The notes under the pieces are model-generated. The model ran no database searches. It saw only the letters and a program-made list of their open reading frames with translations, and was not told the DNA's origin. The position numbers were made by a program, and so were the translations under genes. Positions 1-47,634 of a stretch of 47,634 nt of DNA are shown here, piece by piece. The stretch comes from Alphaproteobacteria bacterium (GTDB lineage Bacteria; Pseudomonadota; Alphaproteobacteria; Bin95): contig JAJEIH010000065.1 of NCBI GenBank assembly GCA_022827685.1, forward strand, positions 1 to 47,634, in the 5' to 3' direction. Every line of letters starts with the position of its first letter. Positions within the stretch are counted from its first letter, which is position 1.

Positions 1-51
1 CTCCTGCCGTGGAACTGGGTTCCGGAGCAGAGGCTCGATCAAGCCGCATAA
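1..51 (+). CDS. IS66-family transposase, C-terminal fragment
   Basis: Frame 1 reads LLPWNWVPEQRLDQAA and then TAA at 49-51. The LLPWNW block is typical of the short C-terminal domain that closes IS66 transposases. Nothing else of the protein is in the window, so catalytic residues cannot be assessed. Confidence 0.5.
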   Translation, partial: LLPWNWVPEQRLDQAA

Positions 52-140
52 GCCGGCTCACGCTCAAAACCACTCCGCTCCGCACGCACTCGCCGCAAAG
101 AACGGCCTGCCTACCCCTGCGGTCTTCGGCGGACGCATAC
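1..140 (+). mobile_element. Right end of an IS66-family element (remnant or window-truncated)
   Basis: The first 51 bases read as the last 16 codons of an IS66-type transposase, and the following non-coding stretch ends in a block (about 124-140) that resembles the usual IS66 right terminus, which finishes with a degenerate inverted-repeat tip reading GTATGCGTCC on the other strand. The left part lies outside the window, so it cannot be told whether the element is complete. The gene at 173 begins just beyond the inferred end. The family call comes from remembered family features, not from an alignment. Confidence 0.5.
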
Positions 141-172
141 CTTGAATCCCGCGAACGACAAGGAAATCCAGC

Positions 173-1030
173 ATGAGCCCAACCCTGCCCGGCCTGTCGC
201 ACCATCGGGCCAAGGTCAACGGCACCGAACTCCACTATGTCGAGGCGGGCGCCGGACCTCTCGTTCTCCTGCTGCACGGATTCCCCGAATTCTGGTGGTC
301 GTGGCGCCACGTCATCCCCTCCCTCGCCCGGTCGTTCCGGGTGGTTGCTCCCGACCTGCGGGGCTATCACCTCTCCGCCAAGCCGGCGTCGGGATACGAT
401 CTGACCACTCTGGCGGGCGATGTGGCCGCTCTGGTGGACCATCTCGGGACGCCGGCCATGGTCGCGGCGCATGATTGGGGCGGCCTGATTGCCTATGAGA
501 CCGCCATGGACCACCCCGGCGCCGTCCGGAAGCTCGCGATTCTCAATGCCCCGCACCCCGACGCCTGGATCGCGGCGTGGCTGAGCCACCCCGAGCAGCA
601 GCGCAAGAGCTGGTACGTCTTCTTCACCCTTGTTCCGGATCTGCCGGAGGAGCTCTATCTGGAGCAATTCCGTGCCGGAACCATCCGGCTCGCCACGGTG
701 ATGCCGCCCGAGGACGTGGCGACCTACCGACGCGCCTTCGAGATACCCGGTTCCGCCACGGCGGCAGTCAACTACTACCGGGAATTCGTGCGCGACATGC
801 CGCGGCGCCGACACGTCGCGCCCCGGCGGATCGCCTGTCCGGTCAGCGTATTGTGGGGTTCGCTGGACGTCGCGCTGGATCCGGTCGTGAACGACATCGC
901 GCGGGACTGGATCGACGACTTCTCGGTCACCTATTTCCCGCACAACTGGCACTGGCTGGCCGAGGAGCAGCCCCGGGCGGTGATCGACCATCTGGAGACG
1001 TTCTTTGCGACGACCGCCGAGGGTTGTTGA
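173..1030 (+). CDS. Alpha/beta-fold hydrolase, epoxide hydrolase-like
   Basis: A 285-residue alpha/beta hydrolase of the epoxide hydrolase/haloalkane dehalogenase group, which opens epoxides or related substrates through an aspartyl-ester intermediate in the cytoplasm. The oxyanion-hole motif HGFPE is at residues 35-39, the nucleophile elbow HDWGG places Asp101 as nucleophile, Asp232 sits in the WGSLD acid motif, and His260 lies in the C-terminal HWLAEEQP block. Length and motif order fit the family. The ATG at 173 is preceded by AAGGAAA at a suitable distance. It stands alone directly after the IS66 remnant, so context gives no substrate. Epoxide hydrolase and fluoroacetate-dehalogenase-like activities are both possible; the conserved fold is much surer than the substrate. 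Confidence 0.85.
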   Translation: MSPTLPGLSHHRAKVNGTELHYVEAGAGPLVLLLHGFPEFWWSWRHVIPSLARSFRVVAPDLRGYHLSAKPASGYDLTTLAGDVAALVDHLGTPAMVAAHDWGGLIAYETAMDHPGAVRKLAILNAPHPDAWIAAWLSHPEQQRKSWYVFFTLVPDLPEELYLEQFRAGTIRLATVMPPEDVATYRRAFEIPGSATAAVNYYREFVRDMPRRRHVAPRRIACPVSVLWGSLDVALDPVVNDIARDWIDDFSVTYFPHNWHWLAEEQPRAVIDHLETFFATTAEGC

Positions 1031-1063
1031 CGGCGGACACCATAGAATTAGAGATTCAGCGCT

Positions 1064-1252
1064 GTGGAATCGGAGAAGAGCAAAACCTGCGAATGGTGCG
1101 GAGGTCGAGGGCGCGTTGGTGACGGCGTATTGCCGACCGGCAAGTGCTCGATGTGTAGAGGAACCGGCCGTTATCCGTTTCCACCCGAGCTTCAATATCC
1201 AGGCTGGAACTTCAGTAAGGATGGTGCAACTCGGACTGATGAGCCAGAATGA
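1064..1252 (+). CDS. Small zinc-ribbon protein with two CxxCxGxG motifs
   Basis: A 62-residue ORF starting with GTG. It carries two DnaJ-type cysteine motifs, CEWCGGRGRV (about residues 9-18) and CSMCRGTGRY (about 28-37), spaced to bind one zinc ion, followed by a polar tail. Small free-standing proteins with this half zinc finger occur in bacteria but their role is not established. Its stop overlaps the ATG of the next gene (ATGA at 1249-1252), which suggests the two are translated together. There is no strong ribosome binding site before the GTG, so the start is uncertain. No J-domain is present, so it is not a co-chaperone of the DnaJ type. Confidence 0.6.
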   Translation: MESEKSKTCEWCGGRGRVGDGVLPTGKCSMCRGTGRYPFPPELQYPGWNFSKDGATRTDEPE

Positions 1253-1524
1253 AGGCGATGCCCGAGGGCGCGGCGCGCTATGGCGGGACGCCGGAGTTTT
1301 CGGAAGGGTCGATCCCGGCGGGCCTCTTGCGGTCCCATCGCACGAAGGCCGGGACATGGGCGAAGGTCGTCGTGCTGGAGGGGCGGCTGCTTTACCGCAT
1401 CCTTGAGCCCGAGCCTGAGGAAATCGAGCTTTCGCCGGAGCGGCCGGGCATCGTGGAGCCGGAGAAGGCGCATGAGGTCGAGGCGCGGGGCCCCGTCCGC
1501 TTCCGTGTGGAGTTCTGGCGCTGA
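1249..1524 (+). CDS. DUF1971 (TehB/YeaR-like) domain protein
   Basis: A 91-residue protein that matches the DUF1971 pattern throughout: YGGTPEF near the start, then PAGLLRSHRTKAG, a WAKVVVLEG strand, the ILEPEPEE block, and a VEFWR ending. This small cupin-like beta fold occurs alone (YeaR-like) or fused to tellurite-resistance methyltransferases; its biochemical role is unknown. The start overlaps the upstream zinc-ribbon gene by four bases; an internal ATG at 1258 would fit the family N-terminus equally well. The gene ends three bases before the convergent PLP-enzyme gene. The domain call is secure and the function is not. Confidence 0.85.
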   Translation: MKAMPEGAARYGGTPEFSEGSIPAGLLRSHRTKAGTWAKVVVLEGRLLYRILEPEPEEIELSPERPGIVEPEKAHEVEARGPVRFRVEFWR

Positions 1525-1527
1525 CCG

Positions 1528-2664
1528 TCAGCCGAGGGCCTGCTCAAGGTCCGCGATGAGCTCGTCGGCGCGCTCTATGCCGACGGAGAGGCGGAGCAGG
1601 TTTGCCGGCACGGCGCTATGCGGTCCCTCGACCGTCGCCCGGTGCTCGATCAGGCTCTCGACGCCGCCGAGCGAGGTCGCCGGCACGAAGAGCCGGGTGC
1701 GCGTGGCAATCCGCTTCGCGGCGTCCGCGCCGCCTTCGACCAGCAGCGAGAGCATGGCGCCGAAGCCGCCCGTCATCTGCCGCTTCGCGGTCTCGTGCCC
1801 GGCATGGGATTCGAGCCCCGGATAGAGGACCGCCTCGATGCCGGCGCGGCCCTCGAAATGCCGGGCGATGGCGAGCGCGTTCGCAGCCTGGCGTTCGTAG
1901 CGCAGGTGGAGCGTGCGCATGCCGCGCAGCAGCAGCCAGGCCTCGAACGCGCCGAGCACGCCGCCCATGCGCCTTCGCGCCGCCCCGATCTCTTCCCAGC
2001 GCTCGTCCGCCGCCCCGGTCGCCAGCACGCCCGCCAGCAGGTCGCTGTGCCCGGCGAGATATTTCGTGGCGGAGTGAAAGACGATGTCGGCGCCCAGATC
2101 GAGTGCCCGGAGCGTCACCGGCGGCGTCGCGGTGGCGTCCACGCCGAGAACAGCGCCGGCCTCCCGCGCAACCCCGGCGGCGGCGCGCACGTCGATCACG
2201 TCCCAGGTCGGGTTCACGCAGGTCTCGATCCAGACGACCGAGGTCCGCCCGGGCCGCACGGCCGCTTCCAGTGCGCCCGGCTCCGAGGCATCGAAAAAGC
2301 CGACCTCGACCCCGCGCCGTTCGGAGAGGCGGCGCAGCAGGTCCGCCGCGCCGTGATACATCACCCGCGGCGCCACCACATGGTCGCCCGCGCCGAGGCT
2401 GTCGAAGAAGGTCGCGACCGCCGCCATCCCCGACGAGAAGATGAGCGCGTCCTCCGCACCTTCGAGTTCCGCCAGCACCTCTTCCACATGCGCGGCGGTC
2501 GGGTTGGCGTCGCGGCTGTAGGTGTAGCCGGTCGTCTCGTAGCGGTCGTCCCGCGCATAGGTGGTCGCGGAATGGATCGGCGGCACGACGGCGCCGGTCT
2601 CCCTGTCGAGGAACCGCGCTCCCTGGGCGAGCAGGGTTTCGAGCGAACGCTCGTTGCGGGTCAT
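1528..2664 (-). CDS. Cys/Met-metabolism PLP-dependent enzyme (gamma-lyase/synthase family)
   Basis: A 378-residue fold-type I PLP enzyme of the Cys/Met metabolism family (cystathionine gamma-lyase/synthase, methionine gamma-lyase and relatives). The motifs are clear: the N-terminal YSRDANPT block (49-56), SSGMAAV (77-83), the VDATAT segment (175-180) and the cofactor-lysine motif SATKYLAGHSD with Lys201. Length is normal. A longer open frame extends upstream to 3483, but it runs over DUF1028 and dehydrogenase sequence and is not homologous, so the ATG at 2664 is the start. That ATG overlaps the stop of the upstream DUF1028 gene (ATGA), so the two are coupled. Members of the family are hard to separate by eye, so the exact sulphur amino acid reaction is left open. 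Confidence 0.88.
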   Translation of the reverse strand: MTRNERSLETLLAQGARFLDRETGAVVPPIHSATTYARDDRYETTGYTYSRDANPTAAHVEEVLAELEGAEDALIFSSGMAAVATFFDSLGAGDHVVAPRVMYHGAADLLRRLSERRGVEVGFFDASEPGALEAAVRPGRTSVVWIETCVNPTWDVIDVRAAAGVAREAGAVLGVDATATPPVTLRALDLGADIVFHSATKYLAGHSDLLAGVLATGAADERWEEIGAARRRMGGVLGAFEAWLLLRGMRTLHLRYERQAANALAIARHFEGRAGIEAVLYPGLESHAGHETAKRQMTGGFGAMLSLLVEGGADAAKRIATRTRLFVPATSLGGVESLIEHRATVEGPHSAVPANLLRLSVGIERADELIADLEQALG

Positions 2665-3371
2665 GCGTTGCCGGGATCGTTCTGGCGCGCCCAGACGTCC
2701 TGCGGCGGCGTCTCGGCCGGCGAGCGGGCGCGAAGCGCGTAATAGGGCAGGTATTTCCGGTAAGCCTCCCAGAGGCGGCGAAGCTCGCCCACCGCGTCGT
2801 CGTGGAGGTCCACCCGGAGGTCGATATCCTCGACGATGTCCGCGCCGCGCACGATCAGCGCCGCCGAGCGCTCCGGCAGGGGCGTCCCGTCCGGCGACGC
2901 CTGGCCGCCCGCGTCCCGCCCCGCCTCGATTGCCGCCAGCAGCCGCTCCGAAAGGTCGTCCCCGGCCCGCTCGCGCCACGTGGCCGCCATTGCCTGCACC
3001 GTTGCCTCGCCGGCCAGCACATTGCCGAAGACCGCGAAGCCCTCGCCGGTGATGTGGCCGGACCAGGGCCGGGTGCGGGGCCCGGTATGCGCCGCGACGC
3101 GGCCGTCCGCCGCCGCGATGACGACCTGGCGCCACTCGAAATCCGGGTCCTGCGCCGCCAGCAGCCGGAGCGCCCCTTGCGGGTCGGGCGTTTCCCTCAG
3201 CGCGGCGGTCGCGAGCGGCCCGAGTGCCGGGTTGGCGAAAGCCTGGGTCGAAAGCGCCGCGACGCCGCGCTCGAAGAACGGGCAGTAGCCGCCGACACCG
3301 AGCGAATAGGTCGTGATGCCGATGCCGAGCCGGCCCGTCCCGGGGCAGGCGCCGAGCGCCGTGAAGGTCAT
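2661..3371 (-). CDS. DUF1028 family protein (Ntn-hydrolase-like)
   Basis: A 236-residue protein with the DUF1028 signatures: an N-terminal strand giving GIGITTYSLGVG, the segment STQAFANPALGP, the motif FGNVLAGE (115-122), and a C-terminal part that deals with RVDLHDDAVGELRRLW. The family has an Ntn-hydrolase-like fold and unknown substrate. It sits immediately upstream of the PLP enzyme with a four-base overlap, so a joint role in the metabolism of a sulphur-containing or other amino acid derivative is a reasonable inference. Seventeen bases separate it from the acyl-CoA dehydrogenase gene upstream, so all three probably form one transcript. Confidence 0.85.
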   Translation of the reverse strand: MTFTALGACPGTGRLGIGITTYSLGVGGYCPFFERGVAALSTQAFANPALGPLATAALRETPDPQGALRLLAAQDPDFEWRQVVIAAADGRVAAHTGPRTRPWSGHITGEGFAVFGNVLAGEATVQAMAATWRERAGDDLSERLLAAIEAGRDAGGQASPDGTPLPERSAALIVRGADIVEDIDLRVDLHDDAVGELRRLWEAYRKYLPYYALRARSPAETPPQDVWARQNDPGNA

Positions 3372-3388
3372 CGCACTTTCCTCCGCCG

Positions 3389-5134
3389 TCAGAACTGTTC
3401 GGCCGCCATCTCCAGCTCCGCTCCGCCGGCGGCCTCGATGGCGGCGAGGAGCCCGGCATGCTGCGGCAGCAGCGTTTCGGCATAGAAGCGGGCGGTCAGG
3501 CGCTTCGCCTCCAGGAACTCCCTGTCCTCCGCGCCGTCGGCCAGAAGCCGCCCGGCTGCGGCCGCGCCTCTGGCGAGCAGCCAGCCGCCGGTTGCCAGGC
3601 CGAGCAGGTGGCAGAACGGCACGGCCGCCGCGGCGGCCGCGCCGAACTCCCTGCCGAAGCGGCCGAGTATCAGTCCCGCCGCGCGCTCGACGGAGTCGAG
3701 GGCGGCAGCCAGGCCCTTGTCCGGCCCGTCGGCGCGCATCAGGGCAAGCTGCGCGCGGAGCGCCTCGCCGCCGTCCCGGGCGAGCTTGCGCGCCACGAGG
3801 TCCATGGCCTGGATGCCGTTGGTGCCCTCATAGATCGGCGCGATGCGGCTGTCGCGCATATGCTGGGCGGCGCCGGTTTCCTCGATGAAGCCCATGCCGC
3901 CATGCACCTGGACGCCGAGCGAGGCGATCTCGACGCCAAGGTCGCTGCACCACGCCTTGACCACCGGGATCATGAGGTCCACGCGCGCCTGGGCCTTCGC
4001 GTCGCCGGTGCGCTGCGCCCGGTCGAGGGCGCTTGCCACCCAGTAGCAGAGCGCGCGCATGGCCTCGGTCTCGGCCTTCATGGTCATCAGCATCCGCCGC
4101 ACGTCCGGATGGTGCAGGATCGGCACCGGAGCCTTCCCGCCATTCACCTCGTCGCGGCCCTGGACGCGCTCCATGGCGAAGGCGCGCGCCTGCTGATAGG
4201 CCCGCTCGGCGACCGCAACGCCCTGCAGGCCGACGCCGAGGCGGGCATTGTTCATCATCGTGAACATGTACTGGATGCCGCAGTTTTCCTCGCCGACCAG
4301 CGTGCCGAGCGCGCCGTCCCCCTCGCCATAGGCCATCACGCAGGTCGGGCTGCCGTGAATGCCGAGCTTGTGCTCGAGCCCGACCGGGCGCAGGTCGTTG
4401 CGCGACCCGAGGCTGCCGTCCCCGTTCACCAGCACCTTCGGCACGATGAACAGCGAGACGCCGCGAATGCCGCGCGGCGCATCCGGCGTGCGCGCGAGCA
4501 CCATGTGGACGATGTTGTCCGTGAAGTCCTGGTCGCCGTAGCTGATGAAGATCTTCTGCCCGCTGATGCGGTATGTGCCGTCGCCCGCCGGCACGGCGCG
4601 CGTGGCGAGCGCGCCGACATCGGAGCCGGCCTGGGGCTCCGTCAGGTTCATCGTGCCGGCCCACTCGCCGGAGATCATCTTCTCCAGAAAGATGTCCTTC
4701 TGCTCGTCCGAACCGTGGTTCGCGAGCAGGTCCACCGCGCCCTGTGTCAGGAGCGGCGCCAGCGAGAAGGAGAGGCAGGCGGACTGCCACATCTCCGTGA
4801 GCGCCGTGGACACGAGCCAGGGAAGGCCCTGCCCGCCATATTCGGGGTCGAAGGGCGCGCCGTTCCAGCCGCCCTCGCAGAACTGCCGGTAGGTTTCCCG
4901 GAACCCGTCCGCCGTGCGCACGACGCCGTTTTCCAGCACGGCGCCCTGGATGTCGCCGACGCGGTTCAGCGGCGCCACCGCCTCGTCCGCAAACCGGCCG
5001 GCCTCGGTCAGCACGGCATCGACGAGATCAACCGAAATCTCCTCCATGCCGGGCAGGGCAATCACCCCGTCCAGCCCTGCGATCTCGGTCATGGCGAAGC
5101 GAATGTCGCGGAGGGGCGCGGCGTAATCGGACAT
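3389..5134 (-). CDS. Large acyl-CoA dehydrogenase (DmdC-like)
   Basis: A 581-residue FAD-dependent acyl-CoA dehydrogenase, longer than the usual 380 residues because it has an extra N-terminal segment and a C-terminal extension, as in the DmdC (3-methylmercaptopropionyl-CoA dehydrogenase) group. Visible motifs are NLTEPQAGSDVG (flavin/substrate binding), GGMGFIEETGAAQHMRDSRI and the catalytic-base motif YEGTNGIQAMDL. The ATG at 5134 (MSDYAAP) is preferred over the GTG at 5143 because family members begin this way, though no strong Shine-Dalgarno sequence precedes either. It leads a probable operon with the DUF1028 and PLP genes. A function in DMSP-derived or branched acyl-CoA oxidation is possible; the specific substrate is inferred only from size class. 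Confidence 0.88.
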   Translation of the reverse strand: MSDYAAPLRDIRFAMTEIAGLDGVIALPGMEEISVDLVDAVLTEAGRFADEAVAPLNRVGDIQGAVLENGVVRTADGFRETYRQFCEGGWNGAPFDPEYGGQGLPWLVSTALTEMWQSACLSFSLAPLLTQGAVDLLANHGSDEQKDIFLEKMISGEWAGTMNLTEPQAGSDVGALATRAVPAGDGTYRISGQKIFISYGDQDFTDNIVHMVLARTPDAPRGIRGVSLFIVPKVLVNGDGSLGSRNDLRPVGLEHKLGIHGSPTCVMAYGEGDGALGTLVGEENCGIQYMFTMMNNARLGVGLQGVAVAERAYQQARAFAMERVQGRDEVNGGKAPVPILHHPDVRRMLMTMKAETEAMRALCYWVASALDRAQRTGDAKAQARVDLMIPVVKAWCSDLGVEIASLGVQVHGGMGFIEETGAAQHMRDSRIAPIYEGTNGIQAMDLVARKLARDGGEALRAQLALMRADGPDKGLAAALDSVERAAGLILGRFGREFGAAAAAAVPFCHLLGLATGGWLLARGAAAAGRLLADGAEDREFLEAKRLTARFYAETLLPQHAGLLAAIEAAGGAELEMAAEQF

Positions 5135-5174
5135 TGGCGGCACACCGGAAGGATTGTCGCGAGGCTGGGAAATG

Positions 5175-5248
5175 TGGCTGGGCGACCTGGATTCGAACCA
5201 GGGCTACTGGGGCCAGAACCCAGCGTTCTGCCGCTAAACTATCGCCCA
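5175..5248 (-). tRNA. tRNA-Gln (CTG anticodon)
   Basis: On the minus strand a full cloverleaf can be drawn: acceptor TGGGCGA pairs with TCGCCCA, anticodon stem CTGGG/CCCAG encloses the loop TTCTGGC with anticodon CTG, and the T-arm CCTGG-TTCGAAT-CCAGG is perfect. The discriminator is G and CCA is encoded. A promoter candidate lies just upstream (5264-5292). Confidence 0.95.
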
Positions 5249-5263
5249 ACGCACAGGGCCCCA

Positions 5264-5292
5264 CATATCGGCCATCCGGCCGGGTTTTGCAA
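5264..5292 (-). promoter_or_regulatory. Sigma70-type promoter for tRNA-Gln
   Basis: On the minus strand TTGCAA (5287-5292) and GATATG (5264-5269) are separated by 17 bases, and the -10 element ends 15 bases before the mature tRNA 5' end. Spacing and position fit a housekeeping promoter; only sequence resemblance supports it. Confidence 0.45.
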
Positions 5293-5376
5293 GGGCCTCC
5301 GGCCGGCTCCGGCGCCTGCCGGCGGAGCGGCAGCAATGTCGGGCCATCCCGGCTATCATGGCCGGGGAGTTCGGCG

Positions 5377-6381
5377 ATGCGACAGGGACAGCGGCAGCCA
5401 GCAGAGCTGCAGACCGGAGCGCCGGTCTATGCGGCGCTCGATCTCGGCACCAACAACTGCCGGCTGCTCGTCGTGCGCCCCTCGCAGGGCGGCTTCGACG
5501 TGGTGGACAGCTTCTCGCGCATCGTCCGGCTCGGCGAGGGCCTGCAGAACACCGGACGCCTCTCGGAAAAGGCCATCGAGCGGACCATACAAGCCCTGCA
5601 CATCTGCGCCGGCAAGATCAGGCGCCGGCAGGTGACGCGGCTGCGCTCGGTGGCGACCGACGCCTGCCGCCGCGCCGCCAATTGCGCCGGCTTCGTGGAG
5701 CGGGTGAAGCGCGAGACGGGCGTGCGGCTGGAGATCATCGGCGCGCGCGAGGAGGCGGCGCTGGCCGCGGCCGGATGCGCGCCCCTGCTCGACCCGGCCC
5801 GCCGGCGCGCGCTGGTGTTCGATATCGGCGGGGGCAGCACCGAGCTCATGTGGCTGGCGGTGACGGGAGAGGGCCGCGCCCGCCTGCTGGACTCGACCTC
5901 CCTTCCCTGGGGCGTGGCCCGCATGGCGGAGACCTTCGGCTCGGACCGGATTTCGGACCGCGCCTACAGGGCCATGACGGAGGCGGTGGCGCCCGGGCTG
6001 CGCCGCTTCGACGAGGCGAACGGCATCGCCGCTGCGGTGGCGGCCGGTGAGGTGCAGATGCTCGGCACCTCCGGTCCGGTGACGATCGTTGCGGGGCTGC
6101 ATCTCGGCCTGGCGCGCTATCGCCGCGACCTCGTGGACGGATGCAGGCTGGCCTTCGACGATCTCGACGCGGTCTCCGCCATGCTGCGCCGGCTGGACCG
6201 GGAGGCGAGGGCGCGGTTGCCCTGCATCGGGCGCGAGCGCGCCGACATGGCGGTCGGCGGCTGCGCCATCCTGGAGGCGATCTGCCGGATGTGGCCCGTG
6301 GGTTCGGTCCGGGTCGCCGACCGGGGGGTGCGCGAGGGCATCCTGTTCCGCATGATCGCGAATGACGGCGGGGCGGCGTGA
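5377..6381 (+). CDS. Ppx/GppA family phosphatase
   Basis: A 334-residue member of the exopolyphosphatase/guanosine pentaphosphate phosphatase family (ASKHA fold), which hydrolyses polyphosphate or pppGpp in the cytoplasm. The phosphate-1 motif DLGTNNCRLL lies at residues 22-31, the phosphate-2 motif DIGGGSTEL follows near 150, and the late motif REGILFRM closes the protein. The ATG at 5377 is chosen because GGGGAG lies seven bases upstream; the open frame continues further 5' but crosses the tRNA. The stop overlaps the GTG of rlmE (GTGA), and the ppx-rlmE pair is a frequent alphaproteobacterial arrangement. It lacks the C-terminal HD domain of E. coli Ppx. Polyphosphate versus pppGpp preference cannot be read from sequence. 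Confidence 0.9.
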   Translation: MRQGQRQPAELQTGAPVYAALDLGTNNCRLLVVRPSQGGFDVVDSFSRIVRLGEGLQNTGRLSEKAIERTIQALHICAGKIRRRQVTRLRSVATDACRRAANCAGFVERVKRETGVRLEIIGAREEAALAAAGCAPLLDPARRRALVFDIGGGSTELMWLAVTGEGRARLLDSTSLPWGVARMAETFGSDRISDRAYRAMTEAVAPGLRRFDEANGIAAAVAAGEVQMLGTSGPVTIVAGLHLGLARYRRDLVDGCRLAFDDLDAVSAMLRRLDREARARLPCIGRERADMAVGGCAILEAICRMWPVGSVRVADRGVREGILFRMIANDGGAA

Positions 6382-7082
6382 GCCGGCCTCCGCGCGCGCG
6401 GCCGGGACGGCAGGCGGGGCTGAAGGCCCGGCTCCGCACGGCGAAGGGACGCAAGACGGCGTCCACCCGCTGGCTGCAGCGCCAGCTCAGCGACTCCTAT
6501 GTGGCGGAAGCGAAGCGGCTCGGCCTGCGGTCCCGCGCCGCCTTCAAGCTGATGCAGCTCGATGACCGTTTCCGCCTGCTGAAACGCGGAAGCGCGGTGC
6601 TCGACCTCGGCGCGGCCCCCGGCGGCTGGACCCAGGTGGCGGTGGCGCGGGGCGCCGGGCCGGTGGTCGCGGTGGACCTCCAGGTGATGGAGGCGGTGCC
6701 CGGCGCTTGCTGCCTGCTGCTCGACCTGGAGGACAGCGACGCCCCCGCGCGACTCGGAGCCGCCCTGCCGTCCGGCGCCGATCTCGTGCTGAGCGACATG
6801 GCGCCGCGCACCACCGGACATGCGGCGACCGACCGGCTGCGTATCGTCGCGCTGGCGGAGCTGGCATATGAGGCGGCGCGGGCGTTGCTGCGGCCTGGCG
6901 GCGCTTTGGTTGTCAAGGTTTTTCAAGGGGGTGCGCACCAGGACCTGCTGAACGGGTTGAAGCGGGACTTCGCCTTTGTGCGCCATGCGAAGCCTGATGC
7001 GAGCCGCAAGGGGTCCTCGGAACTCTACCTCGTGGCGACGGGTTTTCGCGCGTCGGACGCCGCGGCTTCACATTCCGGCTGA
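6378..7082 (+). CDS. rlmE: 23S rRNA 2'-O-ribose methyltransferase RlmE (FtsJ)
   Basis: A 234-residue SAM-dependent methyltransferase of the FtsJ/RrmJ family, which methylates the 2'-OH of U2552 (E. coli numbering) in the 23S rRNA A-loop during 50S assembly. The SAM motif LDLGAAPGGW is at residues 75-84, and the K-D-K-E catalytic tetrad is visible as Lys57 (AAFKL), Asp140 (SDMAP), Lys180 (VVKVF) and Glu215 (SSELY). The basic N-terminal 30 residues probably contact RNA. It starts with GTG overlapping the stop of ppx by four bases, so it is translationally coupled. A guaB promoter candidate sits at its 3' end. Confidence 0.95.
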   Translation: MSRPPRARPGRQAGLKARLRTAKGRKTASTRWLQRQLSDSYVAEAKRLGLRSRAAFKLMQLDDRFRLLKRGSAVLDLGAAPGGWTQVAVARGAGPVVAVDLQVMEAVPGACCLLLDLEDSDAPARLGAALPSGADLVLSDMAPRTTGHAATDRLRIVALAELAYEAARALLRPGGALVVKVFQGGAHQDLLNGLKRDFAFVRHAKPDASRKGSSELYLVATGFRASDAAASHSG

Positions 7083-7094
7083 GGCGGGTATAAG
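7067..7094 (+). promoter_or_regulatory. Candidate promoter of guaB
   Basis: TTCACA (7067-7072) and TATAAG (7089-7094) are separated by 16 bases and lie 35 bases before the guaB start codon, overlapping the rlmE stop region. The -10 element is good and the -35 element is fair. Confidence 0.4.
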
Positions 7095-7113
7095 AGCGCG
7101 TCAACCCCGATGA

Positions 7114-9092
<1,979 letters not shown>

Positions 9093-9101
9093 AAGCGGAC
9101 C

Positions 9102-9592
9102 TTGTTCGCAAAATTTTGGAAATAATTCTAAAATTGATTGACTCCGGGACACTTATTCCAATATGAAGCAGGTGGAAGGGAGCGGCATCCGGCGGGGCCG
9201 CCTCGTTCTTTGCGTCGGCGCCGGCGCGAAAAAAACACCCTGAGGAGCTGACAGGAGAGGTGCGCCCTGCGTCTCGCGCGCGCAATCAGGCGCGCGAACC
9301 GCGCCGCCGCGATACGCGCGCCGGCACGCGCACAGGCGCCCGCGCAGGATACGCGCGAATCAGGGTCCCGCCGCTTCGGAAAACCGGCGGCGGGAAGATC
9401 GGAACGAAGACGGATCGAAAGGAAGGCCCATGCCGAAGACGCGACGCCGGAAAAACCGGATGGAATGCCCGCAGCCCATGCCCGAACAGGCTACAGGATA
9501 TGCAACGAGCGCATGCGGATCATGACATCTCATGACACATCGCACGGGGTCCCCGCCGGGCCCGCATGACAAAACATGACATCTCATGACAT
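9102..9592 (+). repeat. Dispersed repeat, copy A (about 490 bp)
   Basis: This convergent intergenic region (GNAT to SMP-30) holds one copy of a mosaic repeat found again, inverted, at 23981-24487. Blocks shared in the same order are: an AT-rich lead starting with TTGTTC (9103-9160); GCGGCATCCGGCGGGGCCGC (9182-9201); a 22-base identity at 9212-9233 that ends in CGCGAAAAA; TGCGCCCTGCGTC (9261-9273); an arginine-codon-like GC block with CAATCAGGCGCGC (9283-9295); a 23-base identity at 9401-9423 (GAACGAAGACGGATCGAAAG within it); and the CATGAC array (9521-9590). Between these the copies differ by substitutions and indels. No recognisable protein family is encoded. Function is unknown: an old mobile element, a structured RNA or a chromosomal site are all open. 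Confidence 0.8.
9521..9590 (+). repeat. CATGAC array with 10-bp period
   Basis: CATGAC occurs at 9521, 9531, 9565, 9575 and 9585, that is, in runs with an exact 10-bp step (one helical turn), usually followed by ATCT. The same array ends repeat copy B, where it is the insertion site of the IS1111-group element. A helix-phased repeat suits a DNA-binding site, but no protein is known for it here. Confidence 0.75.
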
Positions 9593-9644
9593 GTTCGATG
9601 GGTGTTCCTGTCCCGGCGGGAGGCGCGAGGACGGACTGCGGGCT

Positions 9645-10514
9645 CTATCCGGCGAAGCGCGGCTCGGGGAGTCCGGCGATGCCGAGGCCGTGAATGGCGA
9701 ACAGGGCGCCGTCGATCTCCTTGTCGCCGCGCACATTGCCGGAGTCGCGGATCGACGGCACGAAGACGATATCCAGGTCCGGCCCGCCGAACATGACGCT
9801 GGCGGGGCGGGTGCAGGGCATGTCGATCAGCCGGTCGAGGCTGCCGTCCGGCGCGAAGCGCGCAATTTGGCTGGCATGGACCAGCGCGCTCCAGAGATAG
9901 CCTTCGCTGTCCACCGTGCCGCCGTCCGGGCCGCTGTCATGCGGCGCGGTGTCCACGGCGACGCGCTCCGGCCCGATAGCGCCGGTCTCGGTGTCGTAGT
10001 CATAGGCGAAGATCGCGTTCCGGCGCGTGTCGGCGAAATAGAAGGTCTCGCCGTCGGGGCTGAAGCAGGGGCCGTTCGCCACGATGACGCCGCCCTTCAG
10101 CCGGTGCAGCGAGAGGTCGGTGTCGAGGCGGTAGATCGATCCGCGCGCTTCCTCGCCGATCCGGGTCGCCATGGTGCCGGTCAGGAAGCGGCCCTGCCGG
10201 TCCACCTTACCGTCATTGAAGCGGGTGGAGGGGTCGTCCGCTTCCGGGTCGGCGACAAGGGCCGCCTCGCCGGTTTCGAAGTCGAATGTGTGGACGCCCG
10301 TCTGGAGCGCGATGACCGCGCCGCCGGACTCGCGGAGCGCCATCGACCCGATCATCGACGGCACGCTCCAGTCCCGGCGCTCGCCGCTCGCCCAGTCGAG
10401 CCGGTGGATCATGCATCCCCGGCTGTCCACCCAGTAGAGCGCCTGCTCGGCCACGTCCCAGAGCGGCCCCTCGCCGAGCATGTCGATGGTGTCGCCGACC
10501 CGTTCAATCCTCAT
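9645..10514 (-). CDS. SMP-30/gluconolactonase/LRE family protein
   Basis: A 289-residue six-bladed beta-propeller of the SMP-30 family, whose members hydrolyse sugar lactones (gluconolactone, arabinolactone) with a divalent metal. Diagnostic pieces are the metal ligand in LGEGPLWD near the N-terminus, TRFNDGKVDRQGRFLTGTM (about 117-135), NGPCFSPDG and HDSGPDGGTVDSEGYLW. The ATG at 10514 has GAGG seven bases upstream. It is the last gene of a three-gene operon after a GlcD-type oxidase and a class II aldolase, nine bases from the latter, which points to catabolism of a sugar acid or lactone. The exact lactone is not determinable. Confidence 0.9.
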   Translation of the reverse strand: MRIERVGDTIDMLGEGPLWDVAEQALYWVDSRGCMIHRLDWASGERRDWSVPSMIGSMALRESGGAVIALQTGVHTFDFETGEAALVADPEADDPSTRFNDGKVDRQGRFLTGTMATRIGEEARGSIYRLDTDLSLHRLKGGVIVANGPCFSPDGETFYFADTRRNAIFAYDYDTETGAIGPERVAVDTAPHDSGPDGGTVDSEGYLWSALVHASQIARFAPDGSLDRLIDMPCTRPASVMFGGPDLDIVFVPSIRDSGNVRGDKEIDGALFAIHGLGIAGLPEPRFAG

Positions 10515-10523
10515 GATGCGGCC

Positions 10524-11273
10524 TCACAGCCGGTATTCGGGTTCTTCGCGGTCGAGGATGCGCTTCAGCGCCGCGAAATGGCGTTCCGCGAGCTTCGGCC
10601 GCTCTTCGGCGAATTGCTGGCGAACGGACTGGCGCACCTCGTCGGAAATCGTCCTCAGCTTCCCGCCGGTCGCCCTTGCAATCATCTGGAACTGGGCGGC
10701 GCGCTCCAGGTAGAAGAGGTCGGTGAATGCGTCGCCCACGGTCTCGCCGGAAACGATCACGCCGTGGCTTGCCAGGAAGGCGATCGACCGGTTGCCCATG
10801 GCGCGGGCCAGCCGGTCGCCTTCCTCGTTGGCGAGCGCAAGACCGTCATAGTCGTCGTCATAGGCAATGCGGTCGTCGAACATCAGCGCGTTCTGCTCGC
10901 ACATCTCCAGCCGCCCGCCCTCCAGCAGCGTTATTGCCGTCGAGTAGGGCTGGTGGGTGTGCAGCACGACCTTGGCCGAGGGGACATTCACATGGATGCG
11001 GCTGTGGATGTAGAAGGCCGTGTTCTCAACCTTCTCGCCGCCCTCCAGCACCTCGCCCTCCTCGTTGCAGAGGCAGAGCGCGGAGGCGGTCATTTCCGAC
11101 CAGTGGACCCCGTAGGGGTTGATGAGGAAGCGGTCGCCCCGCATTTCGCCGTCCTCGCTCGGCACGGCTGCGGAGAAGTGGTTGTCGACGCCTTCATGCA
11201 GGTCCAGCCTGACGGCCCAGCGCAGCGCGCAGGCGAGGTCTTCCCGCATTTCGGCATGGGCGAGTTGCGTCAT
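10524..11273 (-). CDS. Class II aldolase/adducin family protein
   Basis: A 249-residue class II aldolase/adducin-fold protein; the family contains zinc-dependent sugar-phosphate aldolases, epimerases and decarboxylases. The zinc ligands are visible in VVLHTHQPYS and in the later ASHGVIV motif; the early segment VDNHFSAAVP corresponds to the glycine/asparagine substrate loop. The ATG at 11273 overlaps the stop of the oxidase gene (ATGA) and has AAGG upstream; the longer frame extending to 11597 is not homologous. Together with the flanking lactonase and oxidase it probably handles a hydroxy-acid or sugar-acid intermediate. Some family members without a phosphate-binding motif are decarboxylases, so aldolase activity should not be assumed. 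Confidence 0.88.
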   Translation of the reverse strand: MTQLAHAEMREDLACALRWAVRLDLHEGVDNHFSAAVPSEDGEMRGDRFLINPYGVHWSEMTASALCLCNEEGEVLEGGEKVENTAFYIHSRIHVNVPSAKVVLHTHQPYSTAITLLEGGRLEMCEQNALMFDDRIAYDDDYDGLALANEEGDRLARAMGNRSIAFLASHGVIVSGETVGDAFTDLFYLERAAQFQMIARATGGKLRTISDEVRQSVRQQFAEERPKLAERHFAALKRILDREEPEYRL

Positions 11274-12658
11274 AGCCGTATCACCTTGCCGGGGTTCATC
11301 CTGTTTTCCGGGTCGATCGCGCTCTTGAGGGCGCGCATCACGTCCACGGCCTCGCCTCGCTCGGCCTCCACGGAGTCGATCTTGCCCTGGCCGACGCCGT
11401 GCTCGCCGGTGCAGGTGCCGCCCATGGCCAGCGCCCGGGCGACGAGGCGCTTGTTGAAAGCCTGCGCGGCCGCCATCTCCGCCGGGTCGTCCGGGTCCAG
11501 GACGATGCCGCAGTGGAAATTGCCGTCGCCGACATGGCCGACAATGGGCGCAACCAGCCCGGTCGCGTCCACATCGCGGCGGGTCTCGATCAGGCACTCC
11601 GCCAGCCTCGAGATCGGCACGCAGACATCCGTGGACCAGGCCCGGCAGCCGGGCCTCAGCGCCATGCAGGCGTAATAGACATCATGGCGGGCCTGCCACA
11701 GCTTGTTGCGCTCTTCCTGGTTCCGCGTCCAGCGGAAGGCGCTGCCGCCGAGTTCTCCGGCGATGGCTTCGACTGTCTCCGCCTGCTCCGCCGTGCCGGC
11801 GGGGGAGCCGTGAAACTCGAAGAACAGGGTGGGTTTGACCTCGAAGTCCTCAAGGTCCGAATAGCGGATACAGGCGTCCATCTGCGTGTCGTCGAGCAAC
11901 TCGATGCGCGCGACCGGGACGCCGGACTGCATGGTGAGGGTCACGGTATCGACCGCGGCTTCCAGATCCGGAAACTGGCAGACTGCGGACGCGATGCTCT
12001 CCGGGATGCCGTAGAGCCTGAGGCGCACTTCGGTAATGGTGCAGAGCGTGCCTTCGGACCCGATGAACAGGCGCGTGAGGTCATAGCCGGCGGAGGACTT
12101 GCGCGCCCGGCCGCCGGTTTCGACGATCTCGCCGTCGGGCATGACGACCGTCAGCCCGAGGATGTTCTCGCTCATCGTGCCGTAACGCACGGCATTGGTG
12201 CCGGAAGCCCCGGTCGCCGCCATCCCGCCGAGCGAGGCATCGGCGCCGGGGTCGATGGGGAAGAACAGGCCGGTATCGCGCAGATACTCGTTCAGCTGCT
12301 TGCGGGTAACGCCCGCCTGCACGCGGCAGTCGCTGTCCTCGCCATTGACCTCGAGCACGTCGTTCATGCGGCTGAGGTCTATGGAGAGGCCGCCCTGAAC
12401 CGCGCTGACATGCCCTTCGAGGGAGGTGCCGGTTCCGAAGGGGATGACCGGCAGGCCGAATTCGGCGCAGATGCGGTGCGCGGCGCTGACCTCCTCCGTC
12501 GTCAGCGCGAAGGCGACCGCATCGGGCGGCGCCATCGGGAAATAGTCTTCGCCCCGGCCATGTTGCTCGCGGACGGCATCGGACGTGGACAGCCGGTCGC
12601 CGAACACGTCGCGCAGCGCGGCGATCGCCGCATTATGGCCGATGGGAGGGGCGCTCAT
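11270..12658 (-). CDS. FAD-linked oxidase, D-lactate/glycolate dehydrogenase (GlcD) type
   Basis: A 462-residue flavoprotein with a PCMH-type FAD-binding domain in the N-terminal half (PFGTGTSLEGHV at about 73-84, the GADASLGGMAATGASG block at about 137-152, and GSEGTLCTITEVRLRL) and the FAD-oxidase C-terminal domain with GHVGDGNFHCGI and the closing GTCTGEHGVGQGK motif. These enzymes oxidise D-2-hydroxy acids such as D-lactate or glycolate and pass electrons to quinones or cytochrome. It is the first gene of the operon with the aldolase and SMP-30 genes. The ATG at 12658 has no strong ribosome binding site. No iron-sulphur partner (GlcF-like) is nearby, so a single-subunit D-lactate-type enzyme is the better guess. 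Confidence 0.9.
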   Translation of the reverse strand: MSAPPIGHNAAIAALRDVFGDRLSTSDAVREQHGRGEDYFPMAPPDAVAFALTTEEVSAAHRICAEFGLPVIPFGTGTSLEGHVSAVQGGLSIDLSRMNDVLEVNGEDSDCRVQAGVTRKQLNEYLRDTGLFFPIDPGADASLGGMAATGASGTNAVRYGTMSENILGLTVVMPDGEIVETGGRARKSSAGYDLTRLFIGSEGTLCTITEVRLRLYGIPESIASAVCQFPDLEAAVDTVTLTMQSGVPVARIELLDDTQMDACIRYSDLEDFEVKPTLFFEFHGSPAGTAEQAETVEAIAGELGGSAFRWTRNQEERNKLWQARHDVYYACMALRPGCRAWSTDVCVPISRLAECLIETRRDVDATGLVAPIVGHVGDGNFHCGIVLDPDDPAEMAAAQAFNKRLVARALAMGGTCTGEHGVGQGKIDSVEAERGEAVDVMRALKSAIDPENRMNPGKVIRL

Positions 12659-12750
12659 GGGAAGTGCTTTCTAGACCAGGAGAGATGATGAAAGAAGGCG
12701 GCAAGCGCCATGCTTTGCGCGATTTTGCGGCATTTCGCTGCCGGGTGCCG

Positions 12751-12957
12751 TTATCTGTCCTCGTCGGACGGAAGGTCCTCTGCCGGGGCTTCTCCGAGGC
12801 CGCCGCCTGCCTGGATGACATAGCCTTCGGTCAGCCAGCGGCCGAGATCGCGGTGGCGGCAGCCGGGCGAGCAGAACGGGCGCACCGCCTCCACGGCAGG
12901 CCGGCCGCAGATCGGGCAGGAACCGAAGGGGCGGAGTTTCACGGGGTCGTCGGCCAT
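12751..12957 (-). CDS. yacG: DNA gyrase inhibitor YacG
   Basis: A 68-residue zinc-binding protein of the YacG family, which in E. coli binds GyrB and inhibits gyrase. The four cysteines of the zinc site are at residues 14 and 17 (CPIC) and 29 and 33 (FCSPGC), followed by RDLGRWLTEGY, the family hallmark. The start is set by the ATG at 12957: GGAGGT lies directly upstream, two bases after the rng stop region begins. The acidic tail (EAPAEDLPSDEDR) is typical. It closes the long murA-to-yacG operon. Confidence 0.92.
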   Translation of the reverse strand: MADDPVKLRPFGSCPICGRPAVEAVRPFCSPGCRHRDLGRWLTEGYVIQAGGGLGEAPAEDLPSDEDR

Positions 12958-12959
12958 GG

Positions 12960-14045
12960 CTACCTCCGGCGGAGCGCCCATTGTTCGGCAAGCGGAACTC
13001 CGAGACGCTGGCGGGTCATTTCTATCACCCCGAGCGGCGAGAACGGCAATTGCCGCCGCGCCGCCGGATCGCCCGCGAAGCCGTCGGCCAGGCGGCGTTC
13101 GACCCGGCGCCGTTCCGCGGCCCGGTCGAGATCGACGAAATCGATCAGGATGAGCCCGCCAAGGCCCCGCAACCGGACCTCTCGCGCGATGGTCCCGGCG
13201 GCCTCCAGATTGAGCGCCAGCGCGCCCTTCCGCCCGCCGCCGTCCACATCGATCACGACGCCCGCGCGGGTTTCTTCCAGGGATATGCTGCCGCCGCCGT
13301 CGAGCGGCACGAGGGGTTCCAGCGCCCGTTCGATGGCGTCCTCAAGGCCGAAGGCCCGCCAGCCGGGCTCGTCGAGCATTTCGATGCGCGCATCGGGCGG
13401 AGCGATGCGTTTTGCGTAAGGGCGGAGCGGCCGGTCCGCCATCAGGATGCCGCCCGGCTCCAGCCGGTCGCGCAGAAAGGCTGCAAGCGGGTCGGATTCC
13501 CGCCATAAAAGCGCCGGAGCTTCATCCCGGGCCGCGTCGATGCGCTGCCAGCGGGACCGCAGCGCCTCCAGCTCCCGGGCGATGGCGGCGTCGCCGGCAG
13601 CGGCCGCGGCCGCGCGCACCACCGCGCCTTCTCCGGGCTGAAGGAGGCGGCGCGCCAGGCCTTGCAGCCGCGTTCGCGTCCCGTCGTCCGGCAGACGTCT
13701 CGACGCGGAGATATCGGGCCTCAGCGGCGTATAGACCAGATACCGGCCGGGAAGGCGCGGGGCCGCGCCGAGCGCCGGGCCCTTGCCCCCGGTTGCGGGC
13801 CGGGTCGCCTGCACCAGCAACGCGGCTCCTTCATGGGGCGGCTTGCCGGAGGCCAGCAGCCCCGTCCGGTCTTCGCCCAGATCGACGAAGGCACCCAGTC
13901 CCGGCTCCACGCGAAGCACGCGGCCGCGCCAGAGGGCGCCCATCTCGTCAACAGGCCGTTCGAGCCGTATTTCCGACGGGCCGTCAGCCGCCAGCAGCAC
14001 CGCCGCCCGCCCCCAGGATGCTTCCGTCAGCAGGGCCCGGTTCAC
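12960..14045 (-). CDS. rng: Ribonuclease E/G family protein (RNase G-like, short form)
   Basis: A 361-residue endoribonuclease of the RNase E/G family. The N-terminal part holds the S1-like region (WRGRVLRVEPGLGAFVDLGEDRTG). The metal-binding catalytic aspartates lie in VVIDVDGGG and ILIDFVDLD. The protein is much shorter than RNase E and lacks the CPxCxGxG zinc-link that E. coli enzymes use to dimerise, as is usual for this alphaproteobacterial subgroup. The start is GTG at 14045, overlapping the maf stop (GTGA). Neighbours maf and yacG are conserved partners of this gene. Expected role: processing of rRNA 5' ends or mRNA turnover; the specific RNA substrates are inferred. Confidence 0.9.
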   Translation of the reverse strand: MNRALLTEASWGRAAVLLAADGPSEIRLERPVDEMGALWRGRVLRVEPGLGAFVDLGEDRTGLLASGKPPHEGAALLVQATRPATGGKGPALGAAPRLPGRYLVYTPLRPDISASRRLPDDGTRTRLQGLARRLLQPGEGAVVRAAAAAAGDAAIARELEALRSRWQRIDAARDEAPALLWRESDPLAAFLRDRLEPGGILMADRPLRPYAKRIAPPDARIEMLDEPGWRAFGLEDAIERALEPLVPLDGGGSISLEETRAGVVIDVDGGGRKGALALNLEAAGTIAREVRLRGLGGLILIDFVDLDRAAERRRVERRLADGFAGDPAARRQLPFSPLGVIEMTRQRLGVPLAEQWALRRR

Positions 14046-14617
14046 GGCGCGGGATAGCCGAGGCCGGCGAGCAGCGACCGCGCTTCGTAAAGGGCCAGGC
14101 CGACGACATTGGGATAAGAGCCCGTGATTGTCCTGACGAAGGCGCCGGCCCGCCCCTGGATACCGTAAGCGCCGGCCTTGTCCCGCCATTCGCCGCAAGC
14201 GAGATAGCTTTCGATCTCGCGCGCCTCCAGCCTCTTGAACGCCACATGGGTCAGGACCGTCCGGCTTGCCCGCCGCCCGTCGGGCGCGCGGACCGAAATG
14301 CCGCCCCAGACGCGGTGCCTGCGGCCCGACAGCAGGGTGAGGAAACGGCGCGCCTCCTCGGCGTCCTGCGCCTTGCCGAGCACCCGGCGCCCGCACGCCA
14401 CGACCGTGTCCGCGGCAAGCACATGGCATTCGGGAAAGCGTTTCGCCGCCGCCGCGCATTTCTCCCCGGCAAGCCGCGCGGCGAGGTTCCGCGGCAACTC
14501 CCCGGCTCGCGGCGTTTCGTCGATTTCCATCGGCGCGATGAGATCGGGTTCGATGCCGATGCGGCGGAGCAATTCGAGCCGGCGGGGCGATGCGGAGGCA
14601 AGCACGAGCGAAGCCAT
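14042..14617 (-). CDS. maf: Maf-like nucleotide pyrophosphatase
   Basis: A 191-residue Maf/Ham1-fold protein that hydrolyses nucleoside triphosphates, often non-canonical or modified ones such as dTTP, UTP or 7-methyl-GTP depending on subgroup. The N-terminal motif LASASPRRLELL, the central AADTVV with its catalytic aspartate, and the late GAYGIQGRAGAFV motif are all present. The ATG at 14617 fits the family start exactly; the longer open frame upstream is not homologous. It is ten bases downstream of the LMW phosphatase gene and overlaps rng. Subgroup assignment (YhdE, YceF) is not attempted. Confidence 0.93.
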   Translation of the reverse strand: MASLVLASASPRRLELLRRIGIEPDLIAPMEIDETPRAGELPRNLAARLAGEKCAAAAKRFPECHVLAADTVVACGRRVLGKAQDAEEARRFLTLLSGRRHRVWGGISVRAPDGRRASRTVLTHVAFKRLEAREIESYLACGEWRDKAGAYGIQGRAGAFVRTITGSYPNVVGLALYEARSLLAGLGYPAP

Positions 14618-14627
14618 GGAGAGCGTG

Positions 14628-15068
14628 TTAGCCCAGGCGAGGCATGTTGGGGAAGCGTTCGCGTATGCGGGCCTCCAGATGGCCGCGCACCGACCGGAAC
14701 GCCGCAAGCCGCTGCTCCCGCGATCCTTCGTTCAGGGTCGGATCCGGCACATCCCAGTACTCCACCGCCGCAGCCGATCCCGCAGCGAACGACTTCGCCG
14801 CCCGGAAGGCGTCTTCCGACAGCGCGACGACGAGCTCGAAAGAGCAATCCAACAGCTCATCGAATGTCCGCGCCCGGTGGCTGCGAATGTCGAGGCCGAT
14901 CTCGTCCATGACCGCAACCGCGAACGGATTGACGGGGCTGGGTTCCACGCCTGCCGAGTCGATGAAGGTTCCCGGGCTCAGCCGGCGTCCGGCCAGCGCC
15001 TCCGCCATGGGCGAACGCACCGCGTTCCGGGTGCAGGCGAAGAGCAGGCTGCGGGGCGCGCGGCTCAT
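14628..15068 (-). CDS. Low-molecular-weight phosphotyrosine phosphatase family protein
   Basis: A 146-residue protein of the LMW-PTP/arsenate reductase fold. The P-loop CTRNAVRS (C-x5-R-S) lies close to the N-terminus after a LLFA strand, and the general-acid aspartate is in DVPDP near residue 110. Only one cysteine follows the P-loop in a useful place, so phosphatase activity is more likely than arsenate reduction. The ATG at 15068 overlaps the UPF0262 stop (ATGA). The position between UPF0262 and maf is a conserved alphaproteobacterial arrangement, though no substrate is known. Confidence 0.88.
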   Translation of the reverse strand: MSRAPRSLLFACTRNAVRSPMAEALAGRRLSPGTFIDSAGVEPSPVNPFAVAVMDEIGLDIRSHRARTFDELLDCSFELVVALSEDAFRAAKSFAAGSAAAVEYWDVPDPTLNEGSREQRLAAFRSVRGHLEARIRERFPNMPRLG

Positions 15069-15562
15069 TCGGAACGGGTCCGGAAATGCAGGACGCAAAG
15101 CAGGGTGAACAGGCGGCGGGCCGTATCGTGGTCGAGTTCGACATAGGCCGACAGGGCCTGTTGCAGCTTGTCTGCGCCTTCGTCGTGAAGGGCGCGCCGG
15201 CCCATGTCGATGGCTTCGATCTGGGAAGGCGACAGGCGTTTGATCGCCTCGTAATAGCTGTCGCAGATGGTGAAATAATCTTTCACGATCCGCCGGAAGC
15301 CTCCGAGCGAAATGCTTATATCGACCGGGGGCGAGCCGTCCGGAGCCGCTACCTGCAATGCCAGCCTCCGCTCGACAACGGCCAGATGCAGCGCATAGGG
15401 CCCTGCGGGGCCCTCGAGAAGACGGAACCGGTTCCTCTCCACCAGATCGAAGATCGCGACGGCGCGTTCCTGCTCGATCTCCGGCGTTCGCCGCAGGACA
15501 AGCCGTTCGTCGAGGCTGACCGAGGCAATCTGGAAGCGGCTCTCGTCCGCCTTGTCAGCCAT
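15065..15562 (-). CDS. UPF0262 family protein
   Basis: A 165-residue protein of the UPF0262 family, confined to alphaproteobacteria and of unknown function. Recognisable segments are ERAVAIFDLVERNRF, the GGFRRIVKDYFTICDSYYEAI block in the middle, and MGRRALHDEGA. It overlaps hisD by eight bases upstream and the phosphatase by four downstream. No signal peptide or membrane segment is visible. Conserved linkage to hisD is the only functional hint. Confidence 0.92.
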   Translation of the reverse strand: MADKADESRFQIASVSLDERLVLRRTPEIEQERAVAIFDLVERNRFRLLEGPAGPYALHLAVVERRLALQVAAPDGSPPVDISISLGGFRRIVKDYFTICDSYYEAIKRLSPSQIEAIDMGRRALHDEGADKLQQALSAYVELDHDTARRLFTLLCVLHFRTRSE

Positions 15563-16838
15563 CGAGCCGAAGCGCAACCGATAAGCCGTGGGCGTCCAGC
15601 CCTTCGGCGGCGGCGAGCGCAGTGGCGGCCGGGCCCAGAGCGGCCAGCGAATCCGCGCCGCAGCCCAGCAGAGTTGTGCGTTTCATGAAATCCATGACGC
15701 CGAGCCCGGATGCGAACCGGGCGGCGCGCGAAGTCGGCAGCACATGGTTCGGCCCGCCGACATAGTCGCCGACGGCTTCGGGAGTGAGGGCGCCCAGAAA
15801 GACGGCGCCGGCGTGGCGAACCCGCCCGGCCAGCGGTTCCGGATCGGCGACCGCCAGTTGGAGATGCTCGGGCGCGATGGCGTCGATCAGCGCGGGCGCC
15901 TCTTCCAGGTCCCGGACGACGATGCAGGCTCCGTGACGCTCCCAGCTCGCGCGCGCCGTCGCGGCGCGCGGCAGGGTTTCGAGATGGTTGGCGATTTCCG
16001 CTTCGACGGCGTCTGCGTCGTCGTGCGACAGCGCGATGAGAACGCTCTGCGCCGCCTCGTCGTGCTCCGCCTGCGCTAGCAGGTCGGCTGCGATCCAAGA
16101 CGGCGGGCAGCAGCCGTCCCAGACGACAAGCACTTCCGACGGCCCCGCAATCGTGTCGATGCCGACATGCCCGAAGACCTGCCGCTTGGCGGTCGCGACC
16201 CAGTTATTTCCGGGGCCGACAATCTTGTCCACCGGCGAGACGCTTTCGGTGCCGAATGCGAGCGCGCCTACGGCCTGCGCCCCGCCGATCCTGTAAACTT
16301 CCTCGATGCCTGCGAGCCGCGCGGCGGCAAACACCAGCGGGTCGAACGCGCCCGCCGGCGTCGGCACCGTCATCGCGAGCCGCCCGACGCCTGCCACCCG
16401 GGCGGGAATAGCATTCATCAGCACCGAACTCGGATAGGCGGCGGAGCCTCCCGGCACATACAGGCCGACCGCCTCGACCGGCGTCCAGCGCAGGCCGAGC
16501 CGCACGCCGAGCCCATCGCGGTAATCGAGATCGGCGGGGAGTTGCGCCCGATGGAACGACTCGATCCGCGATGCCGCCAATTCGAGCGCATCCCTGGCCG
16601 GCACCGGCGTTTCCGCAAGAGCCCGGTCCAGCGTCTCGACCGGAATACGCAGCGGGCCGGTCACGCCGTCGAAACGCCGGGTGTAGTCCGCAATGGCTGC
16701 ATCGCCGCGCGCCCGGACATCGGCGAGGATGGAAGCGACCGCGGCATCGACATCTTCCGCCCCGGTCCGGTCCACCCGCATCAGCGCGTCGAAATCTCCG
16801 GCGAAATCCAGATCGGTCGTGTCAAGCCGCCTGGGCAA
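15555..16838 (-). CDS. hisD: Histidinol dehydrogenase
   Basis: A 427-residue histidinol dehydrogenase, which performs the last two oxidations of histidine synthesis (L-histidinol to L-histidine, NAD+, zinc). Motifs are [18 protein letters not shown], the [12 protein letters not shown] strand, the zinc ligands in LAQAEHDE, and the catalytic APEHLQL block. The start is taken as TTG at 16838, preceded by GGGAGG at seven bases and giving the usual N-terminus RLDTTDLDF; it overlaps hisG by 17 bases. The open frame extends further 5' but that part is hisG sequence in another frame. Confidence 0.94.
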
Positions 16839-17484
16839 GGGAGGCCTCCCGGAAGCGCTCGATCCAGACCTGAAGCTCCGCCGTGCGCGTCTTGAGCAGG
16901 GTGCGGTTGACGATGAGGCAGGATGTGATGTCCGCAATATGCTCGACCTCGACCAGGCCGTTGGCCTTCAGGGTCGCGCCGGAGGCAACGAGGTCCACGA
17001 TGCGGCGGCAGAGCCCGAGAGAAGGCGCAAGCTCCATCGCGCCGTTGAGCGTGATGCATTGCGCCTGCACTCCGCGCGCGGCGAAGTGCCGTTTCGTGAC
17101 TTCGGGATATTTCGTCGCAATGCGAATCTGGCTCCAGCGCCGCGGATCGTCATGGGCGACCATGGCCGCAGGCTCCGCGACGGCCAGGCGGCAGTGGCCG
17201 ATATCGAGGTCGAGCGGCGCATAGAGTTCGTCATAACCGAACTCCATAATCACGTCCCGGCCGGCGATGCCGAGCGCCGCCGCACCGAATGCCACGAATG
17301 TGGCAACGTCGAAGGAACGGACGCGGATGATCGACACGCCCGGCAGGTTGGTCCGGAAGTGCAGCCGCCGGTCGTCCGGGTCGTCGAATCCGGGTTCCGG
17401 CTCGATACCGGCAGCGCGGACCAGGGGCATCGCTTCCGAGAGGATGCGCCCTTTCGGCAACGCCAGGACCAGCGGGCCGGTCAC
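16822..17484 (-). CDS. hisG: ATP phosphoribosyltransferase, short form
   Basis: A 220-residue short-form ATP phosphoribosyltransferase, the first and feedback-controlled enzyme of histidine synthesis. It starts [11 protein letters not shown], contains [22 protein letters not shown] and the PRPP loop [18 protein letters not shown], and lacks the C-terminal regulatory domain. Short forms require HisZ as the regulatory subunit, and hisZ is not in this window. GTG at 17484 overlaps the stop of the DUF2948 gene (GTGA). Confidence 0.94.
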
Positions 17485-17915
17485 GCCGCGCCCCCGTCGG
17501 TCCCGTGTTCCGGCCGCCATACCGTCGGCCAGGGCTCGCCCAGGTCTTCGAGGACGCAGTCGAGCGGCTCGCTGTCCACCCGCACCGTGGCGCCGCCTGC
17601 AAAGGCCAGGTCCACCGCTGCGTCGTCGGCCGGCGCCATGGTCAAAAGGCTGAGCAGCCCGTCCGGCCGGCCGCGGTCCACATTGCTGGTATGCACGGCG
17701 CGGACATTCTGGAACGACAGCATGGCGTGCGTGCGCTCGAAGGGCGGCCTGTCGCCGGCGCACTCCCATCGGAAGCGGTTGAAGACGATGGCGAACCGGT
17801 TCTGGTCCCGCATCCAGGTCATATCCGAGAGGGGTGCAATCGCGTCCTGGATACAGGCCGCAATCACCTGCAATTCCTCAACGGATGTCGCGCGCAATTT
17901 GAGCTGCCTGCTCAT
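17481..17915 (-). CDS. DUF2948 family protein
   Basis: A 144-residue protein of the alphaproteobacterial DUF2948 family, recognised by [22 protein letters not shown] at the N-terminus, the [18 protein letters not shown] segment, and DVVVDL-like [16 protein letters not shown] near the C-terminus. Function is unknown. It is wedged between murA and hisG with four-base overlaps on both sides, so it is tightly coupled to both. No signal peptide, membrane helix or metal motif is visible. Confidence 0.9.
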
Positions 17916-19273
17916 TGGGCCGCCAGGTCGCCGTCCACGGCAGGCACGACCTCGATATCCGCGCCGATGCTCGCCAGCCGTCCCGGAACATCCGCGTAGC
18001 CGCGCTCGATGAAGCGGGCTCCCTGAACCTCGCTTTCGCCTTCCGCGATCAGCGCGGCGAGCAGATAGGCGAAACCGGCCCTGAGGTCCGGCACCTCGAT
18101 CCGCCGGCCGACAAGCGGCGTCGCGCCCTGCACGACAGCGCTGTGGGGGAAGTTTCGTTCCCGGAAACGGCAGGGCTTGCCGCCGAGGCAGGCGGTGGTC
18201 AGCGTGATGTTGGCGCCCATGTCGTTCAGGGTGCCGGTGTAGCCGAAGCGGTTCTCATAGACCGTTTCGTGCAGGACCGAGACGCCTTCCGCCTGGGTCA
18301 GCAGGGTTGCCATCGGTTGTTGCCAGTCCGTCATGAACCCCGGATGCACATCGGTCTCGATGTGGATCGGGCGCAGCGTGTCGCGGGCGCGGAAGAAGGT
18401 GATGGCGTCGTCCATGATCTCGAAGCCGCCGCCGACCTTCCGCAGCACATTGAGGAACGTGACCATGGCCCGCTGGTCGGCCCCGGAAATGCGGATGCGC
18501 CCGCCGGTAGCGACCGCCGCCATGGCGAAGGATGCGACCTCAATGCGGTCCGCCATCGGCCGATGGGTTGCGCCGGAAAGCCGCTCGACGCCCTCGACGA
18601 CGATTTTCCGATCGGTCTCGATCTGGATGAGCGCGCCCATCTTCTGGAGGAAGAGGACCGTATCGACGATCTCCGGCTCGATGGCCGCGTTGTGGATCAC
18701 GGTGGTGCCGTCCGCCAGGCAGGCGGCCTGGATGGCGTTCTCCGTCGCGCCGACACTCGGATAGGGCAGGTGGACGACGGCGCCTTTCAGCCGGTCCGCC
18801 TTGGCGGTATAGCCGTCCCGGTCGGCATCGATGCGCGCGCCCATCTGCTCCAGGAGGCCGATATGGAAGTCTATGGGGCGCTCGCCGATATGGTCGCCGC
18901 CGACGACCGGAACGCGCGCCATGCCCGCCCGATGCAGAAGCGGGGCGATCAGCAGCACGGGCAGGCGGTTGACGCCGGAATAGCGCTGCCCGACGGCGGT
19001 CGAGGCGATGTCGGCGGTTCGGATGTCCACTGCCCCGGAGTTGTCGCGGGACACGGTCGCGCCAATCTCCGCCAGCATGCCGAGCGCAAGGTCGATCTCG
19101 GAAATATCCGGCACGTCCAGCAGGCGGCAGGGCTCGGCGGTCAGCAAGGAGGCGACCAGCTGCTTGCTGACGGCATTCTTGGCCGTCTGGGCGCGGATCG
19201 CCCCGTTCAACGGCCTGCCGCCGCGAATGCGATAGGCTCTGGCGCCGGTTTCGAGCACGAGTGGAGCCCTCAT
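17912..19273 (-). CDS. murA: UDP-N-acetylglucosamine 1-carboxyvinyltransferase with Asp at the active-site Cys position
   Basis: A 453-residue MurA-type enolpyruvyl transferase, which adds enolpyruvate from PEP to UDP-GlcNAc in the first step of peptidoglycan synthesis. Lys32-Asn33 (AKNAVS), an arginine in VNRLPVLLIAPL, the late aspartate in FMTDWQQ, and the arginine in DLRAG are conserved. The flexible-loop motif that reads GGC-x-IG in E. coli (Cys115) reads GGDHIGERPID here, so Asp127 replaces the cysteine. Known Cys-to-Asp MurA enzymes are active and resistant to fosfomycin. The protein is about 30 residues longer than E. coli MurA. It leads the operon; the ATG at 19273 fits the family. 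A paralogous enolpyruvyl transferase remains possible, but the gene position argues for MurA. Confidence 0.85.
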   Translation of the reverse strand: MRAPLVLETGARAYRIRGGRPLNGAIRAQTAKNAVSKQLVASLLTAEPCRLLDVPDISEIDLALGMLAEIGATVSRDNSGAVDIRTADIASTAVGQRYSGVNRLPVLLIAPLLHRAGMARVPVVGGDHIGERPIDFHIGLLEQMGARIDADRDGYTAKADRLKGAVVHLPYPSVGATENAIQAACLADGTTVIHNAAIEPEIVDTVLFLQKMGALIQIETDRKIVVEGVERLSGATHRPMADRIEVASFAMAAVATGGRIRISGADQRAMVTFLNVLRKVGGGFEIMDDAITFFRARDTLRPIHIETDVHPGFMTDWQQPMATLLTQAEGVSVLHETVYENRFGYTGTLNDMGANITLTTACLGGKPCRFRERNFPHSAVVQGATPLVGRRIEVPDLRAGFAYLLAALIAEGESEVQGARFIERGYADVPGRLASIGADIEVVPAVDGDLAAQ

Positions 19274-19340
19274 CCTGGATCGCGCCGTGTCGGCGACCGT
19301 TCTCCCGGCCGGCGCGGCGTTTTGCGGCCCGCTTGTAGCT

Positions 19341-19496
19341 TCAGCAGTCCCGTTCGGCAATGTCGCCGGGCGCTTCGGCATCCTCGCCGCCTTCGCCGCG
19401 TTGGCGCGCCTTGCGGCGGCGCAGGTTCTGCCTGAGCGCCTCCGCGAGACGCCGTTGCTTGTGTTCCTTCGTCTCCCGGTCTTCCGAGGCGGCCAT
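19341..19496 (-). CDS. Small basic conserved-type protein upstream of murA
   Basis: A 51-residue ORF reading MAASEDRETKEHKQRRLAEA and then a basic helix LRQNLRRRKARQRG, with an acidic tail. Small proteins with an RRLAEALRxNLxRRKAQ core are common in alphaproteobacteria and are usually annotated hypothetical. GGGAGGG lies upstream at an acceptable distance. It sits in the 270-base gap between murA and tRNA-Thr and is oriented like murA. The charged amphipathic core could bind nucleic acid or a protein partner; that is a guess. Confidence 0.6.
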   Translation of the reverse strand: MAASEDRETKEHKQRRLAEALRQNLRRRKARQRGEGGEDAEAPGDIAERDC

Positions 19497-19502
19497 CTGC
19501 GC

Positions 19503-19531
19503 TTGCCCTCCCGTCGTTCCCTGTGGCATAG
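19503..19531 (+). promoter_or_regulatory. Candidate promoter of tRNA-Thr
   Basis: TTGCCC (19503-19508) and GCATAG (19526-19531) with a 17-base spacer lie 13 bases before the tRNA 5' end. Both elements are moderate matches; position and spacing support the call. Confidence 0.4.
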
Positions 19532-19544
19532 ACGCGCCCGGCGG

Positions 19545-19619
19545 GCCGCCGTAGCTCAGGGGTAGAGCACACCCTTGGTAAGGGTGGGGTCGAGTGTTCA
19601 AATCACTCCGGCGGCACCA
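19545..19619 (+). tRNA. tRNA-Thr (GGT anticodon)
   Basis: The acceptor GCCGCCG pairs with CGGCGGC, the D-stem is GCTC/GAGC, the anticodon stem CACCC/GGGTG encloses TTGGTAA (anticodon GGT), and the T-arm is GAGTG-TTCAAAT-CACTC. The discriminator A and CCA are encoded. Its last 17 bases overlap, on the opposite strand, the 3' end of the crotonase gene. Confidence 0.95.
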
Positions 19620-20343
19620 TTCCCCGGCGCATGGTGAGCATGGTTTCGCGGGCGGCGGACAGCGCGTCCGCGACCGGGAGGTCGAGGGAACGCTGGAACA
19701 CCCGCTTGGTCGCGCGCACCGCTTCCCGGTCGAAAGCCGCCAAGGCCTCCGCCATCGAAAGCGCCTCATCAAGAACGTTTTCGTCCGGCACGACCCGGTT
19801 GATCATCCCGAGCTCCAGCGCCCGGTTCGCGGAGACGTCCTCGGCGAGCGTCAGCAGCTCGAACGCCGCTTTCGGCCCGATGCGGTGCGCCAGACCCGGC
19901 GTGACCATGGTGGCGGCCAGCCCGCGCCGGACCTCCGGATAGCCGAACACGGCGCTTGCGCCCGCCACCACGAGGTCGCAGGCAATGGCGAGATTGCAGC
20001 CGCCGCCGAGCGCATAGCCGCGCACCGCCGCGATCAACGGCTTGTCCGTCAGCCGGCCCAGCTCGTAGATCGCCGCCCCGGCTTCCGCCCGGTCCCGGGC
20101 AGCGCGCGGGCCTTCGCCGGCATGGTCCGCGGCTTCCTTCATGTCGGCGCCGGCGGAAAACGCGCGCTCATCGCCCTGCAGCACGATGCACGCCACTGCT
20201 TCGTCGCCATGCGCGCGCCTGACCGCGTCGCAGATCGCATCGACCAGCGCGCCATTGAGCGCGTTCAGCCGGCGCGGCCGGTTGAGGGTCAGGATGCGCG
20301 TGCTGCCGCGGTCTTTCAGGAGCAGGATATCGGCGTCGGCCAT
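19603..20343 (-). CDS. Enoyl-CoA hydratase/isomerase family protein
   Basis: A 246-residue crotonase-fold protein that acts on acyl-CoA thioesters. The N-terminal TRILTLNRPRRLNALN strand pair, the CoA/oxyanion motif AFSAGADMKEA, the second oxyanion motif GYALGGGCNLAIACD and the FGYPEVRRGL segment are clear. Of the two glutamates used by classical hydratases, the first (GGGCE in rat crotonase) is Asn here and the second (PEV) is kept, which suggests isomerase or another crotonase reaction. The stop codon lies inside the convergent tRNA-Thr gene, so the final residues RRGMVPPE are encoded opposite the tRNA. It is divergent from the methyltransferase gene. Confidence 0.88.
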   Translation of the reverse strand: MADADILLLKDRGSTRILTLNRPRRLNALNGALVDAICDAVRRAHGDEAVACIVLQGDERAFSAGADMKEAADHAGEGPRAARDRAEAGAAIYELGRLTDKPLIAAVRGYALGGGCNLAIACDLVVAGASAVFGYPEVRRGLAATMVTPGLAHRIGPKAAFELLTLAEDVSANRALELGMINRVVPDENVLDEALSMAEALAAFDREAVRATKRVFQRSLDLPVADALSAARETMLTMRRGMVPPE

Positions 20344-20411
20344 GCGGGAGGCGTCCTTGAACGGGCAGGGCAGTGTATGCTCGGCGCCGAGGAACGGAAG
20401 AGGGGAAGACA

Positions 20412-21038
20412 GTGAGCGATCTCAACCAGTGGCTGGAGCGGGTCTACAGCGCCGGGTCCACGGCGGAAAACCAGCGCATTTACGATGACTGGGCGGAGAG
20501 CTACGACGCCGATGTCTCGTCGGGCGGCTACGCCTACGCGCCGGTGGCGGCGGGCCTGTTCGGACGCCATGTGGCGCCGGGCGAAACGCCGGTGCTGGAT
20601 GCCGGCTGCGGCAGCGGCATCATCGGGGCGGCGCTCGCGCGCCTCGGATACGCGAATCTCACAGGCATAGACCTTTCCGACGGCATGCTGCGGGCCGCCG
20701 GGCGCAAGGGCGTCTATCGGGACCTGCGCCAGCGGGTCCTGGGCGAACCGCTCGATTTCGACGACGGCGCATTCCAGGCGGTCGTCTGCACCGGCGTCTT
20801 CACTCCCGGCCATGCGCCGCCGGAATCGCTGGACGAGCTCGTGCGCGTGACGGCCAGGGGCGGCGTGTTCATCTTCTGCTGCACGGAAGCCGCGCTCTCG
20901 GAAGGCGGGTTCCAGGCGAAGATCGACGCCCTGACCGGGGCCGGCCTCTGGACCCTGACCGACACGGCGGGACCCGTCACGGCCCTGCCGCAGGCGGCCA
21001 TCCGGCACGCCGCGACATTCTTCGTCTATCGGCGCTGA
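20412..21038 (+). CDS. Class I SAM-dependent methyltransferase
   Basis: A 208-residue methyltransferase with the Rossmann motif I VLDAGCGSGIIGAAL (about 60-74), acidic motif II LTGIDLSDGML and a motif IV region VVCTGVFTPGHAP. The N-terminal lead QRIYDDWAESYDADV is typical of Williams-Beuren/UbiE-like small-molecule methyltransferases. The GTG at 20412 is chosen because GGGGAAG precedes it; the open frame begins 39 bases earlier. The substrate is not identifiable. Its 3' end overlaps by 13 bases the end of a convergent small membrane-protein ORF. Confidence 0.85.
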   Translation: MSDLNQWLERVYSAGSTAENQRIYDDWAESYDADVSSGGYAYAPVAAGLFGRHVAPGETPVLDAGCGSGIIGAALARLGYANLTGIDLSDGMLRAAGRKGVYRDLRQRVLGEPLDFDDGAFQAVVCTGVFTPGHAPPESLDELVRVTARGGVFIFCCTEAALSEGGFQAKIDALTGAGLWTLTDTAGPVTALPQAAIRHAATFFVYRR

Positions 21039-21172
21039 AGCGGGGCCTCGCCATCGTCGGGCGGCAGCTCCTTCATCGGCCTCGCCGCCTTGATGCGCCG
21101 CCAGGTCAGCCAGATTTTCAAACCGGCGACCAGCGCCAGCGCGCCGAAAACGACCAGCGCCTCGATGATCAT
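21026..21172 (-). CDS. Small single-pass membrane protein coupled to ccr
   Basis: A 48-residue ORF whose ATG overlaps the ccr stop (ATGA at 21169-21172). Residues 2-24 (MIIEALVVFGALALVAGLKI and on) form one hydrophobic helix, followed by a basic stretch (TWRRIKAARPMK) and an acidic tail. This fits a bitopic inner-membrane protein with its C-terminus in the cytoplasm by the positive-inside rule. AGGG lies seven bases upstream. I do not recognise a family; coupling to ccr is the main evidence that it is expressed. Confidence 0.5.
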   Translation of the reverse strand: MIIEALVVFGALALVAGLKIWLTWRRIKAARPMKELPPDDGEAPLQRR

Positions 21173-22404
21173 GAAGCGCCCTGGCCGCGTTCGGTTGCAT
21201 TGACCAGCACGGCCATCTGGCCGGCGGCGTGGCGGTTTTCGTGCATCAGCTGGTGGGCGTGGCCGAGGTCGTCGAAGTCGAACACCTCCGAGAGGCAGGG
21301 GTCGATCTTGCCGTCGATGACCAATTGGTTGACCGCCGCGGCCTGCTCGTCATTGGACAGGTGGCTGCCCTGGAAGCGCTTCTGCCGCATCCAGTGGTAG
21401 CGCAGGTCGAGGGTCACATTGTAGCCGGTGGTGCCGGCGCAGATGACGATCATGCCGCCGGTGTCGCAGACGAATTCCGAGGTCGGCAGGGTGGCCTCGC
21501 CCGGATGCTCGAACACGATCTTCGGGCTCGCGCGCTCGCCGAGCGCCTCCCAGATTGCGCCGCCGAAGGCGCGGGCGCCCTTCGCCCAGGCGCCGTAGGC
21601 GGCGCCGTCGGTCGTGTCCGGCATCGGCCCCCAATGGTCGAAGGCGGTGCGGTTGATGACGCCGACTGCGCCCATCTCCATGCACCAGTCGCGCTTGGCG
21701 TCGTCGGAGATGACGGCGACCGGCCGGCCGCCGAGCGCGGCGGTGATCTGCAGCGCCATCGCGCCGAGGCCGCCGGACGCGCCCCAGACAAGCACCGCAT
21801 CGCCCGGCTCGACCGTGTGCGGCGGCCAGCCCATCAGCATCCGGTAGGCGGTCGAGGCGCAGAGCAGGTAGCAGCCCGACTGCTCCCAGGTCAGGTGTTT
21901 CGGGCGCGGCTGGCACTGGTGCGCCTGCGCCTTCGCGAACTGGCAATAGGAGCCGTAATTGGTCTGGTAGCCCCAGATCCGGGTCGAGGTCGCCAGCATG
22001 GGGTCCTTGCCCGACAGCACCCAGGGGTCGTCCGGCTCCCACCAGCCGGAGTGGATCACCACCTCGTCGCCGGGCCTGACATTCGTGACCTCGGAGCCGA
22101 CCGCCTGAACGATGCCGGAGCAGTCGCTGCCACCGGCATGGAAGTCCTCCGGCTCGCCCTTGCGCATCCGCTCCCCGATCACGTCGATCGGATATCCCAG
22201 CGCCGCCCAGACATTGTTGTAGTTGATGCCCGTCGCCATGACATAGACGAGCACCTCGTCCGGTTTGAGGTCCGGAACCGGGACGACCTCATGCTGCCAG
22301 GCGTCCTTCGGTTCCCCGAACCGGTCCTGGCGCACAAGGAAGGCGTGCATCGTCTCGGGCACCTCGCCGAGCGGCGGCTGTTCGCCCAAAGCGCAGAGTT
22401 CCAT
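21169..22404 (-). CDS. ccr: Crotonyl-CoA carboxylase/reductase
   Basis: A 411-residue member of the MDR reductase superfamily that reductively carboxylates crotonyl-CoA to ethylmalonyl-CoA with NADPH and CO2, the key step of the ethylmalonyl-CoA pathway for C2 assimilation. Family segments are GINYNNVWAALG (59-70), GSDCSGIVQAVG, STRIWGYQTNYGSYCQFA, the NADPH motif VWGASGGLGAMALQ, and KRFQGSHLSN. Length and order match CCR rather than simple quinone reductases. The ATG at 22404 is supported by AAGGAG nine bases upstream; the frame opens 27 bases earlier. The IS1111-group element lies 124 bases upstream, and a tiny membrane protein is coupled downstream. An acrylyl-CoA reductase paralogue is a less likely alternative. 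Confidence 0.9.
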   Translation of the reverse strand: MELCALGEQPPLGEVPETMHAFLVRQDRFGEPKDAWQHEVVPVPDLKPDEVLVYVMATGINYNNVWAALGYPIDVIGERMRKGEPEDFHAGGSDCSGIVQAVGSEVTNVRPGDEVVIHSGWWEPDDPWVLSGKDPMLATSTRIWGYQTNYGSYCQFAKAQAHQCQPRPKHLTWEQSGCYLLCASTAYRMLMGWPPHTVEPGDAVLVWGASGGLGAMALQITAALGGRPVAVISDDAKRDWCMEMGAVGVINRTAFDHWGPMPDTTDGAAYGAWAKGARAFGGAIWEALGERASPKIVFEHPGEATLPTSEFVCDTGGMIVICAGTTGYNVTLDLRYHWMRQKRFQGSHLSNDEQAAAVNQLVIDGKIDPCLSEVFDFDDLGHAHQLMHENRHAAGQMAVLVNATERGQGAS

Positions 22405-22535
22405 AGGGCCGGCTCCTTCTTCGTTTCGCATCGGCAGGAATACGCTCTAGGCGGTTGCCGTCCGGAATTCAATTCCCGGCGCCCGCCTCGCCGGCGCTGC
22501 TGCAAAGATACCGCTGCAAGTGTCATGGAAATGGG

Positions 22536-22547
22536 ATGGACGCCTCC
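22536..22547 (+). repeat. Left subterminal inverted repeat of the IS
   Basis: ATGGACGCCTCC, a perfect inverted match of 23963-23974, located seven bases inside the inferred left end. Confidence 0.9.
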
Positions 22548-22659
22548 CTCTGACAGCTGTTGGTGATCGGTAGGGTTGAAGTGGACCCTCACGGGCCGAC
22601 GGCATCACAGTGCCAAGAGGGAAGAGCAAGCTCTTCACAGGCAAACCGGAGGGTCCGAG

Positions 22660-23685
22660 ATGGAGACTAACAGAACGGTCGTTGGCGTGGATACGGCGAA
22701 GCGAGTGTTTCACCTGTATTGGGTGGATATGGAGACGGGCGAGATCGTGGATTTGAAGCTGACGCGGGCGAAGTTCCTGGAGCATTTCGCCGGGCGTGCG
22801 CCTTGCGTGGTGGCGATGGAGGCGTGCGGCGGCTCGCAGCACTGGGCGCGCGCGCTTCGGGCGCTCGGCCACGAGGCCAGGCTGTTGCCGGCGAAGGCGG
22901 TGCGGCCCTTCGTGGCCGGCAACAAGAACGATGCCCACGATGCGCGGGCGATCTGGACGGCCGTGCAGGTGCCGGGCGTGAAGACGGTCGCGATCAAGAG
23001 CGAGGAGCAGCAGGCGATCCTGGCGCTGCATCGCATGCGCCAGCAGTTGGTGAAGTTCCGCACCGCCCAGATCAACGCGCTGCGCGGTCTGCTGACCGAA
23101 TACGGCGAGGTCATGGCGAAGGGCCGGGCCGGCCTCGCGCGTGCGATCGTTCCGGCCCTGGAGCGGGTCGCCGAGCGGCTGCCGGCACCGATCGTCGAGA
23201 CCCTGCGCGAGCAGTGGGCGCGGGTCGGCCAGCTCGACAAGGAAATCGCCGTGATCGAACGACGGATCGCGTTGTGGCACCGCAGTTGCCCCGACAGCCG
23301 GCGGATCGCGGAGATCCCCGGCGTCGGCGTGCTCACCGCGACCGCCGTCGTCGCCACGATGGGCGATCCCGCCGCCTTCAGCTCCGGGCGCGAGTTCGCC
23401 GCCTGGCTCGGCCTGGCCCCGCGCCACACCGGCACCGGGGGACGGGTGCGCATGCTCTCCATCTCCAAGCGCGGCGACAAGTATCTGCGAACCCTGCTGA
23501 TCCACGGCGCCCGCGCCGTGCTCACCAGAAGCAAGGCGCCGCCCGAATGGGCACAGCGCCTCGCCGAGCGCCGACCGCCCAACGTGGTCACGGTCGCGCT
23601 GGCCAACAAGACGGCGCGCACCATCTGGGCCTTGCTGGCCCATGACAGGGAATACTGCGCCAACTTCATCAGCCGCCCGGCATAG
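22660..23685 (+). CDS. IS110-family (IS1111-group) transposase
   Basis: A 341-residue DEDD-type recombinase. The N-terminal RuvC-like domain begins VVGVDTAKRVFHLYWVDMETG (first Asp in GVDTAK) and continues through VVAMEACGGSQHWAR and the GNKNDAHDARAIW motif that supplies further acidic residues. The C-terminal Transposase_20 domain is seen in IAEIPGVGVLTATAVVATMGDP and the GLAPRHTGTGGRVRMLSISKRG segment, which carries the conserved serine used as nucleophile in this family. The ATG at 22660 has GGAGGG at seven bases; the open frame begins at 22576 but the earlier part is not conserved. No frameshift or stop interrupts it. Confidence 0.95.
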   Translation: METNRTVVGVDTAKRVFHLYWVDMETGEIVDLKLTRAKFLEHFAGRAPCVVAMEACGGSQHWARALRALGHEARLLPAKAVRPFVAGNKNDAHDARAIWTAVQVPGVKTVAIKSEEQQAILALHRMRQQLVKFRTAQINALRGLLTEYGEVMAKGRAGLARAIVPALERVAERLPAPIVETLREQWARVGQLDKEIAVIERRIALWHRSCPDSRRIAEIPGVGVLTATAVVATMGDPAAFSSGREFAAWLGLAPRHTGTGGRVRMLSISKRGDKYLRTLLIHGARAVLTRSKAPPEWAQRLAERRPPNVVTVALANKTARTIWALLAHDREYCANFISRPA

Positions 23686-23708
23686 GCCGCGACCGGCCAC
23701 AGGACACC

Positions 23709-23733
23709 AACCGACACAGCGAACCGACACAGC
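23709..23733 (+). repeat. Tandem 12-mer in the IS 3' region
   Basis: AACCGACACAGC occurs at 23709-23720 and again at 23722-23733, one base apart, between the transposase stop and the predicted bridge RNA. Role unknown; it could form part of the RNA leader or a binding site. Confidence 0.6.
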
Positions 23734-23779
23734 AGGAGGACGCCAAAAAACTGCGCAAGGCTCGACAAGAAGTGATGGC

Positions 23780-23935
23780 AAACAGGTCAGACCGCGATCC
23801 GCCAAGCCTGCATGACGTTCAAGGGCGAAAGGCCCGGCATGGAAATAAGGCGCGGATCGGCTCATCCCATCAGGGCCAGCGGGCGCTAAAACCCGCACAA
23901 AAAGGCCGGATACAAAACTGCAACCTGCTAACCCG
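23780..23935 (+). ncRNA. Predicted bridge RNA of the IS1111-group element
   Basis: Two internal loops with guides can be drawn. Target loop: stem CGATCCGC (23795-23802) with GCGGATCG (23852-23859); inner hairpin GGGC/GCCC (23823-23826, 23832-23835). Its 5' side CATGACGTT (23811-23819) is complementary to the right junction AACGTCATG (23978-23986), and its 3' side CATGGAAAT (23838-23846) is identical to the left junction (22524-22532). Donor loop: inner stems GGCC/GGCC (23874-23877, 23904-23907) and GCGGG/CCCGC (23879-23883, 23892-23896). Its 5' side CATCCCAT (23863-23870) is complementary to the left end ATGGGATG (22531-22538), and its 3' side ATACAAAA (23910-23917) equals the right end plus core. 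Known IS110 bridge RNAs use the same plan. The RNA's 5' and 3' ends are approximate. Confidence 0.8.
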
Positions 23936-23962
23936 CCGCAACTAATCGATCCTTGCATCACC

Positions 23963-23974
23963 GGAGGCGTCCAT
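23963..23974 (+). repeat. Right subterminal inverted repeat of the IS
   Basis: GGAGGCGTCCAT, the inverted partner of 22536-22547, located three bases inside the inferred right end. Confidence 0.9.
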
Positions 23975-23980
23975 ACAAAC

Positions 23981-24006
23981 GTCATGTTCCGTCATGCGAT
24001 GTCATG
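23981..24006 (-). repeat. CATGAC array of repeat copy B, split by the IS
   Basis: GTCATG (CATGAC on the minus strand) occurs at 23981, 23991 and 24001, and once more at 22522 on the other side of the IS. Removing the IS restores an exact 10-bp step across the junction, so four units stood in a row before insertion. Confidence 0.8.
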
Positions 24007-24487
24007 ATCTGCATTCGCACGACGCATAGGGACTGGTCCTTTCGGGCATGAAGCCGTCGTTTCGGGCGGGGGCTCCGGGTATGCCGTCCGGTTTTTGCCG
24101 CCTTGTATCTCCGGCATAGGTCTCTCCTTTCGATCCGTCTTCGTTCCCTTCTCCACGCCGCCGCGCCGAACATTGCGGATGGCGGCGTTGGCGCCGCCGC
24201 GCCGGGACCCTTTTTCGCGCGTAATACGCGCCGGCGCTCGCGCGCCCGCCCCCGCGCGTTTCGCGGCGGCGCGGTTTGCGCGCCTGATTGCGCCTGCGCT
24301 CGCGCGCGCGAGCCGGACGCAGGGCGCACTTCGCCTGTTGGCCGAATCAGGGGCTTTTTCGCGCCGGCGCCGACGCGAAGAACGGATGCGGCCCCGCCGA
24401 TGCCGCTTCCCTTCTCCGATCCATATTACGACTGGCGCGAAGAATTTCAAGCTTAATTTAGGACTAATATCAAATTTCTTGAACAAA
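23981..24487 (-). repeat. Dispersed repeat, copy B (inverted relative to copy A)
   Basis: Read on the minus strand this copy has the same blocks in the same order as copy A: AT-rich lead (about 24430-24487), GCGGCATCGGCGGGGCCGC (24388-24406), the 22-base identity (24355-24376), TGCGCCCTGCGTC (24316-24328), the CAATCAGGCGCGC block (about 24281-24293), the 23-base identity (24125-24147), and the CATGAC array interrupted by the IS. A 169-codon frame runs through it but has no counterpart in copy A. From 24488 to 24639, before the acyl-CoA synthetase gene, I see only GC-rich spacer and that gene's ribosome binding site. Confidence 0.8.
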
Positions 24488-24639
24488 CAGGTTTCCCGCA
24501 CTGTCTTGCCCCTGCCCGCCTTCCCGCTTGCGGCAAGGGCCGGGGGTGGGCTTTCCGCATCCCGGCAGGTGCGCGCCGGCTTCCTCCCTTGCCGCCGAGG
24601 TGCTATCCATCCGGCCCCAGCGGAAGTGGAGGGATCGTC

Positions 24640-26550
24640 ATGGCCGGAGCATATGAGACCGCGTTCCGCCGCTCGCTAGACGAGCGGGAGGTGTTCTGGG
24701 CGGAAGCCGCCGCCGACCTGCACTGGTACAAGGCGCCGACGCAAATCCTGGAAACGGAATCCACGCCCGCCGGGCGCTGGTTCGTGGACGGCGTGACCAA
24801 CACCTGCTTCAACGCCCTCGACCGGCATGTCGAGGCGGGGCGGGGCGAGCAGGCCGCGATGATCTACGACAGCCCGGTGACCGACACGGTCTGTTCCTTC
24901 ACTTACCGCGAATTGCGGGACGCCGTCGCCGTCTTCGCCGGCGCGCTCAAGAGCCGCGGCATCGGCAAGGGCGACCGGGTCGTCATCTACATGCCGATGA
25001 TCCCGGAGACGGCAGTCGCCATGCTTGCCTGCGCCCGGCTCGGCGCAGTGCATTCCGTGGTCTTTGGCGGGTTTGCCTCCAACGAGCTGGCGGTCCGCAT
25101 CGACGACAGCGCCTGCAAGGCGGTGATCGCCGCGTCCTGCGGCATCGAGCCGGGACGGGTCGTGGAATACAAGCCGCTGCTCGACGGCGCCATCGAGCTG
25201 GCGGAGCACAAGCCCGAATTCTGCGTCGTCTTCCAGCGGCCAGAATGCGAAGCCTCGATGGTGGAAGGGCGCGACGTTGACTGGGAAGAGGCCGTGGCCG
25301 GCGCCGAGCCGGCGGATTGCGTCCCGGTCAGCGCGCTCGACCCGCTCTACATCCTCTACACCTCCGGCACGACCGGCCAGCCCAAGGGCGTGGTGCGCGA
25401 CAATGGCGGCCATATGGTGGTGCTGCACTGGACGATGAAGAACGTCTATGGCGTCGAGCCCGGCGAGGTCTTCTGGGCCGCCTCCGATGTCGGCTGGGTC
25501 GTCGGCCATTCCTACATCGTCTATGCGCCGCTGCTGGCCGGCAACACGGCTATCCTGTTCGAGGGCAAGCCGGTCGGCACGCCGGACGCAGGCGTCTATT
25601 GGCGCATCATCGAGCAGCACAAGGTCGCCGCGCTGTTCACCGCGCCCACGGCCTTCCGGGCCATCCGCCGGGACGATCCCGAAGCGAAATTGCTCGAAGG
25701 ACGCGACCTCTCGCATTTCCGCACCCTGTTCCTCGCCGGCGAGCGCAGCGACCCGGACACGCTGAAATGGGCGGAGGACGTGCTGGACCGTCCGGTGATC
25801 GACCACTGGTGGCAGACCGAGACGGGCTGGCCCATGTGCGCCAACTGCATCGGCATCGAACTCCTGCCCGTGAAGCACGGCTCGCCGACGCGCCCCGTGC
25901 CGGGCTGGGACCTGCGTGTGGTGGACGACAGCAACGAGGAAGTGCCGGCCGGGACCATCGGGGCGCTGGTGGTGAAGACGCCCATGCCTCCGGGCTCGTT
26001 CCCGACGCTCTGGAACGCGCATGAGCGCTATCTGGACACCTACTTCACCGAGTTCCCCGGCTACTACAAGACGGCCGACGCCGGCTATATCGACGAGGAA
26101 GGCTACGCCTACATCATGGCGCGCACCGATGACATCATCAACGTCGCCGGCCACCGGCTCTCGACCGGCGCCATGGAGGAGGTGCTGGCCGCGCACAACG
26201 ATGTGGCGGAATGCGCCGTGATCGGCGTCGCGGACCAGTTGAAGGGCCAGATTCCCGTGGGCTTCCTGGTGCTCAAGGCGGGCGTCAACCGGCCGTTCAG
26301 CGAGATCGAGACGGAGGTCGTCGCCCTCGTGCGCCGGCGGATCGGCCCCGTCGCGGCGTTCAAGACGGCGGTCGTGGTCGAGCGGCTGCCGAAGACGCGC
26401 TCCGGCAAGATCCTGCGCGGCACGATGCAGAAGGTCGCCGACCGGGAGACCTGGAGAATGCCGGCGACCATCGACGACCCGGAGATCATGGCGGAGATCG
26501 AGTCCGCGCTGAAACAGGTCGGCTATGCCGGCGGCGCGGCGTCGCCGTAG
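24640..26550 (+). CDS. Acyl-CoA synthetase, propionyl-CoA synthetase (PrpE)-like
   Basis: A 636-residue AMP-forming acyl-CoA synthetase of the acetyl/propionyl-CoA synthetase group, which activates a short carboxylic acid to its CoA ester through an acyl-adenylate. The N-terminal cap ([15 protein letters not shown]) resembles PrpE rather than Acs. The ATP loop [12 protein letters not shown], the WWQTETGWP motif, [14 protein letters not shown], and the C-terminal RSGKILRG with the catalytic, acetylation-prone lysine are intact. The ATG at 24640 follows GGAGGG. It lies next to glutaryl-CoA dehydrogenase on the same strand, separated by a 230-base gap with a repeat. Propionate is the likely substrate; butyrate or other short acids cannot be excluded. 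Confidence 0.9.
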
Positions 26551-26595
26551 GTCCCGATCAGAGATGTTTGCGTGTCCTTGTACCGAGCCCCCTAT

Positions 26596-26681
26596 CGTCA
26601 TGCCCGGACTTGTTCCGGGCATCTCCCTTGGCGCAGATGCGGCCGGGGAAGTGGATGGCCGGAACAAGTCCGGCCATGACG
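26596..26681. repeat. REP-like palindromic repeat
   Basis: CGTCATGCCCGGACTTGTTC at 26596-26615 and its imperfect inverse around 26655-26681 form a long hairpin of about 27-bp arms with a 30-base loop. Its translated form (MPGLVPGI ... RNKSGHDG) is a familiar spurious peptide of a widespread alphaproteobacterial intergenic repeat. It lies between two co-directional genes and could act as a terminator or RNA-stabilising hairpin. The rest of 26551-26780 shows nothing else beyond the gcdH ribosome binding site. Confidence 0.75.
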
Positions 26682-26780
26682 GCGGGGTTGCCGAAGCGAA
26701 GAAGCCGCACACCCCTATCGAAGTCATGCGAATTTCTGACCCACGACACTAGCTCCAACCCCTTACCGGAAGAGCATCCG

Positions 26781-27974
26781 ATGCCCGATTCCATGAAACA
26801 GAAGCGCGCCTCCTTCGTGTGGGAGGACCCGTTCCTGCTCGGAGACCAGCTGGACGAGGACGAGCGGCTGGTGAGCGAGACCGCGCGGCGCTTCGTCGCC
26901 GACACCCTGGCGCCCGGCGTACGCGACGCCAACCGCAACGAGACTTTCGACCCCGCCCTGATGAAGGCTTACGGAGAAGCCGGGTTCCTCGGCGTCGGTC
27001 TCGACGGCTATGGCTGCCCCGGCGGCAGTTCGGTCATGTACGGCCTGATCGCGCGCGAGGTGGAGCGCTGCGACAGTTCCTACCGCTCGGCGATGAGCGT
27101 GCAGTCCTCGCTGGTGATGTTCCCGATCCACAGCTACGGCTCGGAGGCGCAGAAGGAGAAATACCTCCCGAAGCTGGCGTCCGGGGAGTGGATCGGCGCG
27201 TTCGGGCTGACCGAGCCGGACCACGGCTCCGACGCCGGCGGGCTGACGACGCGCGCCCGCAAGGTGCCCGGCGGCTACCGCCTCACCGGCGCCAAAATGT
27301 GGATCACGCAGGCCAATATCGCCGATGTCTTCGTCATCTGGGCGAAGGACGATGAGGATGTCATCCGCGGCTTCGTGCTGGAGCGCGGCATGGAGGGCCT
27401 CACGACCGCCAAGATCGAGGGCAAGTTCTCCCTGCGCGCCTGGCCCACGGGCGAGATCGCGATGGACGATGTGTTCGTGCCGGAAGAGAACCGCTTTCCG
27501 CATGCGCGCGGCCTCGGCGGCCCGTTCGGCTGCCTCAACAAGGCGCGCTACGGCATCGCCTGGGGGTCGATGGGCTCGGCCGAGTTCTGCTGGCACGCGG
27601 CGCGGCAATACACGCTCGACCGGCACGCCTTCGGCCGCCCGCTGGCGCAGACGCAGCTCATCCAGAAGAAGCTCGCCGACATGCAGACCGAGATTGCGCT
27701 CGGGCTCCAAGGCGCGCTGCGCGTCGGACGGCTGATGGACGAGGGCAGGGCGGCGCCGGAGATGATCTCGCTCGTCAAGCGCAACAATTGCGGCAAGGCG
27801 CTCGACATCGCCCGCGTCGCCCGCGACATGCACGGGGGCAACGGTGTGAGCGACGAATATCATGTCGTGCGCCACTCGATGAACCTGGAAGCGGTCAACA
27901 CCTATGAGGGCACACACGACGTCCACGCGCTGATCCTCGGCCGCGCCCAGACGGGCCTGCAGGCGTTTTCCTGA
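26781..27974 (+). CDS. gcdH: Glutaryl-CoA dehydrogenase
   Basis: A 397-residue acyl-CoA dehydrogenase that oxidatively decarboxylates glutaryl-CoA to crotonyl-CoA in lysine, tryptophan and aromatic-acid breakdown. It has the GCDH N-terminus ([18 protein letters not shown]), the substrate-carboxylate region [17 protein letters not shown], the flavin motif [14 protein letters not shown], and the C-terminal [16 protein letters not shown] followed by the catalytic-base motif [19 protein letters not shown], all specific to this subfamily. The ATG at 26781 has GGAAGAG upstream; the longer open frame upstream overlaps the synthetase gene and the REP-like repeat. Its product crotonyl-CoA is the substrate of ccr elsewhere in the window, so the two may feed one route. 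Confidence 0.93.
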
Positions 27975-28014
27975 GAGGCCGCCCCTGTCCGATCTTCTCA
28001 ATAACAATAGATAG

Positions 28015-28467
28015 TTACAGGCGCTTTCTCATGTAGATGCGCGGGAATCCTCGCTCCGTGCGGCGCTCGACCTCCTCGTAGCCGTTGCGCGCATACAGGG
28101 CGAAATTCTCCGTCATGAGTTCGTGGGTATAGAGGTCGATGCTCTCGTATCCCAGCCGGTGCGCCTCGCCCTCCGCATGCAGCATGAGGCGGCGGCCGAC
28201 CCCCTCGCCCTGGCGCGACGGCAGCACGGCGACATTGTCGAGCAGGATCGTTCCTCCCTTTTCGATCAGGACGACCGCGCCGGCGATTTCGCCCCCGCCT
28301 TCGGCCACGAAGACCCGGTGGTCGCGGACGACCTGCCGGTAGTCGTCCAGCATCGGTCCCGGCGGTTCGCCAATGCGCTCGATGTAGCGGGAGTAAGCGG
28401 CCTCGACGCATCGGGCGATTGCCGGGGCATCCGCGGCGGTGGCGGGACGGAGTTGAAGCTCGTCCAT
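28015..28467 (-). CDS. GNAT family N-acetyltransferase
   Basis: A 150-residue GNAT enzyme. The N-terminal LQLRPATAADAPAIARCVEAAYSRYIERIG is motif C, the acetyl-CoA loop is VLPSRQGEGVGRRLM, and the end FALYARNGYEEVERR is motif B. It begins 11 bases after the uvrB stop and is convergent with gcdH. Members with this RYIERIG start are usually annotated as general acetyltransferases; no substrate can be named. The start ATG at 28467 is family-consistent, and the longer frame into uvrB is not. Confidence 0.87.
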   Translation of the reverse strand: MDELQLRPATAADAPAIARCVEAAYSRYIERIGEPPGPMLDDYRQVVRDHRVFVAEGGGEIAGAVVLIEKGGTILLDNVAVLPSRQGEGVGRRLMLHAEGEAHRLGYESIDLYTHELMTENFALYARNGYEEVERRTERGFPRIYMRKRL

Positions 28468-28477
28468 CGGCAGCCCT

Positions 28478-30607
<2,130 letters not shown>

Positions 30608-30619
30608 CGCAGCCGCCGG

Positions 30620-31618
30620 TCAGAGCCAGCCGGGAGCGGGCAGGCCGGCCTCCTTCAGGAAGGCCGGGTTCCAGATCTTGGCGGAATAGCGCTGCCCGAG
30701 GTCGCAGAGCAGGGTGACGACGGTGTGGCCGGGGCCGAGCTCCTTCGCCGCGCGGATGGCGCCTGCCACATTGATGCCGCTGGAAAGGCCGACGCAGAAC
30801 CCCTCTTCCTTCAGCAGGTCGAACACGATGGGGAGCGCCTCGGAATCGGGTATCAGATAGGGGAAATCGACCTCCAGGCCCTCCAGATTGGCCGTCACCC
30901 GCCCCTGGCCGATGCCCTCGCTGATCGAACTGCCCTCGGATTTGAGCTCGCCGTTCGCATACCACTCGTAGAGCGCGGCGCCCTCGGGGTCGGCGAGGCC
31001 GATCTTGATGTCCGGGTTGCGCTCCCTGAGGCCCATGGCGGTGCCGGCGAGCGTCCCGCCGGTACCGACGGCGGAGACGAAGGCATCGACCCTGCCGTCG
31101 GTCTGGGACCAGATTTCAGGGGCGGTGGTCTCGATATGGATCTGCCGGTTGGCCACATTGTCGAACTGGTTGGCCCAGATGGCGCCCTGCTCATGCGTTG
31201 CGGCCAGCTCCTCGGCCAGCCGGCCGGAGACGCGCACATAGTTGTTCGGGTCCCGGTAGGGCACGGCGGGCACCTCGCGCAGATCCGCCCCGCAGAGCCG
31301 CAGCATCTGCTTCTTCTCTTCCGACTGCGTTTCCGGGATCACGATGACGGTCCTGTAGCCGCGCGCATTGCCGACCAGGGCGAGCCCGATGCCGGTATTG
31401 CCGGCAGTGCCTTCGACGATGACGCCGCCGGGCTCCAGCTGTCCCCTGTCCTCGGCGTCGCGGATGATGCCGAGCGCCGCGCGGTCCTTCACCGACCCGC
31501 CGGGATTCAGGAACTCCAGCTTGACGAGCACATCGCAGCCCGTCAGCTCGGAGGCTTTGCGCAGGCGCACCAGCGGCGTGTTCCCGATGGTATCGACGAA
31601 GCCGTCGCGAATGTTCAT
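30620..31618 (-). CDS. cysK: Cysteine synthase (O-acetylserine sulfhydrylase)
   Basis: A 332-residue PLP enzyme that makes L-cysteine from O-acetylserine and sulfide. Lys44 in [12 protein letters not shown] binds [18 protein letters not shown] is the substrate loop, and [11 protein letters not shown] is the phosphate-binding loop. The extended C-terminal [22 protein letters not shown] segment and the length match the alphaproteobacterial form. The ATG at 31618 is preferred over 31645. It is divergent from cysE across 76 bases, so both steps of cysteine synthesis share a control region. Confidence 0.93.
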
Positions 31619-31631
31619 TGCCGTCCAACCC

Positions 31632-31660
31632 TTGCCGCGCGCCAAACACAGGTCATATAA
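31632..31660 (+). promoter_or_regulatory. Candidate promoter of cysE
   Basis: TTGCCG (31632-31637) and ATATAA (31655-31660) are separated by 17 bases in the cysK-cysE divergent region, 34 bases before the cysE ATG. Confidence 0.5.
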
Positions 31661-31694
31661 GCGGATTATCGGCGGCGAGGAAGGGCGCGCGGCG

Positions 31695-32402
31695 ATGGGC
31701 CTGTTGAAGGAGATCGACAGCTATATGGACCGCGACCCGGCGCTGCGCTCGCGCCTGGAAGTGGTGCTGGCCTATCCGGGTTTCCACGCGCTCGTCTTCT
31801 ACCGCATCGCCAACTGGTTCTGGCGCAAGCGCTTCTATCTCGTCGGCAGGGTCATCAGCCATCTGGGGCGCGGGTTCAGCGGCATCGAAATCCATCCGGG
31901 CGCGACCATCGGCAAGCGGCTCTTCATCGACCACGGCATGGGCGTCGTCATCGGCGAGACGGCCGAGATCGGCGACGATGTCACGCTCTACCAGGGCGTC
32001 ACGCTCGGCACGACCTCGACCGCGAAGGGCAAGCGCCACCCGACGCTCGCCGACGGCGTCATCGTCGGGTCGGGCGCCCAGATCCTGGGGCCTTTCACGG
32101 TGGGCGAAGGCGCGCGGATCGGCGCCAACGCCGTGGTTCTCAAGGCCGTGCCCGCCGGCGCGACCATGACGGGTATCCCGGCGAAGATGGCGCAGCCGCG
32201 CAGCCGCAAGCAGCCGGAGAGCTTCGTCGCCTACGGCACGCCGGAGAGCGTGACCAACCCCGACACCCGCTCGATCCGCACGCTCGCCGAGACGGTGAAG
32301 CGGCTGGAGGCGCGGGTGGCCGAACTGGAGCGCGAACCGGGCGAACGCGGCGGCGAGGACCGCAGCGGGGACCGTCCGCCGCGAATCGGCGCCGCCGGCT
32401 AG
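31695..32402 (+). CDS. cysE: Serine O-acetyltransferase
   Basis: A 235-residue serine acetyltransferase (short SrpH/EpsC-like form) that makes O-acetylserine from serine and acetyl-CoA. After a helical start ([35 protein letters not shown]) come the left-handed beta-helix hexapeptide repeats with the catalytic stretch [29 protein letters not shown]. The C-terminal tail (about residues 170-235) is charged, with a predicted coiled coil [20 protein letters not shown], longer than in E. coli. GAGGAAGG lies upstream of the ATG at 31695. Divergent cysK is its pathway partner; interaction through the usual C-terminal Ile is unlikely since the tail ends in Gly. Confidence 0.93.
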
Positions 32403-32446
32403 GCCCGGCGCCGTACTGCCCGAATCCCGAAAAGGAGAAGACCGCC

Positions 32447-32992
32447 ATGGCGCGCCTGCCCATGCCCGAAACCCTGACCGAACGCCAGCAGGAGGTCCTC
32501 GACGCGATCTCCGCCGGTCCGCGCGGCGGCGCGCGGGGGCCCTTCGCCGCCCTGCTGCGCAGCCCGGAGCTTTGCGAGCGCGCCCAGTTGCTGGGGGCGT
32601 TCTGCCGGTTCGGCACCGGGCTGGGGCCACGCCTTTCCGAGCTCGCGATCCTGGTGACGGCGCGGGAGTGGACGGCGCAGTATGAGTGGTATGCCCATGC
32701 GCGGCTCGCCCGCGAAGCCGGTCTGGACGAGGAGATCATCGAGGCGATCAAGGCCCGCCGGCGTCCGGAAGGCATGGCGGCGGACGAGGCCGCGGTCTAC
32801 GACCTGTCCACCGAGCTCTATGCGACGAAGCGCGTGAGCGACGCCACCTATGACCGCGCGGTGTCGGCCATAGGCGAGAAAGGCGTCGTCGAGACCATCG
32901 GCGTCATGGGCTATTACTGCCTGGTGTCGATGGCGCTGAACGTCTCCGGCGTCGAACTCCCGGAGGGCGAGCCGGAGCCGCTCAGCCTGTAG
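32447..32992 (+). CDS. Carboxymuconolactone decarboxylase (AhpD-like) family protein
   Basis: A 181-residue all-helical protein of the CMD/AhpD superfamily. The core ELAILVTAREWTAQYEWYAHARLAREAGL is the family signature, with Glu, Trp and His residues in place of the AhpD CxxC pair, so peroxidase-type redox activity is not expected. AAAGGAGAAG precedes the ATG at 32447 by a good distance. It follows cysE by 44 bases and may be co-transcribed; its end is four bases from the convergent Spy-like gene. Relatives are often near aromatic-degradation genes but the function here is not known. Confidence 0.88.
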   Translation: MARLPMPETLTERQQEVLDAISAGPRGGARGPFAALLRSPELCERAQLLGAFCRFGTGLGPRLSELAILVTAREWTAQYEWYAHARLAREAGLDEEIIEAIKARRRPEGMAADEAAVYDLSTELYATKRVSDATYDRAVSAIGEKGVVETIGVMGYYCLVSMALNVSGVELPEGEPEPLSL

Positions 32993-32996
32993 CCGG

Positions 32997-33524
32997 CTAG
33001 CCCTTGCGGCCGCCGTGCCGGCGGCTCAGGAGGTCGTCGAGGGCTTTGCGCTGCTCGTCGCTCAGCGTGCCGTACCAAGTATTGAAGGCCGGCCTGACGT
33101 CGCCGAGTACCGCAGCCGCCGTCTTCGTGGCGGCTTCCGCCAGGGCGAGCTTCGCCGGAAGCGTCTTCTCGGCCCGGAGCGCTTCGGTCTCCGTGCAGGT
33201 TGCGCCGATCTTCTCGCCGCCGGCCCGCACCGCGCCGGTCAGCTTGTCCCAGGCGGCGCGCTGCTCGGGCGTGAACGCCATGAAGGTCTCGGCGAAGGTG
33301 ATCGCGGCCTCGATATGGTCCGTGCGGGCGTCGCTGCACAGCTTGCGCGCCATGCCGCCCCGATGGCCGCGATGCCCCCAGCCGTGGCGGTGGCCGACCA
33401 GCGTGATCGCGGCCTCGCCGGCTTTCACGCCCTGGCGCACGTCGCTGGAGAGAGCATAGGCGCCGACCGCGCCCAGGCTTGCCAGGCCGAGGCCGCCGGC
33501 GATGATGATGACCTTGAGTTTCAT
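32997..33524 (-). CDS. Spy/CpxP-like LTXXQ-motif periplasmic protein
   Basis: A 175-residue secreted protein: a Sec signal peptide (MKLKVIIIAGGLGLASLGAV and on, cleavage likely after about residue 25), a His/Gly/Arg-rich stretch (HRHGWGHRGHRGG), and a helical domain with two degenerate LTXXQ motifs, FTPEQRAAW and LSDEQRKAL. Such proteins act as periplasmic chaperones or as sensors of envelope stress and metals. GAAGGAGG lies eight bases before the ATG at 33524. It is divergent from an OmpR/EnvZ-type pair, the arrangement seen for stress proteins controlled by their neighbouring two-component system. The His-rich segment could bind metal. Confidence 0.88.
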   Translation of the reverse strand: MKLKVIIIAGGLGLASLGAVGAYALSSDVRQGVKAGEAAITLVGHRHGWGHRGHRGGMARKLCSDARTDHIEAAITFAETFMAFTPEQRAAWDKLTGAVRAGGEKIGATCTETEALRAEKTLPAKLALAEAATKTAAAVLGDVRPAFNTWYGTLSDEQRKALDDLLSRRHGGRKG

Positions 33525-33588
33525 GGATTCTGCCTCCTTCGGTTCCGCCGGCCAGCACGGCCGGTTCGGGACCTGTATGGGGTCTTCG

Positions 33589-33665
33589 TGTAACGGGGCC
33601 ATGTCCCGGCCGCCGCCATTTGGCAACGATCCGTTGCCCGGGCGCGCTCCGTTACGCTTCGTTAC
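33589..33665. promoter_or_regulatory. CGTTAC boxes in the divergent Spy/response-regulator region
   Basis: CGTTAC occurs at 33650-33655 and 33660-33665 (10-bp direct repeat, 45 bases before the regulator start), and an inverted copy TGTAACG lies at 33589-33595. Tandem 10-11-bp direct repeats are the normal operator form of OmpR-family regulators, so these are the best candidates for sites of the adjacent regulator. Confidence 0.55.
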
Positions 33666-33710
33666 AACAAAACCTCCGAAGGGGCGCCCTCCGGTCCTAA
33701 ACTCCGGGCG

Positions 33711-34433
33711 ATGAAGGACGGGCCGCATATCCTCGTCGTCGATGACGACCGCGAAATCCGCGACCTGCTGGCGCGGTTCCTGCGCAAGCACGGCTTCCGG
33801 ATCGAGACCGCCGCCGACGGCAAGGCGATGTTCCGGACCCTGTCGGCAGGGCGCTTCGACCTGGTGGTGCTCGACCTGATGCTGCCCGGAGAAGACGGCC
33901 TCAGCCTCTGCCGCAAGGTCCGCGCGGAGTCCGACCTGCCGATCGTCATGCTGACGGCCATCGGCGAGGACACGGACCGGATCGTCGGGCTGGAGATGGG
34001 CGCGGACGACTATCTCGCCAAGCCGTTCAACCCGCGCGAACTGCTGGCCCGCATCCGCGCCGTGCTGCGCCGCGCGCCGGATCTGCGGGGGGCCCCGGAC
34101 GCCGATCCGTCCCGGAGCTTCGGGTTCCAGGGCTGGGTGCTGGACGCCGGGAGGCGCAGCCTGCATGCGCCCGACGGCGCGCTGGTGGACCTGACGGGCG
34201 GCGAGTTCGACCTGCTGCTGGCGCTGGTGGAGCATCCGGGCCGGGTGCTGAACCGGGACCAGCTTCTGGACCTCACGCGCGGGCGCGAGGCCGGGCCGTT
34301 CGACCGCAGCGTCGATGTCCAGGTAAGCCGTCTGCGCCGCAAGATCGAGGACGACCCGAAGCAGCCGGAGCTCATCAAGACCGTGCGCGGCGGCGGCTAC
34401 GTGTTTGCAGGCAAAGTGCAGGAACGCCGATGA
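33711..34433 (+). CDS. OmpR-family response regulator
   Basis: A 240-residue two-component response regulator. The receiver domain has the acidic pair in VVDDDREI (10-12), the phosphorylated Asp55 in VLDLMLPG, Thr82 and Lys104 (YLAKPFNP). The C-terminal winged-helix DNA-binding domain (about 130-236) has LTGGEFDLLLALVEHPGRVLNRDQLL and DVQVSRLRRKIEDDP. The stop overlaps the ATG of the histidine kinase (ATGA), so they form a coupled pair. The most likely regulated genes are its own operon and the divergent Spy-like gene. Confidence 0.95.
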   Translation: MKDGPHILVVDDDREIRDLLARFLRKHGFRIETAADGKAMFRTLSAGRFDLVVLDLMLPGEDGLSLCRKVRAESDLPIVMLTAIGEDTDRIVGLEMGADDYLAKPFNPRELLARIRAVLRRAPDLRGAPDADPSRSFGFQGWVLDAGRRSLHAPDGALVDLTGGEFDLLLALVEHPGRVLNRDQLLDLTRGREAGPFDRSVDVQVSRLRRKIEDDPKQPELIKTVRGGGYVFAGKVQERR

Positions 34434-35767
34434 CCCGCTGGCTGCTGCGCCTCTGGCCGGAGGGCATCGCCGCCAGGCTGGGCCTCCTGCTGCTCGCCGG
34501 GCTGGCGGTATTCGGCATCGTTGCGGGGCTGTTCTATCTGGACGAGAGGCGCGACCGCGCTGTCGAGCACTTCGGCAGGGTCCTGTCCGTGCGCATGCTC
34601 GCCATCGTGGAATTGCTGGAGGATGCGGCGCCGGCGGAGCGGCGGCAATTGCTCACGGCGCTTTCGGACCGGCGCCTGAGGATCAGGCTGCTCCTCGAAC
34701 GGCCGCCGGGGTCCGGGTGGCAGCCGCCGGAGGGCATCGACGAGGACGCCGCGCGCCACCTGCAGCGGCTGAACCCGCGGCCCGTGCTTATGCGCGTTGG
34801 AGACATGCCTTCTGAGGAGCGGCACCGCGGCCGGCGCATCATGATCGCAGTCGGGTTGAAGGAAGGTGTGTGGGCGGAGTTCTCCGTCCGTCCGGGCTAC
34901 TGGCCGCGCGCCGGGCCGTTGATCTGGCTGGGCGCAGTGGCGCTCCTTGTGGTGCTGGGGCTGGTCTGGGGCGCACACCGGACCACCCGCCCGCTGCGCC
35001 GCTTCGCGGAGGCGGCCGACCGGCTGGGGCTGGATGCGAACCTGCCGCCCCTGCCGGAGCGGGGCCCGCGCGAATTGCGCAACGCCACCCGCGCCTTCAA
35101 CCGCATGACCGCGCGCATCCGCCGCCTCGTGGACGACCGCACCCTGATGCTGGCGGCGGTCTCGCACGACCTCAAGACCATGCTGACGCGCTTGCGCCTC
35201 CGGGCGGAATTCATCGAGGACGGCGAGCAGAAGGAGAAGGCCGCGGCCGATCTCGACGAGATGCAGGCCATGCTGGAGGCGACGCTGTCCTTCGCGCGCG
35301 ACGATGCGGCGGACGAGCGCCCGGTGCCCGTCGATCTGGCGGCCATGCTGCAAAGTCTTGCCGCCGATCTCGCCGATGCGGGGCGCGCGGCCTCCTATGA
35401 CGGCCCGGACCGGCTGACGCTCAGGGGCCGGCCGGTCGCGCTGCGACGCGTCTTCGAGAACCTGCTGGACAACGCGCTCCGCTACGGCGAAGAGGCGGCG
35501 GTCTCGCTGCGTCAGGCGGACGGGCGGGCCGAAGTGCGGATCGAGGACTGCGGGCCCGGCATCCCGGAGGCGCTTCGGGAACGGGTGTTCGATCCCTTCT
35601 TCCGCGTGGAGGCGTCGCGGAGCCGCGACACGGGCGGCAGCGGCCTCGGCCTCGCCGTGGTCCGCGCCATCGTCCAGCGCCACGACGGCGAAATCGCGCT
35701 CGAGGACCGGCCCGGCGGCGGGTTGCGGGTGCGGGTGGCGCTCCCGATTGGCAGCGCGGCGGATTGA
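34430..35767 (+). CDS. Sensor histidine kinase, EnvZ-like
   Basis: A 445-residue membrane kinase. TM1 is at about 14-36, a periplasmic sensor of about 125 residues follows, TM2 is at 161-182, then HAMP (183-235), the HisKA domain with His246 in VSHDLKTMLTRLRL, and the ATPase domain with FENLLDNALRYG (N box), EDCGPGIP (G1) and GGSGLGLAVV (G2). The conserved proline four residues after the histidine (SHDLRTP in relatives) is Met here, which may alter the kinase/phosphatase balance. It overlaps the regulator gene. Signal unknown; the Spy-like neighbour suggests envelope stress or metal. Confidence 0.94.
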   Translation: MTRWLLRLWPEGIAARLGLLLLAGLAVFGIVAGLFYLDERRDRAVEHFGRVLSVRMLAIVELLEDAAPAERRQLLTALSDRRLRIRLLLERPPGSGWQPPEGIDEDAARHLQRLNPRPVLMRVGDMPSEERHRGRRIMIAVGLKEGVWAEFSVRPGYWPRAGPLIWLGAVALLVVLGLVWGAHRTTRPLRRFAEAADRLGLDANLPPLPERGPRELRNATRAFNRMTARIRRLVDDRTLMLAAVSHDLKTMLTRLRLRAEFIEDGEQKEKAAADLDEMQAMLEATLSFARDDAADERPVPVDLAAMLQSLAADLADAGRAASYDGPDRLTLRGRPVALRRVFENLLDNALRYGEEAAVSLRQADGRAEVRIEDCGPGIPEALRERVFDPFFRVEASRSRDTGGSGLGLAVVRAIVQRHDGEIALEDRPGGGLRVRVALPIGSAAD

Positions 35768-35818
35768 ACCGGTTCGTCCGGCTTTCTGGTGCAACGACTG
35801 CCGAAGGAGACCGGCTGC

Positions 35819-35935
35819 ATGGACGGGGCGCCGGCTCCTGTCGCAGACTGGTTGCATGGAATGTTGCCGGGGCTGCCGGAACGGCTGCTTGCCCCTGCGG
35901 CGAGGAGCGGGCGGGGCCGGCCGGAGATGCGCTGA
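35819..35935 (+). CDS. Possible 38-residue ORF before the TauE permease
   Basis: A short ORF starting MDGAPAPVADWLHGMLPGLP and ending in a basic tail. AAGGAG lies nine bases before the ATG, better than the ribosome binding site of the permease gene, which begins three bases after this stop. It may be a translated leader that couples to the permease, or a chance ORF. No homologue is recognised. The 171-base gap holds nothing else. Confidence 0.3.
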   Translation: MDGAPAPVADWLHGMLPGLPERLLAPAARSGRGRPEMR

Positions 35936-35938
35936 GCG

Positions 35939-36667
35939 ATGGAGTTCCTGTCTCCCGAATTGTTCGCCGCCCTCGGCGTTGCGGCTGCGGCCGGGCTGAT
36001 GCGGGGCTTTGCGGGCGTGGGGTCCGGCATGCTGATGGCGCCGGTCTTTGCCATCCTGTTCGGCCCGGTGCAGACGGTCGCGATCATCGTCCTCATGGAA
36101 ATCGTCGTCACGGGCCAGCTTCTCCCCGGCGTGCGCCGCGAGATCGACTGGAAGGTGATCGCCCCGATGGGCATTGCGGCCGCCTGCCTGATGCCCGTCG
36201 GAAGCTGGCTCCTGGTGTCGCTGGACCCCGACCTCATCGCACGGGGGATTGCCCTGGTCGTGGTGGCGTTCTCGGTCCTGCTGATGGCGGGGTGGCGCTA
36301 TGAGGGCGGGAAGAAACTCTGGGCGACGCTCGGCGTGGGGGCGTTGTCGGGGGTGCTGATGGCTTCGACCAGCCTCGGCAATCCGCCGGTCATGGCCTAC
36401 CTGCTGTCCAGCCGGGATTCGGCGGCGACCAACCGCGCGAATTTCACCGGCTACTTCGCGGTCACGCTGGTGGCGCTGATCGCCATGATGGCGGCGGCTC
36501 GCCTGATCGACGGCAGGGCGCTTCTGACAGCAGCCCTGTTGCTGCCCGTGTTCATGGCCGGCGCCTGGGCCGGCTCGCGCCTCTTCCGACGGTCCAGCGA
36601 AGTGCTCTACCGCCGCGTAGCCCTCGGCCTCCTCCTCTGCGTCGGCATGTACGGCCTGCTTCGGTGA
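35939..36667 (+). CDS. TauE/SafE family permease (sulfite exporter-like)
   Basis: A 242-residue integral membrane protein with about eight hydrophobic helices and the family N-terminal motif GLMRGFAGVGSGMLMAPVFAILFGP, repeated in weaker form at GALSGVLMASTSLGNPPVMAYLL. TauE/SafE proteins move organosulfur anions or sulfite across the inner membrane. It could be part of the two-component operon upstream (171-base gap) or independent. Substrate is inferred from the family only. It is convergent with the DprA-like gene, 13 bases away. Confidence 0.9.
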   Translation: MEFLSPELFAALGVAAAAGLMRGFAGVGSGMLMAPVFAILFGPVQTVAIIVLMEIVVTGQLLPGVRREIDWKVIAPMGIAAACLMPVGSWLLVSLDPDLIARGIALVVVAFSVLLMAGWRYEGGKKLWATLGVGALSGVLMASTSLGNPPVMAYLLSSRDSAATNRANFTGYFAVTLVALIAMMAAARLIDGRALLTAALLLPVFMAGAWAGSRLFRRSSEVLYRRVALGLLLCVGMYGLLR

Positions 36668-36680
36668 GGCGGTATGGGAC

Positions 36681-38114
36681 TCAGGTGTCGTCTGCGAACA
36701 ACGGTGCGGCGGCCCGGTATCTGACCGGGTTGGTCCGCCGGACCATTCGCCCCTCGTCGACCGCTCGTTTCAGCCAGTCCCCCGCCTGGCTTTCCCTTAC
36801 TCTGAGCTGCGCGGCGATATCGCCGATCCGCGTCGGAACGGTCGATGCGATCATCAAAGCGCGGCCGAGAAACAGCCCGTAGAATTCGCCGTCCGCAGGG
36901 CTGCGGGGGGCGCATGGCGGCATGCTGTATTGTCCGCGTCGCTTATGTGCGACGATCTGGCCGTTCGAGACTGCACGCTGCAGCCAGTCTTCCGCTTGCG
37001 GCTTCTTCAATCCGAGGCGTTTCGCGATGTGCTGCACGCCGACCGGCTTCTCCGCCGTCAGTTCGGCCATGCGGGCGAGGAAGAGCGCGTAAAGGCCACC
37101 GTCCGCCGGCGCGGGCGCGCAGGGCTCCGGCTCTTCCCGCAATTCCGCGGCGGCGGGTTCCAGCGGCAGCCGGTCCTGTCCGGCGGCACGTGCGCCCTCC
37201 ACCAGTTGCGAAAGCGGGAAGGGTTTCTCCGGCAGCCACTCCGCGCCGCGCCGGACAAGCTCCGGGTTGCCGGAACCGGGCGCGTCGTCCGGCCTTGCCC
37301 AAAGCGGCGCCCAGCCGTGCTTCAGGTTTTCTTCCGCGCCGCTCCAGGTTCCCCCCTTGCCCGCTTCGCTGCTGACGACGACTGCGGCATCGGCGAGGCA
37401 ATAGATATGGGCGTTCCGCGCCATCGCATTGCCGACATGGAAACGCGCTTCGGGATTGAACGGCGAGATGAGGGTCAGGTCGCCCGACAGGATGTATTGG
37501 CGGTAGTCGGCGGCCATCACCGACCGGAGCAGGCTGTCAGCCAGGACGCCCAGCGCCGTGCCGTCCCGTTCGAGCGCGCCCCGCATCGCATACCTGTCGA
37601 CGCCGCGCGCGCCGCCGGAAACAAGCGAACAGCCTTGCGCGGCAGCCTCGGAGCCGAGATTGGAGGCGAATTCGAGGCCGTCCTCGCCGGCGTTCCGGGA
37701 GCCGACGACGGCGATGCCGCCGCGGCCGAGGAGCGACCTGTTCCCGCAACCAAAGATGACAGGTGGCGCCGCCCTGCCGAGGCGCCGCTTCAGGCGCTCC
37801 GGGTAATCGGCGTCGGAGCGGGTCAGCACCCAGAGCCCGGCGCGTTCCCACCGTTCGAGCGAGAGGCCGAGCGCGGCGCCCCGGTTCAGGAGCGCGCGCA
37901 GGCGGTCTCGCGTGACGGTCCGGTCCTCCCAGCCGTCGAGCAGCGCGTCGAGATCGCCTTTCAGCAGAACGGACGGCTCCAGCCCGTTATCGTGCAGCCA
38001 GGCGGCGAACCGCGCCCATTCCTGCCGGGAGAGCGGCCTGCTGCCGCCGGAGTCGGACTTCCCGAGGGAGACATTCAACAGCAGCACAGCCTGGGCTTGG
38101 CGTGTCAGCAGCAT
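36681..38114 (-). CDS. DprA-like (SLOG) protein with duplicated winged-helix domains
   Basis: A 477-residue protein. A helical N-terminal region (about 1-110) leads into a Rossmann-like DprA/SLOG domain (about 115-280) with AVVGSRNAG (135-143), the LVSGGARGVDRYAM motif (164-177), and NAHIYCLADAAVVVSSEAGK then GGTWSGA. The KGGTW form differs from housekeeping DprA, which loads RecA on incoming ssDNA. Two similar C-terminal winged-helix-like repeats follow (339-396 and 409-466, sharing GxxYxLFLxR and AxDWLxRAVxxGxxV). GGAG precedes the ATG at 38114, nine bases after the RecQ-PRTase stop, so the two form an operon. It probably senses DNA or a nucleotide; a defence role is inferred, not shown. 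Confidence 0.85.
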   Translation of the reverse strand: MLLTRQAQAVLLLNVSLGKSDSGGSRPLSRQEWARFAAWLHDNGLEPSVLLKGDLDALLDGWEDRTVTRDRLRALLNRGAALGLSLERWERAGLWVLTRSDADYPERLKRRLGRAAPPVIFGCGNRSLLGRGGIAVVGSRNAGEDGLEFASNLGSEAAAQGCSLVSGGARGVDRYAMRGALERDGTALGVLADSLLRSVMAADYRQYILSGDLTLISPFNPEARFHVGNAMARNAHIYCLADAAVVVSSEAGKGGTWSGAEENLKHGWAPLWARPDDAPGSGNPELVRRGAEWLPEKPFPLSQLVEGARAAGQDRLPLEPAAAELREEPEPCAPAPADGGLYALFLARMAELTAEKPVGVQHIAKRLGLKKPQAEDWLQRAVSNGQIVAHKRRGQYSMPPCAPRSPADGEFYGLFLGRALMIASTVPTRIGDIAAQLRVRESQAGDWLKRAVDEGRMVRRTNPVRYRAAAPLFADDT

Positions 38115-38123
38115 GGTGCGCTC

Positions 38124-40220
38124 CTATCGGGCCGTCGCCAGGGCCAACGGCCATACGGGACCGCTGCCGGCCTGCCGGAGCAGAGCGGCCACGACCGTCA
38201 TCGTCCAGGCCGAGTCCACGACATCATCCACAAGCAGGACGGGGTCGGTGGGCGGCTTGCCGGTGACGGTGAACACGCCGTCGAGATTGCGGCACTGGTG
38301 AAACCTGTTCTGCTGGAACTTCTGCGGCTCGTTGTCCTTTGCCTTCTCCACCAGCGGCAGGAACGTCAGTCCGAGTTTTTCTGCGAGCCGGGCTGCGAAA
38401 TCGGGCACCAGCTCGGGCCGGTTTCTGGAGGGTATGCATGTCACCCACGCCGGCTCCGGCATCGGCCGCCAGCGGCCTCGGATCATTTCGGCCGCGGCAA
38501 CGACCAGATCGTCGTCGAAATGTCCCTGATGCTTGCCTTCGGCGACCAGTTCTCCCCAGCCCGTGTCGTTCCAGCGTGACAGGGCGCGTCCCTTCTGGGC
38601 CTGCATCTCGTCAGAAAGCCTCCCTTCGAAGCCGTATTGGGCGAAGGCGTCCCGCGCGACCCACTTCTTGCATCTGAGATCGGTCTCGGACCGGCGCAGA
38701 AAACGTATCGCGTCTTTTTCCAGGCGGCCCTTGTAGGAGCGCGCGACGATAGGGTCTCCGACGCAGTTGGCGCATTTCCCGCACCGCTGGGGGTCTTTGT
38801 CGTCGAGTGAGCGGGCCAGGAACTCCATCAGGCAGCCGGGTTCGTCCAGAAAGGTCCGGACCTCGTTCCATTCGACTCTGCGTTGAGCCGTCAGCCGTCG
38901 GATGCGCTCGAGGTCCATCCGGTAGTGAACGGCTGTCCGATGCCATTTCGCGCCATCCCTGAATACCGGGGCCGGCGCCTCCATCGAGAGGAACTTGAGC
39001 GCCTGCTCGATTTGCCCGCGGCGCAGATTGACGGCCTCTTCGAGTTGGCGAAGCGACATCCCCTCGCCCTTTTCCAGAGCCGTGAGGATCGACTCGACCC
39101 ATTGCTCGTCGGGAAAGGCATTGCTGCGGAACCAGTCGTGTATGTCGTCGTCTTCCCGGCCGGACATGAGGACGCAAACGGCGCGGTCGATGGCCCGCCC
39201 GGCGCGGCCCACCTGCTGGTAGTAGGCAATGATCGAGCCGGGTGCCTGGTAATGGATGACGAAACCGAGATCGGGCTTGTCGTAGCCCATGCCGAGCGCC
39301 GTCGTCGCCACTAGCGCCTTGATCCCGTTGCCCAGAAGAAGGTCTTCGAGATGCTGCCTGTAGCCATTGCTGTCGGTAAACCTGTCGCCGGTCACGCCGC
39401 TGTAATACGGTTTGGCGGCGATGCCGTTCCGGTTCAGCCAGGCGGAGACCTGGTCCGCGTCGCGCTTGGTCAGAGTGTAGATGATCCCGGTACCGGGAAG
39501 CTCGTTCAGGTGCTCCGCCAGCCATGCGAGGCGAATGGCCTGACTCGGTACGCGCATCGCCTGCAGTTCGAGCGATTGCCTCATCAGCGGACCGCGCTGC
39601 ACCTTGATATTGCCGAGTTGGGTCTGGACGTCCTCGATGACTCTGTCGTTCGCCGTCGCCGTCGTGCCGACGACGGGCAGATTCTCGGGCATCGACCGCA
39701 GGATATTGACCAGGCGCCGGTAGTCGGGGCGGAAATCGTGTCCCCAGTCCGAGATGCAGTGGGCCTCATCGACGACCAGCAGCCCGATATTTCCGGCAAT
39801 CGGCATCAGCACTTCGTTCGCGAACTCGTCATTTGCCAGGCGTTCCGGCGAGATCAGGAGGGCGTCGGCTTCGCCTGCCCGAATGGTTCGCTGAAGCTCC
39901 GGCCAGTCGTCCCGGTTCGCGGAGTTGATCGTCAACGCGCGGATGCCGAGCCGTTCGGCCGCCTCGATCTGGTTGCGCATCAGAGCCAGCAAGGGCGATA
40001 CGATAAGCGCCGGGCCCTGACCCCTGTTCCGGAGAATCCGGGTCGCCACGAAATACACGGCGCTCTTGCCCCAGCCGGTCCGTTCCACGACCAGCAGCCG
40101 CTCCCGGCGGTTCGCCAGTGCGTCGATGGCTTCCCACTGGCCGGGGCGGAACGATGCCGTCGGATCGGCCAGCGCGGTGCGGAGCATGGCAAGCGCGGCG
40201 GTTTGGGTCGTGACTCCCAT
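38124..40220 (-). CDS. RecQ-type helicase fused to a phosphoribosyltransferase domain
   Basis: A 698-residue fusion. The N-terminal RecQ-like superfamily 2 helicase has Walker A ERTGWGKS (46-53), DEAHCISDWGHDFRPDY (151-167), TTATAN, ALGMGYDKPD and motif VI QQVGRAGRA (336-343); the zinc site is Cys463 with RCGKCANC (480, 483, 486). The last 110 residues form a ComF-like phosphoribosyltransferase with the PRPP loop VLLVDDVVDSAWT (661-673). The helicase lacks the HRDC domain of true RecQ and has GWGKS in place of GGGKS. The ATG at 40220 is used; another at 40277 is also possible. It lies nine bases upstream of the DprA-like gene. It is not the housekeeping RecQ; a nucleotide-linked defence or DNA-uptake-control role is plausible. 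Confidence 0.85.
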   Translation of the reverse strand: MGVTTQTAALAMLRTALADPTASFRPGQWEAIDALANRRERLLVVERTGWGKSAVYFVATRILRNRGQGPALIVSPLLALMRNQIEAAERLGIRALTINSANRDDWPELQRTIRAGEADALLISPERLANDEFANEVLMPIAGNIGLLVVDEAHCISDWGHDFRPDYRRLVNILRSMPENLPVVGTTATANDRVIEDVQTQLGNIKVQRGPLMRQSLELQAMRVPSQAIRLAWLAEHLNELPGTGIIYTLTKRDADQVSAWLNRNGIAAKPYYSGVTGDRFTDSNGYRQHLEDLLLGNGIKALVATTALGMGYDKPDLGFVIHYQAPGSIIAYYQQVGRAGRAIDRAVCVLMSGREDDDIHDWFRSNAFPDEQWVESILTALEKGEGMSLRQLEEAVNLRRGQIEQALKFLSMEAPAPVFRDGAKWHRTAVHYRMDLERIRRLTAQRRVEWNEVRTFLDEPGCLMEFLARSLDDKDPQRCGKCANCVGDPIVARSYKGRLEKDAIRFLRRSETDLRCKKWVARDAFAQYGFEGRLSDEMQAQKGRALSRWNDTGWGELVAEGKHQGHFDDDLVVAAAEMIRGRWRPMPEPAWVTCIPSRNRPELVPDFAARLAEKLGLTFLPLVEKAKDNEPQKFQQNRFHQCRNLDGVFTVTGKPPTDPVLLVDDVVDSAWTMTVVAALLRQAGSGPVWPLALATAR

Positions 40221-40330
40221 CGGGCCGTTTCGACCGACTCTCCGCGAACCTCCCGCCCCTCCCCTGCGGCTCCTCATTCCGTTACCGCCTCGCGGGGCCG
40301 GCCGGCGGGATGAACCTCATCGGCGACTCC

Positions 40331-41452
40331 TCAAACCAACGGCTGCCGGCCGCCATTGTCGCCGAAGGCCTGTTCGCGGTAGAGGCCGAGCGCGCGCATG
40401 ACCGGGAGGTCGGAGAGGCAGAACAGGCAGGCGTCTTCGGTCTCCGAGGCGTTCGCATGCTCGTGCCAGGCCCAGGACGGCACGCAGAAGATGTCGCGCT
40501 CGGACCAGTCGTAACGCTTGCCGTCGATGATCGAGTGGCCGCTTCCCATCGCCACATGGTAGAGGAAACTGCCGGTATGGCGGTGCGCCCGGGTGTGCTC
40601 GCCGGGCCGCAGCAATTGCATGCTGGCGCCCATGGTCTGCATCACCGGCCCGTTGGTCGCCGGGTTCACGTATTCCATCAACACGCCGTCATGCGGCGAG
40701 CCGTCGGTGCATTCGGCGTAGTTGCGCAGCGCCTCATAGGTGGGCCACCACTCATATTTGAACAGGGGCGAATAACCCTCGGTCCAGGCGCCGCCCGCCG
40801 GGGTGAGCCCCGGATTGCCCCAGGATTTCGTCACGTCGTCCACCTCGAAGGCGACGGCCTGGGCGAGGTCCGGATGCACCTCGTAGAAATTCGCCTCCAT
40901 GGCGTTGACGAAGGGGATGTCGAGGCCGTCCTGCCAGATGCAGGTGCTTCCCGCCGCCTCGACCCCGTGTTCGTGCCAGGTGCCGTTCGGGGTCAGCACG
41001 AAGTCGTTCCTGCCCAGCGTTATCTTGTGGCCGTCCACGACCGTGTAGGCGCCTTCGCCCTCCATGATGAAGCGGATCGCGGAGGCCGAATGGCGGTGCG
41101 CGCTCGCGGCCTCGCCCGGCTTCATCGCCTGCAGGCCGGCATAGATCCAGCCCACCGCCGCCGCCACGTCCCGGCGGCCGGGATTGTTGAGATAGACGAC
41201 CCGCCGGCCCGCCTCTTCAGGCGTCACCAGGTCGAGGGACCGCAGCACATGGCCGCGCAGCGCACGGTAACGCCAGACGACGGGGACGGACTGCGAGACG
41301 GGCTCCCACGGCTCGATCCTGTTGGCGACCGTCCACAAGGCGCCGGCGTCGAGCCCGTCGAGCTCGTCGTAATAGGCCAGCAGTTCCGGCGTATCCGCGA
41401 CATTCGCCCTGCCGGGCGTGTCCTCCCGGTAATTCTCGTGCTTCCTGTCCAT
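40331..41452 (-). CDS. Gentisate 1,2-dioxygenase-like bicupin
   Basis: A 373-residue protein with two cupin domains. The first (about 100-180) carries the iron ligands His119, His121 and His160 in SAHRHSASAIRF and GTWHEHG; the second (about 275-345) repeats the pattern as TRAHRHTGSFLYHV and WAWHEH. Gentisate dioxygenases cleave the ring of gentisate to maleylpyruvate with Fe(II). GGGAGG precedes the ATG at 41452 by eight bases. It follows an LLM monooxygenase gene by 42 bases, a typical pairing in aromatic degradation. The second cupin domain also has full histidine ligands, which is uncommon in single-site members; salicylate or 1-hydroxy-2-naphthoate dioxygenase are alternatives. Confidence 0.88.
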   Translation of the reverse strand: MDRKHENYREDTPGRANVADTPELLAYYDELDGLDAGALWTVANRIEPWEPVSQSVPVVWRYRALRGHVLRSLDLVTPEEAGRRVVYLNNPGRRDVAAAVGWIYAGLQAMKPGEAASAHRHSASAIRFIMEGEGAYTVVDGHKITLGRNDFVLTPNGTWHEHGVEAAGSTCIWQDGLDIPFVNAMEANFYEVHPDLAQAVAFEVDDVTKSWGNPGLTPAGGAWTEGYSPLFKYEWWPTYEALRNYAECTDGSPHDGVLMEYVNPATNGPVMQTMGASMQLLRPGEHTRAHRHTGSFLYHVAMGSGHSIIDGKRYDWSERDIFCVPSWAWHEHANASETEDACLFCLSDLPVMRALGLYREQAFGDNGGRQPLV

Positions 41453-41494
41453 CTGCCGCGCCTCCCGACGATGACCGCCAACAGGCCCGCCGCC

Positions 41495-42652
41495 TCACTC
41501 CGCCGCGGCCTTGCGCGCCTCTTCCCTGGCGATTTCGGCGGCGATGGCTTCGGCGGCGGTGCCGACGAAGAGTTCCCGGTTCTCGTGGCTGTAGTCGTAG
41601 GACTCGCGCCTGAGCGCGTTCGAGCCGTGGAAATGCGGCATCACATAACGCTGCACCAGCTCGAAATGGCGCCTGGTCGCGGGAAAGTCGGCCCAGTTGT
41701 GCGCCAGTTCCAGAAACGCGCCGAAGCCGCCGGAGCCTTCCTGCAGGCGTTCGATATGCTCGATCATGTCATCGGGCGTGCCGATGACCGCCATCCGGTT
41801 CTCCGTCAGATAGGCGATCGGGTCGTCGATCTCCGGCGGCACGATCGGGAAGGTCGCGATCTCGCGGAAATATTTGGCCCAGAGCTCCAGGCCGAATTCG
41901 ACGTTCCGGTATGCCTGCTCGCGCGTCTCGGCGATATGGGCCAAGGTGACGATGCGCCAGTTCCCGCGGTCCACCGCCTTGCCGTTCTCGGCCGCCGCCC
42001 GCTCGCAGAGCTTCCAGTTGTTCGCGTGCGCCTCCAGCGCCTCGGGCGAGGTGCCGCCGATGGAGAGCATGCCGAGCCCGTGCTTGCCCGCCGCCAGTCC
42101 GCCCGCCGGCGAGCGCGCGCAGGCCACCGCCATTTCCATGTGCGGCCAGCTGTAGTTCGGCATCTGGAGCTGCGCCTCGCGGAGCTCGAACCAGTCCGTC
42201 TTCATCGAGATGCGCTCGCCCCGGAGCAGCGCCATCAGCGCGTCGAGGGCTTCGTTCATCATCCGGCGCTGCTCGCGCGGGTCGATCCCCATGCGGAAAG
42301 CGTCGCCCGCAAGCGCGCCTGGCCCCACGCCGAACATGGCGCGCCCCTTCGTCATGTGGTCGAGCTGCACCATCCGGTCCGCCAGCGCGAAGGGGTGGTG
42401 GTAGGGCAGCGAGATGACGCCGGTGCCGAGGCGGATATGGCGGGTCCGCTCGGCGGCGGCGGCGATGAACAGTTCCGGGCAGGCGATGATCTCGAAGCCG
42501 CCGGAATGGTGCTCGCCGACCCAGACCTCGTGGTAGTTGAGCCGGTCGAGATGCTCGATCAGTTCCATATCCCGGTCGAGGCAGGCGGTCGGGTTCTCGT
42601 TCACCGGGTGAAACGGAGCGAGGAAGATTCCGAAGCGGAGCGGGGCGGGCAT
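41495..42652 (-). CDS. LLM-class flavin-dependent monooxygenase
   Basis: A 385-residue bacterial-luciferase-like TIM-barrel oxidoreductase that uses reduced flavin and oxygen. Key segments are FGIFLAPFHPVNENPT at the N-terminus, HEVWVGEHHSGGFEIIACPELFI, the flavin-binding LGTGVISLPYHHP, and MFGVGPGALAGDAFRMGIDP. Such enzymes hydroxylate or open aromatic and aliphatic substrates. It needs a flavin reductase, none of which is in the window. The next gene is the gentisate-type dioxygenase, so it may supply or alter the aromatic substrate. The start ATG at 42652 has AAGGA 12 bases upstream. MFS transporter gene upstream by 71 bases. Confidence 0.9.
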   Translation of the reverse strand: MPAPLRFGIFLAPFHPVNENPTACLDRDMELIEHLDRLNYHEVWVGEHHSGGFEIIACPELFIAAAAERTRHIRLGTGVISLPYHHPFALADRMVQLDHMTKGRAMFGVGPGALAGDAFRMGIDPREQRRMMNEALDALMALLRGERISMKTDWFELREAQLQMPNYSWPHMEMAVACARSPAGGLAAGKHGLGMLSIGGTSPEALEAHANNWKLCERAAAENGKAVDRGNWRIVTLAHIAETREQAYRNVEFGLELWAKYFREIATFPIVPPEIDDPIAYLTENRMAVIGTPDDMIEHIERLQEGSGGFGAFLELAHNWADFPATRRHFELVQRYVMPHFHGSNALRRESYDYSHENRELFVGTAAEAIAAEIAREEARKAAAE

Positions 42653-42723
42653 GGAGATTCGGGTCCTTCTGGCAGGTAGCCGCTCATAATGGGCCTCGCG
42701 CCCGGATTAGAAAAGACGCACGC

Positions 42724-43962
42724 TCATGGCGGCGCGGGCGCGCGCCAGGGGCGGAGCGCGGGGATGGCCAGCAGCACCAGCGCCATGCAGACAAGCCCTT
42801 CCGCCGCCATGATGCCGACGGCGGTCTGGGGGCCCAGATGCTCCGCCATGAAGCCGACATGCAGCGTGCCGACCGGCCCGCCGGCGCCGATGGCGACGGT
42901 CATCACCCCCATGACCCGCGCGCGCATCGCCGGCGCGGCGCTGTGCAGGATGAGGGCGCCCTGCATGGCCGCGAAACCGGCGAACCCGATGCCGCTCGCC
43001 AGCAGCACGGCCATGGCTTCGCGGTAGCCGGGAGCGAAGGAGAAGCCCAGGACGCAGGCGAGGAACGTCGCGCCGGCAATGACATAAAGGCGCAGGAAAT
43101 GCCGCGGCCGGACGAGCGCGGCGATGACCAGCGCGGTCGCAAACGCGGTCGCCGCCTCGGCGGACATGAGCGAGCCGGTTGCCGTTGCGTCCAGTTGCAG
43201 GGTCTGGCGGCCGATGACCGGGAGCATGTTGAGATAGGGGAAGCCGAAGACGTTCATCACGATCGTAAGCAGGACGGTGCCCAGCACCGCCGGCGCATGC
43301 GGCAGATAGGCGAAGGCATCGCGAATGTCGGAGAGGACGCCGCGGCCGGCGGGCGGGCCGGACGGCCGCCGGTATGAGGCGGAGAAAAGGAGCGCCGCAC
43401 TGCAGGCGAAGCAGGCCGCGCCCGCCAGGTAGGCGCCGCCGATGCCGATGGTGTCCATCAGCACGCCGCCCACGAGCGGCCCCAGCATACGGGTGAAATT
43501 GGCCGTGGCGCTGTCGAGCGCCATGGCCGTGCCGATGCGGGGCCGTCCGGCGAGGTCCCCCAGCATCGTGCGCCGCACGGGAAAGTCGAGCGCCCAGAAT
43601 ACGCCGCTGCAGAACATGCCGACCGCCGCGTGGCGGACTTCCAGTTCGCCGGCGAAGGCAAGCAGGCAGAGCGCGCCGTTGACGACGGTCATGGCGAGAA
43701 AGCCGGCGAGCAGGATCAGCCGGCGGTCGCTGCGCTCGGAAAGCGCGCCTGCAAAGGCCCCGAGCAGGAACATGGGCGCAAGCCGCAGGAAGAGTACGAG
43801 CGACACGATCATCGGCGAGCCGGTCTCGTCGGTGACGAACAGGCCGATGGCCAGCACTTCCAGCCAGCGCACGCCGCCCGCCACGGCCCCGGCCGCCCAT
43901 GCGCGGCGGAACGGCCTGCGCGCCAGCAGGCGCAGCGGAGCGGGCAGAGCCCGGGGGTTCAT
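42724..43962 (-). CDS. MFS transporter (MFS_3/enterobactin exporter-like)
   Basis: A 412-residue major facilitator with about 11-12 membrane helices and the family loop motif GALSERSDRRLILLAG between helices 2 and 3. The segment PVRRTMLGDLAGRPRIGTAMALDSATANFTRMLGPLVGG is typical of the MFS_3 group, which includes siderophore and drug exporters. It lies next to the LLM and gentisate-dioxygenase genes and could move an aromatic compound, but exporter families are poor predictors of substrate. The tRNA-Ala terminator separates it from the tRNA gene upstream. Confidence 0.87.
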   Translation of the reverse strand: MNPRALPAPLRLLARRPFRRAWAAGAVAGGVRWLEVLAIGLFVTDETGSPMIVSLVLFLRLAPMFLLGAFAGALSERSDRRLILLAGFLAMTVVNGALCLLAFAGELEVRHAAVGMFCSGVFWALDFPVRRTMLGDLAGRPRIGTAMALDSATANFTRMLGPLVGGVLMDTIGIGGAYLAGAACFACSAALLFSASYRRPSGPPAGRGVLSDIRDAFAYLPHAPAVLGTVLLTIVMNVFGFPYLNMLPVIGRQTLQLDATATGSLMSAEAATAFATALVIAALVRPRHFLRLYVIAGATFLACVLGFSFAPGYREAMAVLLASGIGFAGFAAMQGALILHSAAPAMRARVMGVMTVAIGAGGPVGTLHVGFMAEHLGPQTAVGIMAAEGLVCMALVLLAIPALRPWRAPAPP

Positions 43963-44000
43963 GGAAGCGCCGGCCCGGCGGTGCCGCCCGGCCTATCGGC

Positions 44001-44028
44001 AAAAGGCCCGGCGCTCGGCCGGGCCTTT
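44001..44028 (-). terminator. Intrinsic terminator of tRNA-Ala
   Basis: On the minus strand an 11-bp stem AAAGGCCCGGC / GCCGGGCCTTT with a short loop ends in a T run (TTTT), nine bases downstream of the tRNA-Ala 3' end. The arms are complete and GC-rich. Confidence 0.8.
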
Positions 44029-44037
44029 CGGGCGGGT

Positions 44038-44113
<76 letters not shown>

Positions 44114-44165
44114 CCGGCATGTCCGCGCGACGCGCAAGCCTGCTGCCGGCGCATTGCGAAACCTC

Positions 44166-44195
44166 TATATAGTCCCTGCCGCCGATTGCCGACAA
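44166..44195 (-). promoter_or_regulatory. Candidate promoter of tRNA-Ala
   Basis: On the minus strand TTGTCG (44190-44195) and TATATA (44166-44171) are separated by 18 bases and lie about 52 bases upstream of the mature tRNA, giving a 5' leader for RNase P removal. Confidence 0.4.
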
Positions 44196-44210
44196 GGGCG
44201 GGTCGGCGGT

Positions 44211-44531
44211 TCAGCCGTCGTCCTCCCCTTCCTTCTTGGCGCCGCCGGCGACGACATCGCCGAGGTCTTCGTCGTCGTCCAGGTCCTCGACGTCCCCGTC
44301 GTCCTCGTTCTCGTCGTCAAGAGCGATATCGTCCTCGCTCTCGTCCTTCGGCGGGGGCTGCTTGGGCGCGGGGCGCGGGGCGGGCGGTTTGGCGCGGCGG
44401 GGCTTCAGGAAGCTCGCCTGGGGATGCTTCGCACCGCATTCCGGGCAGGCCGCAGGGTCCTTTCCAAGGTCGTAGAACTTGGCGCCGCATGAGGGACAGA
44501 CACGCTTGCTGCCGAGATTCGGACGGGCCAC
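44211..44531 (-). CDS. FYDLN-acid family protein (TIGR02300)
   Basis: A 106-residue alphaproteobacterial protein with a zinc ribbon [12 protein letters not shown] and CPECG (cysteines about 12, 15, 29, 32), where FYDL is the family name motif, then a proline-rich linker and a strongly acidic tail of Asp and Glu. Function is unknown. GTG at 44531 has CGGAG eight bases upstream and a consensus -10 element just before it. It is divergent from aroA, a conserved arrangement in this class. Confidence 0.92.
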
Positions 44532-44546
44532 GGGCGGTCTCCGAAA

Positions 44547-44552
44547 ATTATA
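44547..44552 (-). promoter_or_regulatory. Consensus -10 element of the FYDLN gene
   Basis: TATAAT on the minus strand, 15 bases before the GTG start, would give a very short leader. A clear -35 element at 16-18 bases is not seen, though the upstream region is AT-rich for this genome. Confidence 0.45.
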
Positions 44553-44622
44553 TGAAACGAAAGCGGCGAGCGTTTGCCAGAAGGGCGGCGGAGTGTCAAA
44601 ACGAATTCGACAGGGCGGGGCA

Positions 44623-45957
44623 ATGAGTCCGGAGGTTCGATCGGTGACCGGGACTGGCAGGGCGGTTTCGCATCCCTGCGGCGCGCTTCACGGGGAGGCG
44701 CGCGCGCCGGGCGACAAATCGGTTTCGCACCGGGCGCTTATGCTCGCCGGCGTCGCCGTCGGCGAGACGAGGATCGACGGGCTGCTCGAAGGCGAAGACG
44801 TGCTGGCGACTGCGGCCGCCATGCGCGCGCTGGGCATTGAAGTGGAGCGCACCGGGCCCGGAAGCTGGCAGGTCAACGGACGCGGGGTCGGCGGGCTGAC
44901 CGAGCCGGAGGACGTGCTCGACATGGGCAATTCCGGCACGGCGGCGCGCCTTTTGCTCGGCCTGCTGGCGACGCACAGGCTGACCGCGACCCTGACGGGC
45001 GACGCCTCGCTCCGGTCCCGCCCGATGCGCCGGGTGAGCGAACCGCTGTCCCGATTCGGCGCGGCCTTCCACGGCCGGGCGGGCGGCATGCTGCCGCTTA
45101 CCGTCGTCGGCACGGGCTTCCCGGTTCCGGTGCGCTACGAGCTGCCGGTCGCCTCGGCGCAGGTGAAGTCGGCGGTGCTGCTGGCAGGGCTCAACACGCC
45201 GGGCGAGACGGTGGTGGTGGAGCCTTCGCCGACGCGCGACCATACGGAGCGCATGCTGCGGCATTTCGGAGCATCCGTGCAGCAGGAGGAGGACGGTGTC
45301 GTGCGGCTCACCGGCGAGCCGGAGCTTGTCGCGCGCCCGGTATCGGTGCCGGGGGACATTTCCTCGGCCTCCTTTCCGCTCGCCGCTGCGGCCATAGTGC
45401 CGGGCTCGCGCGTGACGGTCGCCGGCGTCGGCCTTAATCCGGGACGCATCGGGCTGATCGAGACGCTCCGCGAGATGGGGGCCGACATCTCCGTGACGGA
45501 TGAGCGCGTCGAGGGCGGCGAGCCGGTGGGCGACATCACGCTCGCCTGGAGCCGGCTTGCAGCCGTGGATGTCCCGCCGTCGCGCGTACCGAGCATGATC
45601 GACGAGTTTCCCATCCTCGCGGTAGCCGCCGCGTTCGCGGAAGGAACCACCCGCATGTCGGGCCTGGCCGAACTGCGCGTCAAGGAAAGCGACCGCCTGG
45701 GCGCAATGGCGGCCGGGCTCGCGGCCTGCGGCGTCGAGGTGCGGGAAAGCGCCGACACGCTGGAGGTCACCGGCGGGCAACCCCGCGGCGGCGTCGAGAT
45801 CGCGAGCCGGCTCGACCACCGCATCGCCATGGCCTTCCTGGTGCTGGGCATGGGCGCGCGCGAAGCGGTGCGGATTGACGATATCGCGCCGGTGGCGACT
45901 TCCTTCCCCGGCTTTGTCGGGCTGATGAACGAACTCGGCGCGGCGGTCGAGATGTGA
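44623..45957 (+). CDS. aroA: 3-phosphoshikimate 1-carboxyvinyltransferase (EPSP synthase, class II-like)
   Basis: A 444-residue EPSP synthase, the sixth step of the shikimate pathway, joining shikimate 3-phosphate and PEP. It has [13 protein letters not shown] (28-40), [29 protein letters not shown] (99-110), [30 protein letters not shown] and the late RVKESDRL and LDHRIAMAF blocks, all closest to the class II (CP4-type) enzymes. The residue that is Ala100 in CP4 is Gly105 here, so the glyphosate-tolerance determinant of CP4 is not present. ATG at 44623 begins after a modest purine run. It overlaps cmk by four bases (GTGA). Confidence 0.94.
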
Positions 45958-46610
45958 TCGTCACCATTGACGGGCCGGCGGCGGCCGGCAAGGGCACGCT
46001 GGCGCGACGGCTCGCGGCGGCGCTTGGCTATGTCTATCTGGACACGGGCGCGATCTACCGCGCGGTCGCGAAATCGGTGCTGGACGCCGGCGGCGACCCG
46101 GACAACCCCGGAGAAGCCGCCGCGCACGCTGAAGCCCTGGACCCGGCCATGCTCGACGATCCCGGCCTGCGCGGGGAGGCGGTGGGCGATGCGGCTTCCC
46201 GCGTGGCCGCCCTGCCGGCCGTGCGGACCGCCTTGCTTGCCTTCCAGAGGCGGGTGGCGGCGACGCCGCCCGGGGCCGTGCTGGACGGGCGGGACACCGG
46301 CACCGTCATCTGCCCGGACGCGGAACTCAAGCTGTTCGTTACGGCCGGCCTGGAGGAGCGCGCGCGCCGCCGTCTGGAAGAGTTGCGGTCAAAGGGGGAA
46401 ACGCTTATGTTGCCGGAGGTTCTGGCCGAGGTTGCCGCGCGCGACTCGAGAGACCGCGCGCGGCCGACCGCGCCATTGCGGCCGGCGGACGATGCCGTCG
46501 AGATCGACACCTCGGGGATGACCCCGGATGCGGTCTTCCAGCGGGCATTGCTGCTGGCGACGGAGCGTCTCGCGGCATTGCAAGGCGGGTCGGGCCCGGG
46601 TGGACGATGA
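45954..46610 (+). CDS. cmk: Cytidylate kinase
   Basis: A 218-residue (d)CMP kinase. The P-loop is [17 protein letters not shown] (5-21), followed by [11 protein letters not shown], the [13 protein letters not shown] motif, and [25 protein letters not shown] near the C-terminus with the arginines that bind phosphates. GTG at 45954 overlaps the aroA stop. The aroA-cmk-rpsA order is conserved in proteobacteria. Confidence 0.95.
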
Positions 46611-46687
46611 GGAAGGATCGGCCTGCCTTTCGCCGATGAGGGCGGATGGCGAGCCGGTTTGCAGTTGGAAAGGAACGCAGCAGCCGA

Positions 46688-47634
46688 ATGGCTACTTCTC
46701 TTGCCGAAGCCGGCGCGGCAGGCGCCGAAAAAGAAAATTTCGCAGCCCTTCTGGAAGAGTCGCTGGATGCGACCAAGGGCTTCGAGGGAACGGTCGTCAA
46801 AGGCCGGGTGATCGCGGTCGAAAACGACATGGCGCTGATCGATGTCGGGCTCAAGGCGGAGGGGCGGGTGCCTCTCAAGGAGTTCGCGACCCCGGGCCGG
46901 CCGGCGGAAATCTCGACGGGCGACGAGGTCGAGATTTACGTCGAACGCCTTGAGGACAAGAACGGCGAAGCGGTGCTCAGCCGCGACAAGGCCAAGCGCG
47001 AAGAAGCGTGGAGCCATCTGGAAACCGCGTTCAAGGCGAACGACAAGGTCTCGGGCGTCATCTTCGGCAAGGTGAAGGGCGGGTTCACCGTCGATCTGTC
47101 CGGTGCGGTCGCGTTCCTGCCGGGCAGCCAGGTGGACATCCGCCCGGTGCGCGACATCGGGCCGTTGATGGGGGCGCCGCAGCCCTTCCTGATCCTCAAG
47201 ATGGACCGCTCGCGCGGCAATATCGTCGTGTCACGGCGCGCCGTGCTGGAGGAAAGCCGCGCCGAGGCGCGCAACGAGCTCATCGCCAATCTGCGCGAGG
47301 GCCAAGTGCTGAACGGCGTCGTCAAGAACATCACCGACTACGGCGCGTTCATCGACCTCGGTGGCGTGGACGGGCTGCTGCATGTCACCGATATCGCCTG
47401 GCATCGCGTCAACCACCCGAGCGAAGCTCTCAGTATCGGCCAGACGGTCGAGGTGCAGGTCATCCGCTTCAACCTCGAAACCCAGCGCATCTCGCTCGGC
47501 ATGAAGCAACTCCAGGTGGATCCGTGGGAGGGTGTGGCGCTCAAATATCCGGTGGGGGCCAATTACCGCGGGCGCGTCACCAACATCACCGACTACGGCG
47601 CCTTCGTGGAGCTGGAGGCGGGCATCGAGGGCCT
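46688..47634 (+). CDS. rpsA: 30S ribosomal protein S1 (5' part, cut by window end)
   Basis: The first 315 codons of S1, the large RNA-binding ribosomal protein that helps mRNA bind the 30S subunit. After a short N-terminal helix (ENFAALLEESL) S1 domains follow: GTVVKGRVIAVENDMALIDVGLKAEGRVPL, a degenerate second domain (SGVIFGKVKGGFTVDLSGAVAFLPGS), a third with VVKNITDYGAFIDLGGVDGLLHVTDIAWHR, and the beginning of a fourth (RVTNITDYGAFVELEAGIEG) where the window stops. The ATG at 46688 follows AAAGGAA. The gap to cmk is 77 bases with no clear promoter. Confidence 0.96.
   Translation, partial: MATSLAEAGAAGAEKENFAALLEESLDATKGFEGTVVKGRVIAVENDMALIDVGLKAEGRVPLKEFATPGRPAEISTGDEVEIYVERLEDKNGEAVLSRDKAKREEAWSHLETAFKANDKVSGVIFGKVKGGFTVDLSGAVAFLPGSQVDIRPVRDIGPLMGAPQPFLILKMDRSRGNIVVSRRAVLEESRAEARNELIANLREGQVLNGVVKNITDYGAFIDLGGVDGLLHVTDIAWHRVNHPSEALSIGQTVEVQVIRFNLETQRISLGMKQLQVDPWEGVALKYPVGANYRGRVTNITDYGAFVELEAGIEG

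Follow-up and report, generated by a model that had tools for sequence, protein, structure and literature searches.

The gene pair on the minus strand at 36681–40220 of the window (the whole analysed stretch, 47,634 nucleotides) was recognized, by its sequence, as the known toxin-antitoxin pair PsyrTA, also described as RqlHI. PsyrTA is a validated toxin-antitoxin family from Pseudomonas syringae, as the work of Sberro et al. (2013) is cited in PMC8790059, and extraintestinal E. coli has this gene arrangement under the name RqlHI (Russell and Mulvey, 2015; PMC4670107). We consider it likely that the window pair operates as a module of this type, with a toxicity that would be borne by the phosphoribosyltransferase (PRTase) domain of PsyrT and restrained by the helicase and by PsyrA. 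The pair extends a known system, and its only unexpected features are the tandem winged helices of the antitoxin and the apparent exchange of this tail, the swap being the fresh detail.

Domain composition and identity of the two genes

Two open reading frames were found on the minus strand as described in the first-pass annotation of this DNA. The toxin gene psyrT (rqlH), located at 38124–40220 on the minus strand, encodes a RecQ-like helicase with a C-terminal PRTase, a combination seen by Pfam, PADLOC, the structural model and the fold comparison. A start at 40220 gives 698 aa, and the longest open frame, from 40277, gives 717 residues; the former is the better start, since the PADLOC PsyrT profile alignment (E 2.6e-293; residues 25–716 of the 717-residue frame against positions 5–684 of 689) begins at residue 25 of the longer version. 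The TAG stop of psyrT at 38126–38124 is followed by nine bases and then by the ATG of psyrA (rqlI) at 38114, the DprA-like antitoxin gene lying directly downstream on the same strand (36681–38114, minus strand, 477 aa). Its product matched the PADLOC PsyrA model with an E-value of 8.7e-149 (residues 1–397 against 1–395 of 398), while the ShosA models matched it weakly (E 1.6e-22). Against their E. coli counterparts of the rqlH and rqlI type, the window toxin and antitoxin showed 57% identity over 689 aa and 42% over 392 aa, respectively. The E. coli chromosomal copy has its Walker A lysine at position 49, the DEAH aspartate at 148 and the DIVD motif from 663, which are the mutated residues of the published RqlH (PMC4670107). 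The window numbers are all higher by three, and the helicase and PRPP-loop residues required in RqlH (K49, D148 and D663) are conserved as K52, D151 and D666.

The SF2/RecQ helicase core of the toxin (DEAD plus Helicase_C; 39192–40148, minus strand), placed by Pfam and motif positions, includes the Walker A motif GWGKS with K52 (40062–40076, minus strand) and a DEAH box with D151, both invariant in 14 homologues. The RecQ zinc cysteines are present and a Pfam scan of the toxin gave no match to HRDC, in agreement with the earlier description of a RecQ-like helicase lacking this domain.

The PRTase domain makes up the C-terminal 199 aa of the toxin (38127–38723, minus strand) and is supported by an AlphaFold2 model (pLDDT 92) and fold comparison. 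Pfam PF00156 scored 24.3 bits in the protein scan, just below its cut-off of 26.3, and 27.2 bits in the genome scan, and a profile search against PDB sequences found PRPP synthetase loops alone (E ~6e-4), for which reason the fold comparison was needed. The closest solved fold was that of H. pylori ComF (7p0h; Z 15.0 over 168 residues at 3.4 Å, VIA-align), which bears out the ComF-type assignment made earlier, followed by ShosT with PRPP-Mg (8zvc; Z 11.4), narrowly above the adenine PRTases (~10.5). The PRPP loop LLVDDVVDSAWT with D665, D666 and D669 was located at 38202–38237 on the minus strand. It had been described as intact, which is correct for the acid pair, but VLLVDDVVDSAWT has the family-typical DSxWT in place of the usual TTGxT. 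D665, D666, S670, W672 and T673 were invariant in the 14 homologues.

In PsyrA an N-terminal region precedes the DprA/SLOG domain, which is followed by two winged-helix units. The SLOG/DprA Rossmann domain (37233–37850, minus strand) was recognized by Pfam PF02481 (E 7.1e-37) and by a fold match, and the KGGTW motif occupies aa 253–257 (37344–37358, minus strand). Winged-helix unit 1 (aa 337–408; 36891–37106, minus strand) was defined from the AlphaFold2 secondary structure and the alignment; unit 2 (aa 409–477; 36684–36890, minus strand) is its tandem copy and falls outside the PsyrA model, which ends at position 398. The SLOG domain, the motif and the duplicated winged helices had all been noticed in the first reading. 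The AlphaFold2 model of PsyrA (pLDDT 83) matched DprA of Rhodopseudomonas and Streptococcus (3uqz, 3maj) and E. coli ShosA (8zva), and the sequence search also found the ShosA chain 9vzo. Because the PRTase matched ShosT and the antitoxin matched ShosA in structure, the window pair is also related to ShosTA.

The two proteins were far from their housekeeping counterparts. The toxin scored 253.8 bits with the canonical RecQ model TIGR01389 (cut-off 640.2), and a true recQ with 783 bits is present elsewhere in the same genome; the antitoxin scored 78.6 bits with the canonical DprA model TIGR00732 (equivalog cut-off 191.15), and a second gene with a much stronger DprA domain is located elsewhere. 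For the ComF model TIGR00201 the score was 14.7 bits against a family cut-off of 233.55, despite the ComF-like fold, and other PRTase genes are present in the genome. The separate housekeeping recQ and dprA had been anticipated in the annotation, and on their account a fusion of housekeeping genes was rejected; an assignment to canonical competence proteins was discarded on the missed dprA and comF cut-offs. The view of the pair as an uncharacterised combination was abandoned, given that it is already catalogued (PADLOC PsyrTA) and published (RqlHI). Elsewhere in the window genome, an open frame of 272 aa encodes part of a RecQ helicase core (G000:C10:4512-5279; E 6e-64 to PsyrT) and is either a third RecQ-like gene or a fragment.

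Distribution and genomic context

Because a search with the PsyrT family hits ordinary RecQ in all genomes, the distribution was scored by PsyrA, with E ≤ 1e-40 for the class and phylum samples. The pair was present in six of the eight genomes of the genus and in none of the six genomes from other genera of the order, and PsyrA was detected in 10 of 385 class genomes and 14 of 398 phylum genomes sampled. No PsyrA relatives were found in phage records at E ≤ 1e-20.

In the window the pair occupies an accessory segment of 3,663 bp (36668–40330) between a gene for a TauE/SafE permease (35939–36667, plus strand), convergent with psyrA, and a gene for a cupin protein (40331–41452, minus strand), both assigned by Pfam and both outside the system. 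Each of the two flanks was conserved in seven of the eight genus genomes. In genome G006 the pair is absent, and 78 bp separate the TauE gene from the cupin gene (contig C408, 4153–4236); this assembly is 75% complete, the empty site itself being intact. Five of the six carriers have both flanks as in the window, G003 having them over two contigs. The pair is accessory, and the core and syntenic presence in all relatives, named in the annotation as an argument against its proposal, was not observed, one relative having an empty site.

Several irregularities were seen among the carriers. The cupin gene of G004 is on another contig and a different segment lies upstream of psyrT (L064, contig C211, 16934–18651; L065), so that this site seems to be rearranged. 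In G005 (L066) and G003 (L063) the interval between psyrA and the TauE gene is longer by some 0.67 kb. In G007 an in-frame stop (L068, contig C225, 6828–6830) splits psyrT in two next to an intact psyrA, reflecting either decay or an assembly error.

The flanks in the window comprise a two-component system, the permease, the cupin protein, a luciferase-like enzyme and an MFS transporter, and no defence genes were recognized among these neighbours. Surrounding genes were also listed for other copies, on the basis of rough gene calls. One PsyrTA pair, from E. coli, lies inside a type I restriction operon of a conjugative IncF plasmid, in the order hsdM-hsdS-[pair]-hsdR (L100, NZ_OX030731.1, 511–10590). 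At another locus (L077) the pair adjoins a pglX gene, and the neighbours pooled over the loci also match PglZ and BrxC of the BREX family.

Variation of the antitoxin tail

The number of winged-helix units among the aligned PsyrA homologues varied from none to two. Homologues of about 325–330 aa without any winged-helix tail, accompanied by a full PsyrT partner, were found in G096 (L071, 2421–3395) and G555 (L080, 9024–10007).

Within the genus the tail, corresponding to window positions 36681–37106, fell into two allele classes, one including the window, G003 and G005 and the other G002, G004 and G007, the comparison covering the window and the corresponding stretches of L061, L063, L064, L066 and L068. 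The tails were 65–70% identical between the classes and 82–98% within them; for the flanks, as for the N-terminal and SLOG portions of PsyrA, the identity across the same genomes was 80–98%. In G007 both flanking genes were nearest to those of the window and the tail belonged to the other class. The tail tree rejected both the topology of the flanking gene (AU p ~1e-39) and that of the rest of psyrA (~1e-38), and the flanking gene rejected the tail topology (p 0.0003), the psyrA core and the flank being in agreement. Metagenome assemblies account for at least four of these genomes, but each tail class was seen in three separate assemblies. The pattern is best read as an exchange of the tail by recombination between related bacteria.

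Because the helix-turn-helix (HTH) of RqlI is dispensable for neutralisation (PMC4670107), the exchanged tail more likely concerns recognition of DNA or of a trigger, or autoregulation. We tentatively suggest, as a possibility of rather low probability, that the tandem winged-helix tail might be an exchangeable recognition module over a constant core of toxin, PRTase and SLOG domain; such a module would determine the signal or the operator recognised by the antitoxin and hence the range of triggers. The genus is suited as a natural test set, for it provides six copies of the pair, one site without it and two tail classes on a common core.

Probable working of the pair and comparison with known systems

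In E. coli, RqlH without RqlI caused SOS induction, filamentation, mutation and loss of growth; this toxicity was abolished by removal of the PRTase or by the D663A replacement and modulated by helicase residues, and it was neutralised by RqlI, whose co-immunoprecipitation with RqlH required the PRTase (PMC4670107). From these E. coli findings, the window pair is most likely a toxin-antitoxin pair, and a genotoxic PRTase effector is its most likely working by analogy. The gene order, the conserved helicase and PRPP-loop residues, the folds and the accessory distribution speak for this reading. The toxicity of PsyrT would be located in the C-terminal PRTase, which may use PRPP and disturb nucleotides or DNA, and would be kept in check by the helicase domain and by PsyrA, the latter binding the PRTase. 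This restraint would fail probably when an invader disturbs the host DNA or the DNA-bound PsyrA, and the freed PRTase would then damage DNA, induce SOS and lead to filamentation and arrested growth, with the outcome that either an infection would be aborted or a loss of the genes punished. We infer that the window pair would behave in the same way, and likewise its trigger, chemistry and benefit in defence; the literature consulted did not yield a substrate, product or trigger for the RecQ-PRTase toxin. Toxicity is not universal, because many Gram-positive bacteria have rqlH without rqlI.

A use of the window pair in defence is probable by analogy, and its benefit to the host is less certain than its mechanism. 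The position of other copies within a type I restriction operon and beside a BREX-type gene speaks in favour of the main reading. A DprA-PRTase pair protects E. coli against T7 and lambda (PMC9122126), while the PsyrTA of E. coli NILS69 gave no detectable phage protection in the assays used and slowed growth (PMC12409345), and the immediate neighbours in the window, ordinary metabolic and regulatory genes, argue against defence. The earlier proposal of a defence or conflict system was right in kind, as judged from the PADLOC PsyrTA assignment and the toxin-antitoxin literature on RqlHI, but it distributed the roles differently: toxicity is expected of the PRTase, with the DprA-like protein acting as antitoxin and the helicase modulating the toxin, and nothing was found to suggest that the helicase attacks foreign DNA by unwinding it.

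Rather unlikely in our estimate, a module for genome maintenance would have PsyrT and PsyrA acting on the stalled or damaged DNA of their own host, the toxicity arising only incidentally when the pair is broken. This comes near to the cooperative function on DNA proposed by the authors of RqlHI (PMC4670107), all of whose phenotypes are those of DNA stress, and it agrees with the single fixed site in the genus and with the psyrA core following the flanking-gene tree; nevertheless, the rarity in the class and phylum samples, the clean absence in G006 and the positions in restriction or BREX clusters elsewhere count against a maintenance function. The same fixed site, together with the chromosome-like context and lack of an evident mobile element, speaks against a purely selfish addiction module, whose loss would be lethal and from which the host would gain nothing. 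In favour of such addiction, the E. coli homologue behaves as a toxin-antitoxin pair, deletion of rqlHI had no fitness effect in the assays used (PMC4670107) and the pair is carried on a plasmid; we nevertheless regard it as improbable, since addiction alone would not predict a diversified winged-helix tail. A module for DNA uptake assembled from comF- and dprA-like functions appears highly improbable: its PRTase fold is indeed closest to ComF, but both scores (78.6 against 191 bits for dprA and 14.7 against 234 for comF) fall far below the family cut-offs, the genome has its housekeeping dprA elsewhere and few genomes carry the pair.

The toxin-antitoxin reading can be set against the known systems as follows. 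Housekeeping RecQ and DprA share the helicase core and the SLOG domain with the window pair, but they are encoded by separate genes of the window genome, and the window toxin is devoid of HRDC and has an added PRTase. ComFC of H. pylori (7p0h; PMC9005727), the closest solved fold, is a free-standing competence protein that carries a zinc finger of its own and a canonical DDIITTGTT loop, in contrast to the window PRTase, which is fused to a helicase and has the loop DDVVDSAWT. ShosTA (Rousset, 2022; PMC9122126) likewise combines a PRTase toxin with a DprA-like antitoxin. According to the summary of Pu et al. (2025) in PMC12593503, ShosT acts both as a phosphoribosyl transferase and as a pyrophosphatase, perturbs purine metabolism and leads to DNA damage, and in the same account ShosA counters ShosT by DNA binding, with T7 Gp0.7 as a trigger. 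The ShosTA toxin has no RecQ helicase and its partner is ShosA, whereas in the window toxin a RecQ helicase is fused to the PRTase. The PsyrTA models of PADLOC fit both window proteins almost end to end, with the window PsyrA extending about 80 residues beyond the model end by its second winged helix. RqlHI has the same gene order, a RecQ-like helicase with C-terminal PRTase and a DprA-like HTH partner, but it occupies another chromosomal site, is 57% and 42% identical in its two proteins, and has one HTH in RqlI where the window PsyrA has two winged helices.
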